Positions 1 through 64,000 of a stretch of DNA of 64,000 nt are shown piece by piece. The notes below the pieces were generated by a model, which saw nothing but the letters and a program-made list of their open reading frames with translations, made no database searches and was not told where the DNA came from. Each line of letters starts with the position of its first letter. Position 1 is the stretch's first letter. The stretch spans positions 2,108,001-2,172,000 of the forward strand of contig NZ_CP080376.1 in NCBI RefSeq assembly GCF_019443405.1. Reading direction: 5' to 3'. The translations under genes were made by a program, and so were the position numbers. This DNA is from Brevundimonas sp. PAMC22021. Lineage in GTDB: Bacteria; Pseudomonadota; Alphaproteobacteria; Caulobacterales; Caulobacteraceae.

Positions 1-2
1 GC

Positions 3-656
3 TCGGCCCGGCTGATCGAGCCGCCGCGCACCCTGAAGGTCGACAGCCCGTTCGACTACGCCGCCAACAGCCGCGTTATCGTGGTCAACGACCTGGTCAA
101 GGACGATCCGCGCCAGACGGCGGCGGCCATGCGCGAGCTGTTCCTGGCGGCGGGCGGCGGGGGCCTGGGCCTGTTCACCGCCATCCGCCGGCTGAAGGCG
201 GTCTATGAGCGGCTGGGGCCGGACCTGGCCAAGGCGCAGATCCCGCTCTACGCCCAGCATGTCGATCCGCTGGAGGTCGGCGCGCTGGTGGACATGTTCC
301 GGGTGGAGGAGAACTCGTGCCTGCTCGGCACCGATGCCGTGCGCGACGGGGTTGACGTGCCGGGCCGGTCGTTGCGGGTGCTGGCCTTCGACCGCGTGCC
401 CTGGCCTCGCCCGGACCTGCTGCACAAGGCGCGGCGGGAGCGGCTGGGCGGCAAGGGGTATGACGACGCGCTGGCCCGCGCCCGCATTTCCCAGGCGTTC
501 GGCCGGCTGATCCGCCGCGCCGACGACCGGGGCGTCTTTGTCATGCTGGACGCCGCCGCCCCCACCCGCCTGTTCGCCAGCCTGCCGCCGGGCGCCGAGC
601 TGCAGCGCATGGGGCTGGTCGAGGCCATCGAGGCGGTCAAGTCGTTTCTCGACTGA
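3..656 (+). CDS. ATP-dependent helicase, DinG/XPD-type C-terminal part (partial at window edge)
   Basis: The reading frame is open from the first bases of the window, so only the C-terminal part is present (about 217 residues). It matches the second helicase domain of the DinG/XPD superfamily 2 group. A motif IV-like segment (GLGLFTAIRRL) is followed by a GVDVPG motif, a PWPRPD stretch and the terminal QAFGRLIRRADDRG arginine-finger motif VI. Such enzymes unwind DNA 5' to 3' using ATP. The Fe-S cluster domain and Walker A lie outside the window, so the exact subfamily cannot be confirmed. It converges on the VOC gene with only a few bases between the stops. An internal GTG at 81 is not taken as the start because the conserved frame runs upstream of it. 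Confidence 0.8.
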   Translation, partial: SARLIEPPRTLKVDSPFDYAANSRVIVVNDLVKDDPRQTAAAMRELFLAAGGGGLGLFTAIRRLKAVYERLGPDLAKAQIPLYAQHVDPLEVGALVDMFRVEENSCLLGTDAVRDGVDVPGRSLRVLAFDRVPWPRPDLLHKARRERLGGKGYDDALARARISQAFGRLIRRADDRGVFVMLDAAAPTRLFASLPPGAELQRMGLVEAIEAVKSFLD

Positions 657-661
657 CCGGC

Positions 662-1096
662 TCAGCTTTCGAACACGATCTCGATGCTTTGGGCCGAGCG
701 ATCCGCCGGGCCATGGAACACCGCCTCGATGTTGTTGCCGTCCGGGTCCAGCAGGAAGGCGGCGTAGTAGCTGGGATGATAGGGCCGCAGTCCCGGTGCG
801 CCATTGTCCGCGCCGCCCGCCGCCAGGCCGGCTGCGTGGACGGCGTCGACCATCGCCCGGTCGCGCGCCTGAAAGGCCAGGTGAATGCGGCCGGTCACGC
901 GGCCCTGCGCCGCCTCGCTGTCGGCGCTGGACACGGCCAGTTCATCGGCCCCGAACATGCCGTCGCCCTCGAAGTCGATCGCCACGCCGAGCACATCCAG
1001 CACCGCCTCGTAGAAGCGACGGCTGGCGGCCAGGTCGGCCGTGACGATCTGCACATGATCGATCAGCCGCCCGCGATACAGCTTCTGCATTTCCAT
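662..1096 (-). CDS. VOC (glyoxalase/bleomycin-resistance) family protein
   Basis: This 144-residue protein has the vicinal-oxygen-chelate layout. An opening strand with histidine (IDHVQIVTADL) leads into RRFYEAVLDVLG. The second half contains HLAFQARDR and ends in AAFLLDPDGNNIEAVFHGP, the usual C-terminal metal-ligand region. Members bind a divalent metal and include lyases, dioxygenases and antibiotic-binding proteins; the substrate cannot be told here. The ATG at 1096 is preceded by GGAGG at six bases, so the much longer open frame upstream on this strand is not used. The gene stands alone between a convergent helicase gene and a divergent DUF2125 gene. Confidence 0.82.
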   Translation of the reverse strand: MEMQKLYRGRLIDHVQIVTADLAASRRFYEAVLDVLGVAIDFEGDGMFGADELAVSSADSEAAQGRVTGRIHLAFQARDRAMVDAVHAAGLAAGGADNGAPGLRPYHPSYYAAFLLDPDGNNIEAVFHGPADRSAQSIEIVFES

Positions 1097-1198
1097 GCGC
1101 CGCCTCCGAACCGTGGTCCGTGTTGAACGCGGAACGGGCGGCCACGTTGCGCCACCGCGCCCGCTGTTCCGCGTTGCGCGATCTGCTAGAGCCCGTTC

Positions 1199-2254
1199 AT
1201 GACCGACAACGCCCCGCCCAAGCGCCACAGCCGAAAAGGCCTCTACGCCCCCTTTATCCTGCTGCTGATCGTGCTGGCCGGCTGGACCGCATGGTGGTTT
1301 TTCCTGACCCGTCAGGTCGAGACCCGGCTGGAGGCGCAGGCGCAGAGACTGCGCGACGGCGGCTGGACCATCGACTACGCCGACCCGGCGATCAGCGGCT
1401 GGCCGTTCCGCGCGCGCGTGGCCCTGCCGCACGCGTCGATCACGGCGCCGTCCGGCCATGCGGTCGCCGCGCCCGAGCTGGTGGCCGAGGCCAACGCCTA
1501 TCAGCCGACCAAGTGGGTGGTGATCGCGCCGGACGGCCTGACGGTCACCCGCGCGGCCAAGGGCAAGGTGAACGTGCGCGGCGATGCGGTGCGGATGAGC
1601 GTGCACGGCCTGGACCAGCGCTGGCCGAACCTGGCGATCGAGCTGGTCAATCCGGTCTTCACCCCGCACCCGGGCGCCGAACCCTTTCCGATCGCCCGCG
1701 CCGCGCGGGTCGAGCTGTATTCGCGCCCTCACATCGCGGGCGGCGTGACTGCGGCGGACGACGTGGACGTGCTGTTCCGCCTGATAGACGCGCAAGGCCG
1801 GCCGGCCGGTCCGGTCGAGGGCTTCGCCCAGCAGGGCCGGCTGACCCTGCAGATCGAGACGGTGCTGGAGGACGCCAGCCGTCTGCGCGCCAGCGGCAAT
1901 GACGGCCTGTTCGCCGCCTGGACCCGCGCGGGCGGCCGCTTCACCCAGATTCGCGGCGAGATGTCGGCCGGTCAGAGCCGCGCGACCCTGGCCAGCGACG
2001 AACTGCGGGCGCAAGCCGACGGCCGCATCGCCGGCGAGGTGGCTCTGAAGGCCGAGCAACCCTTGCGCGCCATCGCGGGCCTGGCGCGTTCGGGCGAGGG
2101 AACCGTGAACCGGCTCGGCGCGACGGGCGCGGCCGCGGCGGCCGGCGCGGCGGATGCGACGGGACAGGGCGACGTGCAGCTGACGCTGCTGTTCCGCGAC
2201 GGCCGCACCTGGCTGGGTCCCTTCCCCATCGCCCCCGCGCCCAAGCTGTTCTGA
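1199..2254 (+). CDS. DUF2125 domain-containing membrane-anchored protein
   Basis: The 351-residue protein has a short basic N-terminus, one hydrophobic segment at about residues 17-36 and a long extracytoplasmic part. The pattern GGWTIDYADPAISGWPFR near residue 60 is typical of DUF2125 proteins of Alphaproteobacteria, which have no assigned biochemical role. An alanine/glycine-rich linker (about 305-320) precedes the conserved end GRTWLGPFPIAPAPKLF. Its stop overlaps the next start by one base, so the two are probably translationally coupled, and the following genes are linked to aromatic amino acid metabolism. Confidence 0.8.
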   Translation: MTDNAPPKRHSRKGLYAPFILLLIVLAGWTAWWFFLTRQVETRLEAQAQRLRDGGWTIDYADPAISGWPFRARVALPHASITAPSGHAVAAPELVAEANAYQPTKWVVIAPDGLTVTRAAKGKVNVRGDAVRMSVHGLDQRWPNLAIELVNPVFTPHPGAEPFPIARAARVELYSRPHIAGGVTAADDVDVLFRLIDAQGRPAGPVEGFAQQGRLTLQIETVLEDASRLRASGNDGLFAAWTRAGGRFTQIRGEMSAGQSRATLASDELRAQADGRIAGEVALKAEQPLRAIAGLARSGEGTVNRLGATGAAAAAGAADATGQGDVQLTLLFRDGRTWLGPFPIAPAPKLF

Positions 2255-2934
2255 TGCTGGAAGAGGCCCCGGCCGACGAGGCGCGCGCGGCGCTGGACCA
2301 GGCGTTGCTGAACGCCATCCGTGCGCGGCTGGAGGCCGGCTTCGGCGAGCGTCCGGATGGAGACGCCATCGCGCTCCGGCCGCTGCTCGCCGGCGTCCCG
2401 GCGACGGAAGCGGCGGCCTTTCGCGCCTTGCGCGGCCGGATTGAGGCGGCAGGCGCTCTCGTGGTCGTCTGCGGGGCGCGTGCGTCTCTTCTGGCCGCCG
2501 ACCGCTTTGGCCTGAACCTCAGGACGGTGGACGATCCCGACGCCGCCCTCGCCGCCGCTGCGGGCGGCGGGTCGGCCGTTCTCGATGTCGACGCCGCCCG
2601 GCCCTGGTGGGGGCGGATGCTGGCGCGACCGGAGCTTTCGGTCGCCGCCGCCCTGCCGGACGACCGCCGGGCTCGGCCCCAGGCGCTGGTCGTCTCGACG
2701 CGAACGTCGGGTCCGACCGGGGACGACCGCAGCTTCTGGGTGACCGATGCTGCTTGGCCCGACAGCCGCATCGTGCAGACACTGTCGCAGGCGGGCCTCG
2801 CCGCAGAGCCGCTCGCGGCGCGCGGCGGCTTGAAGCTGTTCACCCTGGCGGGCTATGTGCAGGCCGACGACGGGCGGCTGATCGACGCACCGGGCGCCTT
2901 GTCCGGCGTCATCGGCGCGGCGCCCGTATTCTGA
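2254..2934 (+). CDS. Chorismate mutase-related protein, apparently degenerate
   Basis: This 226-residue protein starts on the last base of the DUF2125 stop codon. The N-terminal helix (EARAALDQALLNAIRARLE) resembles the first AroQ chorismate mutase helix, but I do not see the usual lysine that follows it. The rest resembles the long alphaproteobacterial chorismate mutase relatives: a ligand-domain-like piece (AADRFGL, DPDAALAAAAGG), a WW pair near residue 113 and a closing GYVQADDGRL. The hisC-like aminotransferase begins 19 bases downstream, which fits phenylalanine/tyrosine synthesis. The assignment rests on remembered family patterns and is tentative; catalytic activity is doubtful. Confidence 0.45.
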   Translation: MLEEAPADEARAALDQALLNAIRARLEAGFGERPDGDAIALRPLLAGVPATEAAAFRALRGRIEAAGALVVVCGARASLLAADRFGLNLRTVDDPDAALAAAAGGGSAVLDVDAARPWWGRMLARPELSVAAALPDDRRARPQALVVSTRTSGPTGDDRSFWVTDAAWPDSRIVQTLSQAGLAAEPLAARGGLKLFTLAGYVQADDGRLIDAPGALSGVIGAAPVF

Positions 2935-2953
2935 AGCACCAGGGATTTCGTAC

Positions 2954-4057
2954 ATGACCGACGCCTCCGCAGCCGGCCCCGTCGCCAAGCCCGGCGTCAT
3001 GGACATCGCCCCCTATGTCGGCGGCAAGTCGTCGATCGCCGGCGTGGCCGAGCCGATCAAGCTGTCGTCCAACGAAAATCCCCTGGGGCCGGGCGACAAG
3101 GCGCGCGCCGCCTATGAAGCCGCTGTTCGCAATATCCACCTTTATCCCGACGGCAAGGCCGGCAAGCTGCGTGACGCCGTCGCCGATCACCATGGGCTGG
3201 AGGCCGAGCGCCTGATCTTCGGCAACGGTTCGGACGAGGTCTTTTCGCTGCTGAACCAGGCCTATCTCAGCCCGGGCGACAACATCGTCTGCGGCCAGTA
3301 CGCCTTTCTCGCCTATCGCATCAGCGCCCTGGCCTGCGGCGCCGAGGTCAAGCTGGCGCCAGAGCCCGCCTACCGCGTCGAGATCGACGCCCTGCTGGCC
3401 CAGGTCGATGAGCGCACCAAGCTGGTCTACGTCTCCAACCCGTCCAACCCGACCGGGACCTGGAACACGGCCGAGGAAATCCGGCGGCTGCACGAGGCCC
3501 TGCCCGCCCACATCATCCTGGTGATCGACGAGGCCTATGCCGAATACGTCGGCGAGCCGGACTACGAGACGGCCCTGCCCCTGGCGCGCGACGCCGCCAA
3601 CGTCGTGGTCACCCGCACCTTTTCCAAGATCCACGGCCTGGGCGGCCTGCGCATCGGCTTCGGCTATGCGCCGGCTGTGGTGGCAGACGCGATCGAGCGC
3701 ATCCGCCTGCCGTTCAACGTCTCCCTGCCCGGCATCGAGGCGGCGGCGGCGGCCATCAATGACGAGGCGCACCAGCGCACGTCGCGCGAACTGGTCGATG
3801 CGTGGAAGCCGCGCCTGACCCAGGCCCTGCGCGGCTTCGGCCTTGAGGTATTGCCCTCGGCCGGCAACTTCATCCTGGTGCTGTTTCCCGATCCCGCGCG
3901 CACGGCGGCGGAGGCCAACGAGGCCCTGATGAAGAAGGGGGTCATCGTGCGTGCCGTCGGCGGCTACGGCATCCACGACGGCCTGCGCATCACCATCGGC
4001 ACGGAAGACCAGAACCGCGCCGTGATCGACGCCCTGAGCGAGTTCGCGGCCGGCTGA
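2954..4057 (+). CDS. hisC: Histidinol-phosphate / aromatic aminotransferase (HisC-type)
   Basis: A fold-type I PLP aminotransferase of 367 residues, the normal HisC length. The N-terminus carries LSSNENPLGPG, the cofactor region has SNPSNPTGTWN, the ribose-side aspartate lies in VIDEAYAEYV, and the Schiff-base lysine is near residue 225 in TRTFSKIHGLGGLRIG. HisC makes histidinol phosphate from imidazole-acetol phosphate and glutamate; alphaproteobacterial copies near tyrA or chorismate-mutase genes often act on prephenate or phenylpyruvate. No other his gene is present, so an aromatic role is equally possible. Confidence 0.9.
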   Translation: MTDASAAGPVAKPGVMDIAPYVGGKSSIAGVAEPIKLSSNENPLGPGDKARAAYEAAVRNIHLYPDGKAGKLRDAVADHHGLEAERLIFGNGSDEVFSLLNQAYLSPGDNIVCGQYAFLAYRISALACGAEVKLAPEPAYRVEIDALLAQVDERTKLVYVSNPSNPTGTWNTAEEIRRLHEALPAHIILVIDEAYAEYVGEPDYETALPLARDAANVVVTRTFSKIHGLGGLRIGFGYAPAVVADAIERIRLPFNVSLPGIEAAAAAINDEAHQRTSRELVDAWKPRLTQALRGFGLEVLPSAGNFILVLFPDPARTAAEANEALMKKGVIVRAVGGYGIHDGLRITIGTEDQNRAVIDALSEFAAG

Positions 4058-4076
4058 CCGGCCGTCCCACGTCGTC

Positions 4077-4994
4077 ATGCCTGCATCTCCCGCCGCCCCG
4101 TCGCGCGCCGTTCCGCTGATCGTGCTGCTGATCGCCGCCAGCGTGCTGGGCCTTGCGCCCATTCTGGTGCGGTTGACGGAGACGGGACCGGCGGCGGCCG
4201 GCTTCTGGCGCTTCGTCTTCGCCCTGCCGCTGCTGGCGCTGATCGTCGGACGGCCCGGCGGCGAAGGCTTCGCCCGGCCGTCCAAGTGGATGCTGCTGGC
4301 GGGCCTGTTCTTCGCCATGGACCTCAGCTTCTGGCACTACGGCATCGTCATGACCTCGGTCGCCAACGCCACCGTGTTGTGCAACCTGACCCCGGTAGTG
4401 GTGACGGCCTTCGCCTGGCTGGTGCTGAAGGAGCGGCCGGGCAAGCTGTTCGTGGTGGCGCTGATCCTGGCCATGGCGGGCGCCTTCGCCATGGCGGCGG
4501 CGGCCAGCGGCGCGCAGGGGACCAATCCGCTTCTGGGCGACATCCTCTCCCTGCTCGTGTCCTTCTGGTACTCGGGCTACTTCCTGGCGGTGAAGCTGGC
4601 CAGGCGCGACGCCAGCGCCATGCGCGTCACCTGGTGGGCGACGGTGGTCGGCGCGCCCATCCTGTTGGCCGTTTCGCTGATGCTGGGCGAAGACCTGGTT
4701 CCTGCCAGCGCAGCGGGCTGGGCCGCCTGCGTCGCCATGGGCCTGATGCACGTCACCGGTCAGGGCGGGGTCGCCTGGGCGCTGGGCAAGCTGCCGGCCT
4801 CGCTGACCGCCGTCACCATCCTGATCCAGCCGGTGGTCGCGGGCGTCCTGGGCTGGCTGGTGTTCGGCGAGACCCTGACGCCGGTTCAGGCGCTGGGCGG
4901 CGCCTTGGTGCTGAGCGCCGTGGTGCTGGCCCAGGTCTCGGCGCGAAAGAAAACGGGCGCGCCGACCAAAGCCGACGCGCCCGTCAATCCATAA
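4077..4994 (+). CDS. DMT-superfamily (EamA) transporter
   Basis: This 305-residue protein has about ten hydrophobic helices in two EamA repeats. The first repeat includes RLTETGPAAAGFWRFVFALP, typical of the family; the second ends near VFGETLTPVQALGGALVL. Such proteins export amino acids or other metabolites, but the substrate cannot be predicted. It follows the aminotransferase by 19 bases and may share its transcript. Its last codons also encode the terminator hairpin of the convergent cold-shock gene. Confidence 0.85.
   Translation: MPASPAAPSRAVPLIVLLIAASVLGLAPILVRLTETGPAAAGFWRFVFALPLLALIVGRPGGEGFARPSKWMLLAGLFFAMDLSFWHYGIVMTSVANATVLCNLTPVVVTAFAWLVLKERPGKLFVVALILAMAGAFAMAAAASGAQGTNPLLGDILSLLVSFWYSGYFLAVKLARRDASAMRVTWWATVVGAPILLAVSLMLGEDLVPASAAGWAACVAMGLMHVTGQGGVAWALGKLPASLTAVTILIQPVVAGVLGWLVFGETLTPVQALGGALVLSAVVLAQVSARKKTGAPTKADAPVNP
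4946..4984 (-). terminator. Rho-independent terminator of the cold-shock gene, inside the EamA 3' end
   Basis: Nine-base arms (4953-4961 and 4976-4984) flank a 14-base loop. On the minus strand the stem is followed by a T-rich run (complement of 4944-4952). It lies just past the cold-shock stop codon and within the last codons of the converging transporter gene. Confidence 0.6.
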
Positions 4995-5009
4995 ACCCGA
5001 AGGTCGGAC

Positions 5010-5213
5010 TTAGAGGACCTTGAGGTCCACCGCCGACGTCTTGCCGCGCTGGTTTTCCAGCTCGTAGGACACCTTCGCATTCTCATCGAGGCCTTGCAGG
5101 CCCGCCTTCTGCACGGCGGTAACGTGAACGAACACGTCCGAGCCGCCGCTGTCGGGCTGGATGAAGCCGTAGCCCTTGGTGGGGTTGAACCACTTGACCG
5201 TACCGGTCGCCAT
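5010..5213 (-). CDS. Cold-shock domain protein (CspA family)
   Basis: The 67-residue protein is a single cold-shock domain: MATGTVKWFNPTKGYGFI contains RNP1 and DVFVHV is RNP2. These proteins bind single-stranded RNA or DNA and act as RNA chaperones. The ATG at 5213 has GGAG eight bases upstream, so a 17-residue upstream extension of the frame is rejected. About 190 bases without a gene lie upstream (5214-5403), enough for the long leader common to cold-shock mRNAs. A second family member lies at 22588-22800. Confidence 0.93.
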   Translation of the reverse strand: MATGTVKWFNPTKGYGFIQPDSGGSDVFVHVTAVQKAGLQGLDENAKVSYELENQRGKTSAVDLKVL

Positions 5214-5403
5214 GTCTGCGTCTCCGTAAACGCGCTTTTTTCCAGGCAGGGTTCCCGAAGGCAAACCCCGTCAGCCCATCTGGACAAGCTCGTTCAGGCG
5301 AAGGAGCGAGACGCGGGTTTGGACCCCACGCTGAAATCCGGACTGCGCAGATGTTGTCACCCGGCTTTTCGGGCCGGTCAACAGCAAAGCGAATCGCGCA
5401 GCC

Positions 5404-6165
5404 TCAGCCGCACAGGCCGCGCGGCGCCCCGTCCAGGTGCAGGTGGTTGGCGTGGGCGGCGTTATAATCCGGGTCCAGAGCATTGGAGAACAGCCGGCAG
5501 GCGCCGTCGCGCACTGCGTGCAGGAAGCGACCGCCGCTCTCGCCCGCAGGTCCCGCGCCCGACCAGTCGTTTAGAACGCTGACGCTGCGCCCGTCCTCCA
5601 GCCGGAAGCCTGAGACGTCCAGGGCGTTGGCGCGCGCGTGCTCGCTCGGCCGCTCGTTTGTGTCCGACGAGCCGTAGATGCGGCGGCACGAATAGGTCCC
5701 GAAATTCTCCACCCGAGCCGGCTCCGATCCCATCACCTCGCGGGCGGTCGGACGCAGCACCTGCCGGTCCCAGATCACATAGCGCACCGCCAGCGGGCAT
5801 TGCATGACCACGCCGGCCGGGCTCAGCGGCGTCACGTCGCCGCCGGTGATGCGCACCGCGCCCTGGACGATGCAGAAGCCGCCGTCGTTGCGGTCCGCCG
5901 CCCGCTCGACCTGCACCCCCGCCTCTCTCAGCAGGTTCATGCAGGCCGCGGTGGAACGCTCGACCTCCTCGGACGCCGCCACGCGCGGCAGATCAAAGGC
6001 CGAGACCTTGGACGCCGTCGCCGTGCCGATCGGGCGCGACAGGTCCAGCGGCTTCCACGGCAGGTCCTGCGCGGGCGCAAAGACGTTCAACAGGGCGAAC
6101 CCCGCGCACGCCAGCAGCGCCAGTTCCCACAGCAGATTCCAGAAGTCGGCGACGTCGCGCTTCAT
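5404..6165 (-). CDS. Extensin-like C-terminal domain protein
   Basis: This 253-residue protein has an N-terminal membrane segment (about residues 12-30) and an extensin-like C domain. Key motifs are YSCRR (about 158), SEHARANALDVSGF (174-187) and HANHLHLD (238-245). The His/Asp pattern resembles the metal sites of VanY/MepA-type peptidoglycan peptidases, so a cell-wall hydrolase role is plausible but inferred. Several cysteines (75, 98, 123, 160, 223, 252) could form disulfides in the periplasm. The start has GGAGAGG just upstream. The converging region between its stop and the cold-shock gene holds a weak hairpin near 5359-5383. Confidence 0.85.
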   Translation of the reverse strand: MKRDVADFWNLLWELALLACAGFALLNVFAPAQDLPWKPLDLSRPIGTATASKVSAFDLPRVAASEEVERSTAACMNLLREAGVQVERAADRNDGGFCIVQGAVRITGGDVTPLSPAGVVMQCPLAVRYVIWDRQVLRPTAREVMGSEPARVENFGTYSCRRIYGSSDTNERPSEHARANALDVSGFRLEDGRSVSVLNDWSGAGPAGESGGRFLHAVRDGACRLFSNALDPDYNAAHANHLHLDGAPRGLCG

Positions 6166-6290
6166 GCCTCTCCAACACGCGGCCGGAAGGGCCGGTCGGT
6201 GAACGCGCGCGCAGCGGCTAAGCTCCGCGACCTCATGCCGCAGCGTGTCATCACCTTGCCGCCCGCGCTCCCGGCGTCCACAGTCGCGCC

Positions 6291-7040
6291 ATGCGCAAGA
6301 CCGACGACGACTACGACGCCGAACTGATCACCCTGCAGACCGCGCTGGTGGAAAGCCAGGCCTGGGCGATCCGTCAGGGGTTGCGCATCGTAGTGGTGTT
6401 CGAGGGGCGCGACACCGCGGGAAAGGACGGCGCGATCAAGCGCATGACCGAATACATGTCGCCGCGCCAGACCCGCGTCTTCGCCCTGCCCAAGCCCACC
6501 GACCGGGAGGCGACGCAGTGGTATTTTCAACGCTACGTCCCGCACATGCCGGCGGCGGGCGAGACCTCGATCTTCAACCGGTCCTGGTACAACCGCGCGG
6601 GCGTGGAGCCGGTGATGGGCTTCTGCACGCCCGAGCAGCACGCGCGCTTCCTGGCCGACGCGCCGCGGTTCGAGCGCATGCTGACCGATGACGGCATTGT
6701 GCTGATCAAGTTGTGGTTGGACATCACCAAGGGGGAGCAGGCCAAGCGGCTGGAGGCCCGGCGGGACGATCCGCTGAAACGCTTCAAGGTCTCGGACCTG
6801 GATGCGGAGGCGCAGGCGCGCTGGGACGCCTATTCCGACGCACGCGACCGGATGCTGGCCGAGACGCACCGCCCTTGCGCGCCCTGGACCGTGATCGCCA
6901 CCGACAAGAAGAAGAAGGCGCGATTGAACATCCTGCGCCATGTGCTGCACCGTCTGGACGCGCCGGGGATCGAGGCGCCGCTGCCCGATCCGGACATCGT
7001 CTTCCCGGCCGACGGCGCGACCGGCCGGGTGGCGCCGTAG
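6291..7040 (+). CDS. ppk2: Polyphosphate kinase 2 family protein
   Basis: This PPK2 family protein (249 residues) uses polyphosphate to phosphorylate nucleoside mono- or diphosphates, or the reverse. Visible motifs are the Walker A loop FEGRDTAGKDG (about 37-47), the arginine-rich KRMTEYMSPRQTRV segment, the Walker B region FNRSWYNRAGVEPVMGF (95-111) and a basic tail KKKKARLN. The length matches single-domain PPK2. Whether it prefers GDP, ADP or AMP cannot be told by eye. It stands alone on the strand, 54 bases before tldD. Confidence 0.92.
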   Translation: MRKTDDDYDAELITLQTALVESQAWAIRQGLRIVVVFEGRDTAGKDGAIKRMTEYMSPRQTRVFALPKPTDREATQWYFQRYVPHMPAAGETSIFNRSWYNRAGVEPVMGFCTPEQHARFLADAPRFERMLTDDGIVLIKLWLDITKGEQAKRLEARRDDPLKRFKVSDLDAEAQARWDAYSDARDRMLAETHRPCAPWTVIATDKKKKARLNILRHVLHRLDAPGIEAPLPDPDIVFPADGATGRVAP

Positions 7041-7093
7041 AATCGCGCGCCGGCGTGGTGACGCAGGGGGCGCGGCCCCCTACTTATCCAGAC

Positions 7094-8524
7094 ATGACCG
7101 TGCACGTTTCCCCTTCTCCCCTGCTCGAGACCTCGGGCGTCGATCCGTCGGAAGCCCTGACGATCCTGCAAGCGGCCCTGACCGGCGCGGACGACGGCGA
7201 GTTGTTCCTGGAGCGGTCGGAGAGCGAATCGCTGGTGTTCGACGACGGCCGGCTGAAGTCCGCCGCCTATGACGCTTCGGAAGGCTTCGGCCTGCGGGTG
7301 GTGGCGGGAGAGACCGCCGGCTACGCCCACGCCAACGAGATTTCCCCGGCCGCCCTGCGCCGCGCCGCCGACAGCGCCGCCCTGGCCAAGGCCGGCCATG
7401 CGGCCGTGATCGCCGATGGTCCGCGCGCCACCAACCAGAAGCTGTACGGGGAGGTCGATCCTCTCGCCTCGCCCGCCTTCTCGGACAAGATCGCCTTGCT
7501 GGCCGAGATCGACGCCTTTGCCCGTGCGCGCGATCCGCGCGTGGTCCAGGTGTCCGCCTCGCTGGTCGGAGAGCGCCGCGAGATCGACATCCTGCGCGCC
7601 GACGCCCGATCGGTCCGTGACGTGCGCCCGCTGGTGCGCCTGAACGTCTCCGTCACCGTCGAGCAGAACGGCCGGCGCGAGAGCGCCTCCGCCGGCGCCG
7701 GCGGCCGAGCGGGCTTCGAGACCTGGATCGCGCCCGAACGCTGGCAGGCCCAGGTCGACGAAGCCCTGCGCCAGGCCCTGGTGAACCTGGAGGCCGTGGA
7801 CTGCCCGGCGGGCGAGATGGACGTGGTGCTAGGCGCCGGCTGGCCGGGCGTTCTGCTGCACGAGGCGATCGGGCACGGCTTCGAGGGCGACTTCCACCGC
7901 AAGGGCTCCTCGGTGTTCAACGGCATGATGGGCAAGCGGGTGGCCGCGCCGGGCGTCACCGTGGTCGACGACGGCTCCATCGCCGGGCGGCGCGGCTCGC
8001 TGTCGGTCGATGACGAGGGCACGCCCACCTCGCGCACCGTGCTGATCGAGGACGGGATCATGGTCGGGCTGATGCACGACCGGCTGAGCGCCCGTCAGCT
8101 GGGCGTCCAGCCGACCGGCAACGGCCGGCGCCAGTCCTTCGCCCACATGCCGATGCCGCGCATGACCAACACCTTCATGGAGGGCGGGCGCGACAACAAA
8201 GCCGACATGATCGCCTCGACCAAGCGCGGCCTCTATGCCGCGAATTTCGGCGGCGGCCAGGTGGACATCACCAACGGCAAGTTCGTGTTCCAGTGCACCG
8301 AGGCCTATCTGATCGAGGACGGCCGCATCACCGCACCGGTGCGGGGCGCCACCCTGATCGGCGACGGCGCGACCGCGCTGACCCACATCCAGATGATCGG
8401 CGACGACTTCGCCTTTGATCCGGGCGTGGGCGTCTGCGGCAAGGCGGGCCAGGGCGTGCCGGTCGGCATCGGCCAGCCGAGCCTGAAGATGGGCGGCCTG
8501 ACCGTGGGCGGCACCGCCGTCTGA
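7094..8524 (+). CDS. tldD: Metalloprotease TldD
   Basis: At 476 residues the protein has the usual TldD length. The metal site HEAIGHGFEGDF starts at H256. TldD works with TldE as a heterodimeric zinc protease that degrades unfolded peptides and matures microcin B17 in Escherichia coli. No tldE (pmbA) gene is in the window. I take the ATG at 7094; the frame is open far upstream, but that part overlaps ppk2 in another frame. The C-terminus (VGICGKAGQG-like VGVCGKAGQGVPVGIGQPSL) is the conserved family end. Confidence 0.93.
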   Translation: MTVHVSPSPLLETSGVDPSEALTILQAALTGADDGELFLERSESESLVFDDGRLKSAAYDASEGFGLRVVAGETAGYAHANEISPAALRRAADSAALAKAGHAAVIADGPRATNQKLYGEVDPLASPAFSDKIALLAEIDAFARARDPRVVQVSASLVGERREIDILRADARSVRDVRPLVRLNVSVTVEQNGRRESASAGAGGRAGFETWIAPERWQAQVDEALRQALVNLEAVDCPAGEMDVVLGAGWPGVLLHEAIGHGFEGDFHRKGSSVFNGMMGKRVAAPGVTVVDDGSIAGRRGSLSVDDEGTPTSRTVLIEDGIMVGLMHDRLSARQLGVQPTGNGRRQSFAHMPMPRMTNTFMEGGRDNKADMIASTKRGLYAANFGGGQVDITNGKFVFQCTEAYLIEDGRITAPVRGATLIGDGATALTHIQMIGDDFAFDPGVGVCGKAGQGVPVGIGQPSLKMGGLTVGGTAV

Positions 8525-8589
8525 GGCCCTCCGGAACCTTCGCCGCACACGCGGGGTTCAAGCTCCACCACAACAGGAGGAGATATCCC

Positions 8590-8892
8590 ATGGCTGATGA
8601 ACGCGTGACCGAACGAACCGATGGCGTAAACCACGAGCGCGTGGTCGAGCGCGGCGGCGGCTCCAACCCGGTGATCGTCGAGCGTCGCGGCGGCGGCGGC
8701 ATGGGCGGCGTCGTGGCCCTGATCATCGGCTTGGCCGTCGTGGCGCTGATCGCCTATTTCCTGCTGAACATGAACCGTCAGGAAGAAGTGCGCACCGACG
8801 CCGTCTCCGCCGCGGCCGAAAGCGTGGGCAATGCGGCCGAGAACGTCGGCGACGCCGCTCGCGACGCCGTTCCCGAGCGCCCGGCGAACTGA
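8590..8892 (+). CDS. Small single-pass membrane protein, unknown function
   Basis: A 100-residue protein with a charged N-terminal part, a glycine-rich linker (about 32-40), one transmembrane helix (about 41-64) and an alanine-rich tail with repeated SVGNAAENVGDAARDAV units that could form an amphipathic helix. A strong AGGAGG ribosome site sits nine bases before the ATG. I do not recognise a family; the topology suggests an inner-membrane protein with a periplasmic tail. It stands between tldD and a convergent gumN-like gene. Confidence 0.7.
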   Translation: MADERVTERTDGVNHERVVERGGGSNPVIVERRGGGGMGGVVALIIGLAVVALIAYFLLNMNRQEEVRTDAVSAAAESVGNAAENVGDAARDAVPERPAN

Positions 8893-8909
8893 TTCTCGCC
8901 TCGGAGGTC

Positions 8910-9848
8910 TCAGCGCCAGTCCGGACCTGAGACCTCCAGACCCTTGGCCTTTAGGCGGTCGAGCACGCCGTCCTCGCCGCCGAGCAGGTTCAGCGGCGCG
9001 ACCGCCATGGTCACCCCCGGCTCGGCCAGCGCCTTGTCGACGCCTTCGATCCAGGCGGAGCGCAGTTGCGGGCCGATGGTGGGATCGCCCCAGGGCCAGC
9101 AGCGGCCTAGCGCCTTCTCCAACGGTGAATCCAGAACCGCACGCACGCGGAACCGCGTCCAGTCCTCTCCCCGCTGCTGCACCGGTCCGGCGCCCGCCTC
9201 CGTCGCCTCGATGGCCGCCTGCATGCAGGGAACCAGGCGCTCGGGCGGGGCGGTCAGCAGATCCTCGACCATCTGGTCGCCGCGCCCGCCGGTGACGGCC
9301 TGAACCGGAATGCGCGCCTTTCGCGCGGCGCGGCGCACCACGTCTTCGGCGTCGTCGGCCGTGTCGCGGTCGAAGTCGAGCTGGTCCGTCAGCAGGTCGC
9401 GGCTGGAAAGCAGGAAGCTCTTGCGACTGTGATCGACGCGGTAGCGGGCCTCCAGGGCGTCCAGCCTCGCCTGCCACTCCGGCGACAGATAGTCGGCCGA
9501 GGTCCGTCCATCCGGCAGGCGCGTCAGGGTGCGCGAGCGCCAGATCAGCCTCAGGATGTCACTGAGCGACCCTTCCACCCCGGTGCCCAACAGGATGCGG
9601 TTCGCGCGCAGCGTCGCCGCATCCAGCGCATCCGGACGCCAGGCGACGGACTTCGGCACCCCGTCGATGGCGCCGACCAGCAGCACGGTGCTGTCTCCCG
9701 CCGTCACCGTCCACATCGGCGCCCCCGACCGCCGCGCCGTGACGACGATCGGTTCGACCTCCGAGGCGGGCTCAGACTGAACCTGGGCTTGGACCCCGCC
9801 CGCGAAAGCCAGGGCGCCGCAAATCGCCAGAACAAGCCGCGTCTTCAT
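8910..9848 (-). CDS. TraB/GumN family protein (copy 1)
   Basis: The 312-residue protein has a cleavable signal peptide (about residues 1-21). It then shows the TraB/GumN opening (MWTVTAGDSTVLLVGAIDGVP) and a C-terminal region with MAVAPLNLLGGEDGVLDRLKAKGLEV. The family (TIKI/TraB/GumN) is thought to hold metal-dependent peptidases, although the GX2H-type motif at the strand end is replaced here by GAIDGVP, without the histidine. That makes catalytic function uncertain. A second, more canonical member is at 58896-59879. It is divergent from the TonB-dependent receptor gene. Confidence 0.78.
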   Translation of the reverse strand: MKTRLVLAICGALAFAGGVQAQVQSEPASEVEPIVVTARRSGAPMWTVTAGDSTVLLVGAIDGVPKSVAWRPDALDAATLRANRILLGTGVEGSLSDILRLIWRSRTLTRLPDGRTSADYLSPEWQARLDALEARYRVDHSRKSFLLSSRDLLTDQLDFDRDTADDAEDVVRRAARKARIPVQAVTGGRGDQMVEDLLTAPPERLVPCMQAAIEATEAGAGPVQQRGEDWTRFRVRAVLDSPLEKALGRCWPWGDPTIGPQLRSAWIEGVDKALAEPGVTMAVAPLNLLGGEDGVLDRLKAKGLEVSGPDWR

Positions 9849-9999
9849 GTCCGCCCCCGAGTTTGCCGAACATCCGGCAAGTATAGGATCGACTTACATC
9901 GCATTAACTTCCGGCAACACTTACAAGCCTGTAATGCTGTCGCCGATTTAATCCACCTTTCGGCCTTGTAACTGGAGACGACACGCGACGAACGGCACA

Positions 10000-10021
10000 C
10001 CTCTCGCCACGCAACGAGAGG
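10000..10021 (+). promoter_or_regulatory. Hairpin that buries the ribosome binding site of the TonB-dependent receptor
   Basis: Perfect seven-base arms (10000-10006 and 10015-10021) enclose an eight-base loop. The right arm CGAGAGG includes the only Shine-Dalgarno-like sequence, six bases before the ATG at 10028. Folding would mask it, so translation may be controlled by an RNA, a protein, or temperature. Confidence 0.55.
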
Positions 10022-10027
10022 CCAAAC

Positions 10028-12112
10028 ATGACCCGCACCATCCTGCTGACCACCACCGCCCTGCTGCTGAGCACAGGCGCAGCGTCGGCCGAAACGACGC
10101 CGCCGAAGGCGAATCCGCAGGCGGCTCAGGCGCCCGTGCCGACCGGCCCGACGACCGAGGCGCCGCTGGCGGACGCGGCCCAGCAGGGCGTGCTGGTCTT
10201 CACCCCCGACTTCTTCGCCGACCAGCGTCCGGACACGGCGTTGGACATGGTGGACCGGGTGCCGGGCTTTCAGATCGACGACGGCTCGGGCGCGCGGGGG
10301 TTCGAGGGCGCGGTCGGCAATATCCTGATCAACAATGCGCGCCCGGCGTCCAAGAACGACACCGGATCCTCGGTTCTGTCGCGCACCCTGGCCCGCCAGG
10401 TCGAGCGCGTCGAGCTGATCCGGGGCGGGGCGCCCGGCATCGACATGCAGGGCTACTCGGTCGTCGTGAACGTGATCCTGAAGGCCGAAAGCAGCCGTCA
10501 GTCGGTGTTCAGCGCCAACCGCGTCTTCTTCGAGGGCGGCCAGGACGTGTCCGGCGCCTCCTACCAGTTCACCGCGCGCGAGGGCGATCGCAGCTGGGGC
10601 GTCACCCTGTCGGACGGCGTCAGCATGAGCGACTCCAACGGTCGCGGCCGCACCATCCGCCGCAACGCCGCGGGCGTCGTCACGCGTGACGAGCAGACGG
10701 TGAACGACGGCTACGGCGGAGGCAACTCCATCCGCGGCAACTACGCAGGCCCTCTCGCCGGCGGCAAGATCGACCTGACCGCCCGCATCGGCGTCAACGA
10801 CTGGCAGAGCTACGATATCAGCCAGAGCCCGACCGTGTTTCGCGAAAGCCAGAGCGCTGAAGACGGCGTGAACGGCGAGGTCGGCGCGACCTACACCCGT
10901 CCTCTCACGCCAACGCTGAAGCTCGAGACGCGGCTGATCCACGAGTTCTCGGACTTTGACGGCGCCTCGACCTACAGTGTGATGAGCAACGGCCTCGATG
11001 AGCCCGATCAGGTCTTCAGCTATGACGGCAAGAGTTCGGAATCGATCCTGCGCGCCCTCGTGCGTCAGGAGCGTTCGCCGCGCATCACCCTCGAGCTTGG
11101 GGGCGAGGTCGCCTACAACATGCTCGACACCGAACAGGCGCTGACCGTCGGCGGCGCGGTCGTGCCGCTGCCCAGCGCCTCGGTCAAGGTCGAGGAAACG
11201 CGTGGCGAGGCCTTTGGCAAGGGCACCTACCGCGTGCGGCCCAACCTGACGCTGGAAGCGGGCCTGCGGCTGGAGGCCTCGACCATCAGCCAGTCGGGCG
11301 ACGCCGATCAGGAAAAGAGCTTCTTCTTCGCCAAGCCGCGCGTCCTGGCCACCTGGACGCCGATGCCGAACAACCAGCTGCGCTTCCGCTTCGAGCGCGA
11401 ACTGGGGCAGCTGGACTTCTCGGACTTCGCGGCGTCGGCCGACCTGGAGGAGGAAAACGTCTTCGGCGGCAACGTCGACCTGGAGCCGGAGCAGCGCTGG
11501 ATCAGCGAGCTGACCTATGAACGCCGCTTCTGGGGCGAGGGCGTGCTGTCGCTCGGCTATCGCCACGACGAGATCGTCAACGCCATCGACGTGATCCCGC
11601 TGGCCGACGAGCTGTCGGCGACCGGCAACATCGGCGACGGCTCGCTGGACCAGCTGGCGGTCAGCCTGACGCTGCCGACCGACAAGCTCGGCGTCTCGGG
11701 CGGTCAGTTCAAGGTGTCCAACAGCTGGAACCATACCGAGGTGACCGATCCCACGACCGGCGAGACCCGCGCCATCTCCGGCGTGCGGCCCAGCCAAGCG
11801 GAGTTCAGCTTCCAGCAGGACCTGACGCGCCTGAAGCTGCAGTGGGGCGTGTTCTACCTGGCCGGCTTCCGCGACCCGCGCTTCGATCCCGATCAGCGCC
11901 AGCTGGTCCGCATCAGCGACTACAAGCAGGCCTGGATCGAGTACAAGCCGACCGCCAGCCTGACCCTGCGCGGCGAGGTCACCCTGTGGGACGACTTCAC
12001 CATCGACCGCACCTTCTACGGCGATCGGGAGACGCAGGCTGTGGCCTTCACCGAACGCCGCGAGATCGACCCCAGGACCTTCTATCGCGTCAGCCTGCGC
12101 AAGACGTTCTGA
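10028..12112 (+). CDS. TonB-dependent outer-membrane receptor
   Basis: The 694-residue protein has a signal peptide (about 1-21) and a proline/alanine-rich linker. A plug domain (about 60-150) contains TALDMVDRVPGFQI, FEGAVGNILINNARP and VERVELIRGG. A long beta-rich barrel follows and ends in the aromatic residue of RVSLRKTF, as expected for outer-membrane insertion. It takes up a ligand driven by TonB-ExbBD; the substrate is not evident and no neighbouring transporter gives a clue. No obvious TonB box is visible after the signal peptide. Translation may be limited by the hairpin directly upstream. Confidence 0.9.
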   Translation: MTRTILLTTTALLLSTGAASAETTPPKANPQAAQAPVPTGPTTEAPLADAAQQGVLVFTPDFFADQRPDTALDMVDRVPGFQIDDGSGARGFEGAVGNILINNARPASKNDTGSSVLSRTLARQVERVELIRGGAPGIDMQGYSVVVNVILKAESSRQSVFSANRVFFEGGQDVSGASYQFTAREGDRSWGVTLSDGVSMSDSNGRGRTIRRNAAGVVTRDEQTVNDGYGGGNSIRGNYAGPLAGGKIDLTARIGVNDWQSYDISQSPTVFRESQSAEDGVNGEVGATYTRPLTPTLKLETRLIHEFSDFDGASTYSVMSNGLDEPDQVFSYDGKSSESILRALVRQERSPRITLELGGEVAYNMLDTEQALTVGGAVVPLPSASVKVEETRGEAFGKGTYRVRPNLTLEAGLRLEASTISQSGDADQEKSFFFAKPRVLATWTPMPNNQLRFRFERELGQLDFSDFAASADLEEENVFGGNVDLEPEQRWISELTYERRFWGEGVLSLGYRHDEIVNAIDVIPLADELSATGNIGDGSLDQLAVSLTLPTDKLGVSGGQFKVSNSWNHTEVTDPTTGETRAISGVRPSQAEFSFQQDLTRLKLQWGVFYLAGFRDPRFDPDQRQLVRISDYKQAWIEYKPTASLTLRGEVTLWDDFTIDRTFYGDRETQAVAFTERREIDPRTFYRVSLRKTF

Positions 12113-12119
12113 AGCCGCG

Positions 12120-12228
12120 CCCCCTCCACCATGCTTCGCATGGTCCCCTCCCCCTGTGGGGGGAGGAGTTCAAACCCGCATCATTCCTCCCCCTCTGGGG
12201 GAGGGGAACCGCGAAGCGGTGGAGGGGG
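12120..12228. repeat. Palindromic intergenic repeat element (REP/MITE-like)
   Basis: Outer arms of 11 bases (12120-12130 and 12218-12228) are perfect inverted copies. Inside lie nested hairpins: 12128-12144 (ACCATGC/GCATGGT, loop TTC), a C-run/G-run stem around 12143-12168, another around 12186-12208, and 12209-12220 (ACCGC/GCGGT). It fills the gap between two convergent genes and may act in transcription termination or mRNA protection. Confidence 0.7.
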
Positions 12229-12245
12229 AAAGCCGCACGGCTGTA

Positions 12246-12279
12246 AACAAAAAGACCCCGGCGGATCGCTCCGCCGGGG
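12246..12279 (-). terminator. Rho-independent terminator of the POT transporter gene
   Basis: Ten-base arms (12256-12265 and 12270-12279) close a four-base loop. On the minus strand the stem is followed by a TCTTTTTGTT run. The transcribed loop reads GCGA, a GNRA tetraloop. Confidence 0.85.
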
Positions 12280-12305
12280 CCTCTTCATGTCCGCACCGTC
12301 GGAGA

Positions 12306-14135
12306 TCAGTGGATGCCCGCCATGCCCTTCTTCAGCAGCGGAGAAAGCACCAGCAGGAAGACGCCGACGCCGACGCCGGTCCAGCCGATGGTGCCGAAGA
12401 TGGAAGCATAGGTCTCCAGCGCCAGTTGCGGGCTGGTCACCACGCCGGCCACGGTGTCGGTTGCGGTCGCCTGGGCGATGAGGCCGGCCACGATGTGCGC
12501 CACCGAACTGGACAGGAACCACACGCCCATCATCATGCCCACCACCCTAGCCAGGGACAGCTTGGTGATCATCGACAGGCCCACGGGCGACAGGCACAGC
12601 TCGCCGATCGTGTGGAAGACGTAGGTCAGGAACAGGAAGGTCAGCGGCACCCGGAAGGCGTCGTTGGCCAGGTTGCTCGCGGCGAAGGTCAGAACCAGAA
12701 AGCCGAGCCCCACGAACATCAGGCCGAACGAGAACTTGACCGGGGTCGAGGGCTCGAGCTTGCGCTTGGCCAGCCAGACCCACAGCGCAGCCATGATCGG
12801 GCCGCCGATGATGATCACGCCAGGGTTGAACATCTGCGTGTAGCCGGCGTTGAACCAGGACGGCATCTGGGTCGATTGATCCGCGAACAAGGTCAGGGAT
12901 GAACCCGCCTGCTCGAACAGCGCCCAGAACAGCACCGAGAAGAAGATCAGCACCTGCGCCACCAGCATGCGGCTCCGCTCGACGCCCTTCAGCTTCAGCA
13001 CGGTGTAGCCGACAACGGCGGCGAAGATGATCCCTGCGATCCACGGCAGCAGGGTCTCGATGATCTCGTGACGCTGCATCAGGAGCCATACGGGAATCAC
13101 GCAGATCAGGCCGGCGATCCAGAAAAAGGCCTCGACCGGCACGCCCAGGATGGAACGCCCCTTCAGCGGAACAGGGGGGCCGCCGCGTCCCTCAAGCCAG
13201 CCTTGACCCAGCACAAAGGTGAGCAGACCCAGCAGCATGCCGATGCCGGCCAACCCGAAGCCATAGGCCCAGCCATAGGTGAAGCCCAGATACGAACATG
13301 CGGCCGTGGCCAGGAACGAGCCGAGGTTGATGCCGACGTAGAAGATGGTGAAGCCGCCGTCACGACGGGGATCGTTCTCTTCGTAAAGAGCGCCCACCAC
13401 GGTCGAGATGTTGGCCTTCAGAAATCCCACTCCCATGATGATCAGCGAAAGCGCCAGGAAAAGCACCGGTTCGCCCATCGCCGTGTCGCGGGTCGTCTCC
13501 AGCGAATAGCCGCCGGTGGCGGTGAACGCGGGGAAGCCGGCCTGGGCGGAGGCCTGCGGAGCGGCCTGCGTCGCGGGATCCAACGCGCCGGTCGGCGGCG
13601 TGCCCAGGCCCGTGCCGACAGCGGCGGCGGCCGCGTCGGCGGCGTTCGCGGCCGACGGCTCTGCGCCGACGGTGGAGACGCCTTCGGGAGAGATGGCGAT
13701 CTGAACGCGCTCGTCGCCGTTGACCGCGAACATGCGGCGGTTCTGATCGCGGCCTTCGACCTGGATGTCGTAGGTGGTCTCGCCGATAGTCAGGCGCTCA
13801 CGCCCGCCGGAGCCTTCGAACGCCATGGTGAAATGGCCCAACACAAGCAGCACCGCGCCGATGATGACGGCCTTGCGCTGCCCCAGATACTTGTCGGCGA
13901 TCATGCCCCCGATCACCGGCATCAGATAGACCAGCGCCGCGTAGGCGGCGTAGATGCCCTGCGCCTCGGCCGGGCCGAACAGGAAGTGCTGCGTCAGATA
14001 CAGCACCAGCAGCGCCCGCATCCCGTAGTAGGAGAACCGCTCCCACATCTCGGTGAAGAACAGGATCACCAGCCCCCGAGGGTGACCCAGGAAGGTCTTT
14101 CGAGGCGTCAGCGCCCCCCCATCCGTTGTCGTCAA
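12306..14135 (-). CDS. Proton-dependent oligopeptide transporter (POT/PTR family) with large periplasmic insertion
   Basis: The 609-residue protein is a POT family di/tripeptide:proton symporter. The hallmark ExxERFxYY motif is seen as EMWERFSYYG at residues 29-38. Helices 1-3 end near residue 107 and helix 4 begins near 222. The 114-residue segment between them, which should face the periplasm, is rich in alanine, proline and threonine with a small charged beta-like part at the start. Typical members have only a short loop here. Further helices follow to the C-terminus. The start is a TTG with GGGAG upstream at about seven bases; no ATG is nearby. Confidence 0.92.
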   Translation of the reverse strand: MTTTDGGALTPRKTFLGHPRGLVILFFTEMWERFSYYGMRALLVLYLTQHFLFGPAEAQGIYAAYAALVYLMPVIGGMIADKYLGQRKAVIIGAVLLVLGHFTMAFEGSGGRERLTIGETTYDIQVEGRDQNRRMFAVNGDERVQIAISPEGVSTVGAEPSAANAADAAAAAVGTGLGTPPTGALDPATQAAPQASAQAGFPAFTATGGYSLETTRDTAMGEPVLFLALSLIIMGVGFLKANISTVVGALYEENDPRRDGGFTIFYVGINLGSFLATAACSYLGFTYGWAYGFGLAGIGMLLGLLTFVLGQGWLEGRGGPPVPLKGRSILGVPVEAFFWIAGLICVIPVWLLMQRHEIIETLLPWIAGIIFAAVVGYTVLKLKGVERSRMLVAQVLIFFSVLFWALFEQAGSSLTLFADQSTQMPSWFNAGYTQMFNPGVIIIGGPIMAALWVWLAKRKLEPSTPVKFSFGLMFVGLGFLVLTFAASNLANDAFRVPLTFLFLTYVFHTIGELCLSPVGLSMITKLSLARVVGMMMGVWFLSSSVAHIVAGLIAQATATDTVAGVVTSPQLALETYASIFGTIGWTGVGVGVFLLVLSPLLKKGMAGIH

Positions 14136-14325
14136 CGGCTCACTCCCAACTGCCGCGCCTCGCTTGGGCGCGCGAAAGGCGCATAAGCAGCACGGGCCGA
14201 TAGTCCGAACAAGCCTTAACCTTGCGAGAGCACCCGTCGCTCACTTCTACGCAACCTCTGGTTGTCATAAGTGGCCCGTCTTCTGCAATCACGGACGCCA
14301 TGCAGATCACGCGTGCCAGACAGGG

Positions 14326-15480
14326 ATGGAAGCCGAGATGATCGTGCGGGAGGTTCGCGCCGACGACTACCCGGCCCTTAACCGGCTGCATGCGTCGGTC
14401 GGCTGGCCTCAGCGATCAATGGACGGCTGGCGCTGGCTGGCCGACAATCCGGCGCGGCGCGAGATCGATGCGCCCGAGGGCTGGGTGATCGTCGATGCGG
14501 GGGACCGGCCGTGCGCCATGCTGGGCAATCTGATCCAGCGGTTCGTGCTGGACGGGCGCAGGCTGCATGGCGCGACGGGCTTTTCGATCATCGTCCCGCC
14601 GCAGCACAAGGGCGCCAGCCGCCCCCTGATCCAGGCCTTTCTGGATCAGCCCGGCGTGTTCGCCCACTACACCCTGAACGCCAATGCTCGCTCGGCCGCG
14701 CTCTACGGCCGGCTGGGAATGCGACCCTGGCCCGAGCAGACCCACGCGTTGATACTGTCGTGGACCATCGACCCGATCGCCTGCTTCCGCGGCCGACTGC
14801 TCCGGCGCGCCTATGGCCAGACATCGGCGGAGGCGGCAGAGCAGATCGGCGAGCGGCTGATGAACCCCCGGCTGTTACAGCCTGAGCATCTGCGGCTGCC
14901 CCGCGACGTGGTGGAGATCAGCGATGTGTCGGAAGGCTCGCCCTATGGCGAGTTCTGGCGGGCCCTGTCCAGGCAAGGGGCGCTGGTCGCGGATCGCGGC
15001 GCCGAGATGATGCGCTGGCGTCTGGCCGATCCCGACCTGCCGCACCGTCCGTTGCTGCTGGGCCGGATCGAGGACGGGCGGCTGACCGGGACCGCCCTGG
15101 CGATGACCGCCAAGACCAGCATCATCGATCCGCCCAGCCTGGAGATCATCGACCTTCAGGCGCTGGCGGGCGCCGACGCCATTCCGCTGCTGACGCGGAC
15201 GCTGATCCGCAACGCCCGAGCCTTGGGCGCGGCCAAGGTGCGGCTGCAGGCGCTGACGCCGGAACTGCTGCAGACGCTGGGCCGCGTGGGTCGAGCGGCC
15301 CGGCGCGAGGGAGGCTGGGGCCACGGCCACGCCGCCTTCCGCGAAGAGAGCCTGGCGCCTCTGTGGCGACCGACGCCGCTGGACGGCGACTATCTGGTCT
15401 GCAACCGCCCGGTTCCGTCGGCGCAGGAGCGGCGACAAGCGCAGCGTCGCGCGACCACCGGCCGGGTGTCCAAGGCCTGA
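14326..15480 (+). CDS. GNAT-like N-acetyltransferase fold protein
   Basis: A protein of about 384 residues. The N-terminal part (MIVREVRADDYPALNRLHASVGWP) and the segment HYTLNANARSAALYGRLGMRPWP look like a GNAT fold, with the Asn-x-x-Ser and GRLGM region of a typical acetyl-CoA site end. The second half may be another, divergent acyltransferase-like domain. The substrate is unknown. Two starts are possible: ATG at 14326, or ATG at 14338, which has GGAAG about seven bases upstream. It is divergent from the POT transporter with roughly 190 bases between. Confidence 0.65.
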   Translation: MEAEMIVREVRADDYPALNRLHASVGWPQRSMDGWRWLADNPARREIDAPEGWVIVDAGDRPCAMLGNLIQRFVLDGRRLHGATGFSIIVPPQHKGASRPLIQAFLDQPGVFAHYTLNANARSAALYGRLGMRPWPEQTHALILSWTIDPIACFRGRLLRRAYGQTSAEAAEQIGERLMNPRLLQPEHLRLPRDVVEISDVSEGSPYGEFWRALSRQGALVADRGAEMMRWRLADPDLPHRPLLLGRIEDGRLTGTALAMTAKTSIIDPPSLEIIDLQALAGADAIPLLTRTLIRNARALGAAKVRLQALTPELLQTLGRVGRAARREGGWGHGHAAFREESLAPLWRPTPLDGDYLVCNRPVPSAQERRQAQRRATTGRVSKA

Positions 15481-15484
15481 CGCG

Positions 15485-15907
15485 TCAGGCGCCGGGACGC
15501 TGGCGCAGTTCGTCTCGGATTTCGATCAGCAGCGACTCGGTCGCGGTAGGGGCCGAAGGCGCCGGGTCGGGCTTGGCCGCCTCGCGCCTGCGCAGGGTGT
15601 TGATCCCCTTGACCATCAGGAACACGACCCAGGCCACGATCAGGAACTGGATCACCGTGTTCAGAAAGGCGCCGTACTGGATCGCGACCTTTTCGATCTC
15701 GGCGGTCGCCGGGTTCTCTGGCCGCAGCACCCATTCCAGCTCCGAGAAATCGATGCCGCCGGTCATCAGGCCGATCGGAGGCATGACCACCTGATCGACC
15801 AGGCTCTTGACGATGCCGTTGAAGGCCGCGCCGATGATGACGCCGACCGCCAGGTCGACGACATTGCCCTTGACGGCGAACTCGCGGAACTCGGACAGCA
15901 GGCCCAT
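15485..15907 (-). CDS. mscL: Large-conductance mechanosensitive channel MscL
   Basis: This 140-residue protein has the MscL layout: an N-terminal amphipathic helix, first helix with the pore-lining VVDLAVGVIIGAAFNGIVKS, a periplasmic loop, second helix at about 79-101 (TVIQFLIVAWVVFLMVKG) and a charged C-terminal helix. It opens under membrane tension to release solutes on osmotic down-shock. A GGGAGG ribosome site precedes the ATG by about eight bases. It lies just downstream of ihfB on the same strand. Confidence 0.96.
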   Translation of the reverse strand: MGLLSEFREFAVKGNVVDLAVGVIIGAAFNGIVKSLVDQVVMPPIGLMTGGIDFSELEWVLRPENPATAEIEKVAIQYGAFLNTVIQFLIVAWVVFLMVKGINTLRRREAAKPDPAPSAPTATESLLIEIRDELRQRPGA

Positions 15908-15919
15908 CGCGGCGCCTCC

Positions 15920-16210
15920 CTATTCGTCGCCCGAGGCGTTCAGCCGCTCGCGCAGTTCCTTGCCGCTCTTGAAGAAGGGCACGCATTTGGCCGGCACCTC
16001 GACCGTCTCGCCGGTGCGCGGATTCCGCCCCGCCCGCGCGGGACGCGACCGCACCGAAAAGGCGCCAAAGCCGCGCAGTTCCACCCGACCGCCTTCGGCC
16101 AGCGAGTCCGTCATCTTGCCCAGAACGATGTTGACCAACCGCTCCACCTCGCCGTGGGTCAGATGGGTGTTCTCGGCCGCCAGCTTTTCGATCAGCTCCG
16201 ACTTGATCAT
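15920..16210 (-). CDS. ihfB: Integration host factor subunit beta
   Basis: The 96-residue DNA-bending HU/IHF protein ends the aroA-cmk-rpsA-ihfB cluster. It begins [17 protein letters not shown] and carries the DNA-arm motif [27 protein letters not shown] in two blocks (about 60-86), with the proline that intercalates DNA. With IHF alpha it bends DNA sharply for transcription, recombination and flagellar promoters. A separate terminator lies between rpsA and this gene, so it probably also has its own promoter in 16211-16360. Confidence 0.95.
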
Positions 16211-16356
16211 CGCGCCCCGCCTTTTACGCGGACCGACGTTCTCGCGCCGACCCCTTCCGAGCGCACCCTAGCCGCAGAGGTTCGGCTTAAAAAGCCCCAG
16301 CGCGACTGAGTCGCGCCCAACCTCATCAGTTGATACGTCGGCTTGCCTTGTCCTGA

Positions 16357-16391
16357 AACGGAAAAGGGCGGCCGGATCGCTCCGGCCGCCC
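16357..16391 (-). terminator. Rho-independent terminator of rpsA
   Basis: Eleven-base arms (16366-16376 and 16381-16391) close a four-base loop that reads GCGA in the transcript. A CTTTTCCG run follows on the minus strand. It lies about 30 bases beyond the rpsA stop. Confidence 0.85.
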
Positions 16392-16420
16392 CTCGAACAC
16401 CGCCCGTGGGGGCCGCGTTC

Positions 16421-18124
16421 TTACTCCTTGTTGCCGGCGTTCTTCAGCGCGGCGCCCAGGATGTCGCCCAGCGAGGCGCCCGAGTCCGACGACCCGAACT
16501 GTTCGATGGCTTCCTGTTCGTCCTTCATCTCCAGCGCCTTGATCGACACCGAGATGCGGCGCGAGGCCTTGTCCACGGCGGTGATCATCGCATCGACGCG
16601 GTCGCCGACGGCGAAGCGTTCCGGACGTTGCTCGTTGCGGTCACGCGACAGATCGGACTTGCGGACAAAGGCCGACACCGGCGCGTCGTCCTCACCGAAC
16701 TTGACCTCGATGCCGCCGGTCTCGATCGACGAGACGGTGACGGTTATCTGCTGGCCGCGACGATAGGTGTCGCCTTCGCCGATCGGATCGCCGCCCAGCT
16801 GCTTGATGCCCAGCGAGACGCGTTCCTTCTCGACGTCGACGTCCAGCACCTTCGCCTTGACGGTTTCGCCCTTGCGGTAACGCTGGATGGCTTCCTCGCC
16901 CGAGACGTTCCAGTCCAGGTCCGACAGGTGCACCATGCCGTCGATGTCGTTGTCCAGGCCGATGAACAGGCCGAACTCGGTGGCGTTCTTGACTTCGCCC
17001 TCGACGGTCGAGCCGATCGGGTGGTTGGCGACGAACGCATCCCACGGATTGTCCTGAGCCTGCTTCAGGCCCAGCGAGATGCGGCGCTTGGAGCTGTCGA
17101 CGTCCAGCACGACCACATCCACTTCCTGCGAGGTGGAGACGATCTTGCCCGGATGGACGTTCTTCTTGGTCCAGGACATTTCCGAGACGTGCACCAGGCC
17201 CTCGACACCGGCTTCCAGCTCCACAAAGGCGCCGTAGTCGGTGATGTTGGTGATGCGGCCCGTGTACTTGGCGCCGACCGGGTATTTGGCTTCCACGCCG
17301 TCCCAGGGGTCCGACTGCAGCTGCTTCATGCCGAGGCTGATGCGCTGGGTGTCCGGGTTGATCTTGACGATCTGCACCTTGACCGTGTCGCCGACGTTCA
17401 GGACCTGCGACGGGTGCGACACGCGCTTCCAGCTCATGTCGGTGACGTGCAGCAGGCCGTCGATGCCGCCCAGATCCACGAACGCGCCGTAGTCGGTGAT
17501 GTTCTTGACCACGCCTTCGCGGACTTCGCCCTCTTGCAGCTGGCCGACCAGCTCGGTGCGCTGTTCGGCGCGGGCTTCTTCCAGGATGGCGCGACGCGAC
17601 ACGACGATGTTGCCGCGCGGACGGTCCATCTTCAGGATGGCGAAGGGCTGTTCCTTGCCCATCAGCGGACCGACGTCGCGCACGGGACGGATGTCGACCT
17701 GCGAGCCCGGCAGGAAGGCCGAGGCGCCGCCCAGATCGACGGTGAAGCCGCCCTTGACGCGGCCGACGATGGCGCCGTTGACCGGCTGGCCTTCGGCGAA
17801 CACGCCTTCCAGACGGGTCCAGGCTTCCTCGCGGCGAGCCTTGTCGCGGCTGATGACCGCTTCACCCAGGGCGTTCTCGACGCGCTCGAGGTAGACTTCG
17901 ACGTTGTCGCCCAGCTTGGGCAGAACGGCGCCTTCGCCCTGGCCGAACTCGCGCATGGCGATGCGGCCTTCGGTCTTCAGGCCCACGTCGATGATGACGA
18001 TGTCCTTTTCGATGCCGACGACGCGGCCGTGGACGACCTGGCCTTCGCCGAGATCGCGGCCCTGCAGTTGTTCGTCGAGCAGCGCGGCGAAATCGTCGCG
18101 CGAGGGGGAGAGAGTGTCGGTCAT
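16421..18124 (-). CDS. rpsA: 30S ribosomal protein S1
   Basis: The 567-residue protein has six S1 (OB-fold) repeats; the clearest carry the signature YGAFVDLGGIDGLLHVTDMSW and its near-copies. S1 binds mRNA and delivers it to the 30S subunit. I start at ATG 18124 (MTDTLSPSRDDFAALLDEQL), which fits the conserved caulobacterial N-terminus; a 14-residue longer form from 18166 is possible. It follows cmk with a roughly 160-base gap that may hold its own leader or autoregulatory site, and it has its own terminator. Confidence 0.96.
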   Translation of the reverse strand: MTDTLSPSRDDFAALLDEQLQGRDLGEGQVVHGRVVGIEKDIVIIDVGLKTEGRIAMREFGQGEGAVLPKLGDNVEVYLERVENALGEAVISRDKARREEAWTRLEGVFAEGQPVNGAIVGRVKGGFTVDLGGASAFLPGSQVDIRPVRDVGPLMGKEQPFAILKMDRPRGNIVVSRRAILEEARAEQRTELVGQLQEGEVREGVVKNITDYGAFVDLGGIDGLLHVTDMSWKRVSHPSQVLNVGDTVKVQIVKINPDTQRISLGMKQLQSDPWDGVEAKYPVGAKYTGRITNITDYGAFVELEAGVEGLVHVSEMSWTKKNVHPGKIVSTSQEVDVVVLDVDSSKRRISLGLKQAQDNPWDAFVANHPIGSTVEGEVKNATEFGLFIGLDNDIDGMVHLSDLDWNVSGEEAIQRYRKGETVKAKVLDVDVEKERVSLGIKQLGGDPIGEGDTYRRGQQITVTVSSIETGGIEVKFGEDDAPVSAFVRKSDLSRDRNEQRPERFAVGDRVDAMITAVDKASRRISVSIKALEMKDEQEAIEQFGSSDSGASLGDILGAALKNAGNKE

Positions 18125-18287
18125 GTAGCTGTTGGAGCTTCCGAATGGGTTGCGGCGCGCGGCCATGCGGCCCCGCGCGAGGTGGACGGAAAGGATAGGC
18201 AGGTCGTCAGGATGCGAGCGCGACAGGATCGCTCAGAACGCCCGCGGAAAGTCTGAGGACCGGTGCGTTGGATTTGCCAGGTTTGGT

Positions 18288-18932
18288 CTAAAGACCGTGC
18301 CGGGCGCGCGCCGCCTCGACGATACGGCGGGCCGCATCGAAGGCGGCCTCTATACCCAAGTCGGTCGTGTCCAGCAAGGCCGCGTCGTGGGCCTGCACCA
18401 TGGGGGCCGCGCCCCGGCCGGCGTCGCGTTCGTCGCGCCTGCGGATGTCGGCCAGCATGTCCTCCAGCGCGATGGCGTCGCCGCGCGCCGTCAGCTGCTT
18501 CCAGCGCCGGCTCGCCCGCACCTCGGGCGTCGCGGTGACGAACAGCTTGGCCGTGGCGTCCGGCGCGATCACCGTGCCGATGTCGCGCCCGTCCAGAACG
18601 GCGCCGCCGGCTTGCGCGGCGAAGTCCTGTTGCAGCGTCAGCAGCGCCGCGCGCACGCCGGGGTGCCCCGCGACGCGGCTGGCCGCTTCCCCCGCCTCGC
18701 CGGTCGTCAGGCGAAGATCGTCCGACAGGGTGCGAGCGTCCAGCCCTCTCGCCGCCGCTTGCGCCGCCTCGGCGTCGTCCAGCGATCCGCCCGCCTCCAG
18801 CACCTTCAGCCCCACCGCGCGATAGAGCAGGCCGGTGTCCAGATGCGGCAGGCCGTATTCGCGCGCCAGCCGGCCCGCGATGGTCCCCTTGCCCGATGCA
18901 GCCGGGCCGTCGACGGCGATGACGAAACCCAT
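18288..18932 (-). CDS. cmk: Cytidylate kinase
   Basis: The 214-residue enzyme phosphorylates CMP and dCMP with ATP. The P-loop GPAASGKGT lies at residues 9-17, the CMP site includes LDTGLLYRAV and GRDIGT, and the lid region has RRRDERDAGR. The ATG overlaps the antitoxin stop codon (ATGA), so ribosomes finishing the antitoxin are placed to start cmk. The usual neighbour upstream, aroA, is separated from it by the toxin-antitoxin pair. Confidence 0.96.
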   Translation of the reverse strand: MGFVIAVDGPAASGKGTIAGRLAREYGLPHLDTGLLYRAVGLKVLEAGGSLDDAEAAQAAARGLDARTLSDDLRLTTGEAGEAASRVAGHPGVRAALLTLQQDFAAQAGGAVLDGRDIGTVIAPDATAKLFVTATPEVRASRRWKQLTARGDAIALEDMLADIRRRDERDAGRGAAPMVQAHDAALLDTTDLGIEAAFDAARRIVEAARARHGL

Positions 18933-19210
18933 CAGGCGGCGGATCTGACCGTTACCGGGGTAAGCCTAAGCCCAAGTCCGCCGATTACCCTGAGCAGCGT
19001 CGGCCATGCGGGCGCTGGTGCAGCCGGCATCGCCTCCGACAGCCCGGCCGCTTCCGTGACCGCCGTCAGGCCCTTGGCTCGCGCAATGACTATCAGGGCG
19101 TCCGCGATCTCGACCGGCTCATTGGAATCCAGCGCGTCCTGCAGGAACGCCTCCACCGCTTCATCAGAGTCCAGATATTCGGCGGCGTCGAAACGTCTCA
19201 GCTCAACCAT
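18932..19210 (-). CDS. Antitoxin of a RelE/HI1420-type addiction module
   Basis: A 92-residue protein like the HI1420 antidote family, which neutralises a RelE-fold toxin and represses its own promoter. It shows the typical opening (FDAAEYLDSDEAVEAFLQDAL), the middle EIADALIVIARAKGLTAVTEAAGLSE and the end TLLRVIGGLGLRLTP. The stretch between GLSE and TLLRV is short and rich in Ala/Pro (MPAAPAPAWP), whereas relatives normally carry the DNA-recognition helix with a Tyr-Lys-Ala-Leu type sequence there. DNA binding may be weakened. It overlaps the toxin by eight bases and cmk by four. Confidence 0.85.
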   Translation of the reverse strand: MVELRRFDAAEYLDSDEAVEAFLQDALDSNEPVEIADALIVIARAKGLTAVTEAAGLSEAMPAAPAPAWPTLLRVIGGLGLRLTPVTVRSAA

Positions 19211-19502
19211 GTTCGACCTCCCTGGCGATCCGCAAGGCCTGCGCGATATCCGCCCTCTGGCTTGCCTTGTCGCCGCCGCACAGCATCACGATCAGCTGCC
19301 CGCCACGCTGAATGAAGTATAGCCGATATCCGGGGCCGTAGTCGATGCGCAGCTCCCGCACTCCGGCCTCGATGAATTTGGCGTCACCGACCAAGCCTCG
19401 CTCAAGCCTGTTCAGGCGACGAAGGATTCGCGCTTTGGCCTGGATGTCTCTGAGCCGATGAAGCCATTCCACGAACTCCGGATGCTGAAGAACCTCAAAC
19501 AT
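19203..19502 (-). CDS. RelE/ParE-superfamily toxin (HI1419/Gp49-like)
   Basis: The 99-residue protein is a RelE-fold toxin of the Gp49/HI1419 group, which cleaves mRNA on the ribosome. Diagnostic features are ARILRRLNRLERG, the VRELRIDYGPGYRLYFIQRG core with conserved Arg and Tyr residues, and the end CGGDKASQRADIAQALRIA. The order is toxin first, antitoxin second, as in HigBA-type pairs. It starts 21 bases after the aroA stop, so the pair is probably co-transcribed with aroA and cmk. Confidence 0.88.
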   Translation of the reverse strand: MFEVLQHPEFVEWLHRLRDIQAKARILRRLNRLERGLVGDAKFIEAGVRELRIDYGPGYRLYFIQRGGQLIVMLCGGDKASQRADIAQALRIAREVEHG

Positions 19503-19523
19503 CAGCGGTCGTCGATCGATCGC

Positions 19524-20831
19524 TCATGCCAGATCGCCGCCCAGCCCACGCATCATCTCGGCAAAGCCCGGAAAACTGGTGGCGATCATGCCCGGATCGT
19601 CGACGGACACCGGCGCATCCGCCGCCAGACCCAGCACCAGGTGGCTCATGGCGATGCGGTGGTCGTGGGCGGTGCGGACGGTCGCGCCGCCCTTCACCTG
19701 TCCGCCGGTGACGATGAAGCCCTCCGGCTCCTCCTCCACCATCACGCCGCAGGCGCGCAGACCCGCGACCATCAGGGCGATGCGGTCGCTTTCCTTGACA
19801 CGCATCTCGCCCACGCCGCGCATCACCGTCTGACCGTCGGCAAAGGCGGCGGTGGCGGCCAGGATCGGGTATTCGTCGATCATGGAGGCGGCGCGCGCCT
19901 CGGGCACGACCACGCCCTTCAGCGCGGAATGCCGCGCGGTGACATCGCCGACCTCTTCGCCGCCGGCCTCGCGCCGGTCCGAGATCGTCAGGTCCGCGCC
20001 CATCTCGATCCAGGTGTCGAACAGGCCGGTGCGCAACGGGTTCAGCATCACCCCTTCGACCGTCACCTCCGAACCCGGCGTGATCAGCCCCGCCGCCAGC
20101 GGAAAGGCGGCCGAGGACGGATCGCCCGGCACGGCCACGGCCGTTCCCCGCAGCGCCTGCCCTCCGCGCAGCGTGACGCGCCAACCCTGGCCGACCGGCT
20201 CCACCCCCACCTCGGCGCCGAAGGCGCGCAGCATCCGCTCGGTGTGATCGCGGCTCTTCTCCGGCTCCAGCACCGTCGTCACGCCGTCGGCGTTCAGCCC
20301 GGCCAGCAGGATCGCCGACTTGACCTGGGCCGAGGCCACCGCCTGCTCGTGCTCGATGGCGGTCAGCGCGCCGCCGGTCAGCGCCACCGGCAGCCGGTCC
20401 TCGTTGGTCAGCCAGCCGAAGCGCGCGCCCATGCGCCGAAGCGGATCCGTCACTCGCTTCATCGGCCGCTTGCGCAGGCTCGCATCGCCGTCGAACGTCG
20501 CGGTCAGGCCGTAGCCGGCCGCCGCGCCCATCAGCAGGCGCACGCCGGTGCCGGCGTTGCCGCAGTCGATCACGTCCAGCGGCGTCCTGAACCCGCCCCG
20601 CCCCGTCACCCGCCACCGTCCCGGGCCCAGCCGTTCGACGCCCGCGCCAAAGGCCTGCACTGCTCTTGCGGTGGCCAGGATGTCGTCGCCTTCCAGCAGA
20701 CCCTCGATCTCGGTGACGCCGTCGGCCATGCCGCCCAGGATCAATGCGCGGTGCGAGATCGACTTGTCGCCCGGCGCGCGCACCCGGCCGCTGAGGGCGG
20801 AGGAACGGCGCGCGGTGAGTTGGGAGATCAT
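19524..20831 (-). CDS. aroA: 3-phosphoshikimate 1-carboxyvinyltransferase (EPSP synthase)
   Basis: This 435-residue enzyme joins shikimate-3-phosphate and phosphoenolpyruvate in the shikimate pathway. It shows [10 protein letters not shown] (K23), [26 protein letters not shown] and [10 protein letters not shown], all active-site segments. The LMGAAAGYG sequence follows the GNAGTG loop; the glycine pattern resembles the class II, glyphosate-tolerant alphaproteobacterial enzymes, although I did not verify this. It begins the operon aroA-toxin-antitoxin-cmk-rpsA-ihfB. Confidence 0.96.
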
Positions 20832-20958
20832 GGCGGGCCCGCATTAAAGCTGGTCATCAGGGGATCGGCCGGGCGGGCGGCGCGAAGATCGCTTTTGACA
20901 GCGGCCCCCGGGGGTGGCAAGGGACCGCCCCGAATTCAACCTGTTGAAAGTATCCGCC

Positions 20959-21414
20959 GTGGCCAATCCCGAACTGGGCGCCAAGCAGGTCTGCCCGAAC
21001 TGTCAGGCAAAGTTCTACGACCTGAACCGCCGCCCCGCCCACTGCCCGAAATGCTCCACCGACTTTGATCCGGAAGAGGCGCTGAAGCTGCGCAGCCGTC
21101 GGACCCGCCCGGGCTATCCGGCTGATGACGAGGCCGAAGATCAGGTCGTCGACAAGAAGGCCGAGGACGAGGACGAGGACGAGACGGTCCGCGCCCCCGA
21201 GATCGACGAGGAAGGCCATGAGCCGATCCTGACGCCCGACGACGACGAGGACACGCCGACCGACGCATCGGAAGAACCCGGCATGGGCGCGACCGACGGC
21301 GACGACGACGACGTCCTGGCCGACGAAGACGATGACTCGGTGCCCTTCATCGAGGACGAGGACGACGACTCCTTCGACGACGAGATCGCCAAGCCGTCCA
21401 AGGACGACGACTGA
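20959..21414 (+). CDS. FYDLN zinc-ribbon acidic protein (TIGR02300 type)
   Basis: A 151-residue protein of the TIGR02300 group of Alphaproteobacteria. The N-terminus holds a zinc ribbon with two CPxC pairs, CPNCQAKFYDLNRRPAHCPKC, containing the FYDLN signature. The rest is a highly acidic tail of Asp/Glu runs, probably disordered. The function is unknown. I start at GTG 20959 (ANPELGAKQVCPNC), which has GAAAG upstream at eight bases; a longer frame from 20914 lacks family support. Confidence 0.82.
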   Translation: MANPELGAKQVCPNCQAKFYDLNRRPAHCPKCSTDFDPEEALKLRSRRTRPGYPADDEAEDQVVDKKAEDEDEDETVRAPEIDEEGHEPILTPDDDEDTPTDASEEPGMGATDGDDDDVLADEDDDSVPFIEDEDDDSFDDEIAKPSKDDD

Positions 21415-21493
21415 TCTTTTTCACTTGCGCCCGTCGCGGCTCCCGCTAGTGGAGGCGCGATGGGACAGCATTCCGGTCATTGATTCTGCTGCA

Positions 21494-21521
21494 TTTTCGG
21501 CGCCTGGAACCCGGCCGAAAA
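21494..21521. other. Hairpin between FYDLN gene and tRNA-Ala
   Basis: Eight-base arms TTTTCGGC and GCCGAAAA enclose a 12-base loop. It could help end the FYDLN gene transcript, but no T-run follows on the plus strand, so its role is unclear. Nothing else is visible in 21415-21530. Confidence 0.35.
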
Positions 21522-21538
21522 TAAATGTCGAAACAGGC

Positions 21539-21567
21539 TTGATCGCCGAAATGCTTCGACATAGGTT
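21539..21567 (+). promoter_or_regulatory. Possible sigma-70 promoter for tRNA-Ala
   Basis: TTGATC (21539-21544) and TAGGTT (21562-21567) are 17 bases apart, a fair match to -35 and -10 boxes, ending about 58 bases before the mature tRNA. Prediction only. Confidence 0.3.
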
Positions 21568-21625
21568 CCGCCGCCTCGCCGGGGGCCGTCGCAAGACGAA
21601 CCGGGCGGACCAGACCGAAAGGTCC

Positions 21626-21701
21626 GGGGCTATAGCTCAGTTGGTAGAGCGCTTGAATGGCATTCAAGAGGTCAGCGGTTCGACTCCGCTTAGCTCCACC
21701 A
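21626..21701 (+). tRNA. tRNA-Ala (anticodon GGC)
   Basis: The 76-base gene gives a full cloverleaf: acceptor GGGGCTA with TAGCTCC (one G-T pair), D-arm containing AGCTCAGTTGGTAGAGC, anticodon stem CTTGA/TCAAG with loop ATGGCAT (anticodon GGC), T-arm GCGG-TTCGACT-CCGC and encoded CCA. It is followed by a strong terminator. Confidence 0.97.
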
Positions 21702-21709
21702 GTTTCCTA

Positions 21710-21743
21710 GGGGTTAGCGGCTCGCCGCTAACCCCTTTTGCTT
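21710..21743 (+). terminator. Rho-independent terminator of tRNA-Ala
   Basis: Eleven-base arms (21710-21720 and 21725-21735) with a four-base CTCG loop, followed by TTTTGCTTTT. Confidence 0.9.
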
Positions 21744-21864
21744 TTCTGGCCCGTTGATTCACATCGCCTGCTCGGAGTGCCCGGCGGCTTGAGCAGCGCA
21801 GTCCCGGCTTCATCTGGCCCTCTGGCGAAGATGAAGATCTGTGACGCGCACCTGAATGCAGAGC

Positions 21865-22119
21865 TTACGGCGCCCCGCGCACGCAGGTCGGAACGACCTC
21901 GCCGGAAACAAAGATGCTGCGGCTCCCTCGGTTCCAGCTCATCTCCGCGCTGTGGCGCTCGACGGTCGCTTCCGCGAGGGATCGAGATGTCGAGAAGCCA
22001 GTCATCACGCCAGGGCGTCCGAGAACCTGGTAAACGACGCGCCAGGCGAAGGGGAGCTCGCGAGCGCCGCGTCTGGTGACGAACTCGCCATTGGAAAACC
22101 GTCCATCATAGATCTTCAT
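21865..22119 (-). CDS. Small hypothetical protein
   Basis: An 84-residue frame with no family I recognise. It begins MKIYDGRFSNGEFVTRRG and is fairly basic, with no membrane segment. A GGAG ribosome site lies six bases before the ATG, the main support for it being real. It lies in a patch of short genes after the tRNA. 21744-21864 holds nothing I can identify. Confidence 0.45.
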   Translation of the reverse strand: MKIYDGRFSNGEFVTRRGARELPFAWRVVYQVLGRPGVMTGFSTSRSLAEATVERHSAEMSWNRGSRSIFVSGEVVPTCVRGAP

Positions 22120-22237
22120 CCTGAGCTCCGCCGCTGTGGACCCAGGTACGCGACGCGCTAAGCGCCGGACGCGCTTGACGCGCCGGCGCTTTGATCAGCT
22201 CGAAGAGCAAGTCTTTCTTGGCCGCCAGAAACAGCGT

Positions 22238-22498
22238 TTAGGCCGCCTTGGGCGCGAGGGCGGTCTGGTGGCCGCTGACCGGGATCGCCTTCAGCCGCGG
22301 GGCAGCCCGCTTCTTCACCGGGGCCGCCTTTGGCAGCGCCGCACGTCGCGCGACCTCCGCATCGATCACGGGAATGATGTTGTCGGCGGCCAGAACCTGC
22401 GTGGCCGTTCCCTCCTCGACCAAGCGCACCGCGTTCGCCCGGAGCGTTGAAAGATCCACGTCGTTCAGGGCAGGCACCCTGTCAGCGAGCACAGTCAT
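22238..22498 (-). CDS. Small basic hypothetical protein
   Basis: An 86-residue protein whose first half is predicted helical (VDLSTLRANAVRLVEEGTATQVLAADNIIPVIDAEVARRAA). The second half is basic and rich in Lys/Pro/Ala (KKRAAPRLK), similar in composition to nucleic-acid binding tails. GGAG lies six bases before the ATG. No family is recognised. It is downstream of the cold-shock gene on the same strand and may be read with it. Confidence 0.6.
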   Translation of the reverse strand: MTVLADRVPALNDVDLSTLRANAVRLVEEGTATQVLAADNIIPVIDAEVARRAALPKAAPVKKRAAPRLKAIPVSGHQTALAPKAA

Positions 22499-22518
22499 GA
22501 TGGTCTCCGTTGAAACGT

Positions 22519-22543
22519 GGGCTGACGCAGACTGCGCCAGCCC
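22519..22543. other. Near-perfect palindrome downstream of the cold-shock gene
   Basis: GGGCTG-A-CGCAG-A-CTGCG-C-CAGCCC forms an 11-pair stem with one mismatch and a single-base centre. A second stem, CGCCTGG/CCAGGCG, lies at 22555-22575. Both fall between the cold-shock stop and the next start; neither has a good T-run. Confidence 0.4.
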
Positions 22544-22587
22544 TTGAGCGTGATCGCCTGGCTGCTCACCAGGCGCGGCAGGGAAAG

Positions 22588-22800
22588 TTAGGCCGAGGCT
22601 TTGAGCTGGCCTGCGGACTCTTTGCCGCTGCGGCTGTCACGCTCGAGCTCGTAGGAAAGGCTCTGACCTTCATCGAGGCCGCGCAGACCCGCGCTCTCGA
22701 CAGCTGAGACGTGGACAAAGATGTCCTTGCCGCCGTCATCCGGCTGGATGAAGCCATACCCCTTGGTGGAATTGTACCATTTTACAGTGCCGGTAGTCAT
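22588..22800 (-). CDS. Cold-shock domain protein (CspA family), second copy
   Basis: The 70-residue protein is a single cold-shock domain with [12 protein letters not shown] (RNP1) and DIFVHVSAV (RNP2). Compared with the copy at 5010-5213 it has a longer, serine-rich loop ([12 protein letters not shown]). An excellent GGAGG lies eight bases before the ATG. A leader hairpin sits just upstream at 22823-22847. It is expected to bind single-stranded RNA. Confidence 0.93.
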
Positions 22801-22822
22801 TTTCAGGACCTCCGTTAGAATT

Positions 22823-22847
22823 CACCACAAGACAGACCTTGGTGGTG
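22823..22847 (-). promoter_or_regulatory. Hairpin in the cold-shock gene leader
   Basis: CACCAC and GTGGTG arms, extended by AAG/CTT with one bulged base, lie 23 bases before the start codon. Its position suits mRNA-structure control of a cold-shock gene; this is inference. The rest of 22848-23032 holds no gene I can support and looks less GC-rich than its surroundings. Confidence 0.35.
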
Positions 22848-23032
22848 CGTCGGATTCTGAATGGATAAGCCTGAACTTGGTGCGTACGCATAAAGGACGG
22901 GGCGTTACGCAAAAGATCGACATGACCGATATGGTAGTCAGTTCTGGTATTTTCAAGGCGCTCCCGTGCCTACCTGAACATTTGACGCGTTCTGCGCTTG
23001 ACCGATCAGAGAAATCAGCCGCTTGGATATCG

Positions 23033-23281
23033 ATGGCTTCAGAAACGGTACATATTGTCCAGGCGTATACGGCGGGACGGGGCAAGGCCCTCAGGGCCGA
23101 ACAACAAATCGGGTGCAAGACCCCCGAGGAAGCCAGGCGCCAGGCCGAACGCCTCGCGCCGCTAAGGCTCGGCGTCGTCGCCTTCAGCGTCTCGGCGGAT
23201 GTCGAGATCGGGGACTACGACGAAAACCCGACAATCCTGTTCAAGGCCGGACAGCTGCCGCCACCGTTCGACGACGAATGA
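23033..23281 (+). CDS. Small conserved hypothetical protein
   Basis: An 82-residue protein starting MASETVHIVQAYTAGRGKAL and ending in ILFKAGQLPPPFDDE. I recall similar 70-80 residue proteins of unknown function in Rhizobiales and Caulobacterales, with the same EEARRQAERLAPLRLGVVAFS core. No membrane segment or catalytic motif is visible. The start is not certain: an in-frame ATG at 22922 would add 37 residues, but those do not resemble the family. Confidence 0.65.
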   Translation: MASETVHIVQAYTAGRGKALRAEQQIGCKTPEEARRQAERLAPLRLGVVAFSVSADVEIGDYDENPTILFKAGQLPPPFDDE

Positions 23282-23303
23282 GCGCGCGGGGACCGTGCCC
23301 CCT

Positions 23304-23684
23304 CTAGCCTCTGCGCGAGGTCGGCCGCGGCGTCAGACGGTCCAGCGCGTCGGCGTTGTCCCGGCCCCAGGCGTAGAGCAGTTCGACCGGCTCCACGAAC
23401 CGTCTCCCCAGCTCGGTCAGGCGATATTCGACGGCCGGAGGAATGGACCCCTGCACGTGGCGGCTGATCAGGCCGCTTGCCTCCATCTCGCGCAGGGTCT
23501 GGGTCAGCATCTTCTTGGACACGCCCGGCAGGCTGCGGAGCAGGACTCCGGATCGCGCGCAGCCTCCGTGACGCGCCTGTAGCGTATGCAGCACCATGCT
23601 GGTCCATTTGGTCGCGAACAGCTCCAGCACGCGTCGGGGGGCGCAGTCCTCGCGCCAGTCCTCGTCTTCGCCGATCGCCTGCAT
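23304..23684 (-). CDS. HxlR-family transcriptional regulator
   Basis: The 126-residue protein is an MarR-like winged helix of the HxlR group. A cysteine near the start (REDCAPRRVLELFATKW) is followed by the helix-turn-helix segment FLRS-like LLRSLPGVSKKMLTQTLREMEASGLI and the wing with VEYRLTELG. Such regulators respond to reactive aldehydes or redox signals, often via the N-terminal cysteine, and control a divergent oxidoreductase. Here the divergent reductase at 23781 is the obvious target. Confidence 0.9.
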   Translation of the reverse strand: MQAIGEDEDWREDCAPRRVLELFATKWTSMVLHTLQARHGGCARSGVLLRSLPGVSKKMLTQTLREMEASGLISRHVQGSIPPAVEYRLTELGRRFVEPVELLYAWGRDNADALDRLTPRPTSRRG

Positions 23685-23780
23685 GGTGGTCACCCTTTGG
23701 AGGCTAGGTCCCCGATTGGTGCCGTCTAGCGGCCGTGGCGCCTCGCGCCTAGGTGCGTTCCTCATGCAAAGGAGATGGTG

Positions 23781-24842
23781 ATGGCCGGAACAGCGTTGGT
23801 GGTGGGATCGAGCGGCATCGCAGGCGGCGCGGTCGCTGCGGAACTGGTGCGCCAGGGCTGGCAGGTTCTGGGCCTGGCTCGCAGGCCGGCGCCGCAGGAC
23901 GGCGTCTCCCCGGTCGCCGCGGACCTGCATGACCCCGCCGCGACGGCTGCGGCGCTGGCCGGTGCAAGACCGGACGCCGTCTTCTTCACCACCTGGTCGC
24001 GGCAGGCGAACGAGGCGGAGAACATCCGCGTCAACGCCGCCATGGTGCGCGCGGTGCTGGACGCTGTCCGACCGGCCGGCTCGGTTCGCCACGTCGCCCT
24101 GGTGACCGGCCTGAAACACTACCTCGGCCCGTTCGAGACCTATGGGCAGGGATCCCTTCCCGAGACTCCGTTCCGCGAGGCGCAAGGCCGCCTGGACATC
24201 GACAATTTCTACTACGCCCAGGAGGACGAGGTCTTCGCCGCCGCCGCGCGCGACGGTTTTACCTGGAGCGTGCATCGCCCGCACACCATCATCGGCAAGG
24301 CCGTGGGCAACGCCATGAACATGGGCGCGACGCTGGCGGCTTATGCCACCCTGTGCCGCGAGACCGGACGGCCGTTCCGCTTCCCCGGATCCGAAGCGCA
24401 GTGGAACGGCCTGACCGACATGACGAGCGCCAGCCAGCTGGCGCGCCATCTCGTCTGGGCCGCCACCACGCCTGGGGCCGCCAACCAGGCCTTCAACGTC
24501 GTCAACGGCGACGTCTTCCGCTGGAAATGGATGTGGGGGCGCATCGCCGAATGGTTCGGCCTCGCCCCCGCCGAGTTCGACGGCGAAATCCTGCCGCTGG
24601 AAGTCCAGATGCGGGATGACCGCGCGACCTGGCGGGCGATCGCCGAGCGCGAGGGTCTGGTCGAACCCGACCTGGACCGCCTGGCGTCGCCCTGGCACAC
24701 CGACGCCGACCTCGGTCGGCCGATCGAGGTGGTCACCGACATGGGCAAGAGCCGGCGCCTGGGCTTCACCGCCTATCAGCCGACGGACGACGCCTTCTTC
24801 GCCCTGTTCGAGCAGATGCGCGCCGAGCGGCTTATTCCCTGA
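23781..24842 (+). CDS. SDR-family oxidoreductase, PRISE-like (progesterone 5-beta-reductase/iridoid synthase type)
   Basis: A 353-residue extended SDR enzyme. The Rossmann fingerprint is VVGSSGIAGGAV at the N-terminus. The usual YxxxK is replaced by NFYYAQEDEVF, the hallmark of the PRISE group, in which a tyrosine alone serves to protonate reduced enones. WSVHRPHTIIG and WNGLTDMTSA fit too. These enzymes reduce activated C=C bonds in enones using NADPH; the bacterial substrate is unknown. AAAGGAG sits directly before an ATG at 23775 and six bases before the ATG at 23781, so I choose 23781. Confidence 0.82.
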   Translation: MAGTALVVGSSGIAGGAVAAELVRQGWQVLGLARRPAPQDGVSPVAADLHDPAATAAALAGARPDAVFFTTWSRQANEAENIRVNAAMVRAVLDAVRPAGSVRHVALVTGLKHYLGPFETYGQGSLPETPFREAQGRLDIDNFYYAQEDEVFAAAARDGFTWSVHRPHTIIGKAVGNAMNMGATLAAYATLCRETGRPFRFPGSEAQWNGLTDMTSASQLARHLVWAATTPGAANQAFNVVNGDVFRWKWMWGRIAEWFGLAPAEFDGEILPLEVQMRDDRATWRAIAEREGLVEPDLDRLASPWHTDADLGRPIEVVTDMGKSRRLGFTAYQPTDDAFFALFEQMRAERLIP

Positions 24843-24959
24843 CCTGACTGCGGGCCGGCTGGTTCTCTCGCCGGCAACCGCAGATAAATCGGCGTCGTCT
24901 CGCTCGCGCTAAGGCTTAATCCAGCATTGGCGTCATAGTGTCGCGGGCGAGAGGACGCC

Positions 24960-26705
<1,746 letters not shown>

Positions 26706-26711
26706 GCCGGC

Positions 26712-27488
26712 GTGAAGATCGCCAGCTTCAACATCAACGGGATCAACCGCCGACTGCCCAACCTGCTGCAGTGGCTTCAGACCGCACAGCCTGACGTCGT
26801 CTGCCTGCAGGAACTGAAGGCCACGGACGCGCAGTTTCCGCAGGGGGCCATCCTCGACGCGGGCTACGAAGCCGCCTGGAAGGGAGAGCACCGCTGGAAC
26901 GGCGTGGCCATCCTCAGCCGCGTCGGCGCGCCGGTCGTCACGCGCCGCCGCCTGCCGGGCGACCACGGCGACGATCAGGCCCGCTACATAGAGGCGGCGG
27001 TGAACGGCGTCGTGATCGGCTGCCTTTATCTGCCGAACGGCAATCCCCGGCCCGGTCCCAAGTTCGAATACAAGCTGGCCTGGTTCGAGCGACTGATCGC
27101 GCACGCCCGGACACTGCGCGACGCCCCGGCGCCCGTGGTGCTGGCGGGCGACTACAACGTCGTCCCGACCGAGGCGGACATCTACAACAGCCGTTCGTGG
27201 AAGAGCGACGCCTTGCTGAGCCCGCAAGCGCGCGCCGCCTTCGCCCGTCTCTTGGACGACGGCTGGACCGACGCCCTGCGCGAGCGGTTCCCGGACGATC
27301 CGCCGCCCTGGACCTTCTGGGCCTATCTGCGCGAGGCCTGGAGCCGTGACGCCGGCCTGCGCATCGACCACCTGCTGCTGAACGCGGATGCGACGGCGCG
27401 CCTGATCGACGCCGGCGTCGATCGCGAGGTGCGCAGCCAGGACGGCGCCAGCGATCACGCCCCCGTCTGGATCGAACTGGAACCCTGA
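26712..27488 (+). CDS. xth: Exodeoxyribonuclease III (AP endonuclease)
   Basis: A 258-residue enzyme of the exonuclease/endonuclease/phosphatase fold, with the standard Exo III motifs: KIASFNINGI, CLQELKATD (metal Glu), RYIEAAVNG, YLPNGN, LAGDYNVVPTEADIYN and the last SDHAPVWIEL with catalytic His. It repairs abasic sites and blocked 3' ends. The start is GTG 26712, six bases after the kinase stop, so the two are probably co-transcribed. Confidence 0.95.
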   Translation: MKIASFNINGINRRLPNLLQWLQTAQPDVVCLQELKATDAQFPQGAILDAGYEAAWKGEHRWNGVAILSRVGAPVVTRRRLPGDHGDDQARYIEAAVNGVVIGCLYLPNGNPRPGPKFEYKLAWFERLIAHARTLRDAPAPVVLAGDYNVVPTEADIYNSRSWKSDALLSPQARAAFARLLDDGWTDALRERFPDDPPPWTFWAYLREAWSRDAGLRIDHLLLNADATARLIDAGVDREVRSQDGASDHAPVWIELEP

Positions 27489-27512
27489 GCCCAGCCGCAA
27501 CGCTTGCACCCC

Positions 27513-28565
27513 ATGACGGCGAGCCTGGAAAACAGCCTGCACACCCTGGACGAGACCCGCGTCCTGCAGGCGGGCGGCGTCACCCTGACAATCGGCGGGC
27601 TGGTCACCGCGGCGGTGATCCTGGTCGCGACGGCGGCGGCGAGCTGGCTGGTCACGCGCTTCCTTCGCCGGCTGCGCGCGCGGTCCGAGCGCGGCGCCCA
27701 GGCCATTTATCTGCTCGAGCGGCTGGCCGGCTACGGCATCATCGTGGTGGGCGTCATGGCGGCGGTGTCGGCCGCCGGCGTCAACCTGTCGTCGCTGGCG
27801 GTGTTCGCCGGCGCGCTCGGCATCGGCGTGGGCCTGGGGCTCCAGGGCGTGGTCAAGGAGTTCGTCTCGGGCCTGTTCCTGATCTTCGATCGGATGGTGT
27901 CGGTCGGCGACTATATCGAGATTGAGGACATCGGCATCCGCGGCGCGATCATGGAGATCGGCCCGCGCGCCACCCGTGTGCGCACCAACGACAACGTCAA
28001 CGTGCTGGTGCCCAACTCGCGCTTGATCGAGCAGCCGGTGACCAACTGGACGCTGAAGGGCGACACGCGGCGCATCCACATTCCCTTCACCGTCGCCTAT
28101 GGCTCGGACCGGGGCCGGGTGCGCGATGCGGTGCTGGCCTGCGCCCGCACGAGCCCCTTCACCCTGCCCGAGAGCGACGCCCGCAAGAGCCAGGTCTGGC
28201 TGGTGTCGTTCGGCGAGCGCGGGCTGGAGTTCGAGCTGCTGGTCTGGCCCACCCGCGAGGCGGTCAAGCGGCCGGCGGCCATGCATGCGGCCTATACCTG
28301 GCTGATCGCCGACGCGCTGGACGGCGCAGGCATCGAGACGCCCTTCCCACAGACCGACCTGCGGCTGCGCAGCGCCTTTGGCCTGGAGGGCGACGAGGCC
28401 CTGCGTCGGCTGGGCTATGGCCGAGGCCCCTCGCCTGCCGCCGCGCCACAGCCGACGCCATCTTCCGCGAACAATGACGCCGCCGACGACGTCATGGCCG
28501 AGGCGCGCGGCGACACGGCGTTGGAGCCCGAGCCGGAACCCTCCCGCGATCGCGGCGCGGGCTAA
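27513..28565 (+). CDS. MscS-family mechanosensitive channel
   Basis: The 350-residue protein has two or three N-terminal membrane helices, then the MscS pore helix and beta domain. The pore helix reads VFAGALGIGVGLGLQGVVKEF, and DRMVSVGDYIEIEDIGIRG with VLVPNSRLIEQPVTNW are classic. The C-terminal tail (about 310-350) is acidic and proline-rich, probably disordered. It releases solutes on hypo-osmotic shock. ATG 27513 is chosen over the TTG at 27504. Confidence 0.92.
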   Translation: MTASLENSLHTLDETRVLQAGGVTLTIGGLVTAAVILVATAAASWLVTRFLRRLRARSERGAQAIYLLERLAGYGIIVVGVMAAVSAAGVNLSSLAVFAGALGIGVGLGLQGVVKEFVSGLFLIFDRMVSVGDYIEIEDIGIRGAIMEIGPRATRVRTNDNVNVLVPNSRLIEQPVTNWTLKGDTRRIHIPFTVAYGSDRGRVRDAVLACARTSPFTLPESDARKSQVWLVSFGERGLEFELLVWPTREAVKRPAAMHAAYTWLIADALDGAGIETPFPQTDLRLRSAFGLEGDEALRRLGYGRGPSPAAAPQPTPSSANNDAADDVMAEARGDTALEPEPEPSRDRGAG

Positions 28566-28602
28566 GGCGCGCCTTGGCGCCGTGACCGCGCCGTCCGTTG
28601 CG

Positions 28603-29070
28603 CTACCGGTCCTGCTCCACGTCCACCTGCGCCCGTTCAGACTTGCGCGCGGCTCGGCTCAGCCGCCCAAGGCGCTTGTAGCCAACGAACACGATCAAAA
28701 AGCCGATCACGGTGACGCCGGCCGAAAGCAGCAGATGATCCCGCAGCCGCCAGCCGTAGAAGGCCGAAACGCTGACATCGCCCAGCAGCGCCACGACGCC
28801 GCCGCAGACGCCCGCCAACAGCGATCCGCCGGTGGGCGCGGGCGCGTACTTCTCCGCTCGGTCGTTCGCCAAAGCCTGTCGGCTCTCATCATCCATCGTG
28901 CTGACTAGCATGAAGATCAGGCCGAATAGCGACAACGCCGAAAGCGCGGCCGCATTCGACCGTGCCGCTTCTGACAGGGCGCTTCGGCCCTGGCTCGCGA
29001 GCTCCTGACCCGCCCGGCGATCCGGCGCCGAAAGGGACGCATCGGCTCCCGGCGCCTTGCTGGTGACCAA
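28603..29070 (-). CDS. Hypothetical membrane protein
   Basis: A 155-residue frame with three hydrophobic segments (about 40-57, 82-102 and 113-132) and charged ends. The N-terminal 35 residues are polar. I do not recognise a family. The only start found for the full frame is TTG 29070 without a good ribosome site; ATG codons inside helix 1 are unlikely starts. It converges on the mscS gene and diverges from the next gene. Confidence 0.55.
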   Translation of the reverse strand: MVTSKAPGADASLSAPDRRAGQELASQGRSALSEAARSNAAALSALSLFGLIFMLVSTMDDESRQALANDRAEKYAPAPTGGSLLAGVCGGVVALLGDVSVSAFYGWRLRDHLLLSAGVTVIGFLIVFVGYKRLGRLSRAARKSERAQVDVEQDR

Positions 29071-29166
29071 GCCTTAACCGCGTCCGTGAACGGGACTGCA
29101 AGCGCGCCCGGCTAGGTTGGCGAAACGGACCAAGCCGCGTCCGCCCTCCAAGGCAGAAAGCCGCCC

Positions 29167-29547
29167 ATGCTGTTTCTCCTGAACGACGTCGTGTTCGACC
29201 TGGACGAGGCCTGCCCGGTCACGCCCGGCGACGCGCGCCGGTTCGAGCGGCTGGGTTTCGACTATGTGCTGGAACTGGGCTGCGAACTCTTCGCCGAGGA
29301 CCCGCTGCTGCACCGCAACGATCCCGCGCGCGCCCGCCGCCTGGCCTGGCTGATCCACGACCGCGGACCCGAGGTCAACGCCGCCCTGTTCGCCGCGCCC
29401 GCCGCGAACTGCCAGCCCGACCTGGTCGAGCCGCGCTTCTGCGCCCTGCCCGAAGGCGTGATCCGCCAGTTGCACAACCAGGCCGACGCCGGCCGCCTCG
29501 ACCTGATCGAGGCCGACCGCGCCGTCTGGAACCGCCTGGCGGCCTGA
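29167..29547 (+). CDS. Hypothetical protein
   Basis: A 126-residue soluble protein with no recognised family. It starts MLFLLNDVVFDLD and is rich in Arg, Asp and Leu, with an acidic N-terminal half and two cysteines (38 and 80). Codon use matches its surroundings. The N-terminal strand pattern resembles nothing catalytic. It stands by itself between divergent and convergent neighbours. Confidence 0.6.
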   Translation: MLFLLNDVVFDLDEACPVTPGDARRFERLGFDYVLELGCELFAEDPLLHRNDPARARRLAWLIHDRGPEVNAALFAAPAANCQPDLVEPRFCALPEGVIRQLHNQADAGRLDLIEADRAVWNRLAA

Positions 29548-29554
29548 GGCCGTC

Positions 29555-29698
29555 CTAGAACAGCACGCCGAACAGCAGGTGCACCGCCGTGGCGACCGCC
29601 ACGATGGCGCCGAAGCCGACGGCCAGGCCGACAGCGGGATGCAGCCTTCCGCGCGTTTCGGAGGCGTGCAGGCGGTCTTCGGGATGGATCACGGCCAT
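29555..29698 (-). CDS. Small membrane protein, unknown function
   Basis: A 47-residue protein with a polar head (MAVIHPEDRLHASETRGRLH) and one transmembrane helix (about 22-43). GGAAG lies seven bases before the ATG at 29698, so the longer open frame upstream is rejected. Small single-helix proteins of this sort often modulate a larger membrane partner; none is evident here. It converges on the gene at 29167 with seven bases between the stops. Confidence 0.6.
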   Translation of the reverse strand: MAVIHPEDRLHASETRGRLHPAVGLAVGFGAIVAVATAVHLLFGVLF

Positions 29699-29882
29699 GA
29701 TGGTCTTCCTTTCCTGTGTTTCCTCACGGCGCCCGACTGCGTGGCCGGATCGTCTCGCGGACACGAGCATGACTCCAATAGCCCTCCGTGGCGAGAGGGT
29801 ATTTGACCCAGCGCAACTCCGGTGACACCCGAACTGCAACCGTGCAGATTGGCCCATGAGGGAATCCGAACGGGGAATCGAC

Positions 29883-31454
29883 ATGACGCTTGGTCATGGA
29901 TGGCGCGTGACCATGCTCGCGGCGGCTGCGGCGGTGCTGCTGGCGCCTACCGCGGCGTGGGCGGACTGGCGCAGAGCGGAGAGTGACCGCTTTGTTGTCT
30001 ACAGCGACGGCTCCGAACGGTCGCTGAACGATTATGTCCGCAAGCTGGAGACCTTTGATCGCGTTCTTCGCTATCTCTGGCGCGCGCCGGCGACCGACGC
30101 ATCGCGCAAGCTCCCGATCTATCTGGTGGGCTCGCGGGCGGGCCTGCTGCGCGTACATCCGGCGTCGCAACAGAACGTCGTGGGCACCTACTTCCCGACT
30201 GAGGAAGATATCTTCGCCGTCGCCATTCGGGGCGAGAACGACGAGGTGCTGCTGCACGAGTATGTGCATCACTTCATGCTGGCGAACATGCCCGGCGCTT
30301 ATCCCGGCTGGTTCGTCGAGGGATTCGCCGAATACTACATGACCGCCGACATCGACGACGGAAGGGTCACGCTCGGCAACTACTCGGATAATCGCGCCGG
30401 CTGGCTTCTGAACGCCACGTGGCTGCCGCTGGAGGTGTTGCTGCGCAGCCGTCCCGGAGAGGTGACGCGCTCCAGTCATCGCGACACCTATTATCCTGTC
30501 GCCTGGCTGCTGACGCACTGGTTCATGAGCGACCCCGCCCGTCGCACCCAGCTGGACGCCTATCTGACCGACGTGGGCGCTGGCGGCGATCCGGTCGAGG
30601 CCATGCAGCGCGCCACCGGCCTGTCGCTTCCTGAGTTGAGGGCAGAGCTTCGCCGCTATACGGGGCGCCGCCTGACGAGCCGGATCGTCGAGGGATCCTT
30701 CCCGGAGCCCCAGATCACGATCAGCCGCCTGCCGTCGTCAGCGAACGACCTGCTGTTGCTGAACCAGCGCCTCAAGGTCGGGGTGGCCGAGGATCAGCGT
30801 GAAGCGACCGGCCGCGAGGCCGCAAGGCTGGCGGCGCGGCATGCAGACGATCCCCTCGCCTTGCTCGCGGCGGGGCATGCAGGGCTTCACTTTGGAGACA
30901 GGTCAGCGGGCGAGGCGGCGCTGAAGCGTCTGCTGGAGATCGACCCCGCGCACGTCGAGGCGTTGCAGTTCCTCGCTTCCGAACACATGCGACAGGCGCA
31001 AGGCGCCGAGGACGATGACGCTCGGCTGGCTCTTCAGCGCGGCGCTCGGGGCTATCTGGCTCGTGCCTATGAAGCTGAGCCGAACCACTATCGCACCCTT
31101 ATGCTGCTGGCCGAACTTCGATCGGGCGTGGCCAACTATCCGAACGAAAACGACCTGTTGACGCTCGGCCTGGCATTCGATCGGGCGCCGCAGCTTGCGG
31201 AGGTGCGCCTGAACTACGCCTCCGCGCTGGTTCGGGCCGACAAGAAGAGTGAGGCCATCGCCCTTCTCGAGCCGCTGGCCAATGGTCCGCATGGAGGCGG
31301 CGCGGCAGACGCCGCCCAGCGCATGATCGAGGAGATGAAGGCCGGCGAAGCGCCCCCGCCGCCCGAAGTGGAGGACCAGATCGAGTCCGGCCCCACTCCA
31401 GAAGAGCCCCGATACCGCCCACCGGAGAATGCGGAACCTACCGCCGCCCGGTGA
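29883..31454 (+). CDS. Secreted HExxH metallopeptidase-like protein with C-terminal TPR-like repeats
   Basis: The 523-residue protein has a signal peptide (about 1-27). An HExxH site lies at H125-H129 in LLHEYVHHFM, and about 18 residues later PGWFVEGFAEYY supplies the probable third ligand (gluzincin pattern). From about residue 300 the protein is helical, with TPR-like units (ALLAAGHAGLHFGDRSAGEA, YASALVRADKKSEAIALLEP), and it ends in a proline-rich tail. A periplasmic peptidase role is inferred. The start is ATG 29883, with GGGGA upstream; an in-frame ATG at 29856 is also possible. Confidence 0.8.
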   Translation: MTLGHGWRVTMLAAAAAVLLAPTAAWADWRRAESDRFVVYSDGSERSLNDYVRKLETFDRVLRYLWRAPATDASRKLPIYLVGSRAGLLRVHPASQQNVVGTYFPTEEDIFAVAIRGENDEVLLHEYVHHFMLANMPGAYPGWFVEGFAEYYMTADIDDGRVTLGNYSDNRAGWLLNATWLPLEVLLRSRPGEVTRSSHRDTYYPVAWLLTHWFMSDPARRTQLDAYLTDVGAGGDPVEAMQRATGLSLPELRAELRRYTGRRLTSRIVEGSFPEPQITISRLPSSANDLLLLNQRLKVGVAEDQREATGREAARLAARHADDPLALLAAGHAGLHFGDRSAGEAALKRLLEIDPAHVEALQFLASEHMRQAQGAEDDDARLALQRGARGYLARAYEAEPNHYRTLMLLAELRSGVANYPNENDLLTLGLAFDRAPQLAEVRLNYASALVRADKKSEAIALLEPLANGPHGGGAADAAQRMIEEMKAGEAPPPPEVEDQIESGPTPEEPRYRPPENAEPTAAR

Positions 31455-31485
31455 CAGCGGCCTCTGCGCGCGCTAGTGCGCGCCC

Positions 31486-33117
31486 ATGTCGAAACTGACC
31501 CTTTCCGAAGAGGCCGGCCGCCGCCGGACCTTCGCCATCATCGCGCACCCGGACGCGGGCAAGACCACCCTGACCGAGCACATCCTTCTGGCCGGCGGGG
31601 CGATCCGGGCGGCGGGGGCGGTTCGGGCGCGGGGCGAGAACCGGCGCACCCAGTCGGACTGGATGAAGATCGAAAAGGAGCGCGGCATCTCGGTTTCGGC
31701 GTCGGTGATGACGTTCGAGCACCGCGATCTGATGTTCAACCTGCTCGACACCCCCGGTCACGAGGACTTCTCCGAAGACACCTATCGCACCCTGACCGCC
31801 GCCGACTGCGCCATCATGGTGCTGGACGCCGCCAAGGGCATCGAGCCGCAGACGCTGAAGCTGTTCGAGGTCTGTCGCCTGCGCGACATTCCCATCATCA
31901 CCTTCATCAACAAGCTGGACCGCGAGGCTCAGGATCCGATGGCCCTGCTGGACGAGATCGCATCGCGCCTGCAGCTGGATCCCGCGCCGATCTGGTGGCC
32001 GGCCGAGAGCGGCAATCGCCTGCGCGGCATGGTGGAAATGGGCACCGGCCGGTTCCAGCCCTACGCCCGCAAGGTCGCCGGCAGCGTCGAGGACACGCCG
32101 CACCCCGACGCCCTGCCGCTGTCCGACGCCGCCCGCTACTTCGAGGAAGGCGAGCACGAGGCGCTGCTGGAGGCGCAGGAGCTGGTCGAGGCCGGCTATC
32201 CGACCTTTGACCGCCAGGCCTTTCTGGAAGGGCACATGACGCCGGTGCTGTGGGGCTCGGCCCTGCGCCATTTCGGCATCGACGAGTTGCTGAAAGCCAT
32301 CGGCGACTGGGCGCCGCCGCCGAAGACGCTGGCGGCCCGCAAGGAAGCCCCGCCCGAGACCCGCAACGCCCCGGCGCCCGCCGAGCTGACCGTCGAGCCG
32401 GGCTCGGCCGAAGTGTCCGGCTTCGTGTTCAAGGTCCAAGCCAACATGGACCCCAACCACCGTGACCGCATCGCCATGTTCCGCATGGCCTCGGGCAGCT
32501 TCAAGCGCGGCATGAAGCTGAAGGTGCAGAACACCGGCAAGTCGCTGAGCGTCAATGCGCCCATCATGTTCTTCGCCTCCGACCGCGAACTGGCCGAGGA
32601 CGCCTTTGCCGGCGACGTGATCGGCATCCCCAACCACGGCGTGCTGCGCGTCGGCGACAGCCTGTCGGAAAGCGGCCTGATCCGCTTTGCCGGCCTGCCC
32701 AACTTCGCGCCCGAAATCCTGCAGCGCGTGCGGGTGAAGGACCCGCTGAAGGCCAAGCACCTGAAGAAGGCGCTGGAAGGCCTGGCCGAAGAAGGCGTGA
32801 CCCAGCTGTTCCGGCCGGAACTCGGTTCAGACTTCATCGTCGGCGCTGTGGGCCAGCTGCAGTTCGAAGTCATGGCTGACCGTCTGGGCGAGGAATACGG
32901 CCTGGACGTCGTGTTCGAGCCTTCCCCCTACGCCGAAGCCCGCTGGATCGGCGGCGAGGCCGCCGACATCGACGACTTCACGGGCAAATACCGCCCCCAG
33001 ATGGCCCGCGACATCGATCAGGCGCCAGTGTTCCTGGCGAAGTCGAGCTGGGAGACTGGTTACGTCGGAGAACGCTTCCCCAGGATCGCCTTCACCCGGA
33101 CGAAGGAGCGGGGGTGA
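31486..33117 (+). CDS. prfC: Peptide chain release factor 3
   Basis: The 543-residue GTPase releases RF1/RF2 from the ribosome. G1 lies in AHPDAGKTTLTEHIL, G3 in LDTPGHEDFSEDTY and G4 in TFINKLDRE. The RF3-specific QSDWMKIEKERGISVSASVM is present, as is the C-terminal VGAVGQLQFEVMADRL. The length and end match the family. It follows the secreted peptidase gene on the same strand by 31 bases. Confidence 0.96.
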   Translation: MSKLTLSEEAGRRRTFAIIAHPDAGKTTLTEHILLAGGAIRAAGAVRARGENRRTQSDWMKIEKERGISVSASVMTFEHRDLMFNLLDTPGHEDFSEDTYRTLTAADCAIMVLDAAKGIEPQTLKLFEVCRLRDIPIITFINKLDREAQDPMALLDEIASRLQLDPAPIWWPAESGNRLRGMVEMGTGRFQPYARKVAGSVEDTPHPDALPLSDAARYFEEGEHEALLEAQELVEAGYPTFDRQAFLEGHMTPVLWGSALRHFGIDELLKAIGDWAPPPKTLAARKEAPPETRNAPAPAELTVEPGSAEVSGFVFKVQANMDPNHRDRIAMFRMASGSFKRGMKLKVQNTGKSLSVNAPIMFFASDRELAEDAFAGDVIGIPNHGVLRVGDSLSESGLIRFAGLPNFAPEILQRVRVKDPLKAKHLKKALEGLAEEGVTQLFRPELGSDFIVGAVGQLQFEVMADRLGEEYGLDVVFEPSPYAEARWIGGEAADIDDFTGKYRPQMARDIDQAPVFLAKSSWETGYVGERFPRIAFTRTKERG

Positions 33118-33195
33118 TCGCAGCGCCATCTTTTCACCGCGCCGGGCGCGTGATCTGATGCGCATGGTGGCGCGTATCGCCTGTTGGAGTCCGTC

Positions 33196-33543
33196 ATGAT
33201 CGCCTTGGGCGTTCTGATCCTTGTCGGCCTGGTCGGCGTCGAACCCGCGCAAGAAAGCGGCCTCGTCTCCTATGCGGAGGCGGTGCAGTGCGCGGGATTG
33301 ACGCAGGCGGCGTCGGAGCTAGAGGGCGGCGAGAGCGCCGAGGGCAAGCGGCTGTACGACGCGGCGCTGTACTGGTCGTTGGCGGCGATGCAGGCGGCGA
33401 CGGTTGCGGGCAAGTCGGCGCAGGCGGCGGAGGGCGACCAGACCCGCGCGCGGATCGCGGCCGTGCGTCGCCTCAGCGCCGATCAGGCGGCGGGCCGCGC
33501 GGCCCTGCGACAGTGCCTGCAGCGAGCGCCGAACCTGGGCTGA
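33196..33543 (+). CDS. Small exported hypothetical protein
   Basis: A 115-residue protein with an N-terminal hydrophobic signal (MIALGVLILVGLVGVEPAQ) and a helical, alanine-rich body. Two cysteines (about 32 and 107) could form a disulfide in the periplasm. GGAG lies six bases before ATG 33196; an in-frame TTG at 33184 is rejected. I do not recognise the family. It is 78 bases after prfC and may be a separate unit. Confidence 0.6.
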   Translation: MIALGVLILVGLVGVEPAQESGLVSYAEAVQCAGLTQAASELEGGESAEGKRLYDAALYWSLAAMQAATVAGKSAQAAEGDQTRARIAAVRRLSADQAAGRAALRQCLQRAPNLG

Positions 33544-33649
33544 TCGCTTTTCGCCCATGCTCAAGCCGAACCCGGCGCGCGGCCGGGCGTTTGCTGCCGA
33601 CACGGAAGAGCGGCCGCGAGGGTCCCCTTCCGGCACAGGACGAGGCAGG

Positions 33650-34963
33650 ATGTTCGAATTCGGCAAGGATCTGCGCAAGCTGTTCGCCCAGGCGCGGCAG
33701 GAGGACGACCTCGGCTGGGTCGAGCTGATCGGCGCGGACCTGCTGCGGATCGAGGCGCGGCAGCAGTCGACGGACGCCGGCCGGGTGTCTTGCGCGCGTC
33801 CGTTCTCGGCCTCGCTGCGCGCCTGCGCCCTGTGGCGCGAGCACGCCCGTCGCACCGGCGCCGCCGAAAGTCTGGCGCGTGCTCACGATGCGGCCCAGGA
33901 CGCGGTCAAGCAGGCCGGAACGCCCGATCAAACCGCGCTTGCTGCGGTCGAGGTCGCGCATATTTCCATGATCCGGTTCGATCTGTGCGGCGGGATCGAT
34001 GGCCTCGAACAAGCCGAGCAGGCCGTGGCGGCGCTCGCGCCCGGCCGGCGCGCTGAGGCGCCGGCCGCCGCGCTCGGCGCGCGCATCGAGGCCCGCCTGG
34101 CGCGGCTGTCGGGCGACGACGGACGCCTGCGCGAGGCGGCGGCCCGGATGGACGCGGCGCTTCAAGGCCCCGCCGGCAAGGACAAGATCCAAGGCGACGA
34201 GCTGCGCATGGAGCGCGCGGGGCTGGCGCTCGAGATCGGGGTGATGCGCCGCGATCCCGCCCTGCTGGATGAGGCCGGGCGCGACTTGGCCGTGCTGATC
34301 GACGGCGCCTCGCCCGATTATCGGCCGCTGACGCGCGCGCGCGCCCTGGCCCTGTGCGGAACCGGCCTGTCGGTGCTGGCGGCGCTGGCCGGCGACGCGG
34401 ATGCGGCGGCGCAGGGGCGCGCGATGTTCGAGGCGGCCGCCGACCAGTTCACCCCGGATCACAGCCCGCTGGACTGGATCGCCATCCAGCTGGTTCGGTC
34501 TGAGGACGAGGCGGTTCCGCTGCTGACCCTGACGCAATGCGAGAGCCTGACGCAGGGACAGGGATTGATCCTGGGCGCCCTGGCGCGTGAACGTCGCATC
34601 GCACGCGAGACGGCGCTGGTCGCGACGCTCGGCGACGTGGCGGGGCTGGACGCGATCGAGACGCGCATTCGCGCGCGCCTGATCAAGGCGGCGGCATCGG
34701 AGCCGCTGGCCTGGGCGGCCGACCAGATCGGCATGGCGCATGTCGCGCTGGCTCGGACCACATTGGCCCGCACCGTCCTGACGCGCTCTCCCTTTGCCGA
34801 GAGCCGTCTCGATGCGCCGCCCGAACTGGGCCTGATCCTGACGGAGGCGGCCGTGACCGCGCGCGAACAGGGCGCGCTGGTGCTGGCCGAGCGCGCCGAG
34901 CGCCTGCTGGCTCAGCCGCCGATGGCGACGAACGGGCCGTTCACGAAGCCGGGCTTGCCATAG
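33650..34963 (+). CDS. Hypothetical helical-repeat protein
   Basis: A 437-residue alanine/arginine/leucine-rich protein without membrane segments. The pattern of alternating amphipathic helices (for example EARLARLSGDDGRLREAAA and ERAGLALEIGVMRRDPALLDEAG) suggests a TPR-like solenoid, perhaps a scaffold. GAGG lies about five bases before ATG 33650, which starts MFEFGKDLRKLFAQARQEDDLG; the frame is open earlier but overlaps the previous gene. Its last 52 bases overlap the 3' end of cysQ on the other strand. Confidence 0.65.
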   Translation: MFEFGKDLRKLFAQARQEDDLGWVELIGADLLRIEARQQSTDAGRVSCARPFSASLRACALWREHARRTGAAESLARAHDAAQDAVKQAGTPDQTALAAVEVAHISMIRFDLCGGIDGLEQAEQAVAALAPGRRAEAPAAALGARIEARLARLSGDDGRLREAAARMDAALQGPAGKDKIQGDELRMERAGLALEIGVMRRDPALLDEAGRDLAVLIDGASPDYRPLTRARALALCGTGLSVLAALAGDADAAAQGRAMFEAAADQFTPDHSPLDWIAIQLVRSEDEAVPLLTLTQCESLTQGQGLILGALARERRIARETALVATLGDVAGLDAIETRIRARLIKAAASEPLAWAADQIGMAHVALARTTLARTVLTRSPFAESRLDAPPELGLILTEAAVTAREQGALVLAERAERLLAQPPMATNGPFTKPGLP

Positions 34964-35721
34964 GCCAGCGGCTGGCCATTCTCGGCCAGCACCCGCCCCC
35001 CCGCGGCCTCCAGCACAGCCTGGCCGGCCGCCGTATCCCATTCCGAGATGGGACCCGAGCGCGGATAGGCGTCGAATCGCCCCTCAGCGATCAGGCAGAA
35101 CTTCAGGGAAGAGTCCGTGCCCTGCCAGCGGGTGCAGCCGTGCCGCGCCGCCAGGCGCTCGGCCTCGGCGTCCGACACGCTGTGGCTCAGCAGCGCCAGC
35201 CCTTCGCGCGGCCGATCGCGCACGCGGATCGGCTGCCAGGCCTCGCCGAAGCGGCGGCGGGACGCACCCTTGCCCTCGCGGCAGGACCCGGCGTCGCTGC
35301 GCCAGGTCAGGCCCGTCGCCGGCGCGGACACCACGCCTGCGACCACCGCGCCCTGATGAACCAGGGCGATGTTGACGGTGAACGCCTCCCCGCCCTTCAC
35401 AAAGCCACGCGTGCCGTCCAGCGGATCGATCAGCCAGAACCAGTCGGCAGCCGCATCAGGCTTGCCTTGCGCCTCCGACTGCTCCTCGGCCACGGCCTGC
35501 ACGCCGGGATAGAGCCCCTCCAGCAGTTGCAGGATCAGCGCCTCGGCCTTCTGGTCCGCAAGTGTCACCGGGCTTTCGTCGGCCTTGGTCTGCACCGCCA
35601 TGTCGCTGCGCCAGAAGGGCAGGATCACCCGACCCGCCTCTTCGGCGATGTCCGCCAGCGCCAGCGTCAGCGCGCCCGAGGCGAGATTGCGGGACAGGCG
35701 GTCGTGCACGGCGTCGGTCAT
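34912..35721 (-). CDS. cysQ: 3'(2'),5'-bisphosphate nucleotidase CysQ
   Basis: The 269-residue enzyme of the inositol-phosphatase superfamily hydrolyses 3'-phosphoadenosine 5'-phosphate from sulfate assimilation. Metal sites are AEEQSE, LIDPLDGTRGFVKGG and EWDTAAGQAVL. The RGF after DGT replaces the KEF usual in CysQ. The length is normal. Its 3' end overlaps the converging helical-repeat gene by 52 bases. No sulfate-assimilation gene is nearby. Confidence 0.9.
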   Translation of the reverse strand: MTDAVHDRLSRNLASGALTLALADIAEEAGRVILPFWRSDMAVQTKADESPVTLADQKAEALILQLLEGLYPGVQAVAEEQSEAQGKPDAAADWFWLIDPLDGTRGFVKGGEAFTVNIALVHQGAVVAGVVSAPATGLTWRSDAGSCREGKGASRRRFGEAWQPIRVRDRPREGLALLSHSVSDAEAERLAARHGCTRWQGTDSSLKFCLIAEGRFDAYPRSGPISEWDTAAGQAVLEAAGGRVLAENGQPLAYGKPGFVNGPFVAIGG

Positions 35722-35810
35722 CGGCTGTCGATAGCATCAAGCGGGCGGTTCCAAGAACCCTCAAATCGGGGCAGGGTCCCGGCCGTTTCCGACTCGTTCC
35801 AAGGCCGCGC

Positions 35811-36473
35811 ATGACCCCGTCCGATCACGCCCTTCTCGATCTGCCCGTCGATGGCCAGGAACTGGCCGCCCATGTCGCGGCCAAGCTGTGCCACGACTTC
35901 ATCAGCCCGGCCGGCGCGATCAGCTCGGGCTTGGACCTGATGAACGATCCGGCGGCGCAGGACATGCGCGACGACGCCTTGGGCCTGATCGAGCAAAGCG
36001 CCAGAAAGCTGGTGGCTCTGGTCCACTTCGCCCGCGTGGCCTTTGGCGCGGCCACCACCTGCGAGCGGTTCACCGCCGGAGAGCTGCACGGCCTAGTGTC
36101 CGGCATGACCGAGGGCGGGCGCGCGGTGCTGGACTGGCGCATCGACGGCGGCGACTTCTCAAAGCCCCAGGCGCGCGCCCTAACCAACCTCGCCTATCTG
36201 ACGGCGCTGGCCCTGCCCATGGGCGGCCAGGCGGTCGTCACCAGCCGACGCGACGGCGACGCCCTGGTGTTCGAGGGCCGGGCGGAAGGCGCCCGCGCCC
36301 GGTTGAAGCCCGAAGTGGTCACCGGTTTGAACGGCCAGCGCCTGACCGACGGCCTCGCCGGCCAGTGGATCCAGCCCTACTGGCTCTGGCTGACGGTGCG
36401 CGACGCGGGCGGAACGCTTGACCTCGCCATCGACGACGGGCTTGTCGCGATCACGGCGCGGATGCCGGGCTGA
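35811..36473 (+). CDS. chpT: Histidine phosphotransferase ChpT
   Basis: This 220-residue protein matches Caulobacter ChpT, the dimeric phosphotransferase that passes phosphate from CckA to CtrA and CpdR. The phospho-histidine is H28 in AAKLCHDFISPAGAISSGLDLM (two blocks), followed by AQDMRDDALGLIEQSARKL and the degenerate ATPase-like C-terminal domain (ARLKPEVVTGLNGQRL, GQWIQPYWLWLTVRDAGG). The cheY-like gene follows 103 bases later. The kinase partner cckA is also in this window at 49907-51949. Confidence 0.93.
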   Translation: MTPSDHALLDLPVDGQELAAHVAAKLCHDFISPAGAISSGLDLMNDPAAQDMRDDALGLIEQSARKLVALVHFARVAFGAATTCERFTAGELHGLVSGMTEGGRAVLDWRIDGGDFSKPQARALTNLAYLTALALPMGGQAVVTSRRDGDALVFEGRAEGARARLKPEVVTGLNGQRLTDGLAGQWIQPYWLWLTVRDAGGTLDLAIDDGLVAITARMPG

Positions 36474-36576
36474 GATCCGGCGCCGTCCCAACACCTCGTT
36501 AACCGGCAGGGCGCGATAATCCCTCTCGAGTCACGGCCGCCCTTTTTCGCCCGGCGCGCCCTTTCGGAAGACGACC

Positions 36577-36984
36577 TTGGACCTCAGGACCTGCCTCATC
36601 GTCGACGACAGCCGGATCATCCGCAAGGTCGCCCGGCGCATCGTGGAAGGTCTGGGCTTCGAGGTCGACGAGGCCGCCGACGGCGCCGAGGCCCTGGCCT
36701 ATTGCGCCGGAATGATGCCGGATGCGGTTCTGCTGGACTGGTCCATGCCGGTCATGGACGGGCTGACCTTTCTGCGCCGGCTGCGCGCCATGCCGGGCGG
36801 CGAGCGACCCAAGGTGCTGTTCTGCACCATCGAGACGCGGGCCGAGCGCATCGCCGAGGCCCTGTCCGCCGGCGCCGACGAATATGTGATGAAGCCGTTC
36901 GACGGCGAGATCCTGCAGTCCAAGCTGGCCGAGGTCGGCTTTGTCCCGACGATCGCCGCCCACGCGGGCGCGCCTGCGTCATGA
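36577..36984 (+). CDS. CheY-like single-domain response regulator
   Basis: A 135-residue receiver domain. The acidic pocket is D10-D11, the phospho-acceptor is D54 (VLLDWSMPVMDG), the threonine switch is T84 and the conserved lysine is K106 (MKPFDG). The start is TTG 36577 with GGAAG seven bases upstream; no ATG fits. The same chpT / cheY-like / cheR-like order is, as I recall, found in Caulobacter. It overlaps the cheR-like start (ATGA). Confidence 0.9.
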   Translation: MDLRTCLIVDDSRIIRKVARRIVEGLGFEVDEAADGAEALAYCAGMMPDAVLLDWSMPVMDGLTFLRRLRAMPGGERPKVLFCTIETRAERIAEALSAGADEYVMKPFDGEILQSKLAEVGFVPTIAAHAGAPAS

Positions 36985-37796
36985 GCCCGGAAGACTTCGA
37001 GCGGCTGCAAGGCCTGATGATCTCGCGCGCCGGTTTCCGGCTCACGCGCGATCGCATCCGCCTGGCCGAGCACCGGCTGGCTCCGGTGGCGCGGCGTGAG
37101 TCCTACGACAGCGTCGAGGCCATGCTGGCGGCCCTGTGGGCGCGGCCGGTCGCCTCGCTTGGCTGGGCCGTGATCGAGGCGCTGCTGAACCCGGAGACCT
37201 GGTTCCGCCGCGACCGCGCGCCGTTTGCGGTGTTCGAGCGCGAACTGATCCCGGCGTTGGGGCGGGTGCGGACCGATCGGCCGATCCGCGTCTGGTCGGC
37301 CGGCTGCTCGACCGGCCAGGAGACTTGGTCGCTCGCGATGGGCGCGCTGGGCGCCGATGCGCGGGTCGAGGTGCTGGGCACCGACCTGTCCAGCCGCGCG
37401 ATCGAAAAGGCGCGCGCCGGAATCTACACCGGTTTCGAGATCCAGCGCGGCCTGAGCGCCCACGCCATGCTGAGATGGTTCGAGTCCAGCGAGGATCAGT
37501 GGCGCGCCGGCCCCGAACTTACGCAGGCCGTTCGCTTCGCCCGCGCCAACCTGCTGGACGAGCCGACCGACGACGTCCGCTTCGACGTCATCTTCTGCCG
37601 CAACGTCCTGGGCGACATGGACCCGTCGCGGCGCGCTCGCGTGCTGGACGGCCTCGAACAGCGGCTGGTGGACGACGGTTGCCTGTTCCTGGGTCTGGAC
37701 GAGCGGATCGAGGACGACACGGTCGCCTTTCGCCCCGTGAACGGCCGCCGCGGCGTCTACGTCAAATCGCCCGCCTCTCTGCGCCGCGCCGCCTGA
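36981..37796 (+). CDS. cheR: CheR-type protein-glutamate methyltransferase
   Basis: The 271-residue protein has the CheR N-terminal helical domain and SAM-binding domain: AGCSTGQETWSLAM (motif I), GTDLSSRAIEKARAGIY, FDVIFCRNVL and FLGLDERI. CheR methylates glutamates on chemoreceptors. It starts at ATG 36981, overlapping the cheY-like stop, so the two are translationally coupled. No receptor gene is adjacent. Confidence 0.92.
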   Translation: MSPEDFERLQGLMISRAGFRLTRDRIRLAEHRLAPVARRESYDSVEAMLAALWARPVASLGWAVIEALLNPETWFRRDRAPFAVFERELIPALGRVRTDRPIRVWSAGCSTGQETWSLAMGALGADARVEVLGTDLSSRAIEKARAGIYTGFEIQRGLSAHAMLRWFESSEDQWRAGPELTQAVRFARANLLDEPTDDVRFDVIFCRNVLGDMDPSRRARVLDGLEQRLVDDGCLFLGLDERIEDDTVAFRPVNGRRGVYVKSPASLRRAA

Positions 37797-37852
37797 CGAT
37801 TGCCAGAAGGCGGATCGGCCTCTTAACTGCGCCTCTGGCAGGAGGCGGGGCG

Positions 37853-39595
37853 ATGCGGCTGTTTCTGTTGATCGCGGCGCTGGCCGGGGCGTTCGGGCTG
37901 GCCGTGCTGACGAGCCAGAGCCCGCGCCCCCTTCCGGCCGACGCGCCCGCAACCGCCTTTTCCGCCACACGCGCCCTGGCGGACGTGCGAGAGATCGCCC
38001 AGCGCCCGCACCCTGTCGGATCGCCCGACCATGCGCGGGTGCGAGCCTATCTGCTCGGACGGATGGGGGGCCTGGGCCTGCAGACGCAGACTCAAGGCTT
38101 CCGTCTGGCCGACCACGCGCCGCCGGGCCTCGATCCGGGCGCGGGAGAGGGCGTCAACCTGATCGGCGTGCTGCCCGGCTCCGACCCCGCGCTTCCCGCC
38201 GTGGCCCTGATGGCCCACTATGACACCACGCCCCGCTCGCCCGGGGCGGCGGACAACACGACGGGCGTCGCCGCGATCCTGGAGGCGGTGCGCGCCATCC
38301 GCGCCAGAGGCCCGGCCCCGCGCACCGTGATCGTCCTGTTCACCGACGCGGAGGAGATCGGCCTGATCGGCGCCCGCGCCTTCTTCGCCGCCCATCCGTT
38401 GCGCGACACAATCGGAGCCGTGGCCAATCTGGAGGCGCGCGGCGGCGGCGGTCGGGCCGCCATGTTCGAGACCGGGCGCGGCAACGCCGACACGGTTTCC
38501 GCCTTCGCCGCCATCGCGTCCCGCGTCACCGGCGGGGTGTCGTCGAACTCGCTGTCGGTTTTCGTCTATGAGCGGATGCCCAACGGCACGGACTTCAGCC
38601 TGCCAAAGGACGCCGGCGTTCAGGGGATCAACCTGGCGTTCCTCGGCCGGCCCGCCCACTACCACACGCCCTTGTCGACGCCGGACAACCTCGACGCCGG
38701 CAGCGTCCAGCACATTGGGTCACAGGCGCTGGAGTTCGCCGACCGTCTGGCGCGCGCGCCCGCTTTGCCTGCGGCGACCGCGGATGTGGTCTACACGGAC
38801 GTGCTGGGCCGGATCGTGCTGTCCTATCCGCCGGCGGCGGGGTGGATCGGGGTCGCGGGCGCCCTGGCGCTTTGGGGATTTTCCGTGTGGAGGGTCGGAC
38901 GGGTCGGCGGGCTCAGCGCCGCCGATGTCGGACGTGGCGTGCTGGGCGGCGTCTGGTTCCTGGCGGCCGGGCTTGTCACCGCGCAGGCGCTGCGGCTGCT
39001 GGCCGGTCCCACAGGGCCGGAGGGCTATTATACCATCATGGCGCGGCTGGGCTGGCTGGAGGCGGCGGTCGCCATCAGCCAGCTCGGCCTGGCGGCTCTG
39101 CTCCTGTTCGGGAAAGGCCGTCGCGGCAGATGGAGCGCCGTCGCCATGGTCGGCGTAGCAGCCGTGATCTGCATCGCGCGCGCTGGTCCCAACCCGATGC
39201 TGCTGGCGACGTCCGCCGTGGCTCTGGTCCTGCCGATTGCGCCCGGGCTTCAAACCCGAAACGCATGGAGCGGCTGGATCGGACTGATCGGGCTCGGGCT
39301 CGTCGTTACCCTCGCCGCCCAGACCCTCGCCCCGACCACGGCGCCGATCGTGGCCTGGCCCACGCTGCTGGCCGCGCTCGCCGCCGCCCTCTCCGCCTCG
39401 ACAGCTGATGCGCTCGACAAGGCTCCGGCCGTGATCGCGCCGCTGCTGGCGACCGTGATCGGCGGCGCCTGGCTGCTCAGCCTCGCGCACCACCTGTTCC
39501 TCGGCATCGGCGGCCTGCTGCCGGGGGTGGTCGCCCTGCCCGCCTTGCTGCTGCTGATGCTGTGCCGCCCGCTCGCCTCTCGGCAGCCTGCCTGA
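37853..39595 (+). CDS. M28 family zinc aminopeptidase with C-terminal membrane domain
   Basis: The 580-residue protein has an N-terminal signal anchor (about 1-20), an M28 domain (about 35-310) and a C-terminal region with about eight hydrophobic helices (from about 325). Metal ligands appear in MAHYDTTPRSPGAADNTTG, FTDAEEIGLIG, NLEARGGGG and PAHYHTPLST. The peptidase domain should face the periplasm. A GGAGG ribosome site precedes ATG 37853 by seven bases. The substrate is unknown; the layout resembles eukaryotic Fxna/ER peptidases. Confidence 0.9.
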   Translation: MRLFLLIAALAGAFGLAVLTSQSPRPLPADAPATAFSATRALADVREIAQRPHPVGSPDHARVRAYLLGRMGGLGLQTQTQGFRLADHAPPGLDPGAGEGVNLIGVLPGSDPALPAVALMAHYDTTPRSPGAADNTTGVAAILEAVRAIRARGPAPRTVIVLFTDAEEIGLIGARAFFAAHPLRDTIGAVANLEARGGGGRAAMFETGRGNADTVSAFAAIASRVTGGVSSNSLSVFVYERMPNGTDFSLPKDAGVQGINLAFLGRPAHYHTPLSTPDNLDAGSVQHIGSQALEFADRLARAPALPAATADVVYTDVLGRIVLSYPPAAGWIGVAGALALWGFSVWRVGRVGGLSAADVGRGVLGGVWFLAAGLVTAQALRLLAGPTGPEGYYTIMARLGWLEAAVAISQLGLAALLLFGKGRRGRWSAVAMVGVAAVICIARAGPNPMLLATSAVALVLPIAPGLQTRNAWSGWIGLIGLGLVVTLAAQTLAPTTAPIVAWPTLLAALAAALSASTADALDKAPAVIAPLLATVIGGAWLLSLAHHLFLGIGGLLPGVVALPALLLLMLCRPLASRQPA

Positions 39596-39660
39596 CCCGC
39601 CGATCAGCTGGTGCGTCAGGAATGGTCGCAACATCGCAGCGGGCGCTGTCCTGCGGATGA

Positions 39661-39675
39661 GAACATCTTGTGAAC
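39661..39675 (+). promoter_or_regulatory. LexA-binding SOS box at recA
   Basis: GAACATCTTGTGAAC matches the alphaproteobacterial consensus GAAC-N7-GAAC exactly and ends 45 bases before the recA start. It predicts LexA repression and DNA-damage induction of recA. Confidence 0.85.
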
Positions 39676-39720
39676 CAGAACAAACCATGCACATAGTCCG
39701 TCTCACAAGGGAGCGGGTCC

Positions 39721-40857
39721 ATGGCGGGTCTCTCCCAAGCATTGATGGGAATCATGGCAAGGGAGACCAAGGCAATGGCTTCGCAGGCGGCGTTGAAACT
39801 CGTGGGCAAGGAAGACGGAGACAAGCAGCGGGCGCTTGAGGCGGCGATCGCACAGATCGATCGCGCCTTTGGCAAGGGCTCGGTGATGAAGCTGGGCAAG
39901 GCGGGCCAGGTGGCCGAGATCGAAAGCGTCTCGACCGGCTCGCTGGGCCTGGACATGGCGCTAGGCATCGGCGGCCTGCCGGTCGGCCGGGTGATCGAGG
40001 TGTTCGGCCCCGAATCCTCGGGCAAGACCACCCTGGCGCTCCACACCGTGGCCGAGGTGCAGAAAAAGGGCGGCGTCGCCGCCTTTGTCGACGCCGAGCA
40101 TGCGCTGGATCCCATCTACGCCCAGAAGCTGGGCGTGAACCTGGACGACCTTCTGGTGTCGCAACCCGACACCGGCGAACAGGCGCTGGAGATCGTCGAC
40201 ACCCTGGTCCGTTCGGGCGCGGTGGACATCGTGGTGGTCGATTCTGTCGCCGCCCTGACGCCGCGCGCCGAGATCGAGGGCGAGATGGGCGACAGCCTGC
40301 CCGGCCTTCAGGCTCGCCTGATGAGCCAGGCGCTGCGCAAGCTGACCGCCTCGATCTCCAAGTCCAAGTGCATCGTCCTGTTCATCAACCAGATCCGTCA
40401 CAAGATCGGCGTGATGTACGGCTCGCCCGAGACGACCACCGGCGGCAATGCGCTGAAGTTCTACGCCTCGGTGCGCCTGGACATCCGCCGCACCGGCGCG
40501 ATCAAGAACCGCGACGAGGTGGTGGGCAACACCACCCGCGTGAAGGTGGTCAAGAACAAGGTCGCCCCGCCGTTCCGCGAGGTCATCTTCGACATCATGT
40601 ACGGTGAAGGCGTCTCCAAGCTGGGCGAGATCATCGACCTGGGCGTCAAGGCCGGGATCATCGAGAAGTCGGGCAGCTGGTTCTCCTATGACTCGACCCG
40701 GATCGGCCAGGGCCGGGAGAATGTGCGCGAGTTCCTGCGCACCAATCCGGACATCGCCGCCTCCATCGAAAAGGCCGTGCGCGCCTCGACCAACAAGATC
40801 GCCGACGAGCTCTTGGGCACGCCCGAGCCGGACGAGGGTCAAGACCTGGAGGGCTGA
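39721..40857 (+). CDS. recA: Recombinase RecA
   Basis: The 378-residue ATP-dependent recombinase catalyses strand exchange and promotes LexA self-cleavage. Walker A GPESSGKT is at 96-103, Walker B in [12 protein letters not shown], and the DNA-binding loops include [15 protein letters not shown] and [16 protein letters not shown]. The start ATG 39721 has GGGAG seven bases upstream and adds about 18 residues before the usual family start; later in-frame ATGs at 39745, 39754 and 39775 are alternatives. An SOS box is upstream and a terminator downstream. Confidence 0.97.
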
Positions 40858-40941
40858 TTTCCGGCTCTCCTCGCCGCTCTTCCTCCGTCCGGGTCCGGCG
40901 ACCCGCCATCTACCCCGTCGGGGCGGGACGGAGAAAGCGAA

Positions 40942-40978
40942 GGCCGTTCGACACGACCGTCGAACGGCCTTTTTCTTT
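40942..40978 (+). terminator. Rho-independent terminator of recA
   Basis: Eleven-base perfect arms (40942-40952 and 40959-40969) with a six-base loop, followed by TTTTTCTTT. Confidence 0.92.
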
Positions 40979-41045
40979 GCCCGCGCCCCGGAGCCTTCCG
41001 CACGGCCGGACCGTTGATCCGGTTCACCACGCAAGGAGCCTCCCC

Positions 41046-41249
41046 ATGGCCGACGAAAAGACCCAAACCCAGGCCCTGACCCAGTTCAGCCTGTCCGAAA
41101 CCGAGGAAGGCTATCTGATCGAGATCGAAGGCGACGCCGGCGGCTCGCTGACCGTCGAGGCCACGCCCGAGCAGCTCGACGCCATCATCGACGCCCTGGA
41201 CGCCCTGCTCTCCGAAGACGACGCCGAGGTCGACGAAGTCGAGGCGTAA
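41046..41249 (+). CDS. Small acidic hypothetical protein
   Basis: A 67-residue, very acidic protein (theoretical charge strongly negative) with a beta-rich start (TQFSLSETEEGYLIEIEGDAGG) and a helical Asp/Glu-rich end. AAGGAG lies nine bases before ATG 41046. I do not recognise the family; its position between recA and alaS recalls small conserved genes in Caulobacterales. It is probably transcribed on its own, since a terminator lies before it. Confidence 0.65.
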   Translation: MADEKTQTQALTQFSLSETEEGYLIEIEGDAGGSLTVEATPEQLDAIIDALDALLSEDDAEVDEVEA

Positions 41250-41263
41250 GGCCGTCTCCAGTC

Positions 41264-41292
41264 CGTCATTCCCGCCGCACAGGCGGGGATGA
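41264..41292. repeat. Short palindromic repeat (GTCATTCCCGCC type)
   Basis: Twelve-base arms (41264-41275 and 41281-41292) pair with one T-G wobble around a five-base loop. The sequence has the look of a widespread bacterial intergenic palindrome; it could also end the preceding gene's transcript, though no T-run follows. Confidence 0.55.
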
Positions 41293-41383
41293 CGGGGCGC
41301 GGGCCGACGCCCGCCGAAAACGCATGGCTTGATCGCGCGCCTGCCCCTATATGGCCTGATCCTCCCAGCCGAAACGCGCCGCC

Positions 41384-44032
41384 ATGCCCAGCCTGAACGA
41401 GATCCGATCCACCTTCCTCGACTTCTTCGCGGCCGACGGCCACACGAAGGTGCATTCGGCCCCGCTGGTGCCGCAGAACGATCCGTCCCTGTTGTTCGTC
41501 AATGCGGGCATGGTGCCGTTCAAGGACTATTTCACCGGCGCCTCCACCCCGCCCTACAAGCGCGCGACCTCCTCGCAGAAGTGCGTTCGCGCCGGCGGCA
41601 AGCACAACGATCTCGACAACGTCGGCTACACCGCGCGCCACCATACCTTCTTTGAAATGCTGGGGAATTTCTCCTTCGGCGACTATTTCAAGGAACACGC
41701 GATCGACCGCGCCTGGACCCTGGTCACCAAGGAGTTCGGCCTCGATCCCAAGCGGCTGATGGTCACCGTCTACATCGACGACGACGAGGCCTTTGACATC
41801 TGGAAAAAGGTCGCCGGCTTCTCCGACGACAAGATCGTGCGCATCGCCGGCTCCGACAACTTCTGGGCCATGGGCGACAGCGGCCCGTGCGGTCCCTGCA
41901 CCGAAATCTTCTACGACCACGGCGACCACATCCCCGGCGGCCCTCCCGGCAGCCCGGACGAGGACGGCGACCGGTTCGTCGAGGTCTGGAACAACGTCTT
42001 CATGCAGTTCGAGAAGGAGAACGACCAGATCGTTCGAAAGCTCGAAAGACCGTCCATCGACACCGGCATGGGGTTGGAGCGGATCGCCGCGGTGCTGCAG
42101 GGCGTCCACTCCAACTATGAGGTGGACCTGTTCCGCCGCCTGATCGCGGCGTCGGAAGAAGCGACCTCGACCACGGCTGAAGGGGACCGCAAGGCCAGCC
42201 ACCGCGTCATCGCCGACCACCTGCGCTCTTCCTCCTTCCTCATCGCCGACGGCGTCACGCCCTCGAACGAGGGACGCGGCTATGTGCTGCGCCGGATCAT
42301 GCGCCGCGCCATGCGCCATGCGCACCTCCTGGGCGCGCAGGACCCGCTGATGCACCGGCTGGTGCCGGCCCTGGTCGGCGAGATGGGCGACGCCTATCCC
42401 GAACTCGCCCGCGCCCAGGCCTTCATCGAGGACACGCTGAAGCAGGAGGAAATCCGCTTCCGCACCACGCTGGGTCGCGGCATGGGCCTGCTGGAAGAGG
42501 CGTCGCGGTCGCTGGGCGACGGCGGCGTGCTGTCGGGCCAGACGGCCTTTACCCTCTACGACACCTACGGCTTCCCGCTGGACCTGACGCAGGACGAAGC
42601 GCGCCGTCGCGGCTTCACCGTCGACGTCGAAGGCTTCGACGTCGCCATGACCGAGCAGCGCGCGCGTTCGCGCGAGCACTGGAAGGGTTCGGGCCAGAGC
42701 GCCAACGCCTCCGAATGGCTGGCCGTGCGCGACCGCATGGGTCCGACCGTCTTCACCGGCTATGACTCCGTCGACGGCTCGGGCGAGGTGCTGGCCCTGA
42801 TGAAGGCGGGCGAGCCGACCGATGCGGCCGAGGCCGGCGACATCGTCGAAATCCTGTTCGACCAGACGCCTTTCTATGCCGAAAGCGGCGGCCAGACCGG
42901 CGACCACGGCACGCTGGAATGGCCGGGCGGCGAGGCCGAGGTCATCGACGTCAAGAAGCACGCCGGCGACCTGCACGTCCTGTCGGCCGAGATCACGGCG
43001 GGCAAGCTCGAACTCGGCGCCCGCGTGGCCCAGCGGGTCGATGCGGACAAGCGCCAGACCACCCGCGCCAACCACTCGGCCGCGCACCTGCTGCACACCG
43101 CGTTGAAGAACGTGCTGGGCCCGCACGTCGCGCAGAAGGGGCAGCTGGTCGACGCCGAACGCGCCCGCTTCGACTTCAGCCACAACGCGCCCGTAACCGA
43201 CGACCAGATCGCCGCCATCGAGGCCGAGGTGAACGCCGTGATCCGCCAGAACGTCCCGGCGGAGACCAAGCTGATGGCGCCGCAGGAGGCGATCGAGGCC
43301 GGCGCCATCGCCCTGTTCGGCGAGAAATACGGCGACGAGGTGCGCGTCCTGACGCTGGGTCGTTCGCTCACCAGCGACAACGCTCCCTATTCCGTCGAAC
43401 TGTGCGGCGGCACCCATGTGGCGCGCACCGGCGACATCGCCCTGTTCAAGGTGGTGTCCGAGGCCGGCGTCGCGGCCGGCGTGCGCCGCATCGAGGGCCT
43501 GACCGGCGAGGCGGCGCGCCTCTATCTGGAAGGCCAGGCCAAGGTCGCCCGCGGCCTCGCCCGCGACTTCAAGGTCCAGCCCGGCGACGTGGCCGGCCGC
43601 GTCGAAGGCCTGCAGACATCGGTCAAGGCGCTGGAGAAGCAGGTCGCCGAACTGAAGAAGCAACTCGCCCTGGGTGGCGGCTCCGGCGCATCCGCCGCGC
43701 CCGAGGAGATCAGTGGCGTCAAGCTGATCGCGCGCGTGCTCGACGGCGTGGACGGCAAGGGCCTGCGCGGCGTGGCCGAGGACTTCAGGAAACAGGTCGG
43801 CTCGGGCGTCGTCGCCCTGATCGGCGTGACCGACGGACGCGCCGCGGTGACGGTGGCCGTGACCAGCGACATGGCGGGCCGCGTCAACGCCGCCGACCTC
43901 GCCCGCGCGGCGGTTCTAGCCATGGGCGGCCAGGGCGCGGGCGGAAAGCCCGACTTCGCCCAGGGCGGCGCGCCTGACGGGTCCAAGGCCGAAGCGGGGC
44001 TGGCCGCCGTTCGCGCGGCGCTGGCCGGCTGA
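41384..44032 (+). CDS. alaS: Alanine--tRNA ligase
   Basis: The 882-residue class II synthetase has motif 1/2 sequences near the start ([45 protein letters not shown] in part) and the central motif 3 GMGLERIA. The editing domain has [12 protein letters not shown] and [12 protein letters not shown] (zinc-type HxxxH and CxxxH). The C-terminal DHHA1 region ends in [20 protein letters not shown]. It charges tRNA-Ala. Length and motifs are normal. Confidence 0.97.
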   Translation: [882 protein letters not shown]

Positions 44033-44034
44033 CT

Positions 44035-44592
44035 TCAGGAGGCGGGCGTCAGGTCGATGGCCGCCAGCTTCCAGCTGAACGGCCCGCGCCGCTGCATCAG
44101 CAGCACCAGCGGATCGTCCGGGCGGCTCTCGCGCGTCAGAGTGACGGCGAAGGTGTTGAGGTCGCGATAGGCCCAGGATTGGCGCACGTCCTCGCCCGAC
44201 GCGTCCTGGGGCGTGTCCGGCTGTGGCGTTTCCGCCGGTCGGCTCTGCGGATCGGGCGCTTCGCCCTCGCGCACCAGCGCCGCGATCCCTTGCGGGGTGA
44301 CGAAGCTTTCCACCGCGCCCGACACCAGCTGCGGCGCCAGCAGCATGCCGAGGCTGCCCAACGCGCCCCCGCGCCGCTCGCCGCCGAACTCGGCCAGCAG
44401 CCGCGCGCTCAGCTCGTCCTTCAGGCTTTGGCGAAAGGCAGGAAAGTCGACGTGACGCTCGATCCCGGCGGCGTCGCCCGCGCGCGCGGCCCGCACCAGG
44501 CTCTGCGCCGCCAGAAAGGGCGAGGCGAAGAACGCGCCGGCGAAGCCCAGCACGACCAGAACGGCCAGCGTCCACAACAGTTTGCGTTTCAT
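44035..44592 (-). CDS. DUF2939 domain protein (copy 1)
   Basis: A 185-residue protein with an N-terminal membrane segment (about 5-27), then SPFLAAQSLVRAARAGDAAG and VDFPAFRQSLKDEL, which are signature parts of DUF2939. A linker rich in Pro/Gln (about 118-135) precedes the end FSWKLAAIDLTP. The function is unknown; it is probably periplasmic and membrane-anchored. GAGGGG lies six bases before the ATG. It follows its paralogue by 29 bases; its stop is two bases from that of alaS. Confidence 0.8.
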   Translation of the reverse strand: MKRKLLWTLAVLVVLGFAGAFFASPFLAAQSLVRAARAGDAAGIERHVDFPAFRQSLKDELSARLLAEFGGERRGGALGSLGMLLAPQLVSGAVESFVTPQGIAALVREGEAPDPQSRPAETPQPDTPQDASGEDVRQSWAYRDLNTFAVTLTRESRPDDPLVLLMQRRGPFSWKLAAIDLTPAS

Positions 44593-44621
44593 GCGATCCC
44601 CTCTTAGCCGCAACAAAGCCT

Positions 44622-45296
44622 TCAGCGCGCCGCCGGTTGCGCCGGCGCAGCCGCCACCACGGCCTGCGGCAAGCCGATGTGGACCAGCCGCCACTCGAAC
44701 GGCCCGCGTCGCTCAAAGGTGAAAAGCGTACGCTCGCCCCCGTCCTGACCCGGCACGGACACCCGCGCCCGGTCGAAGCTCCAGAAGGCCGGCCAGGGCT
44801 GGCGCCGGAACCCGCCCTCCGCCTCTTGCCCGCTCGCCGTAAAGGCGTCCGCGCGGCGGCCATAGCCCAGCGTCAGGGCGTGCAGGGCGCGGGGCGACAG
44901 ATAGATTTCGGGATCGACCGCAGTCCGCACCGGCCGTGTCACAGACTGCTGGAACTGACGACGCACGGCCGCGACGGGGTCCTGGAAGAAGGAGGGCGGC
45001 GGCGTCAGCGGCTCGGGCCGTCCGGACAGTTGCGGCCGCAACGACGCCCGCACCGCATCATAGTCGATCAGCCGGCCGAGACCCTGCACGTCCGACGCAT
45101 TCGCCGCCGCGCGAATGGCGCCGAAAGCGAAGAAGGGCGCAGCAACGAAACAGACGAGCGCCGCCGCCACCGCGATGAGGATCAGGTTGACCAGCAGCTT
45201 CTTGACGGAAGGCTCGCGTCTTTCGGCCGCCTTGCGCTCGGCCTCGCGCACCCAGATCGGGCGGGTGTCGGCTGCAGGCGGACGAGCATCGGTCAT
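44622..45296 (-). CDS. DUF2939 domain protein (copy 2)
   Basis: A 224-residue protein related to the next gene. It has a longer charged cytoplasmic N-terminus (to about 33), a membrane segment (about 34-58), then AIRAAANASDVQGLGRLIDYDAVRASLRPQL, which parallels DUF2939. It ends GPFEWRLVHIGLP, also like its neighbour. The start could be ATG 45296 or the upstream GTG 45335; neither has a clear ribosome site. It probably arose by tandem duplication. Confidence 0.72.
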   Translation of the reverse strand: MTDARPPAADTRPIWVREAERKAAERREPSVKKLLVNLILIAVAAALVCFVAAPFFAFGAIRAAANASDVQGLGRLIDYDAVRASLRPQLSGRPEPLTPPPSFFQDPVAAVRRQFQQSVTRPVRTAVDPEIYLSPRALHALTLGYGRRADAFTASGQEAEGGFRRQPWPAFWSFDRARVSVPGQDGGERTLFTFERRGPFEWRLVHIGLPQAVVAAAPAQPAAR

Positions 45297-45368
45297 GCGG
45301 CGGAACAGGCCTTCATACTGCGCCCAGTGGGCCACGACCCCTAACGCGCGGTCAAGCTCGTTGGATGC

Positions 45369-45400
45369 GAAAACGCCCGCCGGATCGCTCCGGCGGGCGT
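45369..45400 (-). terminator. Rho-independent terminator downstream of icd
   Basis: Twelve-base arms (45373-45384 and 45389-45400) close a four-base loop that reads GCGA in the minus-strand transcript, followed by TTTTCG. Two 24-base direct repeats separate it from the icd stop. Confidence 0.75.
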
Positions 45401-45418
45401 CATGCTTAGTGGGGCTAT

Positions 45419-45480
45419 CGCGCTTCGCGCTGCTTGAGCCCGTGTTTGTGGCCCCCCGCGCTTCGCGCTGCTTGAGCCCG
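45419..45480. repeat. Pair of identical 24-base direct repeats
   Basis: Copies at 45419-45442 and 45457-45480 are identical, with 14 bases between. Each begins with the palindrome-like CGCGCTTCGCGC and ends TGCTTGAGCCCG. They lie between the icd stop and its terminator. Confidence 0.85.
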
Positions 45481-45494
45481 ATGCCTCCTCGCCC

Positions 45495-46715
45495 TTACGC
45501 CGCCTCCGGCAGGGCGGCGCTCAGGTTCTCGGCGACCTTGTCGAGGAAGCCCTCGGTGGTCAGCCAGCCCTGCTGATCGCCGACCAGAAGCGCCAGGTCC
45601 TTGGTCATGAAGCCGGCCTCGACGGTGTCGACCACCACCTTTTCCAGCGTCTCGGCGAACACGCCCAACTCGGCGTTGTTGTCCAGCTTGGCGCGATGCT
45701 TGAAGCCGCGCGTCCAGGCGAAGATCGAGGCGATCGAGTTGGTCGAGGTGGCCTCACCCTTCTGGTGCTGGCGATAGTGGCGGGTCACGGTGCCGTGTGC
45801 GGCCTCGGTCTCCAGCACCTTGCCGTCCGGCGTCATCAAGACCGAGGTCATCAGGCCCAGCGAGCCGAAGCCCTGCGCCACCACGTCCGACTGGACGTCG
45901 CCGTCATAGTTCTTGCACGCCCAGACGAAGCCGCCCGACCACTTGATGGCGGCCGCCACCATGTCGTCGATCAGGCGGTGCTCATAGGTCAGGCCGCGCG
46001 CGTCGAACTCGGTCTTGAACTCGGCGTCGAACACTTCCTGGAACAGGTCCTTGAAGCGTCCGTCATAGGCCTTGAGGATGGTGTTCTTGGTCGACAGATA
46101 GACCGGATAGTTTCGGTTCAGGCCGTAGGCGAAGCTGGCGCGGGCGAACTCGCGGATCGAGTCGTCCAGGTTGTACATGCCCATGGCGACGCCGGCGCCC
46201 GGCGACTTGAACACTTCGTGCTCGATCACTTCGCCGTCGTCGCCGACGAACTTGATCGACAGCGTGCCCTTGCCCGGCATCAGGAAGTCGGTCGCCTTGT
46301 ACTGGTCGCCAAAGGCGTGACGGCCGACGACGATCGGCTGGGTCCAGCCCGGCACCAGGCGCGGCACGTTGGAGCAGATGATCGGCTCGCGGAAGACCAC
46401 GCCGCCCAGGATGTTGCGGATGGTGCCGTTGGGCGACTTCCACATCTTCTTCAGGCCGAACTCCTTCACCCGCGCCTCGTCCGGGGTGATGGTGGCGCAC
46501 TTGACGCCCACGCCGTGCTTCTGGATCGCGTGGGCGGCGTCGACCGTCACCTGGTCCTCGGTGGCGTCACGGTTCTCCATGCCCAGGTCGTAGTAGTCCA
46601 GTTCCAGATCCAGGAACGGGAACACCAGCTTGTCCTTGATCATCTGCCAGATGATGCGGGTCATTTCGTCGCCGTCGATGTCGACGATGGGGTTGGCGAC
46701 CTTGATCTTGGCCAT
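45495..46715 (-). CDS. icd: NADP-dependent isocitrate dehydrogenase
   Basis: The 406-residue enzyme of the eukaryotic-like dimeric subfamily oxidises isocitrate to 2-oxoglutarate in the citric acid cycle. Motifs: [51 protein letters not shown] and [23 protein letters not shown] (in parts). The ATG at 46715 is the conserved start; a 34-residue upstream extension of the frame is rejected. It diverges from the DUF2945 gene with 145 bases between. Confidence 0.96.
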
Positions 46716-46860
46716 GCGTGAAGTCCGCCTGTGCTGGGGAGGATGAAAACGTCGCGGCGGTATAGCGGGCCGCGTCACCGGCGCAAAGGCCCGCCGCCTA
46801 TCGGAACCGAAGCCCACCCCGCCCGCTCAACAGCGGACTGACACACGCGGAGCCGCCGTC

Positions 46861-47073
46861 ATGACCGAAAAGACCTTCAAGTCCGGCGACAAGGTCAAGT
46901 GGGACCACAGCCAGGGCACGACCACCGGCAAGGTGGTCAAGAAGCTGACCTCCGAGGCCCACATCAAGGGCCACAAGGTCGCCGCCTCCAAGGACAATCC
47001 CGAATACTTGGTCGAAAGCGGAAAGACCGGCGCCCAGGCCGCGCACAAGCCGTCGGAGCTGCGCAAGGCGTGA
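46861..47073 (+). CDS. DUF2945 (TUDOR-like) small protein
   Basis: A 70-residue basic protein of the DUF2945 / hypervirulence-associated TUDOR family: FKSGDKVKWDHSQGTTTGKVVKKLT, then DNPEYLVESGKTGAQAAHKPSELRK. Its function is unknown. CGGAG lies about eight bases before the ATG. Its stop overlaps the next start (GTGA), so it is coupled to the oxidoreductase. Confidence 0.9.
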   Translation: MTEKTFKSGDKVKWDHSQGTTTGKVVKKLTSEAHIKGHKVAASKDNPEYLVESGKTGAQAAHKPSELRKA

Positions 47074-47984
47074 CGCGTGGAGAGCCTGAAGTCCTCGTCG
47101 TCGGGGCCGGCCCCGCGGGCCTGACCGCCGCCACCTACCTGGCCCGCTTTCGCCGTTCGGTGCTGGTCGCCGACGGGGGGGAGCCGCGCGCCAACTGGAT
47201 ACCCGTCAGCCACAATACGCCCGGCTTTCCCGAGGGTCTCAGCGGGCGCGACATGCTGGGCCGAATGCGCCAGCAGGCCGAGGAGTATGGCGCGATCCTG
47301 GAGCCGGGCCGGGCCGAGAACCTGCGCCTCGTGGAAGGCGGCTTCGAAACGGATCTGAACGGCCGCACGGTGCGGGTCCGCGCCGTGCTGCTGGCGTCGG
47401 GGCTCGAGGATCATCATCCCGACCTGCCCGGCGTCGATCCGGCCATCCGGCGCAGCCTGGTGCGCATCTGCCCGATCTGCGACGGCTTCGAGGCCACCGG
47501 CAAGCGGGTGGCGGTGATCGGCGACAGCGACCTGGGCATCCGCGAGGCGGCCTTTCTGCGCACCTACTCCGACGACGTGACCCTGTTCCACATCGGCCCG
47601 CCCGACGCCCTGACCTGCCGCTCGGAGCTGGATCGACTGGGCGTCACCCTGCTGGAAGGATCGGTGGAGGGCGTCACGTTGGAGGGCGACCGGGTGCGCG
47701 CCATCAGCTGGGGCGGGACCGAGCGGGCCTTTGACTTCCTCTACTCGGCCCTGGGCACCACCCCGAACTGCAAGCTGGCCCGGACGCTTGGCGCCCGCCT
47801 GGCGACCGACGGCCGGCTGGAGGTGGATCTGCACCAGGTGACCAGCGTGCCCGGCCTCTACGCCGCCGGCGACGTGGTGCGCGGCCTCAACCAGATCGCG
47901 GTCGCCACCGCCGAGGCGGCCGTGGCCGCCACCGCCATCCACAACCTGCTGCGTCAGCGCGACGGCATGACGGTGCGCGACTAG
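47070..47984 (+). CDS. Thioredoxin-reductase-like FAD/NAD(P) oxidoreductase
   Basis: The 304-residue flavoprotein has the FAD fingerprint VVGAGPAGLTAATYL, a redox-active CPICDG (CxxC) in the central domain, an NAD(P) site VAVIGDSDLGIREAAFL and the second FAD segment GLYAAGDVVRGLNQIAVA. The family reduces thioredoxin, other disulfides or peroxides; the electron acceptor is unknown. The NAD(P) fingerprint (GDSDLG) lacks the third glycine expected of GxGxxA. It starts at GTG 47070 within the DUF2945 stop, so the two are coupled. Confidence 0.87.
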   Translation: MTRGEPEVLVVGAGPAGLTAATYLARFRRSVLVADGGEPRANWIPVSHNTPGFPEGLSGRDMLGRMRQQAEEYGAILEPGRAENLRLVEGGFETDLNGRTVRVRAVLLASGLEDHHPDLPGVDPAIRRSLVRICPICDGFEATGKRVAVIGDSDLGIREAAFLRTYSDDVTLFHIGPPDALTCRSELDRLGVTLLEGSVEGVTLEGDRVRAISWGGTERAFDFLYSALGTTPNCKLARTLGARLATDGRLEVDLHQVTSVPGLYAAGDVVRGLNQIAVATAEAAVAATAIHNLLRQRDGMTVRD

Positions 47985-47994
47985 GACGCCCCGA

Positions 47995-49818
47995 TCAGGC
48001 CTGGCTGGTCGTCCAGCCGTCCACGATCCGCTCCAGCACCGACAGCGGCACGCCGCCGGCGGCCAGCGCCGTGTCGTGGAAGCCGCGCTGGTCGAAGCGG
48101 GCGCCGAGTTGGCTCCTGGCCTTGTCGCGCAGGCGCACCCACTCGTTGTGCCCGACCTTGTAGGCGCAGGCCTGGCCCGGCCAGCCGCAATACCGCTCGA
48201 CCTCCGACGTCGCCGCCCCTTCGGTGTCGCCATAGGCGGTCATCATGTAGCGGATGCCCTCCTCGCGGCTCCAGCCCTTGGAGTGGATGCCGGTGTCGAC
48301 CACCAGCCGCGCGGCGCGGAACATCAGCGATTGCAGATAGCCGATCTGCCCCGCCGGATCGTCTTCATAGGCGCCCAGTTCGTCGGCCAGCTGTTCCGCA
48401 TAAAGCCCCCAACCCTCGCCATAGGCCGAGAAGAAGAACAGGTTCATCAGCTTGGGCGCCGACGGGCTTTCCTGCTGCAGGGCGATCTGCAGATGATGGC
48501 CGGGCGAGGCCTCGTGATAGGTCAGGGTCGGCAAGGTCCAGGACGGCCAGTCCGCCGTATCCTTCAGGTTGATCCAGTAGATGCCGGGCCGCGATCCATC
48601 CAGCGACGGGCTGTTATAATAGCCCATCGGCGCGCCCTGCTCGATCGCCGGCGGCACGCGCTTGATCTCGGCGCCGGCCTTGGGCAGGCGGCCGAAGGCG
48701 GTCGGCAGGCGGGCCTGCATGGCCTGCATCTGCTCGTTCAGCTTGCCGATCAGTTCGACCTTGCCCGCATCGGTGTTCGGATAGATGTAGCGCGCATCCT
48801 TGCCCATGGCGGCGATACGCTCGGCCACCGACCCCTGCGTCATGCCTTGCGCCTTTAGCAGCGCGTCGGCCCGGCCGGACAGTTCGGCCACCTGTTCCAG
48901 GCCCGTGCGGTGGATCTCGTCGGCGCTCAGCCGGGTGGTGGTGATATAGCGCAGGCTGTTGGCGTAATACTGCTCGCCCTGCGGCAGGCGCCGCACCGAG
49001 GCCTCGTGCGTCGCGTCGGGCTGGGCAGCCTTCAGAACCGCCGTCTGGGCCGCCAGCGCCGGATAGACCCGCTCGTTCAGCAACCGCTCGACCCGCGCGC
49101 CCCAGTCGCCGGTCAGGCCCTTGTCGCGCGTGCGGGTCACGACCGACTCGACCATCGAGGATTCGGCCGCCGGCGTGCCCGCCATGCCCTCCTGCTGGCG
49201 GATCGCCTTGGCCAGGATGAAGTCGGGCGGCGTGACGCCCAATGCGAAGTCCTCGCGGACCCGCTCGGTCTCGGCCGTGAGGACGTCGGCCAGGGCCTCG
49301 ATCCGCGCCACGTAGGCGTCGGCGTCGGCCGCCGTCTCGATGGTGTGCTGGTTGGCCAGGAAGTCGGGCGCGGACTGATAGGCGCCGCCCTGCTGGCTGA
49401 CGCGATACGGATTGGGCCAGCCGCCCTGGCCATAGGGGATGGCGTAGGTGGCCACTGTCGCATCCAGGTTGTCGACCAGGGTGTCGTAGTAGATGCGGTC
49501 CCGCTCGGTCATGCCGGCCGGGTCCATCCGCGCCAGTTCCGCTCGCTGGGCCAGGGTGAAGGCGCGGCCCCGTTCCTCGACCTCCAGCGTGGGCGCGGTC
49601 AGCTGTGACTTGGCGGCGGCGCGCACGCCCTTGTCGAGGCCCAGGCCGGTCACCGTTTCCGGGCTGAGGTCCAGCGCCTGCTCGAACGTCCGGTCCATGA
49701 AGGCCCACAGCGGCGTGGGCGCTGCGGCCGGCGCGTCTTGCGCCAGGGCGGGCGCGCCGATCGCGGCCAGGCCGGCTCCGGCGGCGGTGGTCTGCAGCAG
49801 ACGGCGACGATTGATCAT
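47995..49818 (-). CDS. DUF885 family secreted protein (peptidase-like)
   Basis: The 607-residue protein has a twin-arginine signal (NRRRLLQTTAAGAGLAAIG, cleavage near APALAQ), so it probably folds before export. The DUF885 zinc-peptidase-like site HEASPGHHLQ lies about two-thirds along, followed by AYGEGWGLYAEQLADELG and the C-terminal GWPGQACAYKVGHNEW. Members include predicted carboxypeptidase-like enzymes. The start is ATG 49818; a longer open frame upstream lacks support. Confidence 0.9.
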   Translation of the reverse strand: MINRRRLLQTTAAGAGLAAIGAPALAQDAPAAAPTPLWAFMDRTFEQALDLSPETVTGLGLDKGVRAAAKSQLTAPTLEVEERGRAFTLAQRAELARMDPAGMTERDRIYYDTLVDNLDATVATYAIPYGQGGWPNPYRVSQQGGAYQSAPDFLANQHTIETAADADAYVARIEALADVLTAETERVREDFALGVTPPDFILAKAIRQQEGMAGTPAAESSMVESVVTRTRDKGLTGDWGARVERLLNERVYPALAAQTAVLKAAQPDATHEASVRRLPQGEQYYANSLRYITTTRLSADEIHRTGLEQVAELSGRADALLKAQGMTQGSVAERIAAMGKDARYIYPNTDAGKVELIGKLNEQMQAMQARLPTAFGRLPKAGAEIKRVPPAIEQGAPMGYYNSPSLDGSRPGIYWINLKDTADWPSWTLPTLTYHEASPGHHLQIALQQESPSAPKLMNLFFFSAYGEGWGLYAEQLADELGAYEDDPAGQIGYLQSLMFRAARLVVDTGIHSKGWSREEGIRYMMTAYGDTEGAATSEVERYCGWPGQACAYKVGHNEWVRLRDKARSQLGARFDQRGFHDTALAAGGVPLSVLERIVDGWTTSQA

Positions 49819-49906
49819 GGCGACGAACTCCCCCGGTTCAGACCGGCAATGGAGCCCGCGCGGACGCGCGCCGCAAGTGGGAATCGCGCAAGGGTCGCGC
49901 CGGCGA

Positions 49907-51949
49907 TCAGCCCGCGTGCAGTTCCTTTTTGACCCGCTCGGCGAGGGTCTTGATGTCCAGCGGCTTGGGCAGGAAGGACACCCCGACCTCGTCCTGCAAC
50001 AGGTCGGAGAAGTCGCTCTCGGCATAGCCGGAGATGAACATCACCGGCGCGTCGCCCAGATAGGGCCGCGCCTTCTTCAGCAGGGACGGACCGTCCAGGC
50101 CGGGCATGATGACGTCGGAGATCAGCATGTCGATCTGGCCGGCGTGCTCCTCGGCCAGGATCAGGGCCTCCTCGCCGTCGGCCGCCTCTATGACCTCATA
50201 GCCGCGCTGGCGCAGCAGGCGGGCGGCGATGCCGCGCACGGCGGCCTCGTCCTCGACGAACAGGATGCGGCCGGCGCCGGACAGGTCGCGCGGCGCCTTG
50301 ACCTTGACCTCGACCGGCTGCACCTCGGCCAGCTCCGCCTCGCCCGCGGCCGGCAGGAAGATGCGAAACGCCGCGCCCGCGCCGTCCAGATTGCCGACGG
50401 TGATGTGCCCGCCCGCCTGCTGCACGATGCCGTAGACGGTGGCCAGGCCCATGCCGGTGCCCTCGTTCACCGCCTTGGTGGTGAAGAAGGGCTCGAATAT
50501 CTTGTCGGCCAGTTCGGGCGGCACGCCGGGGCCGGTGTCGGACACCTCGATCAAGGCGACCTCGTCCGTCGCCACGGCAGTCCAGCCCATGGCGCGGGCC
50601 TGTTCGGCGGTCAGGCGGCGGGTCTTGATGGTGACCACGGCGTCGCCCGGCTCGACCACGCCGCGCATGGCGTCGCGGGCGTTGACCGCCAGGTTCATCA
50701 CCGCCGTCTCCAGCTGCGATTTGTCGGCCAGCACCACCGGCAGATCGCGGCCATAGTCGGTTTCCAGCCGCACGTCCTCGCGCAGCAGCCGGCGCAGCAG
50801 CACCGCGAACTCGCCCACCAGTTCACCCAGGTCCAGCCGCTCGCGCCGCACCGTGGACTTCCTCGAAAACGCCAGGAGCTTGCGCACGAGATCGGCCGCG
50901 CGGATCGCCGTCTGCCGGATTTCGTTCAGCCCCTCGTAGGACGGGTCGCCGACCGGGTGCCGCTCCAACAGGCCCGACAGCTGCAGCTGGATGGCGGTCA
51001 GCAGGTTGTTGAAGTCGTGGGCCACGCCGCCGGCCAGCTGGCCCACCGCCTGCATCTTCTGGGCCTGTGAAAGCTGCAGCTCCATCGACTTCTGCGCCGA
51101 GACGTCGAACAGCCAGATGCGGCGCTTGTCGCCTTCGGGCGCCACATAGAGGTGCAGCATCCGGTCGGGAAAGGCGCGGGCCACCAGCTCGATCGGCCCG
51201 GACGAGCCAGCCTGGAGCTTGGCGCGCGCCTCGCCGACGCCCGCCGGCTCGAACAGGTGGCCGAAGGCGGCGTCGCCGGCGGCGGCCGGGCCGGTCAGCA
51301 CCTTCAGCGCGGCGTTCGGCTCTTCCGCCCGGCCGACGAACAGGTCCTCGCCCCCGATCACCGCCGACCCGAACGGCGCGCCGGCCGCCATGGCGCGAGC
51401 GTCGCCGGACAGGGCGGCCTGGGCGCGCGGCTCGGACGCGCCGGGATGCAGATCAGGCAGCACGGCTTCCGGCGCCGCACGCACCAGAAAGCGTCCCTCG
51501 CCCGCCAGGCCGATCACGACCTCCAGCTCGCGCTCGCCGATCTCGACGATGGCGCGGCCCGCCTGACCCCGCCGCGCCTGGGCAAAGGCCATGTACAGGG
51601 CCTGGGCCGACTTGCCGCGCGGAAGGGTGGTGTCGGCGCCGTTCGCCTCGGTCCAGGCGGCGTTGAAGGCCAGGACCTGCCCCGAGGCCCACACCAGCGC
51701 CGCCGGTTCGCCCAGGGCGTCCAGCAAGTCCACGGCCACGTCGCTAGAGGGCCGACCCGCCTCCGCCCGGCGAAAGCCGAACAGCCCGACCAGGGCGATC
51801 AGCCCTGCCGTCAGGATCAGGATCATGCCCGGCGCCGACCACGGATTGCCCCGGAACGCCGGATAGGCCATCGCCGCCACCGCCAGCGCCAGCCCGGCGG
51901 CCATCGCGGCCAGCAGCGGATCAAACGGAAGACGACGGACGATGGTCAT
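49907..51949 (-). CDS. cckA: Hybrid histidine kinase CckA
   Basis: The 680-residue protein has two N-terminal membrane helices (about 10-32 and 42-60), a PAS-like region, a HisKA/HATPase core and a C-terminal receiver. The phospho-histidine is H311 in [20 protein letters not shown], and the receiver aspartate is D612 in [13 protein letters not shown]. The [10 protein letters not shown] and [11 protein letters not shown] segments match Caulobacter CckA, which is a kinase/phosphatase feeding ChpT. ATG 51949 has GAGG about five bases upstream. It follows flhB by 57 bases on the same strand. Confidence 0.95.
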
Positions 51950-52006
51950 GCGGCCTCGCGCAAGGGAATCAGTCAACGGATCATAGAGGATCGCGGCCGA
52001 TCCCGC

Positions 52007-53083
52007 TTATCGGCGTTTGCGCGACTGGAACACGAAGCCGATCACCTTGGCGGCCGCCTGGAAATGCTCGGGCGGGATGGTCTCGTCGATGTCCACGGCG
52101 GCGTAGAGGGCGCGGGCCAGAGGCACGTTCTCGACGATCGGCACCTCGTGCTCGCGCGCCACTTCCCGGATGCGCAAGGCCAGGGCGTCGACGCCCTTGG
52201 CCACGCAGACCGGCGCGCCGTCGCCCTGATCCGGCTCGTAGCGCAGCGCCACCGAATAGTGGGTCGGGTTGGTGACGATGACGGTGGCGGTCGGCACCGC
52301 CTGCATCATCCGCTGGCGGCTGCGCTGCATGCGGATCTGGCGCAGCTTGGCCTTGATGTGCGGATCGCCTTCGGACTGCTTGTAGTCTTCCTTCAGCTCT
52401 TCCTTGGACATCCGCATCTTCTTGGCGAAACTGATCTTCTGCCACAGAAAGTCGGCCCCGGCGGTGAAGCCGAACAGCACGATCGCCGAGGCCATCAGCG
52501 CCACCGCCAGATCGCGGCACAGCGGCAGGATGGCCACCGGGCTCATCGCCGCCAGGTTCTCCAGCTCGCGCGCGTGCGACTTCAGCACCGCCCAGCAGAC
52601 GCAGCCGGTGGCGATCAGCTTCACGAAGGTCTTCAGGAACTGAACCAGGCCGTCGGGGCCGAAGATGCGCTTGAAGCCCGCCAGCGGGCTCACCGCCTTC
52701 CAGTTCGGCTTCAGCTTCTCGGCGGTGAAGATCAGGCCGGTCTGGGCCAGATTGCCGCCGATCCCGCCGATCGAGGCCGCCAGCATCACCGCGCCCAGGA
52801 ACGGCGCCATGGCCCAGAGCGCACGCGAGGCGATCTGGCCGCCCGCTCCGCCCTCCAGCGCGTCCACCATGGCGTGGGGCGCGGCGATGAAAGGCAGCAG
52901 CTGCTCGGCCATGGAGGTCGCGAACCAGCCGCCCGCCGACAGGATCACCGCAGCCGCGCCCGCCAGCGCCAGGGCCGAGCCGACATCCTGGGATTTGGCG
53001 ACGTCGCCCTTGCGCCGCGCCTCGTCGAGTTTTCGCGGGGTGGCTTCTTCTGTTTTCGACTCGGGATCGGCGCCTTCAGCCAC
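52007..53083 (-). CDS. flhB: Flagellar export apparatus protein FlhB
   Basis: The 358-residue inner-membrane protein switches export specificity. It opens with the usual EEATPRKLDEARRKGDVAKS, has four membrane segments, and cleaves itself at NPTH in IVTNPTHYSVALRYE. The cytoplasmic tail with GAPVCVAKGVDALALRIREVA is normal. It overlaps fliR by eight bases and is followed by cckA. Confidence 0.96.
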   Translation of the reverse strand: MAEGADPESKTEEATPRKLDEARRKGDVAKSQDVGSALALAGAAAVILSAGGWFATSMAEQLLPFIAAPHAMVDALEGGAGGQIASRALWAMAPFLGAVMLAASIGGIGGNLAQTGLIFTAEKLKPNWKAVSPLAGFKRIFGPDGLVQFLKTFVKLIATGCVCWAVLKSHARELENLAAMSPVAILPLCRDLAVALMASAIVLFGFTAGADFLWQKISFAKKMRMSKEELKEDYKQSEGDPHIKAKLRQIRMQRSRQRMMQAVPTATVIVTNPTHYSVALRYEPDQGDGAPVCVAKGVDALALRIREVAREHEVPIVENVPLARALYAAVDIDETIPPEHFQAAAKVIGFVFQSRKRR

Positions 53084-53858
53084 CGGCGCCTCCCGAGACG
53101 CCCTGGGCGAAGACCTCGGCCAGGCGGCGATAACGGTCGATGAAGACGGTCCCCAGCACGCCCAGGCTCAGGGCGAACACCGACAGCCCCAGCAGGATCG
53201 ACAGAGGGGCCGACGCGAAAAACACCTGGAACTGCGGCATCACCCGCCCGACCAGTCCGGTCGCCAGATTGAAGATCAAGGCGAACACCAGCACCGGCGC
53301 GGCCAGCTGCACCCCGATCAGGAAGCTGTCGCCGAGCGTGCGCACCGCCAGGCTGGTGAAGTCGCTCATCACAAGCGGATTGGCCGGCGCGATCAGCCGG
53401 TAGGAGCCGACAATGCCGGCGATGAACAGGTGGTGGGTGTTGGTGGCGAACAGCAGGGTCACGCCCAGGAGCGTCAAAAAGGTCGCGATGGTCGACCCCG
53501 GCGCGGCCTGCAGCGGATTGGCGGTCTGGGAAAAGCTCAGCGTCGTCTGCAGCGACACGATCTCGCCGGCGGTGGTCAGGGCCGTCATGAACATCCGCAG
53601 CAGCAGGCCGATCATCAGCCCGACGATCACCTCGCGCAGGATCCAGCCGATCATGGCCCCCATCTCGGCCGGCAAGGGCGGCAGCGCGCCGTTCACCACC
53701 GGCCACAGCGCCAGACTGATCAGCAGCGCCAGCGACAGCCGCACGCGCGGCGGCACATAGGATTCCCCGATGCCGGGGATCAGCATCAGGATGGCGCCGA
53801 TCCGAGCCAGGATCAGCCCGCCGGCCCAGACCTGGTCCGCTGTGGCCCAAGGCCCCAT
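53076..53858 (-). CDS. fliR: Flagellar export protein FliR
   Basis: The 260-residue inner-membrane protein is part of the FliPQR export gate. It has about six helices, with TTAGEIVSLQTTLSFSQTANPL and FIAGIVGSYRLIAP as recognisable family parts. It starts 16 bases after fliQ and overlaps flhB, so fliQ-fliR-flhB is an operon. Confidence 0.95.
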   Translation of the reverse strand: MGPWATADQVWAGGLILARIGAILMLIPGIGESYVPPRVRLSLALLISLALWPVVNGALPPLPAEMGAMIGWILREVIVGLMIGLLLRMFMTALTTAGEIVSLQTTLSFSQTANPLQAAPGSTIATFLTLLGVTLLFATNTHHLFIAGIVGSYRLIAPANPLVMSDFTSLAVRTLGDSFLIGVQLAAPVLVFALIFNLATGLVGRVMPQFQVFFASAPLSILLGLSVFALSLGVLGTVFIDRYRRLAEVFAQGVSGGAGG

Positions 53859-53874
53859 GGTCAGAAGCGCTCCA

Positions 53875-54138
53875 CTACATGCCTGCGATACGCGCGGCGA
53901 TCTCGCGCATGAAGCCGCCCAGCATGGCTCCCATCAGCGGCAGGAACACCAGCAGCGACACGAAGATGGCGATGATCTTGGGCGCATAGACCAGGGTCTG
54001 CTCCTGGATCTGCGTCAGCGCCTGCACCAGGCCGATCACCACGCCCACCACCAGGCCGACGATCAGCACGGGCGCGCACAGCTGGATGGTCAGCCACAGG
54101 GCGTCGCGGCCCACGTCCATCACTTCCGCGCCGTTCAT
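53875..54138 (-). CDS. fliQ: Flagellar export protein FliQ
   Basis: The 87-residue protein has two membrane helices (about 18-42 and 55-78) with VGVVIGLVQALTQIQEQTLVY between them, as in FliQ. It is part of the export gate. In Caulobacter the fliQ promoter is a classic CtrA target, and a matching site lies about 50 bases upstream here. Confidence 0.95.
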   Translation of the reverse strand: MNGAEVMDVGRDALWLTIQLCAPVLIVGLVVGVVIGLVQALTQIQEQTLVYAPKIIAIFVSLLVFLPLMGAMLGGFMREIAARIAGM

Positions 54139-54186
54139 GCGTGCACTCTCCCGGGAACAACCGGGCAGAAAATGCCGGGCGTCTGG

Positions 54187-54201
54187 TTAACGCCGCGCTA
54201 A
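54187..54201 (-). promoter_or_regulatory. CtrA-like box upstream of fliQ
   Basis: On the minus strand TTAG-N7-TTAA matches the CtrA consensus TTAA-N7-TTAA at seven of eight positions. It lies 48 bases before the fliQ start and 50 before the divergent folE start, so it could affect either. Confidence 0.6.
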
Positions 54202-54251
54202 CCGCTCAGCCGCCCCTCCCCTTCTTCGCGACGCGCGTCTATATCGCCGCC

Positions 54252-54824
54252 ATGACCGATCCAGCCGTCTCCGCCGAAGAAGCCGAAGCCGCCGTTCGCA
54301 CCCTGATCCGGTGGGCGGGCGACAATCCCGAGCGCGAGGGTCTGCTGGAGACCCCCGCCCGCGTGACCCGCAGCTACAAGGAGCTGTTCGCCGGCTACGA
54401 GGCCGATCCCCGGGCCTATCTGGAAAAGACCTTCGAGGAGGTCGGCGGCTATGACGAACTGGTGGTGCTGAAGGACATCCGCTTTGTCTCCTTCTGCGAG
54501 CACCACATGCTGCCGGTGGTGGGCCGGGCGCATGTCGCCTATCTGCCGACCGACCGCGTTGTCGGCATCTCCAAGCTGGCGCGCGTGGTCCAAGGCTTCG
54601 CCAAGCGCCTGCAGATTCAGGAAAAGATGACCTCGGACATCGCCAAGGCGATCCAGGACGTCCTGCGTCCGCAAGGCGTCGGCGTGGTGATCGAGGCCGA
54701 ACACAGCTGCATGACCCTGCGCGGCGTCAACGTGCCGGGCGCCAGCCTGTCGACCTCGTGCCTGCTGGGCGTGCTGCGCGACGATCCCCGCACCCGCGAG
54801 GAGTTCCTGCGCCTGGTGCGCTGA
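54252..54824 (+). CDS. folE: GTP cyclohydrolase I
   Basis: The 190-residue enzyme makes dihydroneopterin triphosphate from GTP for folate. Zinc ligands and active-site residues show in FVSFCEHHMLPVVGRAHVAY, and the end has EAEHSCMTLRGV with the second cysteine. The start is ATG 54252; frames further upstream are rejected. It diverges from fliQ. Confidence 0.95.
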   Translation: MTDPAVSAEEAEAAVRTLIRWAGDNPEREGLLETPARVTRSYKELFAGYEADPRAYLEKTFEEVGGYDELVVLKDIRFVSFCEHHMLPVVGRAHVAYLPTDRVVGISKLARVVQGFAKRLQIQEKMTSDIAKAIQDVLRPQGVGVVIEAEHSCMTLRGVNVPGASLSTSCLLGVLRDDPRTREEFLRLVR

Positions 54825-54879
54825 GGCGGAGCCTGACGGCCCGGCTCTTGCGACGGCGAGGCCTCAAGGAGCGCACGCC

Positions 54880-56034
54880 ATGCCCTGGGCCGCCGTCATG
54901 ACCCGAAACGACACAACCCCCATCGCGCGCGGGGGCTGGCTCGACGCGCTGCGTTTCATCGTGGCCTCGCTGATCATCCTGCACCACTTCCAGGCCTCGG
55001 CGCCCGTGCCGCTGGCGGAAGGCCTGCACCCGGTGTTCGAGCGGGGCGGCTTTCTGCTGACCAACTTCTTTCTGATCGACTCCGGCTATGTGCTGATGCG
55101 GGTCTATGGCGGCCCTGTCCTGGGCGGCCGGATGTCGGCGGGCGACTTCTTTCTGAAGCGTGTGCTGCGGGTCGCGCCGGCCCACCTGATCATGGGGCTG
55201 TCGCTTGTCGCCCTGGTCGTCGCAGGCACCGCGCTGGGCGCGCCTCCGACCCATCCGGAATGGTTCGCCTGGGATCAGCTGCCGGCGCAGCTGCTGCTGG
55301 TCCAGTCGTTCGGCGTGCATGGCGGCCTGGGCTGGAATGCGCCGTCCTGGTCGATCTCGGCCCTGATCGGCTGCTATCTGTGCTTTCCCTGGATCATCCG
55401 GGGCCTGATGCGGATGCGCCCTTGGGCGGCGCTGCTGCTGGGCGTCGTCGCCTATCTGGTGGCCAATGAGATCACCTGGGCGCTGCTGGGCTTCCCCGTC
55501 TACCAGATGCCGATGCGCTTCGGCTTCATCCGCGCCCTGCCGCTGTTCTTTCTGGGCATGTGCCTGGCATGGTTCGCGCAAAAGGTCTGGATCTCGCCGC
55601 GCCTGGCCGGCTGGGCGGGCGTGCTGGCGGCCGTGGCGCTGGCAGGCGTTCAGCATTTCGACAAGCACGCGCTCGCGTCTCTGTTCTTTATCTCGATCAT
55701 CATCCTGGCGGCCGGGGCCGTTCCGGTGACGCGGCCGTCGCGGTTGATCGAGAAGACGGCGGTGGTGTCCTTTTCCATGTTCATCACCAACGAGGTGGTG
55801 CGCATCGCCTGGTTCGGCGGCGCGGGCGTCGCGGCCAGTCGCCTGGCCCTGCCCGTCTCGGCGCAGTGGACGTTGTGGGGAATGGGCGTCGTGGCCGCCT
55901 TTGTGTTCGCCTTCCTGTTCCACCACTGGATCGACGATCCGATCCAGCGCCTGATCCGCAAGGGGCTGGCCGCGCGCGGCGGATCCAAGGCCGTCGCCGC
56001 CATGCCCCGGCCCGTGGTGTCCATCGACGGCTGA
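54880..56034 (+). CDS. Acyltransferase family 3 (OafA/YrhL-like) membrane protein
   Basis: The 384-residue protein has about ten membrane helices and the family opening LDALRFIVASLIILHHFQASA, with the conserved His pair region replaced by LHHF. The middle holds FLIDSGYVLMRVYGG and SWSISALIG. Such enzymes O-acylate polysaccharides, lipid A or peptidoglycan in the envelope. The adjacent sugar-phosphate transferase supports a polysaccharide role. AAGGAG lies eight bases before the ATG. Confidence 0.87.
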   Translation: MPWAAVMTRNDTTPIARGGWLDALRFIVASLIILHHFQASAPVPLAEGLHPVFERGGFLLTNFFLIDSGYVLMRVYGGPVLGGRMSAGDFFLKRVLRVAPAHLIMGLSLVALVVAGTALGAPPTHPEWFAWDQLPAQLLLVQSFGVHGGLGWNAPSWSISALIGCYLCFPWIIRGLMRMRPWAALLLGVVAYLVANEITWALLGFPVYQMPMRFGFIRALPLFFLGMCLAWFAQKVWISPRLAGWAGVLAAVALAGVQHFDKHALASLFFISIIILAAGAVPVTRPSRLIEKTAVVSFSMFITNEVVRIAWFGGAGVAASRLALPVSAQWTLWGMGVVAAFVFAFLFHHWIDDPIQRLIRKGLAARGGSKAVAAMPRPVVSIDG

Positions 56035-56080
56035 GGCCTCCCTCCTATCATTTGATGATGCGCCGCCCGCCCGCCAAAGG

Positions 56081-56095
56081 TTAACAGAACCTTAG
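56081..56095 (+). promoter_or_regulatory. CtrA-like box upstream of the sugar-phosphate transferase
   Basis: TTAA-CAGAACC-TTAG matches the CtrA consensus TTAA-N7-TTAA at seven of eight positions and ends 27 bases before the GTG start. Prediction only. Confidence 0.45.
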
Positions 56096-56122
56096 CAGGG
56101 CAACGGGCGTGGGGAGGCGGCC

Positions 56123-56773
56123 GTGAATATCCAAAGCTTCGCGGCGGGCGTGCAGCCCTGTGCGGTGACCGGCGTTCGATGCGCCGCGTCGGCGGCAGGC
56201 AAGCGCGCCTTCGACTTCGCCGCCGCCGCGCTGATGCTGGCTGTCCTTGCGCCGCTGCTTCTGCTGATCGCCGTCGTCATCGCCTCGGAAGGGCGCGGCG
56301 TGCTGTTTCGCCAGCGTCGCACCGGGCTGAACGGGCGTGTCTTCACCATCCTGAAGTTTCGCACCATGACCGTGGCCGAGGACGGCGGCGCCGTCACCCA
56401 CGCGCGTCCCGGCGACCCGCGCGTGACCCGCATCGGCGGGGTCCTGCGCGCCGCCAGCCTCGACGAGCTGCCGCAGCTGATCAATGTGCTGCGGGGCGAC
56501 ATGTCCCTGGTCGGCCCACGCCCGCACGCCGTGGCTCATGACCATCATTATGCGGCGCTTCTGCCGCGCTATCGCGAGCGGTTTGCCGTCCGGCCGGGCC
56601 TGACGGGCCTGGCCCAGGTGCGTGGCCTGCGCGGCGAGATCCGGCAGCTCGGCTGCATGGCGTGCCGGATCGAGGCCGACCTGCATTACGCCCGCCACTG
56701 GTCGTTCCGGACCGACCTGCTGATCCTGTGGCGCACCGCGCCGGCGGTGCTGTCACGCGTCAACGCCTGCTAG
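56123..56773 (+). CDS. Undecaprenyl-phosphate sugar-phosphate transferase
   Basis: The 216-residue enzyme of the bacterial sugar-transferase (ExoY/WcaJ-tail) family has a hydrophobic helix (about 33-53), the RRTGLNGRVFTILKFRTM core, ASLDELPQLINVLRGDMSLVGPRP split over two blocks, and the C-terminal RPGLTGLAQVRG. It starts a polysaccharide by transferring a sugar-1-phosphate to undecaprenyl phosphate. In Caulobacter, related enzymes start holdfast synthesis. GTG 56123 has GGAGG five bases upstream. It follows the acyltransferase gene. Confidence 0.92.
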   Translation: MNIQSFAAGVQPCAVTGVRCAASAAGKRAFDFAAAALMLAVLAPLLLLIAVVIASEGRGVLFRQRRTGLNGRVFTILKFRTMTVAEDGGAVTHARPGDPRVTRIGGVLRAASLDELPQLINVLRGDMSLVGPRPHAVAHDHHYAALLPRYRERFAVRPGLTGLAQVRGLRGEIRQLGCMACRIEADLHYARHWSFRTDLLILWRTAPAVLSRVNAC

Positions 56774-56779
56774 TGGCGG

Positions 56780-57418
56780 CTACTCCGCGTCCGGCTGCAT
56801 CGCCGGCGCGGTCGTGCGAAAGGCGTCCAGGTCCAGACACGCCGCCTCGATCGCGAGCAGGCGCGGCCAGCGGACCTCGACGCCGAACCGCCGCGCGTTC
56901 GCCAGCTGAGGCACGATCACGATGTCGGCCAGGGTCGGCCGGTCTCCGAAGGCGAAGGGCCCCGCGCCGCCCGCCAGCATCCGTTCGACCGCGTCCAGCC
57001 CCTCCTTGATCACCCAGGCGGCCCAGGCCTGCACCTGCGCCTCGTCGTGGCCCAGATCGCGCAGCCGCTTCAGCACCTTGAGGTTCTGGACCGGATGGAT
57101 GTCGCACGCGACCGCCTGGCCCACGGCCCGCACCTGCGCGCGCGCGACCGGATCGGTGGGCAGCAGCGGCGGCTCGGGATGCGTCTCGTCCAGATACTCC
57201 AGAATCGCCATCGACTGCGTCAGCGCGGTTCCGTCATTCAGTTCCAGCGTCGGCAACAGCCCCTGCGGGTTCAGCGCCAGATAGTCCGCCGACCTCTGCT
57301 CGCCCTTTCGCAGGTGGTGGAACACATCCGTGACCCCCAGTCCCTTCAGCGCCAGAGCGATACGCACGCGCCACGCCGCGCTGGATCGAAAATAGCCGTG
57401 CAGGATCAAGATCGCCAC
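56780..57418 (-). CDS. maiA: Maleylacetoacetate isomerase (zeta-class GST)
   Basis: The 212-residue protein isomerises maleylacetoacetate to fumarylacetoacetate in tyrosine breakdown. The motif SSAAWRVRIALALKG is visible; the Cys usual in SSCSxRVR is an alanine here. The GSH site includes NPQGLLPTLEL and LTQSMAILEYLDE. The start is GTG 57418 with no clear spacing; a TTG at 57409 with GGAAGG about eight bases upstream is a good alternative. No other tyrosine-catabolism gene is nearby. 57419-57586 holds nothing else I can identify. Confidence 0.87.
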   Translation of the reverse strand: MAILILHGYFRSSAAWRVRIALALKGLGVTDVFHHLRKGEQRSADYLALNPQGLLPTLELNDGTALTQSMAILEYLDETHPEPPLLPTDPVARAQVRAVGQAVACDIHPVQNLKVLKRLRDLGHDEAQVQAWAAWVIKEGLDAVERMLAGGAGPFAFGDRPTLADIVIVPQLANARRFGVEVRWPRLLAIEAACLDLDAFRTTAPAMQPDAE

Positions 57419-57586
57419 CTTCCGCCGAGACCAAGCCGACGGTCTCTTTCACCCAGATTAGCGACCCGGCAGCCCGCTTGCCACGCGACGATTTGATGAA
57501 GGATTGGCGATATTCCTGCGTTCCCGGAACAGCGTCCCATTGCACGGGTTCTGCGGTCAATTGTCTCACCCCGTGACAGGCCTCCC

Positions 57587-58678
57587 ATGAAGCTCTCATT
57601 GGCCAACCGCTACAGCGTGCTGTGGGTCGTCCTGACGGTCGCCGCGCTTCTCGTCTTCGACACATCAAGCGCGGTTGCGCAGCAAGCCGAGGGCGCCCCC
57701 GACATATCCTGGTGGGAAATCGGCCTGACGCTGACGGGCGGCCTGATCCTGTTCCTCTACGGCGTCAACCAGTTGGCCGTGCGACTGAAGGAGGTCGGCA
57801 GCGACAAGCTCAAGTCGGTGCTGCGGGCCAGCTCCAGCGACCGCGTGCGCGGCCTGGCCAGCGGCACGGTCGTGACTGTGCTTCTGGACTCCTCTTCGGC
57901 GGTGATCATCCTGGTGATCGCCCTGGTGGACGCCAACCTCATCCGCTTCTCGGCCGCGCTTCCCGTCATTTTGGGGAGCAATATCGGCACCACATTCTCC
58001 AGCCAGATATTCGCCCTGAACGCCGACTCGCTGGCGCCCATCCTGCTGGCCCTTTCCTTTCTCTCGACCCTGCTCGCCAAGAGCGACGGGGTGCGCAAGT
58101 GGTCCTGGGTGGTCTTCTTCCTGGGCATGGTGCTGTTCGGCCTCAGCGTCGTCGGTTTGGCGGTCGAGCCGCTGCGCGACGTCCCCGCGATCAAGGAATG
58201 GCTCGCCCGATTCGAGGCGCCGCTGCTGGGGGTCCTGGCCGGGGCCGCGGCGACGGCGGCCCTGCAATCGTCCTCGGCCATGATGGGTCTGATCATCGTC
58301 CTGGCGGGGGAGGGTTTGATCTCGCTGCCGGCGGGCCTGGCGCTGATGCTGGGCGCAGAGATCGGCACCTGCGCCGACACCCTGGTGGCGACGTTCGGCC
58401 GTTCGCGCGACGCGGTGCGCGCCGGCGTCTTCCATCTTCTGTTCAACGTCACCAGCGTCGCTATCGGGCTGATGCTGCTGGCTCCGCTGGCGCGACTGGC
58501 GACCTTCAGCGCCGGAGAGGTCAGCCAGCAGATCGCCAACGCCCACGTCGCCTTCAACGTGGGCGGCGCCCTGCTGTTTCTGATCTTCACGCCCTGGGCC
58601 GCGAAGGCGCTGGAGCGCATGATCCCGGACGGCGGAGCGCCGGCCGAACCCAAGCCCCTGGCCGCCGAAAGCGCCTGA
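57587..58678 (+). CDS. Na/Pi cotransporter family protein
   Basis: The 363-residue inner-membrane protein has a signal-like N-terminus (about 1-31) followed by about eight helices in two inverted repeats. Each repeat holds a serine motif: LLDSSSAVIILVIAL and ALQSSSAMMGLIIVL, as in the NptA/PhoU-linked group. It lacks the usual C-terminal PhoU-like domain of YjbB. It may transport phosphate with sodium or act in a related export. It lies upstream of tRNA-Gly, which is on the other strand. Confidence 0.9.
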   Translation: MKLSLANRYSVLWVVLTVAALLVFDTSSAVAQQAEGAPDISWWEIGLTLTGGLILFLYGVNQLAVRLKEVGSDKLKSVLRASSSDRVRGLASGTVVTVLLDSSSAVIILVIALVDANLIRFSAALPVILGSNIGTTFSSQIFALNADSLAPILLALSFLSTLLAKSDGVRKWSWVVFFLGMVLFGLSVVGLAVEPLRDVPAIKEWLARFEAPLLGVLAGAAATAALQSSSAMMGLIIVLAGEGLISLPAGLALMLGAEIGTCADTLVATFGRSRDAVRAGVFHLLFNVTSVAIGLMLLAPLARLATFSAGEVSQQIANAHVAFNVGGALLFLIFTPWAAKALERMIPDGGAPAEPKPLAAESA

Positions 58679-58738
58679 TCGCCGCCCTGCCGAAGACCCA
58701 GCCTCGAAACCTGGAAGCCGGTAAGCTGCTGAAATCAT

Positions 58739-58813
58739 TGGAGCGGGCGATGGGAATCGAACCCACGACATTCAGCTTGGGAAGCTGACGTTCTACCTCT
58801 GAACTACGCCCGC
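58739..58813 (-). tRNA. tRNA-Gly (anticodon CCC)
   Basis: On the minus strand the acceptor GCGGGCG pairs with CGCCCGC, the D-arm has GTTCAGAGGTAGAAC, the anticodon loop TTCCCAA gives anticodon CCC, the T-arm is GTGGG-TTCGATT-CCCAT, and CCA is encoded (58739-58741). The 75 bases fold into a full cloverleaf. Confidence 0.96.
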
Positions 58814-58842
58814 GCGCGGCGGCGACCATAGCCCGCGACGGG

Positions 58843-58875
58843 CAAAAGAAAAGGCCCGGCGGCGAGCCGGGCCTT
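58843..58875 (-). terminator. Rho-independent terminator of the second TraB/GumN gene
   Basis: Ten-base arms (58851-58860 and 58866-58875) with a five-base loop, followed on the minus strand by TTTTCTTTTG. Confidence 0.9.
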
Positions 58876-58895
58876 TGCGCAGGCGAGCGGTGCGA

Positions 58896-59879
58896 TCAGG
58901 GGGCGGGGCGGACGTCGACGCCCTTGGCCTCTAGCATCGACTGGACGCTGTCGGCGCCCGCCAGGTGAGCCGCGCCGACCACGATGAAGGCCGTGCCCGA
59001 CCCCTTCAGCAGGGTCTCGATCTGGCCGGTCCAGTTGGCGTTGCGGCGGACCAGCAGGGCGTCATAGGCGGCCGGGGCGTCGGTCTTCATCTCCTTGACG
59101 ACGATGCGGTCCAGCCCGTCCACGTCGCCGCCCGACCAGGCCGTCACCATGCCGTCCAGCAGGGTCACCGCCTCGTCGAAGTCTTCAAGCGTCGCGCGCA
59201 GGAAGTCGACCTGATCGGCTTCGGGCAGGCCCGCGAGGATGCGCACCTGCTCGTCGATGGTCTCGAATCCGTGGATCGGCTTGCCGGCGGCCTCGGCGCG
59301 GCTCTTCAGGATCAGCTCGACGCCCGACTGGGGATCGTAGCCGGCCTTGGTCAGCGGCGCGACCGACAGGGTCAGGCCGGCCAGCCATGGCCGCATGGGG
59401 TCCAGCGCCGCGCCGCTGGCGCCCACGGTCTTGGCGGCGGCGTCGAGGTCGGCGAACTCCTCGGCGGTCAGCAGGGTGGACAGGGGCGTCTGCGGCGACA
59501 GGCCGTGCTGCTGGATCAGCGGCAGGATGGCGGCCTGATCGTCGGGATTGCTGATCTCCATCCAGACGTCCGACGAGGCGTCAAAGGCGGCCTTGATGCG
59601 CGGCGTTTCCCAGGCGGTGGTGGGACGCAGCACATGCACCGAGCCGAACAGGTAGAGGGTGGAGTCCTCATCGCGCACCACCCAGAGCGCGGGACCGTCG
59701 CCCTGGACCTCGGCGGATTGAACCTCGGCGGATTGCGCGGCCGGCGCGGCCGGCGTCTGGGCGAAGGCGGGCCTGGGGACGGAGAACAGGGCGCTGAAGA
59801 CGGCCATGGAGACGATGGCGGAGGCGCCGGCACGGCTGACGTTGCGGGCGGCGGAGGCGAAAAAGGCGTGGGCGTTCAT
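58896..59879 (-). CDS. TraB/GumN family protein (copy 2)
   Basis: The 327-residue secreted protein has a long signal peptide (cleavage near residue 41, PAFAQ) and then a short direct repeat (QSAEV twice). The TraB/GumN opening is canonical: ALWVVRDEDSTLYLFGSVHVLRPT with the GSVH motif intact. The end VVGAAHLAGADSVQSMLEAKG with a second histidine is typical. It may be a metal-dependent peptidase; the function is unproven. The start is ATG 59879 with AAGGA upstream. Confidence 0.87.
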   Translation of the reverse strand: MNAHAFFASAARNVSRAGASAIVSMAVFSALFSVPRPAFAQTPAAPAAQSAEVQSAEVQGDGPALWVVRDEDSTLYLFGSVHVLRPTTAWETPRIKAAFDASSDVWMEISNPDDQAAILPLIQQHGLSPQTPLSTLLTAEEFADLDAAAKTVGASGAALDPMRPWLAGLTLSVAPLTKAGYDPQSGVELILKSRAEAAGKPIHGFETIDEQVRILAGLPEADQVDFLRATLEDFDEAVTLLDGMVTAWSGGDVDGLDRIVVKEMKTDAPAAYDALLVRRNANWTGQIETLLKGSGTAFIVVGAAHLAGADSVQSMLEAKGVDVRPAP

Positions 59880-59947
59880 GTCGCGGATCCTTTTGGACAG
59901 GCGGTTCAACGGTGTTGGATTTGTTGGTGAGCGATGGCGCGGCGGCT

Positions 59948-60145
59948 TCAGGCCGCTTCGTCCAGGAAGATGGACTCGATCGGCTGGTCGAAGACGCGAG
60001 CGATCTTGAAGGCGAGCGGCAAGGAGGGGTCGTAGCGGCCCGTTTCCAGCGCATTCACGGTCTGACGGGAGACGCCGAGTTGGTCGGCCAGAAAAGCCTG
60101 GCTCCAGTCGCGTTCGGCGCGAAGCACCTTGAGGCGGTTGTTCAT
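59948..60145 (-). CDS. Xre/PbsX-type helix-turn-helix regulator
   Basis: The 65-residue protein is a lone Cro/CI-type helix-turn-helix: NRLKVLRAERDWSQAFLADQLGVSRQTVNALETGRYDPS, here in two blocks. It probably represses the operon containing the membrane-protein gene upstream. GAGGAG sits directly before an ATG at 60151 and six bases before the ATG at 60145, so I choose 60145. It starts ten bases after the membrane-protein stop. Confidence 0.9.
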   Translation of the reverse strand: MNNRLKVLRAERDWSQAFLADQLGVSRQTVNALETGRYDPSLPLAFKIARVFDQPIESIFLDEAA

Positions 60146-60155
60146 GAACATCTCC

Positions 60156-60605
60156 TCACCGCCGCGCCCACCACCACCAGGCCCACACGATCGTGTAGCC
60201 AAGCAGCATCAGCCCCAGCATCATGACGGCGCCCATGGCCGCATAGGTCGCCGGCGTGGGATCGCCGATGGTCGGGATTTGAATGGTTGCGGCCTGCGGC
60301 AGGCGAGAAAGGACCACGCCGACGCCGCCGACCGCCATGCCGGCGGTGCCGCCCCAGTACCAGGCCGACTTGTGCGCCTCGCGCGCCGCTTCGTCGATGT
60401 TGCGCATCCACAGGGCGCCGACCCACAGGGCGCCGGCCATCAGGATGACGGTGGCGACGCTCATCGCGATCAGCAGCGTCAGGTTCAGCCCCAGCCCGCC
60501 GGCGGCCCCGACGATGCCCAACACAACGCCCGCCACCAGCGCCAGAACGATGAGCAGCAGAAAAGCCCCGATGGGCTTGATCATGTTTCTAAGTGCACTC
60601 GGCAT
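60156..60605 (-). CDS. Hypothetical membrane protein next to an Xre regulator
   Basis: A 149-residue protein with four hydrophobic helices (about 10-33, 38-66, 79-98 and 118-146) and no recognised catalytic motif. The last helix ends in a tryptophan-rich WAWWWWARR. GGAGG lies six bases before the ATG at 60605. The pairing of a small membrane protein and a PbsX-type regulator is common, but I cannot name its function. An upstream palindrome at 60627-60642 is a candidate operator. Confidence 0.7.
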   Translation of the reverse strand: MPSALRNMIKPIGAFLLLIVLALVAGVVLGIVGAAGGLGLNLTLLIAMSVATVILMAGALWVGALWMRNIDEAAREAHKSAWYWGGTAGMAVGGVGVVLSRLPQAATIQIPTIGDPTPATYAAMGAVMMLGLMLLGYTIVWAWWWWARR

Positions 60606-60626
60606 GACAACCTCCCTTGCCGTTAT

Positions 60627-60694
60627 GACAAGGAGGCTTGTCTCACGGCTCCGCAAGGAATGTCAAGCGTGCTTGCCACAAGGACAAGCACGCT
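60627..60694 (-). promoter_or_regulatory. Candidate operator/promoter of the membrane-protein/Xre operon
   Basis: A perfect inverted repeat GACAAG-GAGG-CTTGTC lies at 60627-60642. A minus-strand TTGACA (60661-60666) sits 17 bases upstream of the AGACAA at 60638-60643, so the repeat would overlap the -10 region. A longer palindrome with ten-base arms lies at 60666-60675 and 60685-60694. The last may double as an rmuC end signal. Confidence 0.5.
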
Positions 60695-60709
60695 GTTCAT
60701 CGTTGCGGA

Positions 60710-62137
60710 TCAGGCGTCGTCGCCGTCAGCCTCCAGGGCAAGCAGGTCGGAGGCGAGCGACGGCCGCGCGCCGCCGGTCAGGCCCGTGGTCTCGACGCCC
60801 TTCAGCTTTCGGGTCACGGCGCGGTGGCGCACGCCTACGTCGCGGACCTTGTTCTTGGCCTCGTCCAGCTTCTTGTCGACGGCGTCCAGCGCGGAGCCGT
60901 AGTCCTCGAAAGCCTTCTTGGCCTCGCCCAGCACCTGGGCGATGTCGCCGGCGTTTTTCTGGATGGCCAGGGTCTGGAAGCCCATCTTCAGGCTGTTCAG
61001 CGTGGCCGCGAGCGTGGTCGGCCCCGTCACCGTGACCGAGAACTCGGCCGACAGGGCGCCCGCCAGGCCCGGTCGGCGGATCACCTCCGCGAACAGCCCC
61101 TCGGTCGGCAGGTACATGATGGCGAAGGGCGTGGTCTCGGGCGGATGGACGTATTTGTCGCGGATGCTCTTGGCCTGGATGCGCAACGCCCGCTCCAGCC
61201 CCTTGGCGGCCGCCTCGACCGCAACGGGGTCGCCCGCGTCCTGCGCCGTCAGCAGCCGGTCGTAGTCCTCGTGGGGAAACTTGCAGTCCAGCGGCAGGAT
61301 CAGCCGTTTCCCCTCGGTCGCGCCCGGCAGATAGACGGCATAGTCCACCACCTCGCGGCTGTCGTCGCGCACCCGCACCTGCCGGCCGAACTGCTCGGGC
61401 GTCAGCATGTCGTCCAGCAGGGCGCCCAGCTGCACCTCGCCCCAGGAGCCGCGCGCCTTGATGTTGGACAGGGTCCGCTTCAGGTCGCCGACGCCGGTGG
61501 CCAGGCTCTGCATTTCGCCCAGGCCCCGGTGCACCGTGTCCAGCCGCTCTGACACCAGCTTGAAGTTCTCGCCCAGCCGCTCGGCGAGCGTCCCCTGCAG
61601 CTTTTCGTCCACGGTGACGCGCATCTGCTCCAGCTTGGTCTCGTTTTCCTTGCGCAGGGTCTCGAGGTTGCCGGAGACGACGACGCGGACCTTTTCCAGC
61701 TCCTCGCCCATGGCCTTGCGGCCCTCGACCTGCTGCTGGCTGAGCGTCTCGACCAGGCGGTCCACGGCGGCCTTGGTCTCGTTCAGGCGCTGGCGCTGGG
61801 ACTCGGCCAGGTCGTCCCCGGACTTCTTCTGCAGTTCGGCAAAGGCCTGAAGCCGCGTGTCGAAGTTGGTTGTCAGCGCGCCGATGCGACGATCCAGGCT
61901 GTCGGACAGGCCGTTCAACGCCTGCGACAGCTCCAGCCGCTGGGTCGCGGCCTTGGCGTCGAACTCGCCGCGCAGGGCGGCCATCTCGCGCGCCAGCGCC
62001 ACGGCCGACCGGTCGTCGCGGCCGGCCGCCTCGGCGATGCGGCCCGCTCGCTGGGCGGACAGGCCGGCCCACACGGCGCAGACGGCGGCGAAGGCCGACA
62101 CCAGCAGGACGAGGATCAGCAGCAGGTCGATCGGCAT
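60710..62137 (-). CDS. rmuC: DNA recombination protein RmuC
   Basis: The 475-residue protein has an N-terminal membrane helix (about 5-26), a long coiled coil (about 40-190) and a nuclease-like RmuC domain with SWGEVQLGALLDDMLTPEQF, DCKFPHEDYDRLL and IMYLPTEGLFAEVIRRP. RmuC limits recombination at inverted repeats. Length and motifs are typical. It stands between recR (upstream on the same strand, 120 bases away) and the membrane-protein operon. Confidence 0.94.
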   Translation of the reverse strand: MPIDLLLILVLLVSAFAAVCAVWAGLSAQRAGRIAEAAGRDDRSAVALAREMAALRGEFDAKAATQRLELSQALNGLSDSLDRRIGALTTNFDTRLQAFAELQKKSGDDLAESQRQRLNETKAAVDRLVETLSQQQVEGRKAMGEELEKVRVVVSGNLETLRKENETKLEQMRVTVDEKLQGTLAERLGENFKLVSERLDTVHRGLGEMQSLATGVGDLKRTLSNIKARGSWGEVQLGALLDDMLTPEQFGRQVRVRDDSREVVDYAVYLPGATEGKRLILPLDCKFPHEDYDRLLTAQDAGDPVAVEAAAKGLERALRIQAKSIRDKYVHPPETTPFAIMYLPTEGLFAEVIRRPGLAGALSAEFSVTVTGPTTLAATLNSLKMGFQTLAIQKNAGDIAQVLGEAKKAFEDYGSALDAVDKKLDEAKNKVRDVGVRHRAVTRKLKGVETTGLTGGARPSLASDLLALEADGDDA

Positions 62138-62257
62138 GGCGGCTCCGACAGGAAATCAGGCGAACGCCACGATTGACGAGGCTCTACGACGGACACGGTC
62201 GCACAGCTAGGCGTTCACCGTCCGTTCCTAGAGGGAGTCGCCCGGCCGTAACAGCCT

Positions 62258-62860
62258 TCAGGCGGGCCGGCGGGCGCGCAGGGCCTGGACGATGGTGCCG
62301 TCGTCCAGCCAGTCCAGATCGCCGCCGACCGGCACGCCGCGCGCCAGCGAGGTCACGTCCACCTCGGGGCCGCTGATCCGCTCGGCGACATAGTGGGCGG
62401 TGGTCTGGCCGTCGACGGTGGCCGGCAGGGCCAGCACCACCTCGCGCACGCCGCCGCCCCTCACCCGTCCGACCAGTTCGGCGATGCGCAGGTGCTCGGG
62501 CCCCACCCCGTCCAAGGCCGACAGCAAGCCGCCCAGCACATGATACTTGCCGCGAAAGGCGCCCGACCGCTCCATGGCCCACAGGGCGCCGGCCTCCTCC
62601 ACCACGCAGATCAGGCCGTTGTCGCGCGCCCCGTCCGCGCAGATGGCGCAAGGGTCGCGCGTGTCTGGGGCGCCGCACACCGAGCAAGACACCACCCGCT
62701 CGGCCGTCTCGGCCATGGCGGCGGCCAAAGGGACCAGCAGTTGCTCGCGCCGCTTCAGCAGCGCCAGCGCCGCACGCCGCGCCGAGCGGGGGCCGAGCCC
62801 CGGCAGCTTGGCGAGAAGGGAGATGAGCCGCTCGATTTCCGGCCCGGCGGATGCGGCCAT
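62258..62860 (-). CDS. recR: Recombination protein RecR
   Basis: The 200-residue protein binds DNA with RecO in gap repair. The N-terminal helix-hairpin-helix [20 protein letters not shown], the four-cysteine zinc site (CSVC and CAIC), and the Toprim domain ([32 protein letters not shown]) are present. The start overlaps the ybaB stop by one base. It is part of the common dnaX-ybaB-recR operon. Confidence 0.96.
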
Positions 62861-63189
62861 CAGAACAGCTTGGGCATGCCCGGGATGTTCATCCCCGCCA
62901 TCGGCCCGGCCGCCTCGCGCATCAGCGCCGAGTTGGCCTCATCCAGCTTGCGCCGCGCATCGGCGTGGGCCGCCGTGATCAGATCGGCCAGGATTTCGCC
63001 CTCGCCGGCTTTCAGCAGGCTGTCGTCGATGACCACCGAGGTGATCTCGCCGGCGCCCTTGAGCGCGATCGTCACCAGCCCGCCGCCGGACGAGCCCTGT
63101 GCGGTCGTCTCGGCCATCTTCGCCTGGGCGTCCTGCAGCTTCTGCTGCATCGCCTGAGCCTGCTGCATCAGTTGGGTAAGGTCTTTCAT
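62860..63189 (-). CDS. ybaB: YbaB/EbfC nucleoid-associated protein
   Basis: The 109-residue DNA-binding protein has the family pattern: a glutamine-rich helix ([18 protein letters not shown]), a beta part ([21 protein letters not shown]) and a C-terminal helical part ending in [11 protein letters not shown]. It forms dimers that bind DNA. Between dnaX and recR in the operon. Confidence 0.95.
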
Positions 63190-63246
63190 GGGGCGTTAGA
63201 TAATGCGGTCCGAGGCGTTGCGACAGGGGCCGCAGGTTGGTGTGGC

Positions 63247-64000
63247 TCAGTCGTCGTCTTCCTCGACGGCGTCGGGGATTTCCGGCGTCACCACCGTCGG
63301 CGCGATCGTGCGGATTTCGCCAAGCGTCGCGCCGGGAAAGGCGTCCAGGATCGCCTTGACGAAGGGATCGGCCTCGACCTCGGCGCGCTCGGCGAGCCGC
63401 GCCTTCTTCTGTTGTTCGATCAGGGTTTCGCCGCCGCCCTGGCCGTTGGCGACCACGAACCACGGGCGGCCGGTCCAGTCCCGAAGGCGCGCCGTCAAGC
63501 GGGTGGCCAGATTGGCGGGCGCGCCGTCGGCGGGTTCAAAGGTGATGCGACCCGGCTGAAACTCCACCGGGCGGACGAACCGCTCGACGTCCATCTGCAG
63601 GCCGATCTCGCGCTTTTCGCCGATCAGGGCCACGACCTGCTCGAACGTCTGCGGATTGGGCAGGGCGGGCTGGACCACCGGGCGCGGCGCCAGCTGCGCT
63701 GAAGCGCCTCCGCCGCCGCCACCTCCACCTCTGGGCGCACCGCCCGCTCCGCCGCCTATCGGCTCGCCCGACTGCAGCCGCTTCAGCGCCTCTTCCGGCC
63801 CGGGCAGGTCGGCGGCGTAGGCGAGGCGGACGATGGCCATCTCCACCGCGTCCGACGGATTGGGCGCGCGCCGCACCTCGTCCAATGCCTTCAGCAGCAT
63901 CTGCCAGGTCCGCGACAGGGTCGCCGCCGGAATGGCCGCGCCCAGCGCCGCCAGCGTCTGCGCCTGATCTTTGGGCAGCCGCGTCGCCTGCGGCCCCAGC
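63247..64000 (-). CDS. dnaX: DNA polymerase III subunit gamma/tau, C-terminal part (partial at window edge)
   Basis: The frame is open to the window end on the minus strand, giving about 250 C-terminal residues. Recognisable parts are TLSRTWQMLLKALDEVRRAPNPSDAVEMAIVRLAYAADLPGPEEALKRLQSG, in segments, then a glycine/proline-rich linker (GGGGGGGGAS) and a tau-like end. The acidic tail is EEDDD. The ATPase domain is outside the window. It is upstream of ybaB and recR, the usual order. Confidence 0.92.
   Translation of the reverse strand, partial: LGPQATRLPKDQAQTLAALGAAIPAATLSRTWQMLLKALDEVRRAPNPSDAVEMAIVRLAYAADLPGPEEALKRLQSGEPIGGGAGGAPRGGGGGGGGASAQLAPRPVVQPALPNPQTFEQVVALIGEKREIGLQMDVERFVRPVEFQPGRITFEPADGAPANLATRLTARLRDWTGRPWFVVANGQGGGETLIEQQKKARLAERAEVEADPFVKAILDAFPGATLGEIRTIAPTVVTPEIPDAVEEDDD

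Follow-up and report, generated by a model that had tools for sequence, protein, structure and literature searches.

PaaA2, an antitoxin of the PaaR-PaaA-ParE systems, is without a DNA-binding part of its own. The regulator PaaR2 is encoded there by a separate gene (PMC8630535, in excerpt). Antitoxins of type II systems are commonly portrayed as repressors of their own genes that act by binding DNA (PMC7167474, in excerpt). In CrlTA from Pseudomonas aeruginosa, the RelE-like toxin, which cleaves mRNA, is encoded first, the two genes overlap by 8 nt, and the antitoxin CrlA has an HTH motif (excerpt of PMC9127804); HI1419 or HI1420 is named in PMC3877243. The pair analyzed here, from Brevundimonas sp. 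PAMC22021, resembles the HI1419/HI1420 modules (TIGR02683/TIGR02684) in that both profile cut-offs are passed, the toxin lies upstream and the genes overlap. It differs from them in that its antitoxin lacks the recognition helix, which each of the 109 pairs examined outside the genus possesses, and in that it lies inside an essential operon without a TATA-centered palindrome. Because neither a full HTH nor an operator of its own was found, the pair is considered a variant and not a standard member. With CrlTA, as excerpted, it shares the toxin-first order and the 8-nt overlap, but CrlA has the HTH that the window antitoxin lacks. With PaaR-PaaA-ParE, it shares an antitoxin devoid of a DNA-binding part, but there is no third gene at the locus. 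Toxins of the HigBA/RelBE type II systems are 5–22% identical to that of the window (among the matches listed), and the antitoxin gave weak matches. On the location itself, between aroA and cmk, nothing was found among the literature titles listed.

The window, i.e. the whole stretch of 64,000 nucleotides that was analyzed, contains the following features of the operon, all on the minus strand:

19524–20831, minus: aroA, upstream edge of the slot (EPSP synthase; PF00275 and TIGR01356 above cut-off)
18933–19523, minus: cargo slot, from the aroA stop to the cmk start (591 nt in this genome)
19203–19502, minus: toxin of RelE/HigB fold, HI1419 type, 99 aa, without a computed Shine-Dalgarno site
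18932–19210, minus: HI1420-type antitoxin, 92 aa, without recognition helix (TIGR02684 at 62.4 bits, alignments, model)
19001–19039, minus: Pro/Ala-rich stretch in place of the DNA-recognition helix, antitoxin residues 58–70 (alignment gap, coil in the model)
19217–19223, minus: strong Shine-Dalgarno-like AGGGAGG of the antitoxin (−9.5 kcal/mol against CCUCCU)
18930–18934, minus: TGATG, antitoxin stop and cmk start overlapping by one base
19316–19345, minus: promoter-like site within the toxin gene, TCGACT-18-TATACT, 9/12 matches (consensus scan)
18288–18932, minus: cmk, downstream edge of the slot (PF02224 and TIGR00017 above cut-off)
16421–18166, minus: rpsA, ribosomal protein S1 (S1 domains, PF00575)
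15920–16210, minus: ihfB-type DNA-binding protein (PF00216)

An earlier note on this DNA had placed a RelE-type toxin and an HI1420-type antitoxin between aroA and cmk on the same strand, and profile matches above the cut-offs bear this out. The toxin starts 21 nt past the aroA stop and overlaps the antitoxin gene by 8 nt (ATGGTTGA), both as the note had read them; the junction of antitoxin stop and cmk start, given there as ATGA, is actually TGATG, with one shared base and not four. On the operon strand, toxin and antitoxin are the only frames of at least 75 codons in the slot, the G+C content of which (62.9%, compared with 68.7% for the window) is within the lowest 3% of 591-nt windows. No integrase frame was found in the slot. 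A direct repeat of 15 nt (87%) connects cmk (18902–18916) with aroA (19592–19606), and an inverted pair of 26 nt (73%) has one arm at the slot edge; such short two-copy matches often arise by chance. In the operon region, a tRNA was the sole Rfam match. A zinc-ribbon-like acidic protein encoded at 20914–21414 on the plus strand, which we take to resemble the FYDLN family, adjoins tRNA-Ala (21626–21701).

The toxin matched TIGR02683 with 121.9 bits (cut-off 62.85), has the RelE-like α/β arrangement of the RelE/HigB fold and agrees with all 18 columns that are invariant among 16 relatives. Searching the PDB by sequence yielded no convincing relative, PADLOC gave one toxin match (E = 0.0074), and a second toxin copy was not found in the 2.9-Mb genome to which the window belongs. 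Of 26 TIGR02683 toxins above cut-off in 131 genomes of the genus, 16 sit at the aroA-cmk junction, which indicates that their placement is more than chance.

The antitoxin exceeded the TIGR02684 cut-off (62.4 versus 53.7 bits) and matched Pfam dnstrm_HI1420 with 50.2 bits. Its recognition-helix region had been described as shortened (MPAAPAPAWP); in the alignment with 16 HTH-bearing relatives, this appears as a 5-residue gap plus Pro/Ala-rich sequence, and the same loss is common to the window genome (G000) and G106. In the AlphaFold2 model (mean pLDDT 81.3), helices span residues 9–12, 16–29, 32–46, 49–54 and 69–78, and residues 55–68, where the recognition helix would be expected, form coil. 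Thus, by both alignment and model, the antitoxin has no complete HTH. Structure matches, which included HipB chains, were weak (best Foldseek E = 3.6), and a plasmid search with the antitoxin gave 27 records, none with a query coverage of at least 80%. The antitoxins of G000 and G106 share 77% identity; the corresponding values are 77% for AroA, 78% for Cmk and 53% for the toxin. Antitoxin differences per codon position amount to 0.16, 0.11 and 0.50. Judging by these patterns, the shortened antitoxin is apparently kept by selection and is as conserved as AroA and Cmk.

Whether the pair interrupts an otherwise conserved gene order was assessed by searching 131 genomes of the genus for toxin, cmk and aroA. 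The aroA-cmk gap was measurable in 121; of the other 10, two (G050 and G087) have the genes apart, and eight gave no match to one or both genes. The junction was empty (≤67 nt) in 52 of the 121 genomes, with a gap below 60 nt in 51 and an estimated 67 nt in one, which supports the former reading of the pair as an insertion. In the remaining 69, it was filled with 265–1,307 nt (starts and stops read from the sequence). The refutation by an ancient fixture in all relatives, named in the earlier note, does not apply cleanly: the pair is present at this site in 16 of the 121 genomes, not in all. As a control, the junction from cmk to codon 16 of rpsA was used; in 117 of the 125 genomes with an rpsA match, it measured 145–249 nt and carried no insertion of slot size. 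Of 110 genomes from other genera of the family, 68 gave measurable gaps among the matches listed, three of them at least 200 nt and the largest 271 nt; two had the genes apart, and in the others a match was lacking, incomplete or weak, or the two genes were on separate contigs. No toxin match of the HI1419 family was found beside the cmk match in these non-genus genomes. Since the control junction is uninterrupted and such gaps are rare outside the genus, the slot is, in this sample, a property of the genus and of the junction. The aroA-cmk junction of Brevundimonas thus looks like a cargo slot inside an essential operon.

In each of the 69 filled slots, one or more frames have a homologue in another slot. 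Nine cargo families recur, namely seven small-protein families, one RidA-like family and the HI1419/HI1420 pair (16 genomes), and twelve genomes hold at least two of them. The seven families (0, 3, 4, 5, 7, 8 and 10) have median lengths of 84–133 residues and mostly one or two predicted membrane segments; the small membrane-protein cargo was seen at loci L030–L061, L064–L066, L069–L070, L080–L088, L090–L095 and L098. Family 10 corresponds to DUF6713; for the other membrane families, the representatives tested (two from family 0, a single one from each of the rest) had no Pfam match above cut-off. Family 0 (32 genomes) may mix families, because the single-linkage cluster took in some other-frame ORFs; two further clusters (9 and 11) were taken for other-frame artefacts and not counted as cargo. 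The RidA-like protein (Pfam Ribonuc_L-PSP, 91.3 bits) occurs in five genomes (L062, L063, L091, L096 and L098), in two of which the TA pair follows it. Cargo of a recurring family starts between −8 and +25 nt from the aroA stop in 63 of the 69 slots, overlapping the stop in 47, and ends at most 10 nt from the cmk start in 38, with no such end in 31. In 53 of the 69, there is cargo without toxin homology only.

As slot cargo, the pair exists in two states. Thirteen genomes encode an antitoxin with the full HTH, preceded by a conserved start, TTGAC-N5-GTCGCC[TC][AG]T[AG]GA[CG]GAC, which is retained despite toxin differences of up to about 40%. In 12 of the 13, a promoter-like consensus match TTGAC[AGT]-17-GAC[AG][AG]T (8–10 of 12 positions) lies at the gene/toxin junction; the exception, G114, reads GACAGC. 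The scan itself took in 12 of the 13 pairs, and G027 was read separately from the sequence. A palindrome, GTCGCCTATAGACGAC, lies inside the spacer of this promoter-like pair. TTGAC itself includes the TGA that ends the upstream frame (L071–L079 and L095–L098); this frame is the RidA-like gene in G100 and G072 and otherwise aroA. TATAGA had been considered as a −10 element, with the promoter lost in the 13 pairs for want of a −35 element at the right distance; this was dropped when the TTGAC-17 pair was found. In the second state, represented by G000, G106 and G082, palindrome, promoter-like start and recognition helix are all absent. The 13 HTH slot toxins cluster in the toxin tree (96/83), and the three helix-less slot toxins are not resolved in it.

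How often the slot changes its content was estimated for the 121 genomes on a quick tree computed from their flanks (the end of aroA and the start of cmk). The slot labels change 42 times (minimum possible 8), compared with a shuffled mean of 61.5, and this clustering means that inheritance is present as well. The filled/empty state changes 23 times and TA presence nine times, 17 and seven of these changes being forced by well-supported branches; the count is probably low, as the flanks may travel with the cargo. In the slot of G067 (L095, 278–352), an aroA end is duplicated over 76 nt between the first cargo and the TA pair, with 93% identity to the aroA end of G023, and this duplicate is read as a putative scar of recombination through aroA. 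The close relatives G028 (L074) and G023 (L072) are 95% identical at the end of AroA and 97% at the start of Cmk, but their toxins merely 59%; nucleotide identity drops over the toxin and the start of the antitoxin and then returns to above 0.9. From this profile, the toxin and the N-terminal half of the antitoxin appear to have been exchanged together. The best explanation for these patterns would be gain, loss and exchange of slot genes that proceed, at least in part, through recombination in the genes on either side.

To see how general the loss of the helix is, toxin loci were collected by genus, family and class searches plus a contig scan. The 155 toxin matches were reduced to 135, each with a recognized antitoxin, by dropping weak matches (E above 1e-33) and L306, a duplicate of G106. 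The recognition helix was called on an HMM alignment, where six helix-less antitoxins are evident from gaps and two (G082 and G091) were assigned by eye, their columns being filled with unlike sequence; a preceding call by regular expression, which scored G000 as HTH via other frames and missed several true HTH, was rejected. The helix is missing in 8 of 26 pairs of the genus and in none of the 109 others. Besides the three slot pairs (G000, G106 and G082), the eight comprise two starting at the stop of thrS (G005, L116; G079, L125) and three others. Of these, the pair of G095 follows a DUF885 gene, that of G091 follows a gene whose product has an MmeI-type recognition domain, and that of G066 (L107, 991–1988) is located 114 nt after rplL, with a terminator-like hairpin in between, as judged by eye. 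The identification of thrS is based on the threonyl-tRNA synthetase domains found by Pfam in G079 and on resemblance in G005. In G099 (L127), the thrS-linked toxin is broken, which indicates that such pairs can decay.

For the embedding of these pairs, toxins with identical last 60 residues or with less than 650 nt upstream were removed, leaving 129, and a pair was considered tight when it starts at most 25 nt from where an upstream frame of 200 or more codons ends. This applies to 7 of 8 helix-less pairs, compared with 11 of 109 HTH pairs outside the slot (Fisher p = 4.7e-6, weakened by kinship) or with 21 of 121 when the HTH slot pairs are included (p = 8e-5, likewise weakened). Within the genus but outside the slot, the values are 4 of 5 and 1 of 5 (p = 0.21). 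This stricter test was the second one tried: a cruder one, which relied on the unreliable HTH calls and on a more permissive frame length (at least 120 codons), had shown no difference (9 of 24 versus 46 of 109, p = 0.82; genus only, p = 0.49; genus outside the slot, p = 1.0). The HTH slot pairs are equally tight (10 of 12), so that capture is not sufficient for the loss of the helix. A palindrome was present in none of the 8 helix-less pairs but in 59 of the 121 HTH pairs (p = 0.0076, again weakened by kinship; about 3.5 expected by shuffling). It is TATA-centered in 46 of 104 non-genus pairs, and this form is absent at the window pair. As the scan finds a palindrome in merely 59 of 121 HTH pairs, its absence alone weighs little, and relatedness among the eight weakens all p-values on helix loss. 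We tentatively propose, at somewhat less than even chances, that TA pairs captured behind essential genes of Brevundimonas (aroA-cmk, thrS) can shed both the recognition helix of the antitoxin and the operator, so that a self-regulating module would become a hard-wired monitor of essential-operon expression, and that, within the slot, the toxin and the N-terminal half of the antitoxin would swap as a unit with the operator and the HTH half remaining fixed.

How the window pair might be expressed was deduced from its signals. The computed Shine-Dalgarno energies are −9.5 kcal/mol for the antitoxin, 0.3 for the toxin, −1.3 for cmk, −2.3 for aroA, −4.9 for rpsA and −5.7 for ihfB, that of the antitoxin being the strongest of the six operon starts. 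The weak site of cmk is not special to filled slots, since it is also weak at empty ones (median −3.3 in 48 of 51 empty loci and −3.5 in 62 of 70 loci of the filled set). No terminator-like site was found on the minus strand between aroA and cmk, which makes a single aroA-cmk transcript the simplest reading, and neither a promoter-like site nor a TATA-centered palindrome was found before the toxin. The earlier note had weighed a promoter and terminator isolating the pair from cmk; no such combination was found, although the toxin gene does contain one promoter-like site. By shuffling of the 5.8-kb region, 0.5 such sites are expected, and none scored in G106. Because of this site, expression of the antitoxin and cmk may be partly independent of the aroA transcript; for TA systems of reverse order, additional promoters of the antitoxin within the toxin gene are known (PMC7167474, in excerpt). 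With helix and palindrome gone, the pair can probably not repress itself through DNA in the usual way.

Taken at face value, these signals suggest the following course of events. The pair would be carried on the aroA transcript, and the toxin, having no ribosome site of its own, would be fed by ribosomes that end aroA. The antitoxin would be made in excess through the strongest ribosome site of the operon, and ribosomes ending it might restart at TGATG to produce Cmk; such coupling of cmk to antitoxin translation is plausible from the overlap. With autorepression gone, the pair would work as a switch coupled to expression of the operon. The likely trigger would be a stop in the synthesis of the transcript, upon which the antitoxin would decay, the RelE-like toxin would be freed and translation would be arrested. 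On balance, we consider it somewhat probable that an HI1419/HI1420 pair was captured by an essential operon, stripped of its self-regulation and is run on the aroA transcript, in a slot for small-gene cargo and with a predicted role as a switch.

The same observations can be accounted for in other ways. The pair could be kept because it ties control of the toxin to the supply of CMP kinase and S1, a dedicated link of the kind proposed before. The TGATG overlap and the weak ribosome site of cmk would fit this, as would the 13 relatives in which a palindrome and a promoter-like start are retained directly ahead of toxin, antitoxin and cmk; yet the junction is empty in 52 of 121 genomes and holds other cargo in 53, and DNA-binding feedback is unlikely in the window since palindrome and recognition helix are missing. 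For the window pair, we regard such domestication as very doubtful, and the former proposal is not supported here: the junction takes unrelated cargo, the cargo changes often, and palindrome and helix are lost. A link to CMP kinase and S1 is the better guess for the 13 relatives that have a palindrome, a promoter-like start and an HTH upstream of cmk.

That the pair was brought in by recombination and is now decaying, the helix having gone first and the toxin being idle, would agree with the broken thrS-linked toxin of G099, the frequent gain and loss of cargo and a toxin that diverges faster than its neighbors. However, the frames are intact, the toxin retains its fold and invariant residues, and the 5-residue loss is shared by G000 and G106 in an antitoxin otherwise as conserved as AroA and Cmk, with third-position changes far exceeding those at second positions (0.50 versus 0.11); decay is therefore considered improbable. 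The pair might also persist without benefit to the host, simply because a site in an essential operon can be neither silenced nor cleanly deleted. Such selfish anchoring gains from the concentration of 16 of the 26 HI1419-family toxins of the genus at this junction, with others behind thrS, and from the nine changes of TA presence on the tree, but 53 of 69 filled slots have no toxin homology, which means that the site attracts other genes, too; we consider it rather unlikely, if less so than decay.

Natural pairs that drop autorepression at captured sites inside or behind essential genes are a testable case of the wiring of TA systems into the host. The slot, filled in over half of the genus genomes measured, would be a simple place to study how bacteria cope with genes inserted between essential ones, and how expression of an operon is maintained while its cargo changes. 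Capture behind essential genes, together with the loss of self-regulation, is itself testable and, if general, would be unexpected.
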